From Diatrype stigma (lineage: Eukaryota > Ascomycota > Sordariomycetes > Xylariales > Diatrypaceae), in contig JAKJXP020000029.1 in NCBI GenBank assembly GCA_022225965.2, positions 186,001 through 250,000 on the forward strand: 64,000 bases of DNA, written 5' to 3'. The notes under the pieces are model-generated. The model did no database searches. It was not told the DNA's origin and was given only the letters and a program-made list of their open reading frames with translations. Position numbers and translations under genes: made by a program. Position 1 is the stretch's first letter; every line of letters starts with the position of its first letter. Positions 1 to 64,000 of the stretch are shown here, in pieces.

Positions 1-1203
1 TGTACCTGCATATACGCTGAACGTTCGCTTATAGTATCCCTGAATTCGTCAACGGGGTAAGTTGTGTAACATGGGTCTGATTAGGCATATGTACTGAAAA
101 CGTCGGTGCAACCCGGTTCTTCTCGTTGCTTTTCACTGCAAGTCAACTCATCTGTCATATCCACCATATATTCTGACATTTCCGTCGATCACGAGCTCCA
201 ATGTTCTTAGTGGCTGTAAGCATTATCAGAAGAAAGAGCGTGGGCAACATGCTTGCTCTTTTCGGCAAGGAGGCTGAAAAGCATTGCTGAGACATGAGTC
301 AAACTGATAGAACTGAACCACATCCCCATACTATATCCCTTGGCGAGACACGAAATGGATCATTGTTCATGGTGACTGGTAACCAAGTTAATTCGTTCTT
401 CATGCAATCAACAAGCAAGTTGGGCCTGCGGATGGACCTAAACTACCTCGTCTGTACCGTCTGGCCGAATAGTCTACTGCAGTTTATAGCCAATTATTCG
501 TTGTTTATGTCGCTCTTCTCACTCGCCGTTGAGTTTACTGCCACCTAGGTACGGGAAAATGTAAGCTGGTTTGTCTCGCAAAACACTGCCAATTCGCGTC
601 AGCATGTGGTCTTTTACTCTCGATCACGTGGAGAACAAGACCAGTATCATCTTTTCAGCCTGGTTTGAATATGGTGCGCCGGCTGAGACTAGCAGTTTCA
701 CAGCCTTGGCCCCATCTCGATGTTTCGTACAACTAACAGCGATTGGCATAAGTCCTTTTTATGATAGTATTCCCTCCTTGCCTCCCCATTATGGCCAGAT
801 CACCCTGTTGACGCCCACCTGTGCTCAGTTGCCATCGTCAGTCTCAGTTTCGTCACAACTCAAGTGTGTGATGGACTCGAGTTCTTCCCGGAGGAGGTGG
901 CCGAGGTTGGCCTTGCATCATACGACCGGAAATCCTCGAATTGGCTGTTGATCCAGTCACTGCAGGGAAAACCTCGCCGCTTTTGAAACAACTCGATGCT
1001 CGAGTTCAACGACCGAAAGCTGCCCTTCTGAAGAGGTTGAGTATATAAGGCTTGTTCGGGATGCTGCCATTTGCTATCTCGACAGACCAGGCCATCGCCG
1101 TGTTCCTTTCTAGCCTCACACTCTTCGACCCCCTAACCCCCTAGTAATCACAGTATAGTCTTTCGTTCTACCCCTCGTTCTACCTAATCACTTATACTTC
1201 ACC
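1..1203. other. Upstream intergenic region
   Basis: No recognisable gene. Two open frames (294-548 and 571-951, plus strand) have no family resemblance I can name and look like chance. The last ~160 bases hold the promoter and leader of the secreted protein gene that begins at 1204; the leader is pyrimidine-rich, as is common in fungal genes. Confidence 0.5.
1042..1049 (+). promoter_or_regulatory. TATA box of the Ser/Thr-rich protein gene
   Basis: TATATAAG lies about 155 bases upstream of the ATG at 1204, a usable distance for a fungal core promoter with a ~120-base leader. Position and sequence are seen; function is inferred. Confidence 0.45.
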
Positions 1204-2991
1204 ATGGCAGCCAAAATGTCGTCCCAGTTGACAAGCTACCTCTTGTTCACGCTCTCGCTTCTCAGTTGCGTCGAAGCACAGTACACCAGCTACAAGGTCT
1301 GGCCTTGGCCTCCCCCCCTGGAGTCGACATCTACCACCTCCAAGACGCTCACCTGGTCCGCAACAATCTCAAACTCTACGGTCAGCCCGACTGCGACAGC
1401 GACGAGTAGTTCGCTCTTTAACTCATCTATCACCTCACTAGTCTCCACAACCACCACTGTCACGGTCAGCCCGACTACGACGGCGAAGAGCAGTTCGCTC
1501 TTTAATTCATCTATCACCTCACTAGTCTCCACCACCACCACCACTGTATTACCATCAACTAATTCGTCGAGGTCTTCGGTGTTGACAACGACTATTTCTA
1601 TCCCCGTGTCGAGCAGCCTGACTGTTACGACCAACTCCTCCAGTCTTATAGTAATCACAAGTACTGTAACTGCAGGGCCTATATCGACAACAAGCAGCCC
1701 CATTTACTCTAACTCATCAAGTACGCGGGTGTCAACAACAACTAGAAGTGGCACCGCACCTGTATCAACAAGCACTTTCACCTACACTAATTCGTCTAGT
1801 GCTCTGCCGTCAGCAACGACCAGCACCGTTTTCCTGAACTCTTCTTCCACCGTGTCATTTATATCAACCTCTACATTAGATGACCCAATCTCTGGAAACG
1901 CATCCACTAGCAGGCCTATCTTCACATCCTCCCGGAGCTGGAACACCTCACTAACGGTGTCTACGATAACAGCCACTGGTTCAAGTTATATCTCGTCATC
2001 TTCGATCACCAGTAGCTCGTTGAACGCGAGTTCAAGTAGGGCAGGGTCGTCAACAGTGACGCCACCCTTCCCAACCAGTAGCTCGTTGAACTCTACTTCA
2101 AGTAGAGCTGGGTCATCAACAGTGACACGGCCCTTCCCAACCAGTAGCTCATTGAACGCGACTTCAAGTAGGGCAGGGCCATCAACAGTGACTCCACCCT
2201 TCCCAACGAGCAGCTACTTCAACACAAGCTCCATTGCGACGGGATCGTCAACTCGGCCCTCGTTCTCAATTTCAATCTCCACCAATGCTACTTCATCAAC
2301 ATACACGAGCAGGTTCCCTGTCAGCACGATCTCGATATCGACTTTGACAGCGCCGTCCTTCTCCACCGTGACGGGCCCACCCTCAACGCGGTCGCCACCC
2401 ATAACCACCGTCACCTCGACCTCGACGCGGGGTGGTCTTCCGACGATCAGCAGCAGCAGCGCGGAAGCGACATCTTCGAGCACGGGCCCGGATTTCTGCC
2501 TGCCGTACATCTCAGAGACGCTGATCGAGAACGGCGACTTCGAGCGGGGCCTGTCGCCGTGGAGCGTGGACCTGGTGGACGTATTCTCGACGAGCTACGG
2601 CCTGACGACGAACCGGGTGGGGGCGGCGGGCTCCTGCACGTCGTTCGAGGTGGAGATGCAGTCGAACCGGCTGAGCGACGACTTGACGGCGAACCTGCGG
2701 CTGGTCCCCTCGCTTCTGCTGTTCCCGCGCGCCGTGGTCGACGAGGCCGCCGAGTACCTGGTCTCGTTCTCGGTCCGGTTCGCCAAGGCCAACGCCGCCT
2801 ACGTCGTCGTCTTCGCCAATGGGGACGAGATCTATCGCGTTGTCGCCGACGAGGTCGGCACCGGGTGGGTCAACGTCGAGTTCGGGTACACGGTGCGCGA
2901 GCGTGTCGTCCAGTTCGAGTACGCCTTCGTCCTGTCCGAGGCCTCGAGCAACCACGTCTATTTCGACAGGGCTGGCTTTACTCCGGCCTGA
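1204..2991 (+). CDS. Secreted Ser/Thr-rich mucin-like protein with C-terminal carbohydrate-binding-like domain
   Basis: Intronless, 595 residues. Residues 1-25 form a signal peptide (hydrophobic core LLFTLSLLS, probable cleavage after CVEA). Residues ~30-430 are almost pure Ser/Thr/Pro/Asn with many N-x-S/T sites, so heavy O- and N-glycosylation is expected. The stretch contains two clear tandem-repeat blocks (28-residue units twice, 22-residue units three times). The C-terminal ~160 residues are a different, ordinary-composition domain starting FCLPYISETLIENGDFE. The ENGDFE..L.PW pattern resembles the galactose-binding/CBM4_9-like beta-sandwich domain found at the end of many secreted fungal proteins of unknown function. 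It probably sits in or on the cell wall. No GPI signal is visible. A second ATG at codon 5 could also serve as start. The next gene is 590 bases away on the other strand. Confidence 0.75.
   Translation: MAAKMSSQLTSYLLFTLSLLSCVEAQYTSYKVWPWPPPLESTSTTSKTLTWSATISNSTVSPTATATSSSLFNSSITSLVSTTTTVTVSPTTTAKSSSLFNSSITSLVSTTTTTVLPSTNSSRSSVLTTTISIPVSSSLTVTTNSSSLIVITSTVTAGPISTTSSPIYSNSSSTRVSTTTRSGTAPVSTSTFTYTNSSSALPSATTSTVFLNSSSTVSFISTSTLDDPISGNASTSRPIFTSSRSWNTSLTVSTITATGSSYISSSSITSSSLNASSSRAGSSTVTPPFPTSSSLNSTSSRAGSSTVTRPFPTSSSLNATSSRAGPSTVTPPFPTSSYFNTSSIATGSSTRPSFSISISTNATSSTYTSRFPVSTISISTLTAPSFSTVTGPPSTRSPPITTVTSTSTRGGLPTISSSSAEATSSSTGPDFCLPYISETLIENGDFERGLSPWSVDLVDVFSTSYGLTTNRVGAAGSCTSFEVEMQSNRLSDDLTANLRLVPSLLLFPRAVVDEAAEYLVSFSVRFAKANAAYVVVFANGDEIYRVVADEVGTGWVNVEFGYTVRERVVQFEYAFVLSEASSNHVYFDRAGFTPA
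1381..1548 (+). repeat. Two tandem 84-nt coding repeats
   Basis: Two in-frame copies (1381-1464, 1465-1548) encode near-identical 28-residue Ser/Thr units that begin VSPT and contain SSSLFNSSITSLVST. They expand the glycosylated stalk of the secreted protein. Confidence 0.75.
2008..2205 (+). repeat. Three tandem 66-nt coding repeats
   Basis: Units 2008-2073, 2074-2139 and 2140-2205 each encode 22 residues of the type TSSSLN.(S/T)SSRAG.STVT.PFP. They differ mostly at synonymous positions, which suggests in-frame minisatellite expansion under selection for the protein repeat. Confidence 0.85.
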
Positions 2992-3580
2992 GCTTGGTAT
3001 GGAAAGGGTGAAAAGGATGGGTTTCAATAATGGCGCGGCTTGAGTATATGTTTGCCTGACGCTATCTGTTCGGTTATGACCAGCCCTACGTTGCTGGAAG
3101 GTAGGGGGCCAGGGATGGATGCATCTGGTGGTTACAGTTTCCTTCGCTGTCGGCTATGTCATAGCCGTATAATTTAATGTACGCCAAATCAGTACACATT
3201 TCTGCTAGTGTGAGGTATTCTCTTACATTGAGGATAGCGTAGCATGTCTATCCTCGGTCCTGTCATTACAGACAACGAAGTGTATTATAGCCTGATCAAC
3301 AGAGCGAGTTCGTTATTAAATACTTGATCAAACCAACGATGGTCAGTTCTTTTTATTTGCTTGAGTGATATAAAAAGAGGGCATTATATCCTGGCCAAAG
3401 ACACGGTGCTACTTAATGTTAGGGTACAGGAAGGTCTGAACAGTGAAGTTGGTGGGGGAATAGAGAATGCATTGTGAACTAGTCTGTGCCGTTGTATATA
3501 CGTTCAAGCGGTTCATCCCCAATGCTTTCAGTGTCTACAAAGACATGCCTCCATGAAACTACTTGTGTGACGGAAACCAA
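2992..3580. other. Intergenic, convergent 3' flanks
   Basis: Lies between the 3' ends of the secreted-protein gene (plus) and the rhodopsin-domain gene (minus). AT-rich, with no gene or repeat that I can support. Confidence 0.5.
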
Positions 3581-4906
3581 TCATGCCCGATCAGTACTCG
3601 CCCCGGCTTTATAGGTTGTAGTTCTATTCCGTCCTTCAGTGAAATCATGACCTGGTATGCTGGCGTTCTTGTCCTGGAGCTCAATATAATGATGAGTAGT
3701 TACGCGTATGGGCTCAGGTCTCCTGATCAAATCGTTCGCTAGGCTTTGGCGGGACGTTTTCAAGCTACTTTGAGAAGTCGAGTTAATGAATCGTCTAACT
3801 AGAGGAGATTTCTTGAGGTGATGAGTCCAAAATAGTTGAAGAGCCGGCGCACAACTAACAATGATCGCAATGCAGCACTCAGCGACCCTATGCGTGTATT
3901 AGACAATAGCTGGTAGTATAAATGCATATCGCTACTTACGTGGCAAGCATTGCATTGGTCACATTAGCTGAGGTGGCATGATTTTGCGCCCATTGGTAGT
4001 ATAGAGACACAGCGCCAGCGACAAGAGCCCTGGCAGGATTTGACAAGTTAGCTTGTTACTGTCAACTCTCAATACTAGAATAGGGGTATATGCTGAACCT
4101 ACAGGGAACCTGCCATGAATACGCAAGCCAACCCGATTCTTTTGTGCAGTGGCAAATGCAGCTTTACAATGATAGGTAGTGGCAAGCATAAGATCGTCAC
4201 ATCGGCGATGAGCGATATGATATTTCGTATGACGGTCGAGTAGAGGGTGGAGCCAACGCAAGCAAGTAGATATGAATCACTAAGTGTTTTGCCTCTTGGG
4301 CTACACTTCACCCCGGTATATATCGCACATCCTAGGAAGGTCAATGCTGCAACGACGAGGATGAAGTAGCATATAAAACGTATCCAACGCTGGGTGCCGA
4401 ACAGTCGAAGGTATAAGAATAAGATGGGAAGTTTCGCAAAATACATTGCAGTAGTCGCGGTGAAGATGCATGCTGCTGCCAACTAGTTAATTAGATACAT
4501 GTTAGCATGTAGACTGTCTATGAGATAGGGCATATGCCGTTACTCTTGTGATGAATGCCACGGATATTTCCACTCCTGCTGGATGATTGTATGCTATTTC
4601 CTTTAGCATGTATCCCATAGAATCAATTGTAATTGTATTACTTACTTCTATTCATCATAGAAGACGTTGCTGAGTAGCTTATGACCCATATTACTGCCAC
4701 CATACATAAATCTAAGCAGACCATTAGTCTTGAGATCGGGTAATGGTTGGGCCTTACTTACAATCGTCGGCAAAGAGTTTTCGTACATAATTCCAGTTGG
4801 TTACAAGTCGGATACCTATGAAGCCTATTGTGACAATGTTAAGGGTCACTTGAGAGGCGATGTAGCCAGGGAGAGGTATGTTGGTCGGTTGGACAACGTG
4901 ATCCAT
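3581..4906 (-). CDS. Rhodopsin-domain (Pth11-like) seven-helix membrane protein
   Basis: Six exons on the minus strand: 4906-4762, 4711-4646, 4593-4544, 4482-4103, 4029-3940, 3887-3581. The spliced frame is 1,038 nt (345 residues plus stop). Introns start GTAAGT, GTAAGT, GTAACG, GTAGGT and GTAAGT, and two carry GCTAAC branch sites. The order matches the fungal rhodopsin (DUF3468-type) domain: helix 1 near residues 17-37, an FADD motif after it, CIFTATTAMYFAKLPILFLYLRLFG in exon 4, C..R.K at the second loop, helix TILCLPLPIIVKLHLP, then the exon-6 helix VAECCIAIIVSCAPAL. A ~75-residue hydrophilic cytoplasmic tail follows. Such proteins are orphan surface-sensing or GPCR-like receptors; the ligand is unknown. 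It is transcribed away from the tryptophanase-prenyltransferase gene across a 1.4-kb gap. The largest exon alone looks like a truncated ORF, so a single-ORF reading would miss most of the gene. Confidence 0.85.
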
Positions 4907-6331
4907 TTTGGTGACCGCCAATACTAGATATTCAGTATCATGAAGTCAGGGGGAACCAGCGGTCACGAAACAAATGACCGATCATCTGATAAAAAGGGGG
5001 ACGCATGTCAATTGGATGCGGGATTGAACAATATATCTGAGCCGGACCCCAATTCTCGTATAGTGCCTTACGAAGGTGGCATATCTATCTCTATCGACCT
5101 TCCATTGTTGTCACAGAAGATCATCCACCGACAACCCCTCCTTGAGGTGAAATTAACAATTAGACACACCCTTACGGCCTAGCTCCATGCTGGTTGACAA
5201 ATGTCGAGTAATAACATCACTGGTTCACCCCTATTTTACCGCCATTATCTCATATCACGCCTGTGACCGTAAAGTACCATGAATCCCTCTTTACTGGCTT
5301 TCTGACTAATGGGATCCTTTGAGGCTGTAAGCTCCGTCTATGCAAAGACCATCACATAAGCTGCAGATAATATCACATTGCTCCAACGAGTTGGTTGCCA
5401 AGGTGGTGGTTGATTCTATTGACACCAAATCGTAGAGTGGTTTCCCACACCTATTATATCAGTATTCTTATACGGCTTAGATTTCTTTACCACACAAAAC
5501 AAAAGCACGAGCGTTGAATTATATTACAATGCAGTCGATTTCACTAAAGCCGAAGCTCTGAATTCTTGACGATTTGTTAAAGTAGTGGTGCCGTAGTGAG
5601 GGATCAGTGAGGTGTGTCAATTTCTTTGACCAGAACCTTGATTGCCGAGTGGCGGTCTTGCCCTGGCGCGTAAAGCTATCACTTAAAGGGCGACTTGCAC
5701 AACCTAATATTAGAACCATGCCACGATTCATGTAACTGTGCTGTAGATCTGCTTGAAATGTATAACAATTTGTTTCTATGATGCAACCCTATCCGCACAG
5801 GACTTTCGTCAATACCCGCCCCTTGAACCAACGGAGTAGTAATACATAGTAATACTGGATCTGAATGAAATGCAGTCAGATCATACAACCAACAGCCCCA
5901 ACTTAGGGAAGGCGATTATCATGATCTGAGGAAGTTAGGCCGAGGGGTCACCTTCGGGAGCACGACATATAACACAACAGCGGGTTGATATGTGTGTACC
6001 AGACATCTAACAAAGGTATGGTAAGAAAGTAGAAGACCTTGGCACTAGGAACTATATTGAAGAGTTCACCAAGGGTGACCACACAAGATTCCTAGTCGGT
6101 ACTGCACAATAACCACTAGGCAACGAAGCAAATGATCGCGTAATATATAATGCAATGAAGGAAGACTCTTTGAGTATTCTTGTAGCTCATACATTGGTCT
6201 TATATTGGTTGACTGTAATTTCTTGTTTTTACAAAAGTTTCTCCCAGCTTCAGTCTCGAAGAGCGAACATCGAGCTACAGTGTACTGAAGATTCGTCTTA
6301 CAATAACCACCCCAACATAATCTGATCAAGA
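4907..6331. other. Divergent intergenic region
   Basis: 1.4 kb between the rhodopsin-domain gene and the tryptophanase-prenyltransferase gene, which are transcribed outward, so both promoters lie here. AT-rich. Short open frames at 4940-5182 and 5519-5888 resemble no family I know. Confidence 0.5.
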
Positions 6332-9253
6332 ATGGCTCCCTTACCCTCAATGGACATCCCCTATCCTCCATCTCATAATGCTGTGGTCGTGAGGAGTCTC
6401 ACAGAAGTGGGGTCCGAGGAACGTGAGAGTATCCTTAAAGATGTCGAGTACAACCTATTCGCTTTCCCCTCCGGACTTCTCACCTGCGACTTTCTTTCTG
6501 ACTCTGGCACTACGGCAATGACAGATGTACAATGGGCTGCATGTAAGGAACTACCAATATTAAAATTTTCCACCCAATCATGTATACATATGCTAGGTCC
6601 GCTCTATGACCCGGTACCCCTTTTATGTCGCAGCTATGTATTGGTATTATTGAAAATGACACAGGTACTGACGTAGTATCCTTAGTGATGAGAGGCGATG
6701 AGAGCTATGGTCGTAATTGGGGGTACTATTGTCTTCAAGACGCTTTCCGGAACATATTCGAGTCTGGCGTTACCTCACAAGACCGTGTTGTTCGGGACAT
6801 CGTTACAGGAACTGCGGATAGCAACCTATATAGTACCAAGCTTCTCGCACCATACGAAGGGGCCTTCGTGAATGGTGGGCCTCACCAACTGAAACGTCCG
6901 AACTTTTTCATCGTTCCTCAGGGACGGTGTGCTGAAGCTTTACTCTTCTCCACCCTGAACGAAATGATCCGCGATGAATCACAGACAGACAGAGCACGTA
7001 AACCAGTCATTGTCAGCAATGGATTCTTCGACACGACCGGCGCCAATGCTAGCGTGGCTGGGTTCGGGCTCCAAACATTCACCCAGCCGGGATTGACAGA
7101 CCCTTTCCCACAAGACCTCATTGGGGTGAAGAACTTCTTCAAAGGAAATCTTGATATAGCCGCTACTGAAGCATATTTGGCCCAAAACCCGGGGAGAGTC
7201 GCTATGATACTAATCACGATCACGAATAACTGGGCTGCTGCACAGCCTGTATCTATGGCCAACATACGCAACGCCGCCTCCTTGGCAAAGCGTGCAGGGA
7301 TCCCCCTTTTCTTTGATGCTTGCCGATTCGCAGAAAACGCTTTCTTCATACACCAGTACGAGGAGGAGTATTCGTGTATGACCATTTCTCAGGTTGTGCA
7401 AGAGATGTTTTCCTACGTTGACGGATTTACCATCAGCTTGAAGAAAGACGGTCTCGCAAATATGGGTGGTGTCCTGTGCTTTCGTGATAGGGGGTTGTTT
7501 GCTAGAAGATATGATGGAATCGGTCATCGACTAAAGGAGAGGCAAATCTTGTGCTACGGCAACGACTCCTATGGCGGCAGTAAGTGAACTCCGGCCTTCA
7601 TGCTTCCTACAATGCTTTTACTCGGATGCGTGGGTGCTAACCTCGATATTTTTAGTGAGCGGTCGTGATCTGATGGCTGCGGCCGCTGGTCTTTATGAGG
7701 TGACCAAAATGAGTTATCTCCGCAACCGTATCGGTCAGGTACAATCGTTCGCGCAGCAACTCGAGGCCAGCGGCATCGCAGTACTTTCACCACCAGGAGG
7801 TCACGCGCTTTTCCTCGATATGGATGAGTTCTTCTTTGGTTGTGATCGGAAGCCATGCGATTTTCCCGCCGTCGGCTTCACGCTTGAACTTCTCAAGGAT
7901 TATGGGATCCGGGCAGCAGAGGCGGGCCCCTTCGGTTGGGAATGGGACAACAAATCGGAAGCAGAACGGAAAGGAATACCTAACTTGGTTCGGTTCGCGG
8001 TGCCGCGTAATGCTCTTTCTCACGAGCACATTTCATACACCGTTGCGGCCATCAAAGAACTACACAGTCGCCGACACACCATCCCAAATGTTGAGATCAC
8101 AAGGGGAAAACATATGCGACTCAGACATTTCCAGTGTGGATTGAAACCATCCCCTGTAGACCAGTCGATCACTGGAACCTACAGCGGTGAAGCGAGCCGA
8201 CAGCTGTCACATCTTGCCAAAGCTATCGGGCAGGAAAAGTTGACTGAACAGTTGCTGAGTGCAGTGGCGTTGTCGACTGGTAGTTGGGGGAAGAAACGCA
8301 TCCCACGAACAGTTGACCTATCGGGATGGGTCTCTGCTGTAAGCAACGACCATTCACCGTTTGAGTATTCTGTAGTCATAGACCAAGGGAGCGGAGAAGC
8401 AGAGTTGCGGTTCCTTGTTGAAGCACAACCTGAAGAAAACAGCCCGAAACATCTGGAAATGAACGCCTTGCACCTAGCTGAGAACATTGCAACCAACTAC
8501 AGCTCAACCTCGCTTGGCTCCTTCAACGCAATCCGGGGTATCTTCCTGCCTTTGCATACGGACAGCAACTTTGTGGCATGGTTTAGCTTCGCGGCATCAA
8601 CCTCCACACCTGAATGGAAGATATATCTGAACCCATGTGTTTCGGGGAAGGAGAATGCAAGCAAATCTGTCTGCGCAGCATTAAGGCGTCTAGGTTTGTC
8701 CAAGGCCTGGGCACTGATAGAAAGTACGATGGCATCGAGTGACTCCATTGCCTACTTCTCCCTTGACCTATCTCGAGACGAAGAGGCTCGCGTCAAAGTC
8801 TACGTCGCGCATCCTGGGGCAAAGGCTTCTCAAATTGCTCTGAAGCATACGAAGATATGCCCGGATGCGAGCTCGTATGAGATTGAGCGGTTTTGCCTCT
8901 CCATGGCTGGTGGCTCCCCTGGTCCATACGACGCAAAGCCACTACTTTCGTGCTTCGCATTCACAAACAAAGCAGCAGATAGACCTGTTGGCACCGTGCA
9001 TTTCCCTGTCGTGGCATACGCAGAGAATGACGCGGAGATACAAGGTCGCATCGAAGAGTATATGCGTCCAACATGCGTATCGCCTACTGCTCGAAGAAGA
9101 TATCGAAGGATCATTGATGCCGTGCAGCGCAGGCACTTGGGGCGGGGATGTGGAATCCATGCCTGGGTGAGTCTTAAGCAGAAAGCCGGCGGGCGGAGGT
9201 CGAACACATTTTACATATCTCCAGAGTTATTCGGGCCTGTAAAGGAATCTTGA
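6332..9253 (+). CDS. Bifunctional tryptophanase / DMATS-type indole prenyltransferase fusion
   Basis: Three exons: 6332-6542, 6677-7579, 7656-9253 (2,712 nt, 903 residues). Residues ~1-531 are a full-length PLP-dependent beta-eliminating lyase. Visible motifs are LSDSGTTAMTD..W, GDESYG, DACRFAEN (Asp284/Arg287), the PLP-lysine motif SLKKDG (second Lys = 327), YGGMSGRD across intron 2, NLVRFAVPR and LRHF. The His of LRHF (529) is the residue I recall as tryptophanase-like, where tyrosine phenol-lyase has Phe. Residues ~540-903 are an ABBA/DMATS prenyltransferase: SPFEYS (Glu608, matching the indole-NH-binding Glu), ELRFLVEAQ, KIYLNP (693-698), DLS..EEARVKVYV (742-755) and PVGTVHFPVVAYAENDAE. 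This half is ~365 residues, the size of bacterial enzymes and shorter than typical fungal DMATS (~430-460). Inferred chemistry: prenylation of Trp or indole, and C-C cleavage to indole plus pyruvate and ammonia, giving a prenyl-indole. A same-strand P450 follows. Which ring position and prenyl length are used cannot be read from the sequence. Confidence 0.9.
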
Positions 9254-10167
9254 TAATGTTTGCGCCGGGCTGGATGCAGATATGGGGTTGGAATGTATTG
9301 GTTTCGGAGGTGATCAATAGTGCTTTTGTATAGAGATGCTGAACATCTTAAGATCTAGAGTACAAGAGCAGCTTATTGGCTCACTAGAACAATACATTCT
9401 TTCACCCCTGACATCCCGTTTTAACTCCTTTATGTATGCCACATGGATTTTCAGTTACATTATCAATGAGTCTGGGGGCACGACTTGTGGATCTCAAAGA
9501 GGGTGCCAGGGGGGGGGGCGGTGTTTGGGGTGCACCCGCAGTGGTTGTAAAGGCTAAGACTATTATATATTTCCACACCTGAGTGCGTAAGTATATTTAG
9601 CAGGCAACGTTCGACCTCATATGGACCATGCATGTTAAAGCTGTAGTTGGCCCCAATTCATGTCATTACCGACCCTTGGATCAGCAACGCTGTTAGTACT
9701 TAGCATTGCATATGCCTAGCCCGCATATACCTAGCCCGCATATACTTGCTTACTGCATGCTTGATCACACCACAGAATGAAGGAACGCAAGCTATATGGA
9801 AGCCTTGCCTAGAATACGAGACTTGGCTTACTTGCCATAATCCGGCCGTCGTAGGATAATATGTGGAATGGTACGTCAGGATATGCGAGAACAAGAGTGA
9901 ATCCTCAACTGACAGTAGCATTTCATATTACTTATATATATTATACCTTCCATAGCCCATCATCTTCGACCCTAATTAACGTGCAGTTGTTCATTCTGCT
10001 ATAGCCTTGGATATCGGAGGGTATAATAATATGTCCTAGTACTCCAGCCCCTTAGCCCTGGCTTTTACCATTCCCCACCGGTTGACCTGGTTTAAGTGGC
10101 AGTTCATCATTGTGTTACATCTATACATCACCAAGTATTACCTTTCCAGCTCAATTACATCGCTGTC
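9254..10167. other. Intergenic region upstream of the P450
   Basis: Holds the 3' flank of the fusion gene, a G-run near 9510-9520, a short 15-bp tandem repeat (listed separately) and the P450 promoter. No gene seen. Confidence 0.5.
9708..9752 (+). repeat. 15-bp tandem repeat in the P450 upstream region
   Basis: Two good copies of GCATAT(G/A)CCTAGCCC (9708-9722, 9723-9737) and a third that starts the same (GCATATAC) and then diverges. It lies ~420-460 bases before the P450 start. It could be a binding-site array or a chance minisatellite. Confidence 0.6.
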
Positions 10168-11844
10168 ATGTCTAGAGCGATATCCCCTATTATCCTGGTA
10201 GCTGTCGCGTTTCTCTCCCTCTATGTCTTCAAGCGGTTCTCGACAAAAGCGTCTTTGCCTCTTCCACCTGGTCCTCCCACTCTGCCTATAATCGGTAATG
10301 CTCACCAAGCACCCAAGTCCCGTGCTTGGCTACAGTACCAGGCCTGGGCAAAGTCGTATGGACCTATTGTCCATCTCAACATGCTTGGACAACATGTGAT
10401 CATCCTATCTACCTCGGAAGCAGCCCATGGAGTCCTTGCTAAGCAAGGGGCGACATTTTCTGATCGTCCGCGTTTCGTCGTAAGCACGTCTCTAGTGGCC
10501 CTACAAGGGGATGTTTCTTTGGGCTAACCCATGAACCTGAAGGTAGCATTTGAGCTAGCCCTCCAAGGCATGCACATGCTACTGCGACCGTACGATGAAC
10601 GATTCAGGCTGCACCAAAGACTGGAAACCCCGGTGTTGAACCCCCGAGCGGCCAGTGCCTACCTTCCCTTCCAGACACTCGAATCAAGCCAGTTGCTGTT
10701 TGACCTTCTGAGCGATTCGAACGACACTGGGATAGACTGCCACCCGCACCTAGAGCGCACCACAGCCAGTGTGATATATGCCCTCTTCTATGGCTATCGC
10801 CTCAAAACAGCCTTCGATCCCGTGCTCCTTGCCGCTCATGCTGTCAACCACGAGTTTGGGCAGTTCGCCCAGGTGGGGGCCTACGTTGTCGACTTCTTCC
10901 CTATCCTGAACAAGCTCCCGAAATTTCTCGCCCCGTGGAAGAAAGAAGCCGCACGGCACTGGGAACGGCAGCGGTCCTTGCACGTCGGGAACCTCAAGCG
11001 CGGTCTCGGATCCTCGAGCTGGAACTTCTGTAAGGCGATGCAAAGAGCACTCGAGGCGGAGGCCATCGACATGTCGGTAGAAGAGTTAGCGCTGGACCTT
11101 GGGATCATGGCCGATGCTGCCATGGATGCCAGCACGGAGACTCTGGCCTGGTTCGTAGTAGCCTGCGTTGCGGAGAACGACGGATTTATTGCCAAGGCCC
11201 AGCGGTATCTGGACGAAGTCGTTGGACGAGGCCGATTGCCCGTGTTTGATGATCGGCCGAGATTGCCATATATCGACGCCATCGTCGAGGAACTCCTCCG
11301 ATGGCGTCCTGCGGGTGCTGCAGGTGTGCCTCATGCTACGAAGGTAGAAGGCAGCTACGGCGGATATAGGATCCCCGCTGGCTCTGTGGTCATAGCTAAT
11401 CACTGGGCGATCACTCGGGAAGAAGCGGTCTTCGGGCCTGATGTGGAAGCGTTCTTGCCCGAGAGGTGGCTATCTGTGCGAACCTCGGGCGACAAGGGGG
11501 ATGCTGCTACCGAGGTACTGAAAGACCTTCCAACAGTTGGCTTCGGGTACGGGAGGCGGATCTGTCCTGGGAGACACGTTGCACGCAACAGCTTGTGGAT
11601 AGCGGTGGCCAAACTCCTGTGGGCGTTTGACTTCGAGCCCCCTTTGTCGGAGACAGGGCAACGATTCGCCGTGGATTCCATGGCGCTTACTGATGGTCTT
11701 GTCGTGAAGCCGTTGCCTTCCAGGGCCATTCTTAAGCCCCGTGGCGAATGGGTGCGCCGAATCGTTACGGAGCAGTGTGACACTCAAGGCATGGATTTTA
11801 CTGGTATACTTGATCAGATCGGATCGACTCTGGCTACGAATTGA
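10168..11844 (+). CDS. Cytochrome P450 monooxygenase
   Basis: Two exons, 10168-10479 and 10543-11844, joined over a 63-nt in-frame intron (GTAAGC..GCTAAC..AAG) that holds a TAA. Without splicing the gene looks split into two frames. The product is 537 residues. It has an N-terminal membrane anchor (residues ~5-20), a proline hinge LPLPPGPPTLPIIGN, FSDRPRFV at the splice point, an I-helix ADAAMDASTETL (~293-305), the ExxR motif EELLR (~353-357), FLPERW and the haem loop FGYGRRICPG with Cys445. The overall pattern resembles the O-methylsterigmatocystin-oxidoreductase-like group of fungal microsomal P450s. It lies 914 bases downstream of the tryptophanase-prenyltransferase gene on the same strand. 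The simplest reading is that it oxidises the prenyl-indole product, but no substrate can be read from the sequence. I chose the ATG at 10168 because it directly precedes the anchor helix. Confidence 0.88.
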
Positions 11845-12680
11845 ATGCAATACTTACGGTCGATTCACGGTACAATGAATGAGCATTCAGGTTGCTAGGA
11901 AAACACAGGTAGCATAGGTTACGCATGCATGCTATCTAAAGAAGCTTCTCGTTTCGTGACTGGTAGATTCAGGGGTGTATGATATGTGATTTGGCGCAGT
12001 CATATAGAAGTTCAGCCTGTTCAGAAGCCTATATTAAGCAAAGACCAGGCGCCCCTTATTATAGGGGGTGACGGGGTGACGGGTCTTGGCGTGAAGTAGG
12101 TGGGGTTCCACTAGTTCGAGGTCCCGGGACCTGAAATAGTGGATCGAAGTGCCCCCGGATCTCGATCTGACGGAGCTGGCACTGGGCAGCTGGTAGTTAT
12201 TGTTCCCCCCACCTCTATTCCATACCTATTCCATAGGTACCTATAGCAAGTGAACCACTTTCAAGTTAACAACCTCAAAGCTGGGGACCGAGATGGTGTT
12301 GTATACACCACGGGGCTTAAAGACCATCAGCTTGACAACCTTATCGTGATATATTATCTCAGCAAGCATTTCTACTCCCTTATACCGAATCATTGATGAC
12401 GCACGTCTATGTAGTTGTGACTAGGACGTGGCGTCGCCAATGCATGCTGTCATGACCTGCTGAGCAGGTCATGGTCGTTATCCTCCCATGACTTCGGGAT
12501 CACGAGTATACGGACTTGGGATATAGCGATCAAACACTGCCGTGCGCGCTCATCCTCGCCACCCCTGACAGGTTAACGGCCCACTATAATTAGGTCCTTT
12601 GCTAGACACCTTGATATCGTTCCAGGCAGTTCATAGTTACAATAAAGGTTGTCACAGTAAAGGTTGTTACAGCAAAGGTT
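11845..12680. other. Intergenic region
   Basis: Between the P450 and the GH31 gene. Contains small GC-rich imperfect palindromes (for example around 12115-12135, GGTCCCGGGACC) but no gene. The end carries a 15-bp repeat running into the GH31 start. Confidence 0.5.
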
Positions 12681-12683
12681 ATG
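12639..12683 (+). repeat. Three 15-bp repeats ending at the GH31 start codon
   Basis: Units ACA(A/G)(T/C)AAAGGTT.T. at 12639, 12654 and 12669; the third overlaps the ATG at 12681. The array makes up the immediate leader of the glycosidase mRNA. Confidence 0.7.
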
Positions 12684-15257
12684 ACCATCATGGAGAAATA
12701 CAAATTCCCGTCTGAGCCTGAAGCAGACCCCAGGGCGACAGTGGTCGGGCCCAACTACCGCTTCACGATACTTTCAGACATCGTGCTCCGGTACGAATGG
12801 TCTCATGATGGAGTCTTCGAGGACCGTGCCTCAACCTTCGCCATCAACAGGAAGTTCTCCCCGCCGCAGTTCAAAACGACGCAGACAGAGGATAGGCTTG
12901 CCATCAACACCCCCTCGTTCCGTCTGACGTACGACAAGCAGCGCTTCAGCCCCAACGGCCTGCATGTCGACTTCGTCCAGAAGGGCGTTGTGTGGGGCAG
13001 CGACTGGCGATACGGAGGTCCGCCGGACAAGAAGAACCTGGGCGGGACGGCCCGGACGCTCGACGAGGCCGACGGGCGCATCGATATGGGGACCGGCATC
13101 CTGTCCAGGTCGGGGTACGCCAACCTCGACGACAGCGAATCCATGCTCTTCGACGGGCAGGGCTTCGTCGCGCCCCGCCGCCCCGGGGACCGCATCGACG
13201 GCTACCTTTTCTTCTACGGCCAGGACTACAAGACGGCCATGAAGGCGTACTATGCCATCTCGGGCCAGCAGCCGCGGCTGCCGCGCTGGGCGTTCGGCAA
13301 CTGGTGGAGCCGGTACCACGCCTACAGCGCCGACGAGTACCTCGCGCTGATGGACAAGTTCGCGGCGCAGTCGGTGCCCCTGTCGGTCGCCGTGCTCGAC
13401 ATGGACTGGCACCTGGTCAAGGACCCGCGGGTCCAGACCAGCGGCTGGACCGGCTACACGTGGAACCGGGCGCTGTTCCCGGACCCTGACGCCTTCGGCC
13501 GGGCCCTGCGCGCCCGCAAGCTGAAGGTGACGCTGAACGACCACCCGAGCGCGGGCGTGTACAGCCACGAGGACCAGTACGAGGCCATGGCTGCCTTCCT
13601 CGGACGCGACACCAGCGACAAGGCGCCCATTATCTTCGACCCTACGTCGCCGCGGTTCATGTACGCCTACCTGAACATCCTGCACCGGTCGCTCGAGCCC
13701 AACTGCGACTTCTGGTGGATCGACTGGCAGCAGGGGTCGTACTCGGCCGTGCCGGGCATCGACCCGCTGTGGCTATTGAACCACTTCCAGTACCTCGATA
13801 GCAAGTACCAGAGCCAGCAAAAGCAGCAGAAGAAGACGGCGCAGAACTCCGGCACGGGCTCGGGGGCCGGCAGCGCCAGCAGCAGCAGCAGCAGCAACGA
13901 CGCGCTGATCTTCTCGCGGTACGCGGGGCCCGGCAGCCACCGGTACCCGGTGGGGTTCTCTGGCGACACGGTGGTGACGTGGGCGTCGCTCGCGTTCCAG
14001 CCGGAGTTCACGGCGACGGCGTCGAACGTCGGGTACGGGTGGTGGAGCCACGACATCGGCGGCCACATGCAGGGGTACCGGGACGACGAGCTGACGGCGC
14101 GCTGGGCGCAGCTGGGCGCCTTCTCGCCCGTGCTGCGCCTGCACTCGTCCGACAGCCCCTGGACGTCCAAGGAGCCGTGGCGGTACCGGCCCGAGTGCGC
14201 CGCCGCCATCGCGGGCGCCCTGCGCCTCCGCCACCGCCTCGTGCCCTACCTGTACGCCATGGATGCGGGCACGAACACTGGCGGCGAGCCGCTCGTCCAG
14301 CCCCTGTACTGGGCGCACCCGGGGCTCGACGCCGCGTACGCGAAGCCCAACGAGTACTACTTCGGCACGTCGCTGGTCGTGGCGCCCGTGACGAGGCCCC
14401 GGGACGGGCGGACGAACCACGCCGCGGTCGCCGTCTGGGTGCCGCTCTCGGCGGCGCGGCACGTCGACATTTTTACCGGGCTCGTGTACGACGGCGATAG
14501 GGAGGTCACCATGTACCGGCCGCTGCAGCGTGTGCCGGTGCTCGCGCCCGAGGGGGCCATCATTCCGCTGGATGCGAACCTAACGCCGGGCTTCAACGGC
14601 TGCGCGAATCCCGAGGGCTTCGAAGTGCTGGTTGTCGTGGGTCGGGACGGCGAGTTCTACCTGAGCGAGAGCGCCTCGGACGACGCCGACGACGATGTTG
14701 GCGAAACTGCCGCGGATGGCGCCGTAACGGAGAACGAAGAGAAGGGCGATCGAATCTTCAAGATCACCTACGACCAGGCGGCCGGCAGGGTGCGTACCAA
14801 CACTCACGGCAAAGCGTTCAAGTTCAAGTTCGTCTCGCTCACGGCCCCGCCCTCACCATCATCATCACCGGTTTCCGTCACCGTCAACGGCGTCGAGATC
14901 GACGGGGCGAAGGTCACCGTCGAGACGTACTCCCTGTCCGAAGACAGCAACAACAACATCCCCGGCCTGGTCGTCGAGCTTCCCGAGGATTACGCCGGGG
15001 ATGGAGAGGACGCGATCGTCGAGGTGACGATCGGGCCGGACCCGCAGCTGGGCATCGCGGACCGGGTGGCGCGCATCGGCGACCTGCTGTACGACTTCCA
15101 GGTGGAGTACGAGGTCAAGGACAGGGTGCAGGAGATCATCAGTAGCCAGTCCCAACCGATCGTCACGCAGGTCAGCCGGCTTGCCACCCTGGGGCTCCCG
15201 AAGCCGGTGGTCGGGCCGATCCTGGAGTTGTTGACCAGCGATAGCCGGCAGTCTTGA
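12681..15257 (+). CDS. Glycoside hydrolase family 31 (alpha-glucosidase/alpha-xylosidase-like)
   Basis: Intronless, 858 residues, high GC. It has no signal peptide, so it is probably cytosolic. An N-terminal beta-sandwich leads to the (beta/alpha)8 barrel, which starts near LPRWAFGNWWSRY. Barrel motifs are VAVLDMDWHLV (~240), GWTGYTWNRALFPDP, FWWIDWQQG with Asp348 as the likely nucleophile (family motif WIDMNE), FSGDTVVTWASLAFQPEFTATASN, and WWSHDIGGH with Asp458 as a candidate acid/base. The C-terminal ~250 residues form the beta domains usual in the family. A low-complexity Gln/Lys/Gly/Ser insertion lies at about residues 375-405, between the nucleophile strand and ALIFSRYAGPG. The substrate is likely an alpha-linked glucoside or xyloside; specificity is not resolvable here. 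A second in-frame ATG lies three codons downstream (12690). There is no clear link to the prenyl-indole genes upstream. Confidence 0.88.
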   Translation: MTIMEKYKFPSEPEADPRATVVGPNYRFTILSDIVLRYEWSHDGVFEDRASTFAINRKFSPPQFKTTQTEDRLAINTPSFRLTYDKQRFSPNGLHVDFVQKGVVWGSDWRYGGPPDKKNLGGTARTLDEADGRIDMGTGILSRSGYANLDDSESMLFDGQGFVAPRRPGDRIDGYLFFYGQDYKTAMKAYYAISGQQPRLPRWAFGNWWSRYHAYSADEYLALMDKFAAQSVPLSVAVLDMDWHLVKDPRVQTSGWTGYTWNRALFPDPDAFGRALRARKLKVTLNDHPSAGVYSHEDQYEAMAAFLGRDTSDKAPIIFDPTSPRFMYAYLNILHRSLEPNCDFWWIDWQQGSYSAVPGIDPLWLLNHFQYLDSKYQSQQKQQKKTAQNSGTGSGAGSASSSSSSNDALIFSRYAGPGSHRYPVGFSGDTVVTWASLAFQPEFTATASNVGYGWWSHDIGGHMQGYRDDELTARWAQLGAFSPVLRLHSSDSPWTSKEPWRYRPECAAAIAGALRLRHRLVPYLYAMDAGTNTGGEPLVQPLYWAHPGLDAAYAKPNEYYFGTSLVVAPVTRPRDGRTNHAAVAVWVPLSAARHVDIFTGLVYDGDREVTMYRPLQRVPVLAPEGAIIPLDANLTPGFNGCANPEGFEVLVVVGRDGEFYLSESASDDADDDVGETAADGAVTENEEKGDRIFKITYDQAAGRVRTNTHGKAFKFKFVSLTAPPSPSSSPVSVTVNGVEIDGAKVTVETYSLSEDSNNNIPGLVVELPEDYAGDGEDAIVEVTIGPDPQLGIADRVARIGDLLYDFQVEYEVKDRVQEIISSQSQPIVTQVSRLATLGLPKPVVGPILELLTSDSRQS

Positions 15258-16052
15258 GTTGATGGGTGAGCTGGAGGAGTGACTAGCCAGTTAACTACGT
15301 ACATATCAAGGTAGGCAAGGGAGGTAGGTAGGCTGTAATGTAATGCTGGAACTAATAAGACGAAGCTAGTCAAGTTATTCCCTTGAATTAAATCGAGGCA
15401 AAGCAAGAACCGGAATACTAGTATCTTCCAAAGGCCAAGAAGAGTTCATCCATACCGAGAGTGATACCTTCTCATAGCTTCATGATTCTCATTTCCCGTA
15501 ATTCTATGTACGTAATCTACATATGCATGCTGGGGTCAGGAGAACAGGGCAGGGAAGAGAGAAGTGCATCATCCCACCCTGTCTTATCCATCCCCCATCT
15601 CCCATCACCCAACACCCTGCACTTACGACCCAGCAACCTCATGGGAAGAAGAGAGCGGGGAGATCATAAAAATTTGCGCCGCTGCCCTTTACCCTTTCGA
15701 ACCCTCACGACGCCGGCGCTATGCAAGAAAAACAAGATGACGCGAAAAAAAGAATAATTAGATCGCCAGTCAAACCAACCAAATGTCATTAGTGATCATG
15801 ATCATCATCCTCGTCAACATTTGGGTTTTAGGGAGCTCGAATGGTAATAACTAATCAGCCCCCCTTCGCATCCATAGACCACGACCGTTGCCTCCTCCTG
15901 ACCACGACGGGCCGACAAGGCGGTAATGACCCATCCCCACTGTCTCGACGCCTCCTACTCCCCCTCTCCAGGTTTGCGTGGAAGCAAGACATGTCAGCGC
16001 AGGGATTGGTGCTGCTGCCCCGGCCACAGCCCATCCATCCAGACAGCATGTT
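15258..16052. other. Intergenic, convergent 3' flanks
   Basis: Lies between the 3' ends of the GH31 gene (plus) and the AMSH-like gene (minus). Nothing supportable. Confidence 0.5.
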
Positions 16053-17973
16053 CTAGAAGTTCTTCCGCGGGACGGTGCTGTTGCCGTTGCTATTGCTATT
16101 ACTGCTGCTATTGCTGCTGAAGCCGGGCCGAAGATCCTGTACCTCAAACGCTAGTTTGTGGCTCTCATGAACATGCCCGGGAGGGTTCTCCGCCGCCGTG
16201 TAAAGGTTATCCACCGAGTGTTGGTGGAACGTGGCTTGCTGGGTACATCCTAGAACATGCGGTAAGCCGGGCGGATTGGTTAGGCGGAAGATGCCGTATC
16301 TGCATGTACAGTTAGCATCACTCCAGGTATATATATCCGGCAATTCGTCCGGACAGGACGAGCCCGAAGACAGAGGAGTACTCACGATGGCTGGAACTTG
16401 GGCGCACAGACAATAGCTATGCTTTCGGGGAGCATGACCTGGTACGACGCTTGGGTGTGTAGGTCGCGGGAGCTCATGAAGCAGGTCTGTGTTGGATGCG
16501 TGTGAATCCAACCGAGAATCAAAAGGTCATTATCAATGCAGTAGTCGAGTAAAGACGTCTCGTTCTCCGTTTCACATGTGTCCGAGGTGCAGCGCTGCTC
16601 CGGGATGACCAATCTGCTGATGAACAATGCGTTGTTAACTGCCGTGCCACACAGGATCCCGCACATCTCTAGGCCCCGTCGCGTGTTATCTGCCGCGATG
16701 GACAGGAACCGCTCGCGCATCGTCGCCGGGAGGAAGACCGGCCGTACCGGCTCTCCGTTCTCTAAGTACGCGGCCGGCCGGAACGTCACGCGCTGTTGCT
16801 TCTCCTTGGAAGGGACTGCGGGGCTTTCGCGAATTTTAGGGGGCGGTTTCGGGGTCGGGTGGTGCTGCAGGGGCTCTGGGGTCAATGACGCCCGCTCAGG
16901 CCAGACGGGCTGCTTAGCTGGGAGCTCGGGTGGCAGAGGCGTATGGCCGCCACTTGATACGTCGTCGGATAGCTGAGGTAAGTGTTCTTTGGGTGGTCGT
17001 GGAGGCTGGGGTTGTCTCTGTTCCTCTCTTCGAAAATCCGGCCTATGAGGATCGTAATTCACAGGCTGAGACTTGGATATCGAAGGATAGTGGTAGCTTC
17101 GACTCGTGCTATCCGTATGGGTAATAGATCTCCGAGTGTGTTTGCTAGTATCGTCTCTGCCTGGCTCGTGATCATCGACATGATCAAGGTTCCTCCTCGT
17201 TGATTCCATCTGACTTCGGAACGTTTCTTCATCATCGGCTTGTTTGTGTGCCAAGTCTGCAGTCCAATTATCCCAGAAACCTGCGATGCGACGGGCCTGT
17301 TCCTCCTCGGGCGAAATACCCGCTTGCCTTGTAGCCTTCTTGTCTGCATCTCTCCGACGTATTTCTTTCTGGGCAAGCTCGACAGCAAGCTCCTGGTTTT
17401 CACTCGCATCGAGAAGCGTAGCTCTAGAAGAGAGGGCCGGATCTCTTGAAGCATGTTGCTCGTAAGGGGAAATGGAGCGTGAATCTGTTCGCTCCGTGGA
17501 TCGTTGGTCCGACCCTCGCTGTTTTGCCCTTTTCTCTTCGGCCAGTTGCCATTCTTTGTAATCTCGTTCTATGAAGGGCTTGATCTTCTCGAGGTGCGAT
17601 AGGACGGTTTTGAGGTTCTTGAGAGTGACCTTGACAGCCTTCTTCCCATCTGTAGTCTTGGATTCGGGGTGTGTTCGAAGGCGTTCCATCAACAACACGG
17701 AATAGCGGAAGTATAGAAGGTAGGCCTTGGCGAAATTGCCTTCGCGCAGGTAGATATCCCCCTTCATTTCGAGACGAGTCAGTATACAAAGCTTGCTGCA
17801 TGTCGTATCATATCACGTCATGCCGTAGCTAGACTCACCTCATTGTTGAGAGTATGAGCTGTTCTCAGCCAGGCCTTCAGAGGAATGTTTGTGTTGAGTT
17901 CAAATGATTGCGCTCTGTCGGATATCTCCTTAATGCTGAGAGGCCGGTTGGGTAAAGCTGCAGTGGAATCCAT
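16053..17973 (-). CDS. sst2: AMSH/STAMBP-like JAMM deubiquitinase (Sst2-type)
   Basis: Three exons: 17973-17839, 17761-16386, 16299-16053, giving 585 residues. An upstream ATG at 18030 would give 604. Exon 1 and the start of exon 2 encode the N-terminal USP8-dimer/MIT-like helical domain (RPLSIKEISDRAQSFE.N.NIPLKAWLRTAHTL, then GDIYLREGNFAKAYLLYFRYS). I ended intron 1 at GAAATGAAG after a CTGAC branch site because it restores this conserved helix. A long charged, Pro-rich middle follows. The C-terminus is a zinc-metalloprotease JAMM domain: MCGILCG, then H465-T-H467-P-x6-S475-x2-D478, finishing with YGIFRLTNPPGLPHVLGC in exon 3. The enzyme removes K63-linked ubiquitin from endosomal cargo at ESCRT sites. 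The C-terminal tail is a short Ser/Asn repeat. Vps4, another ESCRT-pathway gene, is 2.8 kb away. Confidence 0.88.
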
Positions 17974-19139
17974 CGCGTCGAACGTAAGGGCGCCTCCTTT
18001 GGTGTATTCATGAAAGGAAATCGTCGTCAAGGACAGGGAATATTCATTATTTCTATAGATACCGGAGAGTAGAGCGATAACCTAGGAACCGCGAAGGCAC
18101 TCGTTTGCGACAAGTCGGTCGGTGTCGCTATTTCTGTTGCTGCTGGTGCCGCAATTTCTGTTTTCTTGCTGCCTAGAAAAAGACAGCATAGAAGACGAGC
18201 TTACGCGTCGGCGAGCTTGACTGCTTGGGTGCTCTTTTGATAGTCGACGATGGTGATGCCGATTGCCGATGCTGATGTTGAATTGGGTTTCAATCAGGTC
18301 TCGTCAAACGGTGAAGGTGAAGGTGGCGGTTGCAAGTGAATGGTCGGCGCTTTCGTATTAACGGCAAGGGCAATGGCGGATTGGTAAGTCGGGGATCTGG
18401 GGATGTTTAGTTATGTCACTGCCATTTCGGTCTTTCCATCATCAGATCATCGGCAGCTTCGACTGCGTAAGTGGGAGGTGGAGGACCCGGAGGGCTAGGT
18501 GGAGGGGCAACTGCTATATACTAAGTACGTACTTCGTACCTCATATCGTAGGTACCTGTGGGTATGTACATACAGCTGGAGGTAGCTTCCAGTTATTGCT
18601 TGCCCCGCCAAAGCCACATGGCGGGGTACTGTATTTATTTACTTCCTCCTACTAGGATTTACTTACCTGCTGGGTTGCAGATATAGCGTTTTCTGGCACG
18701 TCATTTGTGGCTGGAGGTCACCATAGGTTGTGTACCTACCTAGGTATGGTTTCAGATAAATACGTACGTGGTGGCATCATGGGAAGTGGGTAAATTTACA
18801 TAAAACATCTTCACTTACCTGGATATCATGCGATTTAATTTAACTTTAAATTTGTATATTGTATGATGCCCTTACTACAAAACTAAGTAACACAGGAAAG
18901 GCAGGCGGGCATCTGGCTGGCAGGGCAGACCTCAATGAAGAACCCCGTCTATGAGGTGCCTAATAGACTATGTACTTCGTAGCCCTATTAGTACTGGTGT
19001 TCATCACTGTTCACTTCTGTGGTACCAGGCAGCCCAGGGTACTTGCTACCCAGCCCCTATTACTCTATGGGATTTTGCACACAAAATGAGTGAGTGACCT
19101 TCACAAAGAACTGTATGTCAAGAATCAACTAAGCATCAA
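17974..19139. other. Intergenic region
   Basis: Promoter of the AMSH-like gene and 3' flank of prefoldin 6. Contains TACCTAGGTA-type motifs (around 18731-18748) also seen in other spacers of this window. No gene found. Confidence 0.5.
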
Positions 19140-19712
19140 TCAGGCATTTGCTGCTACCTGTCCTGGCGCTCCACCTGGCCCTGCCCCTGCTGCTGCTTGT
19201 AGGCCGGCCTGTGCCTGGATGATATCACCCTTCTTCTTCTCAATCTTCTCTTGGACTTCTTTGATCTGCTTGTCTGTCCTCTCACTTTAAACGGGGTCTC
19301 CCGGTTAGTGACCATGGTGGTGAAAAACAGTAAAGGAGGAAAGGGGGGTGAGGGGGGACAAACATCTCCTTGTTAATGAACTCTAGCCGCCCGTTGACTG
19401 TGCTCTCTGCCTCGACCTTTTCTTGTTTCAGGAGTACGGGGCCGACCAGTTTGTATATGCTCTCTCCCTCCTTCATGCGGTTGAACTCCTGCATTGTGTC
19501 AGACTCGGTAACCAGACCAGGTGTTATGCGATAGCTCATGGTTGATTTCATGATGGATTTTCGTGATATAAATAACTTACTTTTTGCACGCCTAAGTTCT
19601 CTTGTCGTTGTGCTTCAAGTTTTTGTCGTGACTGGACGGCGGTTTGGAGTTCATCCTGGAGCTTCTGGTACTCCTCCGAAAGAGCCTGAAGCTTGGCCTG
19701 AATTTCTGCCAT
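19140..19712 (-). CDS. YKE2: Prefoldin subunit 6 (beta-type)
   Basis: Three exons: 19712-19581, 19488-19364, 19284-19140, giving 133 residues. The protein begins MAEIQAKLQALSEEYQKLQDELQ, a coiled coil. It continues QKEFNRMKEGESIYKLVGPVLL and QEKVEAESTVNGRLEFI, the beta-hairpin and second coil typical of beta prefoldins, then ERTDKQIKEVQEKIEKKK. It ends in an Ala/Gly/Pro-rich tail. Length and motif order match Yke2/Pfdn6. It is one of six subunits of the cytosolic jellyfish-shaped chaperone that hands nascent actin and tubulin to the CCT chaperonin. Exon phases join cleanly (402 nt). An AG just before the TGAG of exon 3 defines intron 2. Confidence 0.92.
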
Positions 19713-20804
19713 GGTGAATTGGCTCTTCCGTAGCGGTCTAGTTTATGCCGACGTCCTAGTCTTGCGACTCTTAGTCTTGTGACTTCTGAATTGTTCCAAC
19801 CTCGAGATAGAAATGTTAGAAGGGTTGGCTGAATGCCAGCGGTTACCAGAGGACAGCGATTTCAGTGATGTTCTCTGCCTTCTCTGGGGAAAATTGATTT
19901 GATTGCTGCTGTTCCTGGCTGTGGCTGGAGCTGGTTATGGCTGAAGTAGGTGGTTATCTGGCAGTCTGGTAGTTAGGCAGGTACATAGGTACCTAGGTAT
20001 GAGCCTCTCCAGGCTGTTGCAACTTGGAAGTTCACGGTCTCGAAGCTCACTATGTGGTAGCTAAGGGGCCAGGACCAGGCGATAAGACGATAACTACGAA
20101 GTACATAAGTACGTACGTGCAATACCCCGCGGGCGGTTGATAACGGGCTTAGTGCTGAATAGACCCCTAACTAGGTAGAGTTTGGTTAGACCAGCGGACT
20201 GGCTAGGTATCTCTGTATCATACATACACACAGCATCTCGTGGATTGATAGGCAGGATCCCATGGACCATTACCAAGGCGACCACCACGACCCAACTCGA
20301 CTCATTGGTGCCAAGACCTCCATATCCTACCTTCCTGCCTTGCTTTGCCCTTAAGCAAACCTCATCAACACATGCCAATCTTGCCAATCACGCATCATCG
20401 GGTTTTGTTGTTCTTCGCTTCACCTGCACCGTCGAGTCTTCTCCACCGCCTTCCGTCCGAATCACGAGAAATATACAAAAGGGGGGTTCATACCTTCTCC
20501 TATAATTAACAAGCCATTGTTTCCGGAGACACTCCGAGACCTACCATACTTCTGGAGCATCAGGATCAGGGTAACACTCCTGCCGCCAACCACAACGACG
20601 ACTACAACGACAACTGCAACGACGATCGCAACATCACCACATCGAAGCCAGCAACAATAATAACCTTATTAAGTAATATACATACCGAACGATCGAACGC
20701 ACAGATATCGCCCATCATCTCCGATCGCTCGACTCCATTCCCGGACTCTATCCACCACCCGAGAAAATAACACAACACAGTACAGCCCACGCCATCCGCC
20801 CACA
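19713..20804. other. Divergent promoter region, prefoldin 6 / VPS4
   Basis: Head-to-head spacing of ~1.1 kb. Contains ATAGGTACCTAGGTAT-like palindromic motifs (19985-20000). The last ~230 bases are a CAA/ACN-rich, T-poor stretch that probably forms the VPS4 5' leader. Confidence 0.5.
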
Positions 20805-22356
20805 ATGGACCGGGAAGATGACTTCCTGCAGCGGGCGATCAAGCAGGTGCGCGAGGCCATCGACGCCGACAACGCGAACCAGTACGAGAAGGCGTACCAG
20901 CTGTACTACCAGGCGCTGGAGCTGTTCATGCTGGCGATCAAGTGGCAGAAGAACGAGCAGCACAAGCAGCTGATCCGGCAGAAGACGGCCGAGTACATGG
21001 ACCGGGCCGAGAAGCTGAAGGCCCACCTGGCCGACGCCGACGCCAAGCGGAAGAAGCCGGGCATGGTCGGCGCTAACGGCTCCTCCACCGGCGGCACCGC
21101 TAAGGGCAAGCAGGCGGGCGAGGGCGAGGTGGAGATCGACGAGGACAGCAAGAAGCTGCGCAGCGCCCTCGCCGGCGCCATCCTGCAGGACCGCCCCAAC
21201 GTCAAGTGGGACGACGTCGCCGGGCTCGACGGCGCCAAGGAGGCCCTGAAGGAGGCCGTCATACTGCCCATCAAGTTCCCCCACCTGTTCCAGGGCAACC
21301 GCAAGCCGTGGAAGGGCATCCTCATGTACGGACCCCCCGGTACGGGTAAGAGTTATCTGGCGAAGGCGGTGGCGACCGAGGCCAAGAGCACGTTCTTCAG
21401 CGTGAGCAGTAGTGATTTGGTCAGCAAGTGGATGGGAGAGAGTGAAAGGTATGTTTTTCTCCCGTTAACGGCTCTCAGATATATTTGACAGCGTCCGGGC
21501 TGGATGAACGGCACGCTGACCGAGTGACGAAACAAAAACCAGGCTAGTCAAGCAACTGTTCGCCATGGCGCGCGAGAATAAGCCGTCGATCATCTTCATC
21601 GACGAGGTGGACGCGCTGTGCGGGCCCCGGGGCGAGGGCGAATCGGAGGCGTCGCGGCGGATCAAGACGGAGATGCTGGTGCAGATGGACGGCGTGGGCA
21701 AGGACTCGACAGGCGTGCTGGTGCTGGGCGCGACCAACATCCCCTGGCAGCTCGACGCCGCCATCCGCCGCCGCTTCCAGCGCCGCGTCCACATCAGCCT
21801 GCCCGACATGGCCGCCCGCACCACCATGTTCAAGATCGCCATCGGCGAGACCCCCACCACCCTCCGCTCCGAGGACTACCGCGAGCTCGCCAAGCTGTCC
21901 GAAGGGTACTCGGGCAGCGATATCAGCATCGTTGTCCAGGACGCCCTCATGCAGCCCGTGCGCAAGATCCAGCAGGCTACGCATTTTAAGGAGGTATGGA
22001 CTGATCTCCTATTACACACACGTTTTATAACGGGCCTTCTTGATCATCTCCTTTCTTCTCTCTTCTCTGCTCCTCCCCTCACCCCCTTTCTTCTTTGTCT
22101 ACCGCTCATCTAACTCGTCTCGCTACTGCTACAGGTAAAGGTCGAAGACAAGATAAAACTGACGCCCTGCTCACCGGGCGACCCGGGAGCCAAGGAAATG
22201 ACGTGGGACGACATCGATGGCGAGGCGCTGCTGGAGCCGCTTGTCGACTTCAAGGACTTTGTCAAGGCCATCAAGTCCTCAAGGCCGACAGTTGCCGATA
22301 CAGATCTGAAGCGGAACGCCGAGTGGACCAAAGAGTTCGGCAGCGAGGGCAACTAA
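20805..22356 (+). CDS. VPS4: Vps4 AAA ATPase (ESCRT-III disassembly)
   Basis: Three exons: 20805-21448, 21543-21993, 22135-22356, giving 438 residues, close to yeast Vps4 (437). Residues ~1-75 are the MIT domain ([36 protein letters not shown]). A linker follows, then the AAA core: [30 protein letters not shown], Walker A GPPGTGKS, pore loop [13 protein letters not shown] at the first exon junction, Walker [17 protein letters not shown] and the arginine-finger region IRRRFQRR. The beta domain and terminal helix end [10 protein letters not shown]. It disassembles ESCRT-III polymers in multivesicular body formation, cytokinesis and membrane repair. Confidence 0.95.
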
Positions 22357-23315
22357 ACAACTATAGGGACTAAAATTTCTAAAAACTTACAAAATTCTGA
22401 ATGCGAGTACCTTAGAGAGGATGGCGAGGAAGAAGCAGAAGAAGACAAGCGATGATATTCAGGATGGGGAATGTTATGTTATTACGAGATGAAATGAATT
22501 GAAAAAGAAAGCGGATGGCAAATGGCATGGCATCAAACGCGGCGTTCTGGTGTGACGGCAGGCATTGTTAATGATCATTAGCAGCAACAAACATCATCAC
22601 CATCATCGTCGTGGTTGTAAATAGATACATAATGGGTTGGAACTGGATGGATGAATGAATGGCTGTGTTTATCATCATGGTATTTGGCCAGTTGGAGAGT
22701 TGGTTGAATCGTGTCTATTCCGTGCTGGGTTGGATAGCCTTCAGGTTCAATATTACGGGCGTGAATTCAGCATCCTCACATGTGTCACGAGGGTAGCGTA
22801 GTAAGGGGGTGAAAGGGGTATACTTGGATCCTACTGCCCACTTGAGTATTCTACGGATACAGAAGGAGCATTTTACTCCCCGGTGGCTTCCATCGGGTTG
22901 AGAACTACTGCTTCTTACGTTCCCCTTATCTAGCAACTGTTCAAGCTACGACGTAAGATTATGCTACTTCACTATACGCCGGATCACTCATGTTACCTGC
23001 TCAACTATGTAAGGAAATAGGTAGGCAGGTGAATAACATCATGAGCCTACCTTCACGATGTGTTATATTCTGACTCCGGAAAGTGTGATGATGGTAGCGT
23101 GAGGTTATGGCGTTGCCCCTTCTCCTGGATCGCCGTTGTTGACATGCTGCATTGCTTATTTGATTACATCTTTCGAGATGTTCGATGTTCATCTCCTCTC
23201 TCTTTCCTTCCCCAACGCCCACGAAGAAGCCCCTTTTACGATAAACCCCAGAATTCTACCTCAGTCTCCATATCCCCTATCGGTTAGCTATAGTGATAGA
23301 GAGAAAGAAAACACC
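22357..23315. other. Intergenic region
   Basis: VPS4 3' flank and promoter of a small membrane-protein gene. No other gene seen. Confidence 0.5.
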
Positions 23316-23618
23316 ATGGATGCTATTACAACGTAAGTGCCCCTTGATTCCTGAGCGCTCTCATCCACCTCCAGCCTTACCTATCATCGTGATGTTCTCA
23401 TGATTTCATGGCAACATTTCTGAGTAAATGATCATAGTCAAGGCGTGCCAGCTCCGGTGCTGGCGCCATGCTACCCGCCTTGCCCGAACGGGTCCCTCTG
23501 GGAGACCGTGTTCTACGCCTTGGGGTATGGTATCGTCATTGTGGTGGTGGGCGTGCCACTCTACCAGGCAAGCTACAAGGCCGCGTTCCGCCGAACGATG
23601 GCCGAGCTGCGGGAGTAG
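23316..23618 (+). CDS. Small single-pass membrane protein, unknown function
   Basis: Two exons, 23316-23332 (17 nt) and 23438-23618, giving 65 residues. The intron begins GTAAGTG and ends ATCATAG. The first exon encodes only MDAITT. The protein continues with a Cys/Pro-rich segment (CYPPCPNG), one strong transmembrane helix (YGIVIVVVGVPLY, roughly residues 34-49) and a basic amphipathic C-terminus (YKAAFRRTMAELRE). The Kozak context ACACCATGG is good. I do not recognise the family. The short ectodomain with paired cysteines and the charged tail look like a small organelle- or ER-membrane subunit, but that is speculation. With so short a first exon, a standard ORF scan misses the gene. Confidence 0.6.
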
Positions 23619-24171
23619 GCGGCGATGGGGGCGCCGCAGCTGCCACAGCCGCTAAGACCACAACCACAACCGCAACCACTATCACTACCACATCCATTAC
23701 CACTATCACTACCACTACTGCTACTACTACTACCACCACTACAACTACCATCAACACCACGGCCACCGTCACAACAACAACCGCCGCAGCCACTGTCGCC
23801 ACCAGAGGACATTCATGTTGGGGTGGAGAAGGGTGAGACTAAAAAAGAAAAAAAGAAAAAAAAGGAAGCGGGACACAAACGGTATTAGCCTGGGGTGAAT
23901 AGTTTACGTGGTTTTCATAAAATTCAATTTCATAAATATTATAACAGTGTCTTGTCTTTGTGACGAACCTAATTCATATATATTATCTGGGACATTCGCA
24001 AGAGATGCCTCATGATTACTAGTCCATACTCGGTAATCTTCACAGCAAAGCATTTGTCATAATGTGAAGAGAAGGAATAGAGAATCATTATTCATCGATC
24101 AAAACTAAGTAGGTATCGTCATCGTCATCACCACCACCACCACCACCACCAACCACCATGCTCTAAAACTG
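23619..24171. other. Convergent 3' flanks
   Basis: Contains a trinucleotide-repeat 3' region (listed separately), an A-rich stretch at ~23838-23868 and the 3' flank of the chitinase gene. No gene seen. Confidence 0.5.
23649..23795 (+). repeat. ACN trinucleotide microsatellite
   Basis: Degenerate ACC/ACT/ACA triplets run for ~145 bases just past the stop of the small membrane-protein gene. They create poly-Thr, poly-Pro/Leu and poly-Val frames on the two strands. Most likely 3' UTR low-complexity DNA rather than coding sequence. Confidence 0.7.
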
Positions 24172-25608
24172 CTACTGGCCCGAAAACCCATTCCGCAAAT
24201 TATCGTACTTCGTCTGCGGATACTCGATGCAGTTCGGCTTCCGATCGAGCACGTTCCTACCCCCCAGGACATCCACCACATTCGCGATCAGACTGCCTCC
24301 GCTCGCGCCCCCCTCCCGATCCGCGCTGCTCTCCCACCACATGGCCCCGCCCAGCCGGCCATTGCGCACGAACCGGGCCTTGGCGCGCGCCATGGGGACG
24401 GTGTCGTAGCTGACCATGGTGCGGGAGGCGGGGCTGTAGCACCAGCTGGCGCCGACGGCCTCGTCGAGGCGCTCGTCGGCGCCGGGGAGCGGCAGCTTCT
24501 TGTAGTCGTGCACGCCGTTCTCCCAGGTGCCCTCGCCGACGCCGCCGGTGTAAGGGGTGCCGGGCCCGTCGGTGCCGACGAAGGCGCGCCCGTACAGCGG
24601 CATGCCCACGACGATGCGGTGCGGGGCCACGCCGCGCTTGACGTAGAAGTCGAGCGCGGCCACGGTGCTGAAGGGCGTCGCGACCGGGTTGCTCCGCGAC
24701 GGGAACAGGTTGGCCTGGTGGCCGGCCGTGGCGTCCCACGACCCCGCGTAGTCGTACGCCATCAGGTTCCAGAAGTCCAGCACGGCGTCCATGCCGGCGA
24801 TGTCGAGCTTCTCGTAGTTCTGCGCCCCGGCCGGGCACGCGACGCTCAGCTCGAAGTGGTACGGGTTTGTGGGGTTGACCTCGCGCGCGTAGGCGTCCAT
24901 GGCCTCGCGCACGGCGCGCAGCAGCGCCACCCAGTCGGCGGCCTCCTGCGGCGTCTGCGGGTACTCCCAGTCGACGTCGATGCCGTCGAAGCCGAGGTGG
25001 CGGATCAGGTCGACGCAGGTGCGGGCGAAGGTGGCGCGGCCCTGCGGGGTGGAGGCGGGCTGGCGGAAGTTGGCGCTGTAGGTCCAGCCGCCGACGGAGA
25101 GCAGGACCTTGAGGTGCCGGTTGCGCCGCTTCAGCAGGTTCAGCTGCTTCAGGCAACCGTACATGTTGTTGCCCGGGTCGTTCCAGCTGTCGCCGCTGTC
25201 CTGCCACCGGATGTCCGTGTCGGCCCACCCGTCCGTCAGGTACACCTCGCCCGACTCCGGGCGCACGTTGGCGAAGGCGTACAGCACGTGCGTCAGCTTC
25301 TCGGCCGGCAGGTCCTGGGGCCGGTGCTTGCGCCCGTAGATGGCCCAGTTGACGAAGTACGCTACGGTGCGGAAGCTTTGGTCTGGTCCGCCGCCCATGG
25401 TGTCGGTTGGTAAAGAGGTGGTGGGAGTGCTGATGGAGGGGTTTAGAAGGTGGTGGCTGTTGGATAGTGCCCAGGAGGAAGATGATAGTGGCGAGAGCAG
25501 TGTGGCGGGGTTGTAGTAGTTGTAGCTGTTGGCGATGTAGAAGAAGGCGGCGACTAGCGCTACCAGGGACAGGAGGTAGAAGAAGGCGGTTCTTATGGCT
25601 ACTAACAT
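24172..25608 (-). CDS. GH18 chitinase with N-terminal signal anchor
   Basis: Intronless, 478 residues. The GH18 barrel begins SFRTVAYFVNWAIYGRKH.PQDLP and includes LTHVLYAFANV, LKVLLSVGGWTYS, and the catalytic DGIDVDWEYP (Asp208, Asp211, Asp213, Glu215 as proton donor). Further motifs are MAYDYAGSWD (usual YD pair), VVGMPLYGRAF and GGAMWWE.S.D. These place it with the ~42-kDa endochitinase group active on cell-wall chitin. The N-terminus (residues ~5-27, FFYLLSLVALVAAFFYIA) is a hydrophobic stretch without a clear cleavage site, so it may be a type-II anchor. If translation begins instead at Met71 (25398), the product is the usual cytosolic or non-classically exported form. There is no carbohydrate-binding module. 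Confidence 0.9.
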   Translation of the reverse strand: MLVAIRTAFFYLLSLVALVAAFFYIANSYNYYNPATLLSPLSSSSWALSNSHHLLNPSISTPTTSLPTDTMGGGPDQSFRTVAYFVNWAIYGRKHRPQDLPAEKLTHVLYAFANVRPESGEVYLTDGWADTDIRWQDSGDSWNDPGNNMYGCLKQLNLLKRRNRHLKVLLSVGGWTYSANFRQPASTPQGRATFARTCVDLIRHLGFDGIDVDWEYPQTPQEAADWVALLRAVREAMDAYAREVNPTNPYHFELSVACPAGAQNYEKLDIAGMDAVLDFWNLMAYDYAGSWDATAGHQANLFPSRSNPVATPFSTVAALDFYVKRGVAPHRIVVGMPLYGRAFVGTDGPGTPYTGGVGEGTWENGVHDYKKLPLPGADERLDEAVGASWCYSPASRTMVSYDTVPMARAKARFVRNGRLGGAMWWESSADREGGASGGSLIANVVDVLGGRNVLDRKPNCIEYPQTKYDNLRNGFSGQ

Positions 25609-28042
25609 ATGGGAAGAACTCGACCGATGGGAATTGGAAATGCAATTGTTTTTATAGGAAATAGTCTGTCTGGTTTGTTTGTAGGTAAGATGTTCTGTAT
25701 CTCGTATGCGTCCTTGTCTGTTGGTTACCTCGCTGAACGATAGGTGAAGCTAGCTCCTAGCAGCTAGGACCTAGCTACGTACATAATGTACCTACTTCGG
25801 CACCTAGATCGGGTATTTCGAGTATGTACAATGCCTAGGTACTGTGCAGGACTGTGGTGTGTAAGTGCTGCAGGTGGTGATTCAGGGCGGCGTTGCGTGG
25901 CGTGGCTTAGCTGCATGCAAGTACTGGTTTCTGAGACGTCTATTGCGTGGCACTGGGCAATGCTGCCGGCGCTTAGAGGTTGTTGCTGCTGTCTTGTGCT
26001 GATGCGGGCAATTAGTTGCCTGGCTGCTAGGTATCACTATGTACATACATACACTTGAAGTCATGAACACCTATTGCCAATTAGTCCACCTATCCCTCTC
26101 TGAAACATGGCCTCCTCCCTCTCTTTCTCAGCTTCATTCGCCTCATTATCAGGCCCAATCAAACATTAAGATGACGTAGGTTAAATCGCTTTGGGCATTT
26201 TCGACAGCGATCAACGGTGACGTGGCGGTGCCTGGGCCTATCCTGATCAGGTACTAGAGTGTGGCTTAGCTTGTACCAGCCACCTCCTATTTGTCAGAAG
26301 GCAGGCAGACCAGCCCTCATGTCGTTATTGGGAAAGTACCTACTATGGTAAACGTGATGGTGAGCGTAGCTTTCGCGTTAACATCTAAATCACTCTATAT
26401 ACTACTTATTCTGGGAACACTGTTGGTTATTCCGGTCACAGGGGATCATTGTTCGGATCAGAACGAGTGGTCATGTTATGTCATTTGGCAATAGCTTGAT
26501 GGTTCTTGTAGCCAAGATGTCCCTTGATGGAGATCTCATCCAATAGATCCCTTTGTCTCTAGACATACCATTACTATGCATGAATAGGGGTACAACATAG
26601 CCATTATGTAACAGGATACCCAAAAGTTATAGCTCCAATGACTTTCTCGCCGCGGCAAATTATATAGGTAAATGAGGGTAGTGCCGGTGTGCTGGTGCTG
26701 ATGCCGGTGCTTCTGCTAGTGCCGGTTGCCGGTGCCGGTGCCGGCGGGTATAATAAGGAGGGCGGAGCCCACCAATGCCCCCCCACGCCCGCTGCCGCGT
26801 TCACCTTTTCTTCTTATAGCGGGCGTAAATAGACGTCGCCTAATTGCTGGACTAGCACTCCATCCAACCCTTGTCTTGCGTCCCAATAAGTGCCACAATG
26901 ACTGCCAACAGCGTAGCTCCGCCCAACAAACGCCCGTCGAAACCGGGGCTGAGATGATATGAAGATGATATGATCAAATGTGTGATGGAATTCTCAGAAT
27001 CTAGCTCTCGAGGGTCGAATAAAGAGCAGAGCACGGATCAGAGAGTATGAAAGTGAAGTAAGGGATGGAGGGGCACTTACGTGGTAGTAGTATTGAAATT
27101 TGACGTGCCACGCCGTGTTCTTCAATCATTGAACGGTTCAATAGAAGAGAGGATGAAAAGGGTAATATAACAGCTCTAGGCCATTGCAACGGAGGAATTC
27201 GGGGCTTCAATTGCAGTTGTTGATATTCAGTAACGAGTGTTTGGTAGAGTTGAGTATTGATGTGAATGAAAAATTATGCTGCATGAGGATACTGTTGAAG
27301 TTGTCTGTCATATGGATATCTGGTTGGTGAAAGTGAGTAGAATAGAAGATGGGAACATTGGGTGCTTCGAAAGAGGTAAGTAAACGTTATCAACTACAAC
27401 CTAACGGTAAGAGCGAGTCAGCGACTGAGATGAAGGAGCAATCCATTGCCATATCATTGCTACTTCGGTTTGTCCAGGCATCGCTCTTCCCAAATATTCA
27501 AAACTCAAATCTCCGACAGTCGGTGCCCGAGGGGCACTTCCATGTATGCTATGGGCAGGAGGGGTAAGGAGAGTTGCAAGAGCAAGCACTATCTATACGG
27601 ATTACCTGGGCTGTAGATGCCTCTCACACCTATGACGCTCCCACCCGCCATCCATTGGGAATGTATCAGTCCTTGCTTTGCGCTATTCTACTCTCTTTCG
27701 ACCAGGTATTGTACCAGCACCTCATATAGCAAACCAGTATATTCGACAAGCAATGCTTAGACATTTGCATTCATAATTCAAAGTCTGAAACTATTCTACG
27801 TCGAACCAGGTTCGAAATCCTCCTGGATATCGCATGCATAAGTAGCCAGAGTATGGAGTTTGATGATAGTGTCCTGGTTAATTCTGTAGTAGTGGGGAAA
27901 CTCTACGGTATTGTGTTCCCCATGCTTATTTAGTTTCTGATAGACGTGCATCGTCTACACAGAGGAAAGTAGCAGGAGGGGTCTTGGTCAATGACACGCT
28001 GCGGTACTTCCCGTTCACTATCTGTTGTAATCACCCAGTTAC
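25609..28042. other. Gene-poor intergenic region
   Basis: 2.4 kb. Holds CTACGTACATA and CCTAGGTA-like motifs near 25770-25840, a CCGGTG-rich patch near 26690-26755 and one arm of an inverted dispersed repeat (27166-27220). On the minus strand, 26852-27210 contains two short frames, one with a possible membrane segment (GATLLAVIVALIG). They could be exons of a small gene, but I could not join them convincingly. Confidence 0.4.
27166..27220 (-). repeat. Arm A of ~55-bp inverted dispersed repeat
   Basis: Reverse complement matches 30870-30926 at roughly 85-90% by eye (shared GAAGCCCCGAATT and CCGTTGCAATGGCCT). Similarity fades on both sides. Confidence 0.65.
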
Positions 28043-29191
28043 CTACGTCCCCGAGACATACCCGCTCACGCAGATCCTCAGATCTCCCAGCAGGTACGGA
28101 TACTCGAGGGTAGCCTGCTTCCCGACCATGGTCCTCGGCGGTTCCTCCTCCAGCCTCGCGATCTGCTCCCGCCACTCCCGGACCCTGGGAACCCACCGGC
28201 CCTGGTGCTCGGCCTGGATCATGCCGAGCCCCTCGAGGCCCTGGCACACCATGACGTTCTCCCAGAGTCTCTGCCGCCAGTCCTGCGCCTGCTCCTGCTT
28301 CAGCCGCTCCTCCTTCGCCGCGTCGTACCACCAGCCATCGTCAAACTCCTCCTTGAAATCCGGCAGCCCCGTCTGCTCTCGCACCCGCTTCCAGTGCGGC
28401 CGCCACCGACTGCTCCTGATCACCCAAGTCAGCGCGATGTTATTGTTGCGGTAGAACGGGCCATCATTTCCCGCCGCGTATGGCCCCGTAGGCTGCACGC
28501 TGCGCCTCGGGTCCACCGGGCGCCCGTAGAGGTCCTCCGTCCCCGCGTGCGTCGCCCAGTCCGGGATGCAGTACTTGACGTACTCGAGGCGCGTGTCGAC
28601 CTTGAGCCGGCGGGCGCCGTGATCCTGCCGCAGGAGGGCGTCGAGGTCCGGCGCGAACAGCTCCCCGTAGATGGCCAGGTGGAAGAAGGCCTCGGGAGGA
28701 TCCGAGTCGATCGTGTAGGCGTCGTCGACGCCGCCCCCCCAGAAGTTCGGCGTCTGGTACCACTGCTCGCCCACGCACTTGTCGATCAGGTCTGTGGTCG
28801 GGTTGATGATGGAGAACCGCAGGCCGTGCAGCTCCCGGATGCGCGCGGTCGCCAGGCCGCAGCGCGCCGTCGTCAGCGCGAGGTCCAGGAGCCCGTCGAC
28901 GCCGTCGCGCAGGCGGTATACTAGCTCCGCCTCGTTGGCGTCGGATTGCCGCGCCCAGTTGCCCAGCTCGCGCGCCGTCGCTGCGACGAGGAAGTGTGGC
29001 GATGGGCGGAAGAATACCCGCGACTGGGCCGCGGCCAGGTGCAGGATCGTGTGGGGCGTCGCCGTGCCCATGCACTCGCGCAGCGTCCTGCAAGTTGAAG
29101 AGACGTTGACGAAGTCTTCGATGTTGTGCAGGAAGCTAGGCAGTAGGACTAGGATGTCTCGAGGGAGGGACAGTAATTTGGATGTCCCCAT
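28043..29191 (-). CDS. F-box protein
   Basis: 382 residues from the ATG at 29191; an upstream in-frame ATG at 29248 would add 19 residues. The N-terminus LLSLPRDILVLLPSFLHNIEDFVNVSSTCRTLR is a recognisable F-box (LP.DIL..L...L.......S.TCR.LR), which binds Skp1 in SCF ubiquitin ligases. The rest has no repeat type I can name. It is rich in Trp/Arg and contains NFWGGGVDDAYTIDSDPPEAFFHLAIYGELF and WRPHWKRVREQTGLPDF, patterns common in lineage-specific fungal F-box proteins of unknown target. No intron is needed. It sits alone between two long gene-poor stretches bounded by an inverted repeat pair. Confidence 0.75.
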   Translation of the reverse strand: MGTSKLLSLPRDILVLLPSFLHNIEDFVNVSSTCRTLRECMGTATPHTILHLAAAQSRVFFRPSPHFLVAATARELGNWARQSDANEAELVYRLRDGVDGLLDLALTTARCGLATARIRELHGLRFSIINPTTDLIDKCVGEQWYQTPNFWGGGVDDAYTIDSDPPEAFFHLAIYGELFAPDLDALLRQDHGARRLKVDTRLEYVKYCIPDWATHAGTEDLYGRPVDPRRSVQPTGPYAAGNDGPFYRNNNIALTWVIRSSRWRPHWKRVREQTGLPDFKEEFDDGWWYDAAKEERLKQEQAQDWRQRLWENVMVCQGLEGLGMIQAEHQGRWVPRVREWREQIARLEEEPPRTMVGKQATLEYPYLLGDLRICVSGYVSGT

Positions 29192-30869
29192 CGTCTGACA
29201 ACAAATGACAACAGATATGTAGTTATGTATTGAGGAATCGTGCCACACTAACTTGGGTTATTGCGTGGTGTATGCCAGTTACTGTATGGGTTGAATTGTT
29301 ACAATGTTGTTGAAGGACAGCGAACTTATAAATACAATCTTCGGTGGGTAGGGGTAGATGACTCGATAGATGCCTGAGGTATCTGGACGGCGTGACAGCC
29401 ACTTTAAGCCAATGATGTCACGGCGAACCGGGTTAAAATCCACTGACCAGATGATTTACCAACCAGATGCAGTTCTGATCGGAGTAGATCACGACTTGGC
29501 ATTGGATTTAACTGGCCTGAGCTACATCACCCTGGACGAAGTATAGTGAACTTCACGGCATAGACTGACAAGAAGAAATGACGACTACACCCCTTAATAC
29601 TTCAGATTTCATTCCCGTCCATACGCACACTCTTTCGCTCATTCCCGTACTCAAATACTAAGAGTTTTCAATTACGCTCTTTCCCATGACATTGCGCCTT
29701 GCAGTGCATGTATGTCTTATCATTGGTCAGCTACGACATGCGTGCATTGCCTACTCCAGCCGTTCCGAACCCTCACACAGCGTTGGGTAGGTATCGTGTT
29801 GTCATGCACCTGCCGCAGTCTCTTCCCTCATTCTTTGGGCCCTTCAGGGGATATGTGTGTATGTAACAGCCTTAGTTACTTATCTACCTAGTCCATCTGG
29901 ACGTTATATACATCATCATATCCATCGTTCCCGTGTTATATGACATATATGCCCCGGAGACCACTCTTTCTGCGGTCGCTGCTTGTTCCCGATAATATGT
30001 CGTTACCTGTAATCCAACACTGAATAATGTAGCTGCCATATCGATTCAAAGGTCTACCCGGTTCCTGAAGCCTTTGGCTTTTTGCATGACGGGGTCCTCC
30101 AATTATGTATAAGAAGGAATGAACTTTCAACAACACCAGAACTCGGGTGACATTTCCATTGCATGTAAGTATACTTCGGGATATATGACGCTTGCATAGC
30201 AACAGTTTTGGGACTGTTCCTTCTTCAGAGTCGTTGATGCTCACATGCTGTATTGTTTACCTCTAACACTTGCAAGCCGTCCATTTCCTCCCATCTCCTC
30301 TGTCATTCTGAACATCCCCTCATCCTAAACTTCACATCAAAGAGCCACCTATTCTGCATTCATATACAATCCACTTATACCTAATCGAAAGCATCCTATA
30401 AAAATATCTACATAATCAATGGTTCTTCAATAATTCAGCTTCGGTCTCATTATGGCATTTCGGGATGGAGTATACTCCACCACTTCCGATACATCGACGG
30501 CAAGCGTAGGCTGTCACGACTTCGTCGTTAGTCGGCATCCTCCCAGGACCCCCTCCACAGTCTCCTGGCAGTCCCGATAGACTCATCCCGATTTCGATCA
30601 GCTTACCATTTCATGGCTGCTTAGTCTATTGCTTGGAATACTTCACGGGGCAGAATAACCACCAAGTGAGTACGACTTAGTTCAAGGTGGCCCTATCCAG
30701 TCCATTCTCTATTGTTATCTTCCTCACATCACAATCACAGATCTGACTAGTTGACTATAGGAACGGCCCCATGCCTACAGAGGTGGCCAACACTTTCCGA
30801 GCCCAGGTCACATGCTCGTGCTCATTCGGATGTCCACTCCAATGACGAGTCGTATATCCAACGCAACCT

Positions 30870-30926
30870 ACAACTGCAACTGAAGCCCCGAATTACCCCG
30901 TTGCAATGGCCTGGAGCCGTTATAAC
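30870..30926 (+). repeat. Arm B of ~55-bp inverted dispersed repeat
   Basis: Matches the reverse complement of 27166-27220; see arm A. The pair brackets 3.7 kb with the F-box gene inside. No target duplication was identified. Confidence 0.65.
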
Positions 30927-32487
30927 ACCACAACCACCCACTTAGCTTCTACAGAACACCAACAGATTGCACAACCACAATTCCATTGTTAAGTCCCTCT
31001 CAGTACCTATATACTTGCGTGGCCGTAGGCTATTATAGGTAAGCTCCTTTATCCTGCTATTAAATGGACCAATTTTGCACCAAAAACGCTATAGTTATTA
31101 ACAGAGTCACAGACTAGGACCCCGCCAAGCACCTGGAGAATGCCAAACCGTGCATTGGGTGCCATATTGGGAACAGCACGCAGTACTCAGTCTGCGATGG
31201 GCATTCCTTTACTTGGTATTTTTTATCTTCCCTTGCCCATTCCCATAGCGTTAAGTCATGTTTGGGACGGCGGTTCCCATGTTCCCAATATTATTACTCC
31301 AGCGCTTATTGAGGCCTGTAATCCCGTTAGGCAGAAACAACGAGGGGGGTCAGAATGGGTGCAGGGGCTTTGGGTTAAGGTTTGCAGTTATGCCGTTGAT
31401 CAACTGTATGCTTCGGTCTTGCAACCGAGCAGTGTGCATGCGCACTGCCGGAACCTTTCCTGATCAGTGAGATCTATACCCCTTCTGCGGTATAAAGCTT
31501 CAACAGCCCGCTCAAAAGTTTAGTTAGTTGGGCGTTCCATATACTGCTTTCACGGACATGACGTTACAGCTTCCTCGTGCCTACAATACCGTCGTTGTCC
31601 ATTATGTGAAGTCCTTTACCCACTGATCACAGCAATCGGCATTTCAGGACATCCCGAAGCTACACCATAGTATCATAGTTTTAATGTACTGGACGTAGTG
31701 CTCTTCCCAAGGTTGTGGCTATTGGAAGCAAATCACGTTTTCAGGGGGTGGCGGTGTCGTTGGCGACGTTATTACGAAGCGCGGTTTTATGGTGGAATAC
31801 ACTTGGGGTGCATGGTGGTGTTACTTAGCAAGCTATCGTGAATGATAGTGTTGGCCAGTTCATTATTGAATCATCAATTAGAAATAGACCAAATACGCAG
31901 ACGTTTATAGATCTGTTGGTTATTAAGCCTCTATGGCATGCGTAAGAGGGCTATATCACGGTTAAAGGGTGACGTTAAGGGGCAGATAGATGGATCGTAG
32001 GTAGGTATATATCTTGTATGTAGTACAGGTTGCCATGCACCCGCTACCTTCTGTTCCTCCTTCAACGGCCAAGAACATGTAATAGCAGCAGACAAGAGGC
32101 TCGATGCACAGATGGGGCCATTGCTTGTACATAGTAAGCATTAATTCGATCGCATAATGAAGCCCTAAGACGCTGACTTGCATGCAATGGCAAACATCTC
32201 AGTCCATCTGCCCAACATGCACGCACGGGCAACCCTACGATGCTAGCCGTGAATACGGCGGTGACAAGACGGTCAAGACCTCCGCATTCATCTCGGAAGA
32301 TCCACAACTTCTGCAGCCTGCAGGAGATCGAACGACTTATTATGGAAGATGGCTATCGGTGACGAATCGGAAAATACAGAAGTGCTCGATGAGATGAATC
32401 GATATGCGATGCGGCGGCCCTGCAACTGCAGCGAAGAGAAGATCAGGAAGAGTTGATCAGGAACTGGAGCTGGAAATGGAGCAGGAG

Positions 32488-32547
32488 CTGGATCAGGGAC
32501 TGGATCAGGGACTGGATCAGGGACTGGATCGGGACCTGGATCAGGAA
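32488..32547 (+). repeat. 12-bp minisatellite, about five units
   Basis: Consecutive CTGGATCAGGGA units with single changes in the last two. Lies ~500 bases before the coiled-coil gene at 33051. Confidence 0.85.
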
Positions 32548-32573
32548 CGGGGGAAAAGCGGTTAGGCAGGCAG

Positions 32574-32602
32574 TTGGGGCAATTGGGGCAATTGGGGCAA
32601 TT
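32574..32602 (+). repeat. 9-bp minisatellite, three units
   Basis: TTGGGGCAA three times in a row, 30 bases after the 12-bp array. Confidence 0.85.
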
Positions 32603-33050
32603 GGCGCCATCGGGTTTGGCTGCACAGAAGAACTTGCCCCCTGAATTTCTGGTTCTCGAATCGCTGAAACTGCGCGAAAATGGGGGCTGGGAAGGGGGAA
32701 ATGTGGGGCGAACGGGCCGCCAAACGGCACACCAAACAGCGATTGGCCAATCAGACCGACGCATGGCCCAGCCCCGAGATTTCCGTATAATACGAGCATT
32801 AACGCAGCAATAACCGCCCGACTTATACCTACGCTTTTAAACCGTCTCACAGACAACCAGCGCTCTTAGAAAACTTTCCAGTCTCATTCCTACTTAATCA
32901 TCCATTTAGTTTCCTTCTTACTTGCAGAGATTTTCCTCCGTCTGGCTAGAGCTAAAATAAAACACTGCATTCCACCTGTAGCTAAGGACGAAGGAAATCT
33001 AGAGACGAGGGAAGAGACTGCTTAGAGACAGGTACCTGCTCTGCTGTACC

Positions 33051-34325
33051 ATGAACGTGGCCGCCCGCGTGCAGTATCCCGGCGCCATGTCGCCGCCAAA
33101 CAACAAGGCCTCCCGGCCCTACCAGACATCATCGTCCTCGCCCCGCGACTACGACTTTGATGACCGGGCCCTGAACTACACCAAGCCCAACTCGCACTTC
33201 GACAGCCACGATGACTTCTACGCCTTCCTGGAGAACAACAGATCGGACATCCTGCTCGGCTCCACCAACCCCGTGATACCAGGCATCCCACCGCTACAAG
33301 CACAGTCGCAGTCCCAGCAGCAGCAGCCCCACAACCGCCACCAGCAGCAACGCTCCAGCGGGTCCAACGTGATGATGCCGCCAACTAACCAGGAACCGTC
33401 GCGGCCGCCCATGACAGGCCGGCCGCGGGCACCCTCGTACACCACTGGGAGCCAGTCCGAGGAGATGCTGGTCGCCAAAAGCGAAGCTGCCAAGAAGGCG
33501 CAACGCGACGCACAACGCCAGAACGGCGGTGGCCGTCGGCAAACCAAGCCACCGCCGTCTGCTTCATCGGGTCCACAATCGCGCCCCGGGAGCAGCAGCC
33601 GATCAGGGAGCGGGGCGCCAGACTACCCATCTAGCTCGCAGCAGACGAGTCCCAAGAGACGGCCAGTGTCCTCATCCGAGTCCAGTCCCACGGCTGCGGG
33701 AGGAGGCCTCGCCCCAAACAGCGCTGCTGCCGCCAACGGGAACGGGGCATCGATCCAGCGGCTCAAGACGCCGAGCCTGATGGACTCGGTGCTGCACCCG
33801 CTGGACCAGAAGGTGCGCGAGTACGGGGAGCTGATGCGGCGCGAGCAGGAGCAGATGGACCGGCTGGACGACGAGCTGCGCGTGCTGGCGGAGCGGCGCG
33901 CCGAGGCCGAGGCCCGCTTCCTCGAGGCCAAGGGCAAGCACGATGACTTCCAGCGCCGCCACGAGGACGTCGAGCGCGCCATGCGGGGCGAGCCGCCCCT
34001 GCCGCGTCAGGAGCCCGGCGGTGGCATGCCGCCGCCGCCGACCATGACAGCACCGGGAGGGCCAGCGGGGTTGGGGATAGGAGGAGGTCCTGGAGGTCCC
34101 GGGGGAGTAGTTCCGCCGCCGCTGAGGAACGAGAGGTTCCCGAGACCTGCGAGCTATAACCCGCATCCCCACCATCACCCCCACGACGACGATGACCTTA
34201 CGGACGACTCCGAGGAAGACGATAGGCCCCGCCCGCCGGCGAATCGCCGCGTTCAGTCTCAGCAGTCGTTCAAGCCGCCGCAGAAGAAGGGCGGGTTCCG
34301 CATGAGTCTGTTTGGCGGCAGATGA
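33051..34325 (+). CDS. Conserved-type disordered/coiled-coil protein, unknown function
   Basis: Intronless, 424 residues, not recognised. An N-terminal folded-looking piece (residues ~25-70, DYDFDDRALNYTKPNSHFDSHDDFYAFLENN) leads to a Gln-, Pro- and Ser-rich disordered region. A single charged coiled coil follows at ~245-325 (LMDSVLHPLDQKVREYGELMRREQEQMDRLDDELRVLAERRAEAEARFLEAKGK). Then come Pro/Gly-rich linkers, an acidic patch (DDDDLTDDSEEDD) with a preceding His run, and a basic C-terminal end GGFRMSLFGGR. The layout suggests a cytosolic scaffold or trafficking adaptor, inferred only from composition. A second start (MSPPNNKASRPY, codon 13) is possible. Confidence 0.6.
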   Translation: MNVAARVQYPGAMSPPNNKASRPYQTSSSSPRDYDFDDRALNYTKPNSHFDSHDDFYAFLENNRSDILLGSTNPVIPGIPPLQAQSQSQQQQPHNRHQQQRSSGSNVMMPPTNQEPSRPPMTGRPRAPSYTTGSQSEEMLVAKSEAAKKAQRDAQRQNGGGRRQTKPPPSASSGPQSRPGSSSRSGSGAPDYPSSSQQTSPKRRPVSSSESSPTAAGGGLAPNSAAAANGNGASIQRLKTPSLMDSVLHPLDQKVREYGELMRREQEQMDRLDDELRVLAERRAEAEARFLEAKGKHDDFQRRHEDVERAMRGEPPLPRQEPGGGMPPPPTMTAPGGPAGLGIGGGPGGPGGVVPPPLRNERFPRPASYNPHPHHHPHDDDDLTDDSEEDDRPRPPANRRVQSQQSFKPPQKKGGFRMSLFGGR

Positions 34326-35323
34326 GATGAGATCGATGGGTGGATGGATATATGAATGGATGGATCGATGGTTTTTCGATGATGTAATGAGTTATTAATA
34401 TGGAGGGTGAAGGGTGGTGTTGCGGTTGACGGTTCAGCACAGCACAACACAGGGAAAGGGGCGATGGTGAGGCTGGATGCGGACAGGACTACGCTGATAG
34501 CAAGGTTCTTTGGGTTGTATTGATTTTTCACGCGGCATATCCAAAAGGGAGGCTACATCACATCGCTGATGGAGGAACACCCCCCAAGTTGGGGTTATCA
34601 CACGAAGGGTTATGGGTCATACGTCGACAGGAAATGTTTTCGGCGCTTCTTTCTGCTTCTTCTTCCTCTGGTTTCTATTGCTGGGCTGGCCAGAGTAACA
34701 GATAGGTCAGCTTTCGAGCCGTTGCTAGATGACGGGTTTCTATAGGTCTTTGTGTGCTGCGCATAATACATACCCAATCATAATCAAGTAGTGGTTGTCT
34801 CGCCTTACATGATGTCAACTTGTCCTTCTTCCCTTCGTAGTGACCCCTTTTTAATCTTGATCACCCCCACCCCCACGCCTCCCTCTGGTATATCCACCAC
34901 CATCACCAACTCTACCAACCATCGCCGTGTGTACGGCGACTAGGCGCAAAGAGCAGTGATGCCTGGTTGGGAATACTGAACATGCATCAGGCCCCATGGT
35001 GAATAATCATGAGGTCCTGCTATAGCTGGTACCACGTGGGAAATGCAGCTAGATAACTGTTCGGAGACTTTTCCGATCGAACCTCGACGTCAGGAATATC
35101 AGCATCCTACGTATATGCGGCGATCTATGCAGTGCCGCAAGATACGCCCCGGCATTTCATAACGGCCTGGGATGCGTCTACTTCATCGCGAGTACCACAT
35201 TGTAAGTTTTGAAGCTGCTGGGTAGAGAGGACTTTCCCAAACCAACTGCATATCTATCATGAACTCGTCACATCGTAACACCATAACAAATGTTTTTTCT
35301 TGTCTCCCATCCCACCTGTCCAA
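34326..35323. other. Convergent 3' flanks
   Basis: Between the coiled-coil gene and the MFS transporter gene. Nothing supportable. Confidence 0.5.
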
Positions 35324-37212
35324 CTAGATGACGTAGACGTACCTCGGCGACCCATCCCCCATCTCGGCAATCTCCGCCTCCGTCTTACCCTCCACCTTCC
35401 AGTCCTCCTCGCCGCGCGCCCGCGCCCGGTTCACGCGCGCGTAGTAGCACGACAGGAGAGCAGACACCGAGAGCGACACGAAGGCCGCGGCGATCGCGAC
35501 CGCGTACCCGGTTCTGTAGGTGGGGGCGTCCTTGTTGGGGTACAGGAAGGGGGCCACGATGCCGGCCGAGTTGCCGATGGAGATCTGCACGCCGGTCGCG
35601 AAGGCGCGCTTGCCGTAGCGGGGCTTGTTGCCCGCCAGCCACGCGACCGACAGCGTGCCCTGGACGTACTGGCCGGCGGCCGCGACGCAGCAGCCGGCGT
35701 AGCTCAGCGCCGCGCCCCGGTTCGCCAGCAGCATGGCGTAGCCCCCCGCCACGGCAAGGCCGAACCCGCACACGAAGGGCCCGCGCTTCGGCCCGCTCCG
35801 GTCGCTGCACCGCGCCACGAACAGGTACACGCCGATGGCGACGGCGTAGACGGGCGCCGTCAGCGCCTGCGACTCCACGGCCGACCACCGCCCCAGCCCG
35901 CGGATGATCGTCGGCAGGAACGTCGCGTGCCCGTACAGCAGCACGTCCTGCGCGAAGTTCGACAGCGCGAACGCCCAGATCTGCCAGTCGCGCGCCCCGG
36001 ACTTGACGTCCGCCCAGTGGAACTTCTCGTCGTCGTCTTCGCGCTGGGACCCATGGCCCGTCTCGGCGTGCCGGAGGGCGAGGAGGGAGGCGCGCTCCGG
36101 GTCCGACAGGAAGCGCGCGCGCGAGATGCTGGAGGGGAGGATCAGGTAGGCGGCGATGCCGACGAGGATGGAGGGGAGTCCTGTTGTGGTACGTGCCATT
36201 GAGTGTTAGTCTAGTTCCAGGAGACAAGGTATGGATGTGCCTGAGTATCTATGGCCTGACCTTCAATGATCATGAGCCACCTCCACGCTCGGAGCCCTGC
36301 CACGCCGTCGAGGAAGCCCACCCCGTAAGCTATGAGGCCGCCCACGGAACCGGCCGTGGCTGATCCGATGCCGATGTAGCCCAGTCGTATCCCGAGCTGT
36401 TTCCTCGTGTACTGTGGCACGATACCAATCAGCTTAAAGTTACTATGGCAGGCACCCCAGGTTGGAAAGTACGCACAAACATGGTGAGGTAGACCACCAA
36501 GCCTGGGTACAGCCCTGACTCCACCGTCCCCATCACCAAGCGAATGGCTATGAGACCTCCATAACTTCTGCAGAGTCCTGTCAGTGTGGCAGTCAGGCCC
36601 CATGCTACGGCGATGAAGCCGAGGTATATGTTAGGCCGAGCTTTCTTGATGATCAAAGTCGAAGGCACCTCCAGTAACTGCAAGGTTGTGTATTAGCGTA
36701 GGTAGGCACACACTTACACCCACCTATCTGTCTCATGGTTTGGACTCTACTCACGCAATATGGTATGAAGAGCACGGCGACACAGATCTGGAACTGGTTC
36801 CCCACAAGGCCGAGGTCTTCTTCAATGCCGTACAGCTTGGAATTCCCGATGTTGACTGTGATGAACAAATGACCAGTCAGCTTCATTAGTCCGCATGGCA
36901 AGACCCATGATGGGCAGGTGCTGGACATAATGTACTTCTGTCCAGAAAGTTGACAAGGTAAAGCAGCACTGCTATAGGTATGATGTGGAGGTCAAGTTTC
37001 CGTGTTATGGCTCGTCGGGTTTCGAGGGACACCTCGCCTGACTCGACTTCGCAGAGGTTGGCCTGGCTGGATGGCCATGAAGAGACACTGGTGGGTGATT
37101 CTGTCTCAGCAGTGGTAACTGGCTCCAAGGGCGGTTTGATATCTATGTCGGCCATTTCGGTTGAGCTGCGGTCTTCTCTGAACTCGGAGTACCTGAATTC
37201 TGAAGGAACCAT
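35324..37212 (-). CDS. MFS transporter, anion:cation symporter (Dal5-like) family
   Basis: Five exons: 37212-36936, 36855-36755, 36677-36477, 36411-36261, 36180-35324, giving 528 residues. Starting at the in-frame ATG 37155 would give 509. The family signature is clear. A hydrophilic N-terminus leads to LDLHIIPIAVLLYLVNFLDR and NIGNSKLYGIEEDLGL in helix 1 and loop 1. Next come QFQICVAVLFIPYCLLEVPS, KKARPNIYLGFIAVAWG, RLVMGTVESGLYPGLVVYLTMFY (helix 4), RKQLGIRLGYIGIGSATAGSVGGLIAYG, WRWLMIIEGLPSILVG, then helices 7-12 ending YARVNRARARGEED. Members carry allantoate, nicotinate, pantothenate or other organic anions with protons across the plasma membrane; the substrate here is open. The central loop contains KFHWADVKSGARDWQIW, usual for this family. 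The last exon is far more GC-rich than the introns. Confidence 0.9.
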
Positions 37213-38481
37213 GGCCAGGCCCGTCGACGAAAGCTTTCTTATAGGGAATTATATGTGGGTGTACACCAGAAGCGTCTACCCCCTTATCAATGTCTCAAGG
37301 ATCATAGACCGGCATTGGAGATGCAAGACACAACCACATCTGGATTGACCAATGTATGTCCTACGGTCGCTATCAGCATTTACGGATCAACATCTCGGGT
37401 GTTCTCGCGACCCGTTAGGTATTCTGGAGAAAGATATAGAGCTGTGGTGGAACTCAGGGTAAGCACAGCCGTGTCCCTGTACTCGAAGTCTATTTGATAT
37501 ATTCCAAAACATGGCACTGAGACATAGACGATACACTAGATGACGTTGGTGTGCGTTCAGGGCGATAACAGGTTCTAGAGTACCATTGGTCTGCTCGAGT
37601 CATGGATGACGACAAGGGCCAATTGGCCAGGAGCGACGTCCGACGGCAAGATATATACTTTCCCGCTTGTCTTAGAAGCTGCAGAGTTATAGTGTGCCTT
37701 TCGATTGAGACATCTTGCAATTCTCACTCAACAGAAGTCAATCGTCCGTCATGAGCTCGACCACTCGGGTATGTCTATTAGAGGACTTTGTACATTCTAA
37801 CTAGTGGCTTGGTTTGTACAACGAACTACGGCACATAACACATCATCCTCACATGGTCCTAGATAGATCTACAGCTTTCCCGGACGCTCACTACTCACCG
37901 TGCTCACATAGGTTCTCAATGCGTGCAGATCAACCCAGCCTCCGCGAGAGGGAAGACTCTGACTACTACCGAAGAAGCGCAGCCACATGTTTCTGGGTGA
38001 CGATAAGTCCTTGTATGCTCCTAGATGAGCTTTCCCACATGGGACATACCGCAAGTTCACGAAAACGACAATGCATACGACGTTAACGCCACTGAAACCG
38101 AGCCTACGCCTGTAGTCGAAGTCTGTGGCTTGATGATCATCCATCCCGTGTGTGAATCCTAGTATACTGGAACGATGCTGATAAGTATTAGCGCTTATAG
38201 GATACTGTGCCTGGTGCGACCCATGTCCGCATTTGATATGCCTGGGGTGTCAAGACCATTGATGTTGGCGTACCAGCTTGCGGATCAGTAATCACATAAC
38301 ACGCGGTCGAAGTTGGGAATCCTCGCAGTGAATGTATTGAGTATCGTGGAAGCTCTATCTCTAGGTAAGAGACTATCACCTAGCCATCTCAAATGTTATT
38401 GATGATCAGGTTCTGGCTGAAAGCAAATTTATTTGCAAGTGACACCTGGCTTCTCTCCCATGACATAGAAATTGTGCCCCT
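37213..38481. other. Intergenic region
   Basis: 1.27 kb holding the transporter promoter and the 3' flank of the next gene. Short open frames only; nothing recognised. Confidence 0.5.
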
Positions 38482-40058
38482 TTACCAGCAGACCCGAGCC
38501 TTGAATAAAAGCTTAGACTCTTGCTTGTCCTTCCCCTCGACGGGCATCACGTATTTAAAGAGCGCCGGAGATACCACAAGCTCTACTTTTCCATTGCCAG
38601 TGTCACTCTCCCGCTCGATTTCCCACTCGGTATCCATCCAACTTTCGTCTAATCCTTGTCCATAAAGGACACCCTGGGACGTTTTTGGACAAAGCACGTA
38701 TCGGGATTCACTTCGCGCCATCAGCTTCGCGAGAGCCACAGCTTTCTGGATAATTCCTAGGAACTGCTGCTTCACTTTATCAGGTCCAACGTAACTCGAA
38801 TATCGTGCAAAAAAGCGGACCATCTCATCAGCGAGCTGGTTCTCGCATTGTCCTCCAGCGGCGTAAACACCATTGTCGCCGTAGATCATGTGCAACAACT
38901 GTCCTGTCAAGGTTCCCCACGTGTAAAATAGCGGAACTGTAACGGCTCTGGATGCTTTAGGCTGGACTGAGAGACATAATTGTTAGCAACCTTATGCGCT
39001 CGGTCTTCGGATAATAGATACACACCTCTGTTAACTCCCTCGGTAGTCTGGATTGCGTTGCCAGCTGCGATTTGATAAACGGATGTTGGACTGTTTAGAA
39101 TCTTGTTCATGAGCAGTCGCCATATAGCGGCTTCTATGAACAATGGCTTCGAATTCTGCAATAAGTAATCGTCAGGGTTTGGGGTCAATTGTTGGAAGAA
39201 GGGCTGGTGCTCTTTGGTAGCACGCCTCCGCGGGAGGCCATGGAATTGCTGGGCGGTCAGATTGTGGATTGCAAACTTGAGAATCCGCCAGTGACTACAG
39301 ATCTCCTCTTCATCTGGGGTTGACTGTGGCCTGTTGGACTGCAAGACTGCTATCTGGCCACAGAGCTTTTGGCACTGGTCTCGTAGTTTCGCGTTGTCCT
39401 TACGCAACTTCATGTTCTCGGCGCATGCCTCGTTGTAGTCATCCATGTCTGGGAATTTCTTCTCACTGTCTACTGGTCCATCAATCACCTCTTGAGGGAG
39501 TTCCAGATCATCGTCCTCGGAAACTTGGATCTGAGCTTCCGTAGTTGCCAGGTTATCGGATTGGACATCCTGTGATTGGGAGGTCGGTTGACTCGCAAGG
39601 GCTTCGCCTGCCTGAGATTTGCTGCTGCCTCGAAGCCATTCGATTAGGTTTCCCTCATTTGGTTTGTTCTCTTCAACTGGTTGTCTCTCCTGAAGAGGTT
39701 TGCTCTCCTCAACGGTCTTTTTCTCTTCGATTGGCTTACTCGGGTATTCGACAGTCATATCGCGACCTTCGCTGCTGGACGGATCTTCCGTGGAATCGGG
39801 GATGGGCTTGGCTGCTCTATCAGTCTCGGATGGGTCGTTGTGGACAGGCGACTCCCCTCCATGGTTGTTCGGGCTAGAATAGGCAACTAGGTCAACTTCG
39901 CTCTGTGTCTCCTGCTTGGTTTGTTTATGACTGCGTCCACCGTCAACTGGCGAAGAGGACGAATCGAGCTGGTCTGCTGGTCTCTTCTGACCAATATGTG
40001 GGTCGTGATGATTGCCCTCATGCTGACCGCGATGGTCATTATCTGCGGGGGGTTCCAT
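38482..40058 (-). CDS. Coiled-coil protein of unknown function
   Basis: Two exons, 40058-39026 and 38966-38482, giving 505 residues. The intron starts GTGTGT, has a GCTAAC branch site and ends CTCAG. The N-terminal ~200 residues are disordered, acidic and repetitive (a run of EEKKTVEESKPLQERQPVEENKPNEG), with a basic patch GQKRPADQLD near residue 25 that could be a nuclear signal. Residues ~205-242 form a short coiled coil (NMKLRKDNAKLRDQCQKLCGQIAVLQ). The remaining ~260 residues are a mostly helical, conserved-looking domain: CSHWRILKFAIHNLTAQQF, FIEAAIWRLLMNKILNSP, and over the splice AVTVPLFYTWGTLTGQLLHMIYGDNGVYAAGGQC. I do not recognise it by name; it resembles lineage-expanded fungal proteins. 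It is divergent from the Hsp70-like gene with 683 bases between starts. Confidence 0.65.
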
Positions 40059-40741
40059 CTGGGTATAATTTACCAGTTGGTGAAGGTAGCACCGGAAGGG
40101 ATTTCAGTTCAGATAGGAGTGATGGGGAATATGAGAGTTTGGGGTCCAATAATGCAATGGCTTTTGGTTGAATGGAAGGTCAAGCGTGATTGTAACTTTC
40201 GGGCTGTTGATACCTCGAGTCAGAAAGGGTTATCAGTCCTAGGCGAAGGTAATAAACGGAAGGTGGGAGGAAGTGCAAAGTACCTCTCAGTCTAATTCTT
40301 GATTAACTGAGATGGTTGTGCGAGATTTGTAGCCCTGAAGAGTGCTGGTGCTGTGGCAACGGATGGGAAGGAACGTGATATGGGCCGTCAACATGTAGAA
40401 AAGAATGAATGGAAGCCGAGGTACTTGGGCACAGGTACTCACGGCACACTCACAACGTACATACGTACAGGTAAACCTGGTCACATTCCTCTTTTGCCCT
40501 TCACGGCTGTCAATGTTTGGTAGGCCATCCTAGTTACTTCCTCTTTTGGAGGACCCTGTTGACCTTCTCTGTAACAGACCCAGAACCCAGTTCCCTTCAC
40601 CAACGGTACCACGCCTCTGATAAGACGGTCTTCATTCCTTGATGAAATCCCAAGTTTTCAACCTCACATCCAACGCCTCAGCAGTCAACACAGTAAAGTC
40701 CTGTTTTCCATCATCTATCTTCACCACTGGTGATCATCAAG
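40059..40741. promoter_or_regulatory. Shared divergent promoter region (coiled-coil gene / Hsp70-like gene)
   Basis: 683-bp spacer between two outward-facing start codons; both promoters must lie here. I do not see a classic heat-shock-element array of three GAA/TTC inverted blocks, but did not scan exhaustively. Coregulation is inferred only from the arrangement. Confidence 0.4.
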
Positions 40742-43044
40742 ATGCCTCCCATACCGAGTACGAGACTCATCGTGGGCATCGACTTTGGAACCACGTAAGT
40801 AAATCTGATGCCATCGTTGCGCTACCCTATGATCACAACTACTTGGTTTTTGGATTCGAGACTGACCACTCACCATCATCAGATTCTCCGGGGTCGCCTA
40901 CGCTGTCGTCCAAGGGGAGGCGCGTCCCACTAACATCAACGTCATCTCCCAATGGCGTGGCGTCAAGCAAATGAGCACGTACGAACGGGTCAAGGTCCCT
41001 ACCAAGATCGTGTATGATCCCGCAGGAAAGATTCACTGGGGTTACGAGGTCCCAGATGATGGCGACGCAATCGAGTGGTTCAAACTTCTCCTTGTGGAGG
41101 AGAAAGACCTGAGCGAGAAGCTACGGGGCTCCAATAACACCCAGGTACCAAGAAAGAAGCTGGATGATCTGGACAAGGACGTGTTGATTGTCGTCAGCGA
41201 TTATCGTAAGTCCATCTGATTGCGAGAAAGCTACTTAGCATCGCCTAACAGGTAAGCTGTCAACTAACCATGGATTCGTCTACAGTACGTCAGCTATGGG
41301 AATACGCTCTGACACATATGGAGCGAACACTTGGCGCTGTTGCCGAAGTCGCATCCTTGAGCATTGTCTTGACCGTTCCCGCCATCTGGCCCGAATATGC
41401 CCGCAACACCATGTTAAAAGCTGCAAAGCTTGCTGGTATTTGCGAGGATCGTGTCTCCGGGAAGACAGTGATTCAGCTTGTACCGGAGCCTGAGGCTGCT
41501 GCCATTGCTACTATATGCACAGTAGTTCCTGACCGTCCTGACATCGATCCCGGCGATAGCGTCGTGATCCTAGATATCGGAGGTGAGTTATCGTCTTTTC
41601 GACTTACCTTCCATGACTTTCGAAATACGTGTTCAGAAAATGCTAACTACAATCATTATAGGAGGAACAGCGGTAAGTCATCCTTTGGTGACATTCATTA
41701 GGTCTATTAATCGAGTTTCACCTCCACTTTACTGGGACTGACGTACGGGTCTATTGTCATAGGATGCGATTAGCTACACCGTTGACAAAGTCAAACCATT
41801 TCCCCAGTTCCGCGAAGTTGTCGAAGGAGATGGTATGCCTCTTTCACATATCTTGCTACAGCTGAGCTGTTGAAACATAGCTTCTGCTTCTATTCTAACT
41901 ACCATGTTAGGGTCATTCCATGGCGCCAAGCTTCTCGACAGAGAGTTCGAAGATTACATCAAGATGTACATTGGCCTCCAGAATTGGGAGAGATATTCCA
42001 AGTTCCACAGCAGAATCCTCAACGAGAGCTGGGAATACTCAATCAAGCCAAGCTTCGACAACACGGACAGACAATGGATCGTTGACACCATCATTGATGG
42101 GAAGGTTGACTTGAACAAGGAACAGATCGCAGACTGTTTTGAGAAGTCGGTAATGCCAGGCATCAAGGAACTCGTGAAGAGCCAGATCGAACTGATTAAA
42201 AAGGCTACACATGCTCCCCCCAAGGTACGACACAAAGCCCAAAGTAATTACCAAGGTAACCCCTAACATACAACATAGTTCGTCTTTCTAGTCGGCGGAT
42301 TCGGTAGATGTCCTTACATCTACCATGCTCTACGAGAGGGCCCCTGTAGCGAAGATGGTATTCATCTCATCCAAGCTACAGATAGTGCACCGTGAGTGCT
42401 CTTGGCGAATCACCTCTTTACCCTGTGGTTGTTATTCCCTCCCTAGAAACTAACCTTTGGCTTGTAAAAGTTGGTCCTGCGTCGTCCGTGGTGCGGTTCA
42501 ATTCGGTGCCAACGTGCAACCGTCAGCACGACGAGCAAGATACAGCTATGGCTGGAGTACAGATGAAACGTTCGACCCAGATCAGCACAGTGTTGAGGAC
42601 CGATACTGGGATGAAGGCCGCGGCGAATACATGGCGTCCAACCAGGTACACTGGCCTATCAAACGCGGCCAAGAGCTAGCGGATGGTCAATATAACACCT
42701 CATACGTAATCATGTTCCTACCAACCGCTCGAGGTTACAATAAGCATAAAGCTTATATGTACAAATCAATTCTTCAAGACCCACCGACTAGAATCAACAA
42801 GGACCTCGCATACAGTAAAAATGAGTCTGTAGCGGACGGTGTGGAGTTCTTGGGCAAGATCGCAGTCAAGACTCCTGTGAGTGTTGAAGATTTACCGAAG
42901 CGGAAGAATGCCCAAGACAAGGAGTTTCCTACATTTGAGTGGACTTGGGATATCCGCGTCAGTGGCCGCTCGGTCGAGATGATTGCCACCACTTCGGATG
43001 GTGCTAAGGTTGGAGAGCTCGTCCTTGACGACGTTATGAAATGA
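40742..43044 (+). CDS. Fungal Hsp70-like ATPase protein
   Basis: Eight exons: 40742-40794, 40883-41205, 41286-41582, 41662-41672, 41763-41832, 41911-42224, 42279-42391, 42471-43044 (584 residues). The actin-fold nucleotide-binding domain is recognisable: phosphate-1 loop LIVGIDFGTTFSGVAY, connect-1 area SIVLTVPAIWPEYARNTMLKAAKLAGI, VPEPEAAAIAT, phosphate-2 DIGGGTAD spelled across an 11-nt micro-exon (41662-41672), and adenosine motif FLVGGFGRCPYI. The C-terminal ~190 residues (from WSCVVRGAVQFGA) replace the canonical substrate-binding domain with a divergent beta-rich region ending VELVLDDV-like. This is the non-canonical Hsp70-like family expanded in filamentous fungi, distinct from Ssa/Kar2/Ssc1 chaperones. 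Biological role is not established. It is divergent from the coiled-coil gene, and an OTT_1508-like deaminase lies 1.3 kb downstream. Confidence 0.87.
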
Positions 43045-44367
43045 AACTCGAAATGATACCTCGGTTACAAGGTTGAATGAAGGGGCTGTACACGAGGGCA
43101 CTATCGGGAATTAAGTAGCAGGCATTGTGATGCCCGTGGTATCTCGTTTATTGAACGAGTATTTTGAGGGTGGATGGCTCCATGTTAGCTGGCACAGTTG
43201 GAAGACCAATCTTGATGTTCGGGGAAGCTATTGCGCTTTCAAAGTCTTAACTAGCTTGAATGAAAGCAATGTGTCTACGTACACCTTGACGAATGTCCCA
43301 TAGCTTCATCAATTTTACTATGTTGCAAGGAAGCTCACAAGGAGATCTAGTAATGGATTATTCGTAGCCCCCGAACGACAATGCAGTCATGACAGTCAAT
43401 AGGTTCAAGCCGCATGCAGTCAAGCCAAAGCTGTCGAGCGACTACTACTATGGGCTTCGTCATACTGAAATACCTACCAGTTACACGTGGGCTGAAAGCT
43501 ACTGTAAGAACAACATCCCTGGTGGAACTCATGCTGAATATACTGACGATGTTGTTACTGGCATTGAGACGCTCAGTCTTAGCTATTGTTACTAAATGGT
43601 AGTGAATCCCTGACCCCTATTCTTGAAGGGGCGGCCTCCGTATAGCTGCCGCCACCCTTAAATTAGTGGAGTTCAAGTGGGGCTATATAGCCCCTATCCC
43701 CTATCCCCTGCTACCCCTGATAAAAGCACCACAAAATTGATAACATTAGACCCGTCTTGAAGAGAAATGCGAAATGCAATCCATAGAAACTCTCTACCCG
43801 TTTTGTTATTGATATCTGCTCAGTCTCAATATGTCCCGAGGTAATCCAGTTCGTGGTTGCTTGAAGCGAGAAGATAACCAGAGCTTCCTATTCCACTATT
43901 CTAATTCCCTGGGTGGGTAGGTACCTAGTACCATGATGTGCAGGATCCCGTTACTAAGTAGCGGGATAGTCTCTTGTACGCTAACCAGCATAACCCTAAG
44001 CTCATGAGGTAGGCATTCCAGGGTGCAGTAATTCGACGAGATGCATCATATGACCCAACTTCTTCAGAAGCAAACATCTATGGGGTCAGTACTTATGTAC
44101 ATGACAACTCAGTTGCCAAGTCTGAGAAGTTCCGTTTCTTACAGGTATCTGGACAGTGAAATCTATGCGGGAGGCCTGCCATAGAACATTGGAACTTCAA
44201 AGACCCAGAAGCGGATTGCTCTTAATTGACAGCGTGGACAGTATAGTGATGAGTTCAATCGTATTATTTATACCTATAAACTCATTCGATGTGCAAGTTC
44301 ATTTACTACTGTGATTGCTCTAGGGAGCTTGCTTCGTATATTCGACTTAATCCGATACGCCTCTACT
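43045..44367. other. Intergenic region
   Basis: No gene supported. Contains C/G-run sequence and a perfect 16-bp palindrome (43679-43694), plus a GGTAGGTACCTAG motif near 43915. Confidence 0.5.
43679..43694. repeat. 16-bp perfect palindrome GGGGCTATATAGCCCC
   Basis: Perfectly self-complementary and followed by CCCCTAT repeats. Could be a binding site, a hairpin or part of a decayed element. Similar CCCCTATA-type sequence recurs near 46.5 kb. Confidence 0.6.
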
Positions 44368-45790
44368 ATGGCTAACAGTGAAATCTCGCCGCAAACAGCA
44401 GCTATCACCTGCGCTGAAAACGTTGCAGTGCTGAGTCTCCTATATCCAACTTCGTCGCCGTCCTCCAACATACCTGCCGACCGCCATATTCAACAAACCG
44501 GCTATGCGTTGCCTCTTGATAGAGAGAAGGTCCTAGTTGGCATGCTTGCATACTTGGCACACACTGATGATAATCCAAACACTATCCCGGCCATCTGTAT
44601 CGAGGAGGTTCCCAAGGCGGCATGCTTGAGGGTTTTACTAGCGGTGAACAAAGCTAGGGAGGAGTCTAATAAGAAAATTCTCGACAACTTGCAGAAGCGA
44701 TTTGATGAACTGTTCGCGCTCCTTGCAAAGGTGGATGGTAAGTAACTGTTGGGCTGTTTCAATTATGTAGTCATCTTCCACAGCCTCAGACACTAACGTT
44801 ATGAAATTAGACGGCCCATCAGACATAGAGGAGAGCTTGTCTGCCACGATCGTTTCTATGTGCTCGAGTCGTATCCTAAGCCGTATGCGCCTCATCCCCA
44901 ACTACAAGAATCAAAAGAAGCCGCCGATCAAGGAGAGGCTCCAGGTAGTTATAAATCGGCTCCGAGAGGTCGCAAGAACGAATCCCAAGACACCAGAGCT
45001 TCTCATATCGATAGAATCATTCACGAAGGAAGCCGAAAGCGTCATAAGACTGATTGATGAGTGGGAAAAGGACCAGACTCCCTCTCACCTCAAAAGTCTA
45101 GTGCATGGCGTCCATACGCTCTGGACCTCGGGGAAGATCCATGGCGAGCTCATGAATGTCCCAACTGACGTATTATGCCCAAGCTCACGTGAAGCCCTGA
45201 TGGATTCACTTTTCAAGGTGGCAAGATACCGCGAGGCAGCTGGTTTACTCTACCGCACAGCCAAGGAGTTCCCTTTGGCCCGACGAATGCAGATAATGCC
45301 GATCGAATTGCCCAAACATGCATTTGATAAAGTACCAACAGACAAGTACAATCCGCAGCTGCAACCCATGTTCGGTGCGAGAAAACAACTGAAGGAATAT
45401 GAACACAAGCTTGATCGTGTTTGCTCTCTTTTGGGTGCGACTAAGGATGAAAGTCAAGAATTATTTGGCCGTCTAGCAGTTGAGAATCTCAAGAAGGCCA
45501 AGATACACGGCGAAGTCCAGCTCATATACCACTGTGAGCTTAATTCGAAGGATATCAGTCTATGGCCTCGCGTTATCCGCTCAAGTAGGGATGCCTGCTG
45601 GTCTTGCAACGCGTTTATTCTGGCCCACGGAAAGATGCATACACCTAGATGTCATGGAAGATTGAACACGGCATGGCGGCTTCCCTCTCTCACAGGGCCG
45701 GCCATGCTAAGCATTGCGAACAAGTTCAATCGATATTTGCAGATCCGTATGCGGGAGAGGATTCAGCTTTTTTTCAGGAATCAAAAGTAG
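44368..45790 (+). CDS. OTT_1508-like nucleic-acid deaminase family protein
   Basis: Two exons, 44368-44737 and 44811-45790, giving 449 residues. The intron begins GTAAGT and ends GAAATTAG after a CTAAC site. The first ~330 residues are helical and poorly conserved. The C-terminus carries the deaminase-fold zinc signature: HGEVQL (His356, Glu358), then RSSRDACWSCNAFILAHG (Cys386, Cys389) and PRCHGRL..AW. This follows the pattern I know for fungal OTT_1508 deaminases (HxE...SK.ACYLC..F...HG), a family described as related to bacterial toxin deaminases and expanded in fungi. Substrate (base, nucleotide, RNA or DNA) is unknown. No secretion signal. An upstream in-frame ATG at 44311 is possible. 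Frames after the stop (45649-45936) may be a spliced extension, but I could not prove one. Confidence 0.72.
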
Positions 45791-46627
45791 CCCAGACACA
45801 TTCACCCAATCCAGAGCACACCATCCGTTCTTTCCACGGGTTGTCCGCATCAACGATGTATAGCGAAGCACTCCCTAAGCACACGGAGGTCGATGAACGA
45901 CCGGGTTGGGACCCGGCTATGAGAGGCAAACGATGACAATGGTCTGCGATACCCAAGGTGCGGGTTACGTGGACATGTCTGACATGGGAATGGTACGAGG
46001 AACAAGAACTGGGACCAACGAAGTCCAGGAGAAAGTGCAATCTCTCTGCGAGTGCCAAAGAAGTTCATGTTCCAGGTAGATGATTTGCATAAACAGGAGC
46101 TCCTGGGACTGGGGTCAGAACTCTCGGGACTTTTTAGACATCACTGTACCCACGTCCTGAACTGGTGTTTGGATATGCTGTTGTGCAATCGTCGGCCGTC
46201 AGAACTGAACATCAGGGGTCGAATGACGACGGCTATACGTACTTGTGCTTGAACTGAATGCAAGCCTGCCTTTCTTTCTTTGAACACATAATTTGATCCC
46301 ACGATCTATGTAACATCGGTATTTCATAACCTCACCTAAGTCTATGGAAACGGCGCGATGTATCGTAGTAGGACAGTGATATCTAGGCTGACAAGTATTG
46401 CCCTTCTAATTAGGTTGTCCAAGAACCGGTATACTAATCCGCCCGTGTCAGGGGATTTGTGCCATCAGAGTGATAGGGGCAACTGCTAGGTAGGGGGAAG
46501 GACGGAACAGAATAATTCGTGCCCTATGGAAGCTATAGGGGAAGGAAGTGGCTCTTATATAGCCATACGAGCCCCTTAGCCCCCTCACTAATGTATAAAG
46601 TGTGATCATATGGACCCCTAGACCCCC
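45791..46627. other. Convergent 3' flanks
   Basis: Between the deaminase gene and an unknown minus-strand gene. The stretch 46470-46620 is made of GGGG/CCCC-bordered short words; nothing codes clearly. Confidence 0.5.
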
Positions 46628-48156
46628 TCACACATACGCCCCGCCACGCCTTGCATTTGGCCAGCTTCCTCCGGTAAAATGTGATTGGCCTTCAACCTTA
46701 TATGCCTTGAGTTCGCCATCAATAGTTCCAATGCCAAAGTTGATTGTTAACTGTCCCCCCTTCTTCGTATTGAATTCTACCCAGCCGTCTTCCCCCTGAT
46801 CTATGCGTCCATGGCGACCCTGCTTACGCCAAAATTCATCTAACTGTCCCCCAGTCCCACGCCAGTGCATGTATAGTCTTGTGATGCCGGGCGGTGTCTT
46901 CGCCGTCACATATTGTCGAGCTCGCTTGGCAGCTATACTCTCGGGTGTGTCCGCCTCCATGATGCGTCGTTTCCTGGTCCAGCCAAGCAGAAACCCAAGG
47001 TGGAAGGCACGAAACGCCTCGGTTTTGCCCCGGAGCCCGGCATTGGCGAAGACATCACACATTTCGGCATGAGCTGAAAGGAGGTCCTTGTGATCGCAGA
47101 AGAGCATGACACCCTTGCCCATGGGCTGTATATCGTACGTCGCCTCGTACACACCTGAGGTCGGTGTATCTCCCACGTCAATCCATCGAGGACCCTGGCC
47201 GTGGTACATCATGGCAATCTCGGGGTCGACTATATCGAGAAGGTAAGATCCCTCGATGTAGGGTACACCTGCCATCCTGAAGGGCTTCTTCCTCTCCCTG
47301 TGGTGCATGAGGATATTTTTACCCATCTGCATAATATCCGCATGAATGAATGCGTCCTCTTGATCCAGCTTCTTCTGCGCCGCGCAGGCCTCCGCACCAT
47401 TAAGGCGCTTTCTCTTGGGACGATCATGATTGATCAGCTTCTGCTGAGACCATTCCCGCTCCATCGCGTCCTTGTCCCACCCAAGCCAAAGCAATTTTCG
47501 AGAGCCCTCACCGACTGCCCAGGCTATAAGGCCTGGAATGCGTCTGGCTGCTTCCTGGACTACGTCAAACCGGATGCCTCTCAAGGCAATAGGTCGTGGC
47601 AAAGTCTCGCGGCTCTTGAAGTAAAACTCTATGAACATGTCGGCATCGTAATTCGCCTTCTCCTCCAACGTCGCCAAAGCAAGGAACTCCTCTTCGTGAC
47701 GCCCTGATGCGAGTGATTCTTTGTATATACGCCATCGCTCCTCCCACGTTTTCTTGAATGGATACATACGGAGGATAGGCACATTCGATGCGTCGAACTA
47801 TCGATATAAGTCAATACCTACGCCCCCCTTTGCTTACACATAGGACCGATACTCACATCCGGCTTCGATGACTCCGTGCGAAGGAGGCTTATGTATCCCT
47901 CTCTGTCCGAGAAATATGGGTAGCGGATGCCATAGAGATCCAGCTGGGCCGTGAGCCAAGCATTCGTGGGGGCGTTATGAAGCTGTCTGTATAACACCTT
48001 TTCCGAGACTGCATAAATTGTCAATAGGTTCCTATTTGACAATACTCGGCGTATATCCGATGCCGAGGCTATCCGAATGCCACGCACGCTGAGCTCGCCG
48101 TCATATTCATAACCCAGGACTTGGATTGGTAGTGGTCTGCTAGCGAGGCGCGTCAT
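46628..48156 (-). CDS. Unknown fungal protein
   Basis: Two exons, 48156-47857 and 47797-46628, giving 489 residues. The intron begins GTGAGTATC and ends CGATAG. An upstream ATG at 48252 would add 32 residues. The N-terminal exon (RPLPIQVLGYEYDGELSVRGIRIASASDIRRVLSNRNLLTIYAVSEKVLYRQL) looks folded. The C-terminal part is rich in Trp, Gly and charged residues and includes GIRFDVVQEAARRIPGLIAWAVGEG, DYDADMFIEFYF-like text, RLYMHWRGTGGQLDEFW and a probable basic nuclear signal DRPKRKRLNG. No known domain, signal peptide or membrane segment was recognised. Confidence 0.6.
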
Positions 48157-49429
48157 CTTGGAAATGCTGGTGGTAGATATGATTCCGTGGCGATCGGGAC
48201 TACGGAGGCTACTATGAATGAAACCCAGATACAGATACCAAGTCTTTTCCACATATCACAGCAAGATTGGTGTAATGTCCAAGTTTAACTATTTGAAGAC
48301 AAGACGCGACGGTCGCGACCTGGAGATTCGCGTCGTCCGCGTCGTTGATTAAATACAGTAGCGTGTTTAGGTCTGTGCTGAAGCCATAGACACGAGAACG
48401 ACAGGGGTGGTAGTTGCAAGTCAATGTTATGTCAACGTGTCAACTGGCCAACGTTAAGTCAACATCGAAGCTGTCTTAGAGGCGGTGAACCGGAAATAAA
48501 AGCTATGTAATGAGCCTGCACTGTTCATTTTGCTGTCCTCCTATCCACCGTCCTATACACTAGGTATTAATCTCCAGACAGGCTTCTTGTCTACACTGGC
48601 TGGCTGGCTCTCATCAGGACGCAGATGAGGCAGGTTCATCTTCAGACTAAGACTTTAGTGAATATAGTGAATAACTTCCCACTGCACGCCAAAGCCTCGC
48701 TCATCCATCGGGGTCATGGCGAAGCTTGGTCCAGATCGTCGGGCATCGACAGTATAGATGATGGTCCCTTGCAAGGAAGGATTATGACAGGCTGAGGTTT
48801 GAGTCAGATACTTAGGACAGCGCCAAGCATTTCGTGTACAGCAATTGCCTGGTTAGTATACGGAAGATGCCGAGTCTTACTTCGTATATTCTCTAGTGAA
48901 GTAGGTAAGAAGCCTCCTCAGCCGCTCAGCCGCTCAGCCCCTCAAGCTCACCCGACTTCTGCCGGCTCGGAAGGGCCGACTTTTAGTGGATCTTCGGTCA
49001 ACCAGGGCGCGAGGCACCGATCCGCGATAATGGAACACGACTCTGCTGCGCTATGTTTGATTGGTCAATCTGGACCATCGTAGTTGATGTGGACCGGGCG
49101 GTCGGCGGCCCTCCAAGGGCGAGCCCCGGCTTATAGGGATACGAAGCCCAGCTGAAGCTATGAGCCATAATGAAACATGAGACATTGAAAACCAAGTACA
49201 CCAGGGATCTTCGATGTAACACGAGTATAAATAATCCGGTAGTCCGGTCAGTCAGCAGGTCGCAGGACACTGGAATATATATTTGTATGGACTAGAAGAA
49301 CACCTCGACCAGCCAATTAGATTGCCTACCAACACACAACAGTCATCAGTCAGTCGCCTATTTTACAGCATAGTAACAAGATTAAACATCCTTTACAGCC
49401 CAAGTACAGGGACGACAGACAGCCCAGAA
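48157..49429. other. Divergent intergenic region
   Basis: Between the unknown minus gene and the monooxygenase gene. Holds a small CAGCCGCT triplicate (about 48919-48943). No gene found. Confidence 0.5.
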
Positions 49430-51301
49430 ATGCAGATGCCGAAGCAAAGCACAACAGACGTCCTCATCGTCGGCGGCGGCCCCACAGGCCTAGCGCTCGG
49501 CCTCGAGCTCGCGGCGCAAGGGGGCCGGATCCGGTTCCGGATCGTGGACAAGGCGCTGGGACGGTCGGACAAGAGCCGGGCCCTAGTAATACAGCCGCGC
49601 ACCCTGGAGCTGCTGAACCGGCACCGCCACCTTCACCTCGGTAATAGTGCCAGCAGCGGTGACGATATCAGTAATACCGGAGGCATAGGTCGCAGCCTCC
49701 AGTCACGCGGCAACACAGCCGACGGCACCACGATCGTCGTGTCGGGGCGTGCCGTCGCCGGCTTCGAGACCAGGGACATCGCGCCCCTGCCCAACACGGC
49801 GTTTCCGCTGCAGCTCATCGTGGAGCAGCAGGAGACGGAGCGTGTCCTCGATGAGAGCCTGGCGAAGGCGACGGCGGCAACGGAAACGGGGGGCGTGAAG
49901 GTGGAGTGGGGCGTTGAGGCACGATCGATCGTACGGGACGGAGATGGCGAGGGGGTTACGGTCACGCTTGGCAAGACGTCGTCCCGGCCTAGGGGCAATG
50001 GTAGCAGGGGTGGGACAAAAGGAGCAGAAGACGAGGATGGGGTGGAAGAAGGGGAGGAAGTAGAGATCGTGCACGCCAAGTTCGTCGTCGGCTGCGACGG
50101 CAAGAACAGCCGGGTACGGCAAGCAGCCGGCCTCACCTTCGAGGGCGACTCGTACGCGCAGGACTTTGTGCTGGCGGACGCGCGCGTCAAGTGGAACGAC
50201 CCGGCCCGGAACCACAACCGGGCGTGCCTGTGCTTCGGCCACGGCCTGCTGACCGTCATACCCCTCGGCCACGACGACATGGTGCGTGTGGTGGCCGTGC
50301 GGGCGAGCATCACCAACACCTCAGACCAGAAGGATAATGATAAAGACAAGACGCCGAAGCTCGAGGACTTCCAGCGCTACTTCGATAGCGAGATGCTGCC
50401 CGAGCTAGGCGGCACGCTGCACAGCGCCACGTGGCTGGCGCGGTTCTACCTGCACCACCGGGGTGTCGACCGGTACCTGGACCCGTCGTCCCGGCGCCTG
50501 CTGGTCGCGGGCGACGCGGCGCACGTGCACAGCCCCGTGGGCGGGCAGGGGATGAACACGGGGATCCAGGACGCGGTCAACCTGGGGTGGAAGCTGGGCG
50601 CGGTGCTGCGCGGGGAGCGGCCGCCGCGGTTCCTCGACAGCTACGACGCCGAGCGCACACCCGTGGGCCGGCGGCTGCTAGAGACGACCGACCGCGCCTT
50701 CGCCTGGCTGACTTGGATGCACCCCTGGTTCCTGTGGCTGCGCAACGCCCTGCTGCCGTGGGTGGTGCCGCGGGCGCTGCAAGATCGCGGGCGCGTGAGC
50801 CGCAGCTTTTGGGATATGTCGCAGTTGGGCATTACGTATTATTCAGATCGTCGGGGTGGTGGTGGTGGTGGTATCACGGGCACGGCGGAGGGGCTGGACA
50901 AGGGGTGCAGGATTCGCGGGGGCGATCGCGTGCTGGATGGCAAGATACGAGCGCCGGGGGAAGAGGGGGACAAGTACCTGCTCGAGCTGACGGACGCGAG
51001 AACGCATCACCTGCTTCTGTTCTCCGGCGTCGATTCCCAAGCTGCCAGCGAAGGGGACCTGCAGCGCGCCGAAGCCAAGTTCGTGGAGAACAGTCGCATT
51101 CCGGCGCAGGTGCATGGTATATTTGGCGAGAAGCCCAACGGCCAGTCGGGATACGTCGATGTGGATGGCATCCTGCACCGGGAGTTTGGGTTCAAGAAGG
51201 CGTCGTACATACTGATCCGGCCGGATGGCTATGCTGCTCACGTTGGCCCTTTGTCGGCACTGGGTGCTCTCGTGGGCTGGTTCAACGAGTCCTTGGAGTG
51301 A
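49430..51301 (+). CDS. FAD-dependent aromatic monooxygenase (phenol 2-monooxygenase / PheA-TfdB type)
   Basis: Intronless, 623 residues from the ATG at 49430; upstream in-frame codons to 49283 look like leader. Rossmann FAD motif DVLIVGGGPTGLALGLELAAQG near residue 10, a DKALGRSDKSRALVIQPRTLELL segment, the DG motif VVGCDGKNSRVRQAAG (~222) and the second FAD motif RLLVAGDAAHVHSPVGGQGMNTGIQDAVNLGWKL (~360). These identify a class A flavoprotein hydroxylase. The C-terminal ~130 residues form the thioredoxin-like domain usual in phenol hydroxylases (HHLLLFSG...ASYILIRPDGYAAHVGP). It uses NAD(P)H and O2 to hydroxylate aromatic or polyketide rings. Two low-complexity insertions (around residues 63-80 and 180-210) lie in surface loops. 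It is too far from the prenyl-indole genes (38 kb) to assign to that pathway. Confidence 0.9.
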   Translation: MQMPKQSTTDVLIVGGGPTGLALGLELAAQGGRIRFRIVDKALGRSDKSRALVIQPRTLELLNRHRHLHLGNSASSGDDISNTGGIGRSLQSRGNTADGTTIVVSGRAVAGFETRDIAPLPNTAFPLQLIVEQQETERVLDESLAKATAATETGGVKVEWGVEARSIVRDGDGEGVTVTLGKTSSRPRGNGSRGGTKGAEDEDGVEEGEEVEIVHAKFVVGCDGKNSRVRQAAGLTFEGDSYAQDFVLADARVKWNDPARNHNRACLCFGHGLLTVIPLGHDDMVRVVAVRASITNTSDQKDNDKDKTPKLEDFQRYFDSEMLPELGGTLHSATWLARFYLHHRGVDRYLDPSSRRLLVAGDAAHVHSPVGGQGMNTGIQDAVNLGWKLGAVLRGERPPRFLDSYDAERTPVGRRLLETTDRAFAWLTWMHPWFLWLRNALLPWVVPRALQDRGRVSRSFWDMSQLGITYYSDRRGGGGGGITGTAEGLDKGCRIRGGDRVLDGKIRAPGEEGDKYLLELTDARTHHLLLFSGVDSQAASEGDLQRAEAKFVENSRIPAQVHGIFGEKPNGQSGYVDVDGILHREFGFKKASYILIRPDGYAAHVGPLSALGALVGWFNESLE

Positions 51302-51952
51302 TTGTGGATTTTCGGGATTTCTTTTTTTTCCCCTCGCGTTGGGGAGGGCCGAATAGGTTCATAGGGGAGGAGGCGTCTGGGAAGGATAGATATCTGGACT
51401 TGTATCTGCTCGCCGCTTATTACTGGCATTTCTGGTACGGTGTGATAGATTCAGCATGCTTGTCGGTGTACTCAACGAAGCATTAGAGATGAACACGAGT
51501 AATCAACTGCAAAGACCAAAACCTGTTGTGATTGTAGCAGTCATGAAGCAGCCTACGGTCACTTATCAGCCTGGTTGCAGAGCGTTATATTCGTAGTCAG
51601 CACAGCATCCTAACCACAGGGCCAGGCCAAGCCAGGTCAGATCAGCTTGGGAACAGAAGCCGAGGCTATATGATCCTATGTTGAAGAGTGCTTATGTATG
51701 TCAGCTGTGACTGATCAAGGACGTAACGGATATACTATATGCGTCGGGATCATCACGGAGGTCAAGGCAGGAGAAGGCCAAGCAGGATGTCTTTTACGAC
51801 TTGGCAAACGTGCCTCAATTCATAGACTTCATTATCTGAGATATCATGCCGAAAACCCTTTTCATGCAAGTGAAGCCTTTTCCACCATTGAACCGGAGGA
51901 CTCCCAGAATTCCCTTTCCTTAAGACACAACTACCGAAAGACGCCGATGAAT
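51302..51952. other. Convergent 3' flanks
   Basis: Between the monooxygenase and eS26 3' ends. Nothing seen beyond short open frames. Confidence 0.5.
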
Positions 51953-52674
51953 TTACGCAGCCTTGGCAGTCTGGGTGGGGGTCACCTTCTTGCCATCCTT
52001 GTTGTATCGTACACGCGGGGGAGGAGCACGGTTGCGGCGGCCCTCTCTGGATCGGACACTGTAAAATGGGACTGTCAGCATGAGGGGTCATGGGTGGGTA
52101 TGGAGGAGAGGTTCGGGGGTTGTCGTTGAAGGTTCGACCAAGGCTCATCTCAAGCGCATACGCAGCCGGGGATAAAGCGCGTAGTCGTACCCTCTCCACC
52201 GAGGGACGAACGTACCGGACGATCTTGCCGTGAATGGCGCAAGAGACACAGTACTGCAGCTTGAGGTACATCTTGGGAACCGTGTACTCGGAGAAGACAG
52301 AGGCGTCCGAGATATCACCTGTGAAAATACCATTATGTCAGTCTTTGTTGTCACACGCATCGGATACATCGCTAGCTATGCTTTGGATTGAGCAAGCCGA
52401 GCGTAGGCGCCCTCGAGTATGATGGGTGGACTGCTGGGGACATACGGATAGCGGCGGACTCGACCATGTTGCGGATGGTGAATCTCTTGATCGCCTTGTC
52501 CTTGGGCGTGCATCGCGAGCAGTTGCTGCAGCGGATGGGCTTGACGTGGCCACGGCCCTTCTTGTTTCGGCCGCTGTAGAAAAAGATAGTCAGTTTCTGT
52601 TTCCGGTTCGAGGCCTATGGTAGGGGCAGGGTAACTGAGGGGAGTTCGTACTTGTTCTTTCTCTTCTTGACCAT
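51953..52674 (-). CDS. RPS26: Small-subunit ribosomal protein eS26
   Basis: Four exons: 52674-52652, 52573-52446, 52318-52216, 52058-51953, giving 119 residues, the normal length. The spliced protein begins [20 protein letters not shown], followed by [38 protein letters not shown], and [18 protein letters not shown], ending in an [18 protein letters not shown] tail. The two CxxC pairs (CSNC, CVSC) bind zinc. eS26 sits at the mRNA exit channel of the 40S subunit. The first exon is only 23 nt and all exons are short, so no single long ORF shows the gene. It is head-to-head with the ubiquitin-eS31 gene. Confidence 0.95.
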
Positions 52675-53949
<1,275 letters not shown>

Positions 53950-54510
53950 ATTACGGTCGCTTTGAAGACGACACATGAACTACAACGGATGGCACTTGGC
54001 TGGTCGGCATCAAGAATTTTCGGAATGAGGACGGGACGAGGGCTCATGGACATGATAATGCGACATGTAGACTACATATACGTAGCTCCCGCTCTGAAAT
54101 GCAAAAATACATGATGACCAAAGGATACTTATTCTGTGCTCGTGCTTTCCCAACATGTGACGTTTGTCTGGGTATGCTGCTTAATTGCAGCTGCGTATTA
54201 GGAGCTGCATAAAGTACTACATACACCTTAATACGTACCTACCTACTATTGTTGTACCTACCAGGTATCGTAAAATTTTAGCTGGAAGTTACAGTGGTTG
54301 CAGCAGTGCAGGGGCATCACGTGTTAGACAACCTGGAAGGTTTGGCCGGTGGCATCTGCGCATTTACGCATATACCCCATTACGTAATCACTTCAACTTG
54401 ACTTCAAGATTGCCGAAGCAGGAGCTTCTTTACATCTTGAACCCAAGCCATAACCCAATTTCTGAACTTTGTAGTTGCCATGGTGTGGATTTAGATATTG
54501 TCTCTTGAAG
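53950..54510. other. Intergenic region
   Basis: Ubiquitin-eS31 3' flank and MYST gene promoter. Contains ACGTACCTACCTACT-type motifs near 54233. No gene. Confidence 0.5.
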
Positions 54511-56769
54511 ATGCCACCGCAAAAACGAAAAAGACTGCATGATGATTTTGCCGACTCCACCGCGCAACCGGCGAAACCACAGCCCCAGGAACCCGCCCGA
54601 CGAGTAACGCGACAGAACCCAAAGGGGCTCTTGGACGAAGAGAAGCATCACCTCCGAAGCGGGCGTGTACGCGCCAATACTCTCGATAGATCTTTCAGCG
54701 AAAATTCGGCTCCCGAACGCGCTCGAGCTAAGAAGAATGACGCGCCAAAGACAGAGACCGCCCCTCCAGCGGAGAACCCAGCGAAGCAGACAAGACATTC
54801 GAAACACACGTCGGCATCTACGGGATCCTCCAAGGAGAACATACGTCCATCTACGCAAGCTCCAACAGATGCAGTCGCTACTACCAAACCGCTGAAAACT
54901 GTCCTGCCAAGTCATACCGCGTCGTCACCTCCCGGCAAACTGCCGAAACCTCCAAAACCTCCACGAGCACAACCTCGCGGTCCTCCATCCAAGCTATCGC
55001 CCCAGAAGCAGCAACCGATATCATCATCTTCGGCAGTAGCGGCAGCGACAGCAACGGCCCTCGCGACGCCTAAGCGCACCCTTGGGGAGAAGCCGCTGAA
55101 GCCACCGCCGACGCCGCGTTCCGACCGCAACATCGATAAGGTCGTGTTGGGGGACATTTGCTTCAAGGCCTGGTATCCTTCCTACTACGGGAAAGAAGTG
55201 TTGGGTGATGTAACGGGGAATGCCGGAGGCGGCGGTGGCGGGAAAGACATCGGGGCTAGGATGGGCGGCGGTAAGCGGGAGCCGCCCATGCTGGATAGGT
55301 TGTACGTGTGCCCCTGCTGCTTCAAGTACTCGAAGGAGCTTGTGTCGTGGTGGGAGCACGTCCGTTGCTGCGAGCGGAAGGCTGTGGTTCCCGGTAGGAA
55401 GGTATACACACATCCAAAGGGCACTGGTGTCAGAAAGGTGAAAACCACCACAGCTGCCGATTCTGTTCCGGGAGCTGGGGGTAGAGGCAAGGGGAAGAAG
55501 AAGATTGACGCGGAGCCGCCACCCCATACGGTCGAGGGGAAGACAGAGGAGGAGGGAGAATGGAGTGTTTGGGAGGTCGATGGGGAGGATGAAAGGGTGA
55601 GTACAGATCAGCGCAGCGCAGTGTAGTGCACCACACTGAGATCAAGAAATGCAAGAGCTAACCAACAGCAGTTATTTTGCCAAAACCTCTCCTTGTTTGC
55701 CAAGCTATTCCTAGACAACAAATCCGTCTTCTTCGACGTATCGGGGTTCAACTACTTCCTGCTGGTCTACACGCCACCGCCACATAACACTTCCTCATTA
55801 CCCTCTCAGCCAAGACCACCACCACTGTCTGCGCCCGTTACCAGCGACCCCAATCATAACAACAATACCCCGCCTCACTCGCTATCATCACCGCGCCCGC
55901 GCCCCCAAATAGTCGGCTTCTTCTCTAAGGAGAAAATGTCCTGGGACAATAACAATCTAGCCTGTATCCTCGTCTTTCCGCCGTGGCAGCGCAAGGGCCT
56001 TGGCTCCATCCTCATGGGCGTCTCGTACGAGATTTCTCGACGCGAAGGCATCCTCGGCGGGCCTGAGAAGCCCATCTCCGAGCTCGGTCGGAAAGGATAC
56101 AAACGCTTTTGGGCCGGCGAGATCGCGCGGTGGCTCTTGAGCTCCGAGGTTCTGCCGTCATCGTCGGCGACTTCAGTGAGGACAAACGAGGGGGGAGAAC
56201 AGAGTAATAGCCAGGAGAGAGAGATGGCAGATCAGCAAAGAGAGCAAGAGCAAGAAAAGGCGGGAGATACTGCTGAGACGACGAACAGCAGCGTCGTCGT
56301 AGACATCCAGAAGTGCAGCAGAGCCACGTGGATCGTACCCGAGGACTGCCTCCTCGTGCTCCGCGAAATGGGCGTCGTGGAGGAGGCGACACCGGGTCCT
56401 GGAGCTGGGGATGCTGCCGCCGCTTCTCCCATTCCTCCCGGTACCGCTGCTGACGGCGCCGAAGAACCTACTCCTGTCGCTGCTGTTACTGAAGAAGGGG
56501 GCGCCGCGGCCGCAGTGGTGGTAGCAGCAGCAGCAGCCAAAGAGGCCAACACCACAAAGAAACTCGTCCCACGAGTTAGGGTCGACAAGGCAGCCGTCCG
56601 GCGCTGGGTCGCGGCGAACAAGATCGAGCTTGAGAGGACTTGCGACCCCGACGGCTTCCTTGAGGGCTATGCCGTCAAGAAGACGGACTCGAAAAAGATT
56701 AAGATATATGTGAAACTGGGGGCTGACGCGGATGCTGCTACTCCTGCTGACGATATCCCTTTACCATAG
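54511..56769 (+). CDS. MYST-family histone acetyltransferase, SAS2-like
   Basis: Two exons, 54511-55596 and 55672-56769, giving 727 residues. Residues 1-200 are basic and disordered. The MYST region starts near DKVVLGDICFKAWYPSYYGKEV. The C2HC zinc finger is C267-x2-C270-x12-H283-x3-C287. The next exon gives LFCQNLSLFAKLFLDNKSVFFDVSGFNYFLLVY, then GFFSKEKMSWDNNNLACILVFPPWQRKGLGSILMGVSYEISRREGILGGPEKPISELG. The catalytic Cys (LACIL), acetyl-CoA loop QRKGLGS and Glu of GPEKP are all present. Distal pieces KCSRATWIVPEDCLLVLREMG and the VDKAAVRRWVAANKIEL helix close the fold. Two unusual insertions are present: ~45 Pro/Ser/Asn residues between FLLVY and GFFSKEK, and ~50 Gln/Glu-rich residues before the terminal helix. 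Probably acetylates histone H4 Lys16, as Sas2 does; this is family knowledge. Confidence 0.85.
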
Positions 56770-57467
56770 GTTTTCGTTGATTAGAATGCATTGCTTTCTA
56801 GCCTGCAAAGGTTCTGTGTCGACTCCAATTGCCTTCACTCCAGCGCCTACGAAGATCCAAGACTCTCAAAGTAAGTATTAAATGGTTGAAATCTGAATAA
56901 TCAAAAATTGCTGCAAATGCCGCCTCTGAGTACATTGGTGCTATATCTACTACTTAAAACTACTGCTTAGATGAATACAACTTCTATCTTGCCCATTCAG
57001 GGATCCCCATTGTGACCCGGAACTTCGAGCTCTCTTCAGAAACACCAAGGCGGACTTTCAGAGTATCAGCCTCCTGCCGTTGGCTCTGGAAGGCCTCCGT
57101 CAACTCGGCAATGGTCTTTTGGTGTCCAATAGTCCTTCCCAGGTCTTTCCATGATCCTTGGCAGCTGCCATCGCGGTAGTCAAACCTGTCATCAAGTTAT
57201 TTAATCCGTCCACATTATCTATAATGACATCAAGACTGACAGTGTTACGTGGTTCAAGCTCTATCGGCACTACCCATACCTAAGAAACTGTCTTCTAGCA
57301 TTCCACCTGCTTAGATTCCTAAGCTACATCATCAGTTTCTTTCCCTGCAGCTGCTCCTTGCTTTGCACCTGCAATAGACAGGATATGCCATCGAGACCTC
57401 GAGCCACCCCTTCCACCGTCACCACCCGATAGCAATGCCGGTGTGTCGTTGCCCAAACGACGATACA

Positions 57468-57475
57468 CCCATCAC
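57468..57475. repeat. 8-bp target-site duplication, left copy
   Basis: CCCATCAC directly before the CAGGG end of the element; identical to 57994-58001. Confidence 0.85.
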
Positions 57476-57993
57476 CAGGGTATCACGCAACGCAATCCAC
57501 TGCAACCAGCACCTTTAATGGATGGGCTGCAGTAACTTCATCAGCCCCTGGATTTGGTGGATTGCGTTGCGCAACTGCAACCAAACTGCAACCACAGTAG
57601 CGTTGCACTGGTTGCAGTACCCAAATTGGGTTAAAGTGAAGGCATGTACAATGGTCGCAAAGTAGACTTTTGGCGTTTATCTGGCGTATTCGAAGCCTGG
57701 AAGCTGCAGCCTTACACTTACGTATCCTTTCCGTCATTCGACCTGCTACCGGACCCATTCCTGACCTCCCCTCCCGACCCCTTATCTCCAACCCCTAGAT
57801 CGTCGGTATGGCGGTGTTTACGTATAAACTAGCCACAAACCACCAGCCACTGCAATGTACAGTCAGGGAGGTTCTCGTGGATTACGTTGCAAGTTGCTCA
57901 GTTCAAAAAATCCCCGAATGGATGGATTGCAGAAGCTGGTGGCAACCATTTGGTGGCAATCGCGCTACAGTGGTGACGTTGCGTGACACACTG
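57476..57993. mobile_element. hAT-superfamily non-autonomous element (MITE), 518 bp
   Basis: Left end CAGGGTATCACGCAACG, right end (reverse complement) CAGTGTGTCACGCAACG: 15 of 17 bases match and both start CAG.G, the classic hAT terminus. Flanked by a perfect 8-bp direct duplication CCCATCAC, the hAT hallmark. Inside, many copies of GGTTGCAGT/ACTGCAACC-like words occur near both ends, as expected of subterminal transposase sites. No transposase frame, so it must be mobilised in trans. It interrupts a coding exon on the minus strand. Confidence 0.88.
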
Positions 57994-58001
57994 CCCATCA
58001 C
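57994..58001. repeat. 8-bp target-site duplication, right copy
   Basis: CCCATCAC directly after the CACTG end of the element. Confidence 0.85.
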
Positions 58002-58053
58002 CGCCATGGTTCACGCCCGCCAAGTGCGCCTTTCCATTGCTATGCAAATTTCA

Positions 58054-60687
58054 ATATCAGGCGGTGACTAGATGTAATCCGTATCACCTGGCGGAGGAAA
58101 GGTCACCTCAGACCCCCGGTCACATAGGTAGCTTTTGGGCCTTCTGTGTAGTAGGACTTGGTACAGATCGTGGCGATACATACCTGCCTAGGTAGGTAAT
58201 TACCCTTCATGTTGACGGAGAAAGTAAGGGTTGGAACTTGGAAGAAGGTCTGCGGTATCATGGAGACTTAGACTTCGGAAGGTAGGATACTCGTGTCGTG
58301 ACGTGTAGATTTGAGGCTGCTCCTTCTTCAGAATCTGCAGTCAATACCCACATGCGTGTTGTTTATTTACTCCGTCAAATGCGTTCTGCCTTTGTCTTCC
58401 CTCTCTCTTCCACCATCATCCTCAACTTATCCAATACACCACAACCATCCTCAACTTATTCCTTACACCCCAATCATCATCAGATTATCCATTACACCAC
58501 AATCATCATCAAGTTATCCTTTACACAGCAAACCTCAGAAGCGGCCTCCATGGATACGACTAGGACCATATACTCTTCCGCCATACAAATAAAGGTACGT
58601 AGACAATATACGGCAAACCCAGAAGTAAATCTGTGTCAAGCTTATTTACTAACTATACTTGAACACAGTTATTTAATATGACTACAACCATGATGACGAC
58701 GATGATGACGACGGTGATGACAGCCATGATGGCGTGAGTACAATTTTACCTGAGTGCCCAGCATTTTGTTTTGTTCCCCCCCTTGTATTTCTTCCCTTTT
58801 GCCTTGAGCTTTTGCCTCCCTCGGAATACCGCAAGCACATAAATAACCAGATGATTATAGTTGGGCCCCAAATCCCACCGCCGGCGCGGACTCGTATCCG
58901 ACAATGCCGGGGCCCCAGACGGCCTCCTGCCCGGCACCAGAGACCGGGTTCGACAAGTGGGACCTGTTGAACGCTCTAGTTAGGGGCATAGGGGGTCTAC
59001 TCTAATGGCACTCATTGGGGGGCCGCTTGGAGGCTACTTCCACGGCCGCTTCGGTGCAAAGTGGAACCAGCGCTACGCAAACAAGGCTTCCGCCTCTGCC
59101 GCAGCCACCAGCTGACACCCCCAAGGAAAGGAGAAGGGGGTGCGTGCGTCGGTGCGTCGGTGCGTCGACGGTCGGGGGGTAAATGTGGTCATTGCATCGG
59201 GGGTCTACGCCATCAGATTACGGAATACAATTCAACCATAAACCATACCTTTATACACAAGTCGCATTAAGAGGATCACAGATACGGATGGATTCGGATA
59301 CAGACTTGTCATACAGAGGAAAGAAGCGATTTCTAACCAGGTAGTCTAAGGAGAAGAAGAGCTCTATATATACAGTAATATGCCAAGCTACTATATGCCG
59401 ATTACCTCGCTATGTAACCCAAGCTCTCTTATTGTAGCCCCTATATCGCGACAGCACCAGTAGGACCCTGGACTCCGGAACTAGCCCAAGCCGGTACAAG
59501 CTCCCTAGCTAGGTAGTGGTTGTACCGGGAAACTACGTAGCAGCAGATGGCTGGCTGCTGCAACTGCTGTAACAGCTAAGTGGTTGCAAGGGTGGCAGTG
59601 TTGGCTTTCGACATTTGGTGGACAGACCCGACTCATTTCCCAGCTGAGCTCTGAGAGTTGGCTTACGGTCCAGCAATCGCCCTCAGGTATTGCTGGGAAA
59701 GATGGTTGAGCGCCTATCCACTGACTCATCACCGTAGGATTATGAATCGTCCTCCTCATCCACCTTCGGCAGCTCTTTGGGTGGGTCATGGGTGATGGAT
59801 GGTGATTCGGGGGATGATGGTTTTTCTTTCCTTGCCTCCGTGCATTACTGAGTTACCGATTGATGACTTGGACATGCTAGTGATAGGGGATTTGCTAACA
59901 TAGAGTGGCATGCCGAATGTATATGATTTCAGTATAGGTTACGCCCAAGAGGGGGGGGTGCGGCTTCTTATGGGAGCAGCTGGTAGATTACCCCTATTAA
60001 TGTAGTGCTACCCTTTGAAATAATCTCATGCCACAGAGAAAGAGACTTTGAGGCAACCATTGGTTTTGCTTATTTAGTACACAGCCTCCTGGAGGTCCTT
60101 TGAGGGTTCGAAACGAATTCATAGCTTACTAATCATGTCGCTCGCAAACACTCGGCTCGAAGTCTGCCTATCAGTCATTCATCCAGGCAACGTGACCATC
60201 AGTATTAACAGTTTGATTTAGGTTGGTGTCGAAGCTGGCGGTATACTTGAACCTGAATGAATCTAGTATTACAACGACTGCTTCATCGCGTTTACCCTCC
60301 CGAGGCACATATATATAAATAGTCTACGGGTCCAGAAAGATCCAACTTCCAAACCCTTCCTTCTACAACAACAACAACAACGCAACGCAACAACTTCGGC
60401 TCGTCAGCTGCTTTCGTTCGCCCGCCCGCCGTCCCACTCAAGCAACAGAGGGTGGAGGCACAAAACCGGGATATCACTAGGGGGTTATCTATAGGTTTTG
60501 CTTTATATATATACCGGTGTGGACTGCCCCTAGCTAACCTTCGTCGTACGTACGTAAGCCGCTGGCAACAGCGCTGCGATGCCGTCCCGCTTCCGGGCAC
60601 CAGGCTGGCAGCAGCGCTGCCGGTGCCGTTCCGTTCTGCCCGGCAGCAGCAGCTTCGCTATTGCCCCTTTGGAATATCCCGGGCATA
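58054..60687. other. Gene-poor region
   Basis: 2.6 kb without a supportable gene. Contains a GATGAC/GATGATGAC triplet run (58690-58735), GGTGCGTC triplicates (59142-59166), a CAA run (60365-60382) and GC-rich short palindromes (AGCGCTGC words) just left of the pogo element. The part next to 58039 may hide the 5' exons of the interrupted gene. Confidence 0.45.
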
Positions 60688-60728
60688 ACGTTAATTATGG
60701 GGTTACCGACCACCCCCATTCCCTGACC
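60688..60728 (+). repeat. Left terminal inverted repeat of the pogo element
   Basis: 41 bp, 37 identical to the right end; carries T where the right end carries C at four places, as expected of RIP. Confidence 0.88.
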
Positions 60729-61029
60729 ATATTATATAGCAAAAGTTTTATATTATAGCAAGGGATTAACCCACGGATAAAAAATCGTAAAATTAAGGGG
60801 CTTTAAGCGTTATATAAAGCTTTATAAGCGGTTTTAATTGATGTAATTATCGGTATCGTATAGGCCGAATTATCGCCCGTTCCGTACGTATAGCAATAAG
60901 TTTAGCAGGGCCGTATTTTTTTTTTTTTTTTTTTTTTTTCCATAATTACAATAATCTTTTTTTTTATATCCCTATTTTCGGGATTTTTAATAAGGGGGCG
61001 GTAATTTATTGGTTCGTTATTTTTAAGGT

Positions 61030-62710
61030 TTTATATTTTTTTCATTTTTGTTGCGTATTATTTTTAGCGTTCGTTATACGCAATTCGTTTAGTTATTATT
61101 TTTTTCATGTTAATTATTCGTTCGTTCGGATTTTGGGCCACTTTTTTTATTTTCCTTGGCTTTAAGCGGTTAAGTTTAGCATTAAGGCGAGCAATCTTAC
61201 GATTTTTAAAAGCAATTTCGAGGTTCTTATCGTTTAAGGCCTTATTTATAAAGCATACGGCTATTCGAACATTAAAGGTATTAATTATAAGCCCTTTATA
61301 TAACGCCGTAACGTTATGGCTGTTATTAATGTTTTTTATATCGTAATTTTTGTTATATAATAATGATTTAATAACGTTTTATACTTTTATATTCTTAATT
61401 ATATAAAGGTTATTAAGGATTTTTTAACGGTTTAAGGAATATAAGCTAGCGGTACGAAATCCGGACTTAATATTTAATGCTATAAGGCCATTTTTTTTTG
61501 CTTTAACGTAATAGCGAAAGAATTCGAGCTTTTTAATAAAGGCTGAATCGTTTAATTCGGTTAGATCCTTAAGGTGCTTTTTATATGCAGCCTTTAAAAC
61601 GTATATATAGATTAAATCCAAAGGCTAAAAGATATGGCTTATATGGGCCGGGAAAAATAACGTATATATTCGATTCGTAAAATACGCCTATAAGAATTTA
61701 TCCGAAACGTAATTTCCGTATTTATTAATAATAAGAAAACGAACGTTATTGGGGTTTTCCGGTTGGATTTGGAATAAAAAGATTTTTTTTAGTTATTTTA
61801 TAGTAATATCGTTGCTAATTCATTTATTTTTGGACCTAGCGAAATGTTAATTAGGCTGATTAAATTTTTTTTCGAACTATTATGTTTGTATCGTTTTTGT
61901 TTTGAATATAAATAAAGGAAAAATCGCTTTTTTTAAGGCCGATATATATTTAACGAAAGTCATTTAAATCCGGGAAAAATTATACTTAACGTTCGCCTTT
62001 TTCGTATCCGAGCTGCCTATAATAAGCCCGTTAATTTCGAAACTTTCCATTATATTATTTTCGTTAATGTTTTATTAATTTTCGGGCTTAATTTAAAGGA
62101 AATAAACCAGTTTATCGAAAAAAGCGTAAACATTTTCGGAATTTATAACGTTAATACGTTTATAATTTAAACGGCGGCTTATTTTCGTTTTTATAACGGG
62201 ATTTCGCTTAATAAAGCCTGCTATTTACCTTTTTCCAAGTAGCTAATAGTTCTCCTTTAATTATAATAATCTGGTAATAATAAATCGGATTTGCTTATAG
62301 CTAAGGGCGTAATTTAAAAGTTTTTAATGCAATACCTATTGTATTACTTTGTTTTCGTAGGCCTTAAAAAGTCTTTGTTGGTTTTTATTTCGATTATTAA
62401 CCGTAAGATTGTTTAATATACGGTTCCGTAACGTTAAACGAAGGATTTCGTATCGTTAAACCGCTTAACGGTGCTCCATACCGTTTAAAATCGCTTCGAT
62501 AGCATCTTATATATTTCCTTTATTATAGTTACCCGTTATAATGCCGTATTTATATCGTATAAAGCCCGTTCGAATAAGTATATTATAATAAGCATTATAA
62601 AAAAGATTCGGGAATTTTACGATTTTTTTTTATTGATTTAAAGGAATTACTGTTTTGCGTGGTTTTTTTGTTACTTAATCTTTAACGTTTAAGCGTTTAA
62701 ATTTACCCAT
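61030..62710 (-). pseudogene. Pogo/Fot1-like transposase pseudogene
   Basis: Reading leftward from an ATG at 62710, conceptual translation shows the family order with several in-frame stops. First comes a psq/CENP-B-type helix-turn-helix (DAIEAILNGM, RYEILRLTLRNRI, then GKR.I.GFIKRNP and KTKISRRLNY). The DDE core is ruined. The C-terminal motif (NDSAFIKKLEFFRYY and NIKSGFRTASLYSLNR, ~61430-61560) stays open for 65 codons at 61424-61621. Then comes a coiled coil IAFKNRKIARLNAKLNRLK near 61150-61210. It is non-functional because of RIP-type mutations; length before decay (~550 codons) fits Fot1-group enzymes. Confidence 0.82.
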
Positions 62711-62877
62711 ACTTTTTAATATCCAATTATAAGCCAGGAAAAAATCGCAAAATTACGCCATATAAAAACCTTATTATATAGAAAAATTGAATTCCATTAA
62801 TTAAAAAACGGCCTTAATTGATGCAGTATAAGCCATATTACGTATAAATGAGTAAATGGCCTTTTGGTGTAAAAAGC

Positions 62878-62918
62878 GGTCGGGGAGTGGGGGTGGTCGG
62901 TGACCCCATAATTGACGT
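62878..62918 (-). repeat. Right terminal inverted repeat of the pogo element
   Basis: Mirror of 60688-60728. Keeps C at the four positions mutated to T on the left, so it is the better-preserved end. Confidence 0.88.
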
Positions 62919-63165
62919 TACCGCCTTCCGGGCCGTCGTCCAAGCATATCGTCACAAGCGGGCAACAGCAGCTTCGCTGCTGCTGGGCCGCTGCTACTTA
63001 GCCAGGCGGGGGCTCACGCTCCACCCAATACTACGTTCTTCCACAATACCACTCATTGCCGTTGATCTGAAGTGATTCGTCGACTACCTACTCTATACAT
63101 ATGAAGCAAGTCCTGTTTGTTACGTTTCGAGCTAAGCTGATTAACTAGGTAGGTAAGTCTTCATC
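62919..63165. other. Short spacer right of the pogo element
   Basis: GC-rich sequence containing the hairpin-like CAGCAGCTTCGCTGCTG (near 62966-62982) and then the 3' flank of the receiver-domain gene. No gene. Confidence 0.5.
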
Positions 63166-64000
63166 TCACGTGCCGGAAAACAACCTCTTGATATCGGCGA
63201 ACCGCACCGGCTTGACGAGGTACATGTCGACGCCGGCGTCGAGCGCGTCGCGCTGGTCCTGGGCGCTGGCTAGGCCCGTCAGCGCGACGATAGTGCTGCG
63301 CGGCGCGATGCCGCGCTCGGCCTCGAACGCGCGGATCTGCCGCGTCGCCTCGAGCCCGTCCATCACCGGCATCGAGAGGTCCATGAGCACGACGTCAAAC
63401 GGTCTTCTTGCCGTCGCTGTTGTAGTTGCCGTCTCTTCCTTGGGGTCGCCGGGAGAATGAGAGAGGTGGCGAGGGCTAGAAGGTGGGGGAGGCTCGGATT
63501 CGTTGGGTGAAGGATTGGGGGATAGGGGTGAAGAGCTCAGTGGTAATAACAATGGTGATGGTGCTGGTATCGGCGGTGGTGGTGTTGATAACGACGAGAG
63601 TGGTTCGGCTAAGGCTGAACGCTTGTATTCCTCCACCGCCTGCAGCCCATTCATCGCCTGGCTGTACGGTAGGTCCTGCCGCTTCGCAAAAACCACCAGC
63701 AGTTTGAGGTTGATGGCGTTGTCATCCACGAGGAGAACTCGCGGCGGGCCTGTGCTTTGTTGGGCGCTGCCGGGCTCGCCGTTGTTCAACATCGATGGCG
63801 ACCCCGGCGTCCTTAGCTGTTGTTGTTGCTGCTGCTCGATTTGTGATGAACGCCGAAGCGAGGGTGAGGGGTTTGCTGGCAACTGCGCTGATGGTAGACC
63901 AGGCGCATGGACGGCTATCTGAGGCGATTGTGCGTCAGCACCGATAGCAGCGTCGGTGGCATTAACAGCTGGGTCTGTAAGTTCCACTGCTGCCAAATCG
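63166..64000 (-). CDS. Hybrid histidine kinase, C-terminal receiver domain (partial, runs off the window)
   Basis: Only the C-terminal ~278 codons are inside the window; the 5' part lies beyond 64000. After a disordered Pro/Ser/Gln linker, the receiver domain begins [23 protein letters not shown] (acidic pocket Asp-Asp). It continues [10 protein letters not shown], then [23 protein letters not shown] with the phospho-acceptor Asp near 63380. It ends [38 protein letters not shown] with the conserved Thr and Lys. This wording ([22 protein letters not shown]) is typical of receivers at the end of fungal hybrid kinases that feed the Ypd1-type phosphorelay. A ~75-residue Ser/Pro/Thr-rich insertion splits the receiver between [10 protein letters not shown] and [11 protein letters not shown] stand-alone response regulator cannot be excluded. 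Confidence 0.82.

Follow-up and report, generated by a model that had tools for sequence, protein, structure and literature searches.

A tryptophanase-prenyltransferase fusion gene in the fungus Diatrype stigma, with two bacterial-type halves and a putative role in prenyl-indole synthesis

The Type A iptA clusters of actinomycetes contain a tryptophanase gene and, in some cases, a P450 gene, and the cluster of Streptomyces sp. SN-593 yields 6-dimethylallylindole-3-carbaldehyde, according to the available part of their description (PMC3617294). These clusters bear out a comparison made in the first-pass annotation of the DNA studied here, which had pointed to separate Streptomyces genes for a prenyltransferase (PT) and a tryptophanase acting on tryptophan. 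In fungi, the accessible text of a 2021 study reports horizontally acquired tnaA in 16 species, including members of Colletotrichum, Fusarium, Podospora and Metarhizium; it infers two transfers into fungi, and, for a further group (Fusarium, Penicillium, Aspergillus and Trichoderma), a Bacteroidales-like source (PMC8537960). The main text of that study, as far as available, contains none of the words “fusion”, “prenyl”, “dimethylallyl” or “domain”. The accessible part of PMC7173932 names a Metarhizium tryptophan indole-lyase, and no more, and a survey of Hypoxylaceae used a Trichophyton DMATS as template, its available text holding neither “tryptophanase” nor “lyase” (PMC8403587). Nothing on a fusion of the two activities was found in the available part of PMC9876896, and no description of one was found among the best-ranked open-licence papers in literature searches. 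The suggestion that the system is undescribed therefore holds in that no accessible text was found to recognise the fusion, and fails in that many database entries already contain the two Pfam domains and are labelled tryptophanase, beta-eliminating lyase or the like, and that the transfer of tnaA into fungi is published (PMC8537960).

We analysed a 64,000-nucleotide stretch of the Diatrype stigma genome (GCA_022225965.2, contig JAKJXP020000029.1, positions 186,001 to 250,000 of the forward strand), hereafter the window. At 6332-9253 on the plus strand, our splice model places a three-exon gene encoding a 900-residue protein. Its features, and the gene downstream of it, are as follows in window coordinates:

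6332..6542, plus strand: exon 1, with the start codon, lyase-half residues 1-70 and the first base of codon 71 (splice model; positions filled in most homologues)
6543..6685, plus strand: intron 1, 143 nt, GTAAGG..CCTTAG; 6685 is the in-frame acceptor whose spacing matches that of the six homologues examined
6686..7579, plus strand: exon 2, the tryptophanase core, with indole-binding D186 (7030-7032) and the PLP lysine K324 (7444-7446)
7580..7655, plus strand: intron 2, 76 nt, GTAAGT..TTTTAG; 34 of 35 other open reading frames (ORFs) begin aligning just 3' of it
7656..8140, plus strand: exon 3, first part, encoding the last third of the tryptophanase half up to residue 530, with H526-F527
8141..8164, plus strand: short, poorly conserved linker from one half to the other (about residues 531-538); the PT match of the window's own model starts at residue 539
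8165..9253, plus strand: exon 3, second part, the bacterial-type DMATS/ABBA prenyltransferase half, about residues 539-900, and the stop codon; E605 at 8363-8365
10168..11844, plus strand: cytochrome P450 gene, 914 nt downstream of the fusion (PF00067, E 3e-45 on 10528-11841; possible introns)

Both introns are of the GT-AG type and the spliced exons form one open frame, in agreement with the first-pass annotation. Its count of 903 codons did not survive: that length follows from an alternative intron 1 acceptor at 6676, 9 nt upstream, which adds three residues (WAALSLVMRGDE), and the PLP lysine once numbered Lys327 accordingly becomes K324. Acceptor 6685 is supported by the motif WAALMRGD or WAAMLRGD, present in the six homologues whose N-termini were examined. 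The public Diatrype stigma model of the same gene (P0001) matches ours at 99.9% over 765 residues; it starts at M72 and diverges after residue 836, and position 58, absent from it, is occupied in 60 of 74 aligned rows. Since exon 3 is a single open frame spanning the last third of the lyase and the entire prenyltransferase, with neither stop nor intron at the join, the fusion is independent of any splice.

The same architecture recurs widely. Within the best 120 of 1243 whole-protein matches, the proteins P0001-P0073 each cover at least 78% of the aligned positions in both halves, and 50 of the 73 cover at least 95% of both; because P0001 is the window's own gene, 72 other proteins among the matches listed carry the fusion. 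These listed carriers are mostly fungal, with further ones environmental and one from a liverwort. Among the named carriers are Biscogniauxia, Hypoxylon, Xylaria, Rosellinia, Microdochium, Podospora, Triangularia, Diaporthe, Stachybotrys, Colletotrichum, Metarhizium, Lentithecium and Corynespora, together with the basidiomycete Mycena pura. A chosen set of 35 further ORFs of about the size of exon 3 comprised 33 environmental ones and two from named fungi; in 34 of them the alignment starts at residue 369 or 375 and runs to at least 894, and in one it starts at 533. The first-pass annotation had looked to a frameshift near 8130-8160 as a sign of two separate genes; exon 3 is open throughout, and with the same join in 34 of these 35 ORFs, the frameshift reading is rejected. 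That two genes or transcripts merely appear fused would fit the single-half proteins on record in other fungi, though several of these are cut gene models; set against the uninterrupted passage of exon 3 and the recurrence of the join in both the database proteins and the ORFs, the idea retains almost no probability.

The liverwort, Riccia sorocarpa, carries a full fusion of 965 aa, 61% identical to the window protein, on a 31.9 Mb contig (P0038); a relative that has the lyase alone lies on a contig of 52 Mb (P0078). The two group together among fungal sequences in the tree, which suggests a transfer from fungus to plant, unless they represent contamination.

In the 49 Mb genome of D. stigma itself, a whole-protein search returned the window gene as the sole matching locus, in three exon matches, and a scan with the Trp_DMAT model gave two classical DMATS genes at other loci (304 and 283 bits), the fusion (54) and one weak match below the cut-off. 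The 15 fungal lyases labelled as standing alone are not all true single-domain genes, because some are cut fusion models: P0090 and P0091 have PT sequence, and P0083 is a stub. Standalone prenyltransferases do occur in Penicillium, Aspergillus and Daldinia, so the halves can separate.

Domain searches of the whole protein, as proposed earlier, place PF01212 (Beta_elim_lyase) at residues 53-497 (E 6.6e-52) and PF11991 (Trp_DMAT) at residues 591-840 (E 1.7e-14; 54 against a gathering score of 25), both above the gathering score. The NCBIfam tryptophanase model NF009709 scores 470 bits, above its cut-off of 285, while the protein falls below the cut-offs of the narrower equivalogs TIGR02617 and NF053783 and is not filed there. 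Similarly, it is not filed under the subfamily TIGR03429 (arom_pren_DMATS), reaching 111 bits against a cut-off of 164. As a control, four bacterial prenyltransferases also miss this cut-off (110, 116, 125 and 116 bits); together with two standalone fungal prenyltransferases, two other fusions and the window protein, all nine proteins scored lie below it, at 68 to 125 bits. In predicted structure, the prenyltransferase half has the ten-strand ABBA barrel, and the two enzymes that define a Type A pathway are encoded together, here fused in one gene. Overall, sequence, conservation and predicted structure support both the single-polypeptide fusion and the identity assigned to each half by the first-pass annotation, which had missed that both are of bacterial type with different nearest relatives.

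For the PT half, the nearest solved structures are bacterial L-Trp prenyltransferases, several of them crystallised with L-Trp. Bacterial prenyltransferases, mostly myxobacterial, score 121 to 188 bits against it (14 of 29 bacterial rows), and three actinobacterial ones, compared over partial rows, 92 to 115 bits, against 94 to 117 when searched in the PDB; the highest-scoring non-fungal sequences are environmental or, where named, myxobacterial (Polyangiaceae, Minicystis). The classical DMATS proteins of the same genome give 1.7 bits in one case and no score in the other. In a 65-row PT tree, in which the placement of the long rows (classical DMATS, CymD) is unsure, the fusion prenyltransferases cluster with the standalone fungal ones (100/99), and a 98/97 branch parts this group, together with the bacterial type, from two classical DMATS. 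The standalone proteins of Penicillium and Aspergillus and those of Daldinia occupy two separate positions within the fusion group, a pattern that two losses of the lyase half would produce. Classical fungal DMATS were also considered as the origin of the PT half, and are ruled out by the scores, the tree and the nearest solved structures.

The lyase half leads elsewhere. Nine long-form lyases of Clostridia score 442 to 464 bits against it, the best of four top Myxococcota lyases 354, and five bacterial lyases adjacent to a prenyltransferase 204 to 229. The stretch between the motifs GDExY and QGRxAE is 75 residues long in the window protein; of the 62 database fusions that have both motifs (11 of the 73 gave no count), 58 have 74 or 75. 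The nine Clostridia forms have 77, the five PT-adjacent lyases and five other bacterial lyases 31, and one (L032) 40. A 50-row lyase tree, which takes in three of the five PT-adjacent lyases, puts the fungal and Clostridia sequences on one side of a 100/100 branch and the PT-adjacent and short forms on the other. This agrees with the published tnaA tree, in whose fungi-holding cluster Firmicutes are found, as the accessible text describes it (PMC8537960). The lyase scores, the stretch and the tree, set beside the PT results, thus give the two halves different nearest bacterial relatives among those sampled. Bacterial lyases were drawn from the best 120 of 7978 matches to a Clostridia query, from 282 Myxococcota genomes and from the PDB; 108 of the 282 genomes had a lyase match, the best at 305 bits (L032, the sequence with 354 bits in direct lyase scoring). 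A closer donor may lie beyond these bacteria.

Bacteria also hold the two genes side by side. A GTDB scan with the PT alignment returned 16 loci (14 myxobacterial, one from a Deltaproteobacteria MAG and one from a Nostoc MAG), and a tryptophanase adjoins the prenyltransferase in three of them: Polyangiaceae L005, Nostoc L006 and Hyalangium L016. The prenyltransferase is present in seven of the 282 Myxococcota genomes, one of which supplied a fourth pair, L044. With a fifth, L027, a biased find in that it was met while collecting lyases, the lyase stands beside the prenyltransferase in 5 of 24 bacterial PT loci. The gene order is lyase then prenyltransferase, as in the fusion, in L006 and L044, and none of the five pairs lies in one frame, the genes being on opposite strands or in separate frames. 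These pairs were tried as the source of both halves and rejected, their five lyases being short forms (31 against 75), and the three of them in the tree grouping with other short forms.

Other genes accompany the bacterial loci. By tblastn, a gene for a cytokinin-dehydrogenase-like flavoenzyme lies beside the DMATS-type prenyltransferase in 11 of 23 distinct loci (L005, L007, L008, L009, L014, L015, L017, L037, L038, L040 and L044); FAD_binding_4 and Cytokin-bind were checked by Pfam in L005 and L044, and for L037-L043 the flank covered is about 1.5 kb. Flavoenzyme, tryptophanase and prenyltransferase make up a recurrent three-gene set in L005 and L044. Near the lyase-prenyltransferase pairs, Hyalangium L016 encodes a styrene-monooxygenase-like protein (12642-14159; Smoa_sbd), and Nostoc L006 (8553-10655) an FMN-dependent dehydrogenase and a weak FAD oxidoreductase match, flavoenzymes that would fit further oxidation of a prenyl-indole.

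From these comparisons, fungi seem to have assembled a one-chain pathway from two bacterial genes of separate ancestry. Different bacterial lineages are the most likely sources of the halves, which were probably fused a single time, with some fungal lineages later losing one half.

Ten binding and catalytic residues given for the tryptophan indole-lyase of P. vulgaris in the available text (Lys-266, Asp-223, Asn-194, Arg-414, Tyr-72, Arg-101, Phe-132, Asp-133, His-458 and Phe-459; PMC11301627) have as counterparts, in the same order, K324, D281, N252, R481, Y78, R151, F185, D186, H526 and F527; Thr-50 is Ser in the window protein. The PLP lysine and the cofactor residues K324, D281, N252 and R481 are each found in all 74 aligned rows, and the ten, H526 excepted, are constant or changed in one row wherever a letter is present. 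H526 is replaced in seven rows, by V in five Colletotrichum and one environmental sequence and by L in another environmental one (P0061, P0062, P0063, P0069, P0070, P0066 and P0073), with the remaining catalytic residues intact, hinting at an altered leaving group.

The window protein keeps Y78 and the indole-binding pair D186/H526, which bears on whether it might instead be a tyrosine phenol-lyase joined to a tyrosine prenyltransferase and yield prenyl-phenols. Diatrypaceae are known for prenyl-phenols of the eutypine type, and tyrosine phenol-lyases, which share the fold, score in the same searches. We nevertheless find this reading highly improbable: the pair is the one that holds indole in the P. 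vulgaris enzyme, the tyrosine phenol-lyase model TIGR02618 is the lowest of the four lyase models (261 bits against a cut-off of 721), and the nearest solved prenyltransferases are Trp enzymes. The phenol-binding Arg of tyrosine phenol-lyases presumably has no counterpart in GIRAAEAGP.

In the PT half, what we take to be the active-site shell comprises E605 (the Glu of SPFEYS), R620, K690, R747, Y751, Y823 and Y888, an assignment made by motif position, as distinct from superposed coordinates. Such a Glu holding indole and an Arg/Lys/Tyr diphosphate shell have been defined for TleC, in the accessible part of the source (PMC4786772). The window copy retains E605, R747 and K749; among the 74 rows, E605 is lost in three (Xylaria), R747 is changed in 13 and K749 in 10. 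Since some relatives are without PT residues or the lyase histidine, not every family member need perform both steps, and PT function has probably been lost or altered in some paralogues. In four proteins from Xylaria and Astrocystis (P0031, P0036, P0039 and P0058), active-site residues of the PT half are lost and those of the lyase kept; the PT half of these paralogues seems to be in decay.

On present sequence evidence, we consider it likely that the gene encodes one bifunctional enzyme, its prenyltransferase acting on L-Trp and its lyase then releasing prenyl-indole. The C-terminal half would move a dimethylallyl group from DMAPP onto the benzenoid ring of L-Trp, probably at C-5 or C-6, the positions used by several of the solved enzymes closest to it. 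Prenyl-Trp would then undergo beta-elimination in the N-terminal PLP half, with pyruvate, ammonia and prenylated indole as products. The first step is suggested by the nearest solved enzymes, which are Trp prenyltransferases, the second by the intact Asp/His/Tyr set, and their order by IptA, which acts on tryptophan. It may fairly be inferred, as proposed at the outset, that the fungus makes prenyl-indole. The prenyl-indole may undergo further oxidation, perhaps via the neighbouring P450, by position alone a candidate tailoring oxidase; apart from it, no obvious gene cluster was seen around the fusion. Upstream, 4099-4482 on the minus strand encodes part of a fungal membrane protein with a rhodopsin domain (PF20684, E 1e-21).

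Two other ways of using the same halves can be weighed on this evidence. In the reverse order, the lyase half would release indole from Trp and the PT half prenylate it; the products would be the same, the lyase retains the residues used on plain tryptophan, and freed indole could move to the adjoining domain. That order is nonetheless unlikely, given that the nearest solved prenyltransferases are tryptophan enzymes, with L-Trp in several of the crystals, and that IptA works on tryptophan in the Streptomyces pathway, as available (PMC3617294). Alternatively, the lyase might run backwards as a synthase, joining (prenyl-)indole with pyruvate and ammonia, or serine, into prenyl-tryptophans as alkaloid building blocks. 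Tryptophanases are reversible, as the accessible text of PMC8537960 also says, but there is no clear need for this where the prenyltransferase could prenylate Trp directly, and the direction proposed for the actinomycete pathway is elimination (PMC3617294), making a synthase very improbable.

With prenylation followed by elimination as the preferred reading, a broader picture can be drawn, more tentatively and as a possibility somewhat short of likely. The protein would be a one-chain prenyl-indole synthase, built in fungi from two bacterial genes of separate ancestry, in which prenyl-Trp moves between the PT barrel and the PLP site of a single particle. Such an enzyme would be convergent, by fusion, with the neighbouring genes of bacteria. 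Its retention in Xylariales, Sordariales, Colletotrichum, Metarhizium, two Dothideomycetes and a Mycena, with a liverwort added by transfer, would, if the one-chain reading is true, suggest that prenyl-indoles are a neglected group of signalling or defence compounds in fungi. The fusion would offer a one-protein route from Trp to prenyl-indoles of which both enzyme and product are testable. Mining for fungal indole prenyltransferases tends to begin from classical DMATS genes, so the family may have been overlooked. The fusion is also relevant to the entry of indole-producing enzymes into eukaryotes, because three genera with published acquired tryptophanases, Colletotrichum, Podospora and Metarhizium, carry the fused form (PMC8537960, accessible text).

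Compared with known systems, the fusion PT shares a common fold with classical fungal DMATS (FgaPT2, DMATS1 and the two in this genome) but is of the bacterial type instead. The bacterial DMATS-type L-Trp prenyltransferases (PriB, the S. coelicolor 5-DMATS 6zrz, IptA, 6zrx and CymD) stand alone, unfused, and the long-form tryptophanases of Clostridia (8sl7, Butyricicoccus) are likewise not fused to a prenyltransferase. The Type A iptA clusters have the same two activities on Trp, the same structural type of prenyltransferase and, in some, a P450; the difference is that the bacteria use separate genes, whereas the fungus has one polypeptide.
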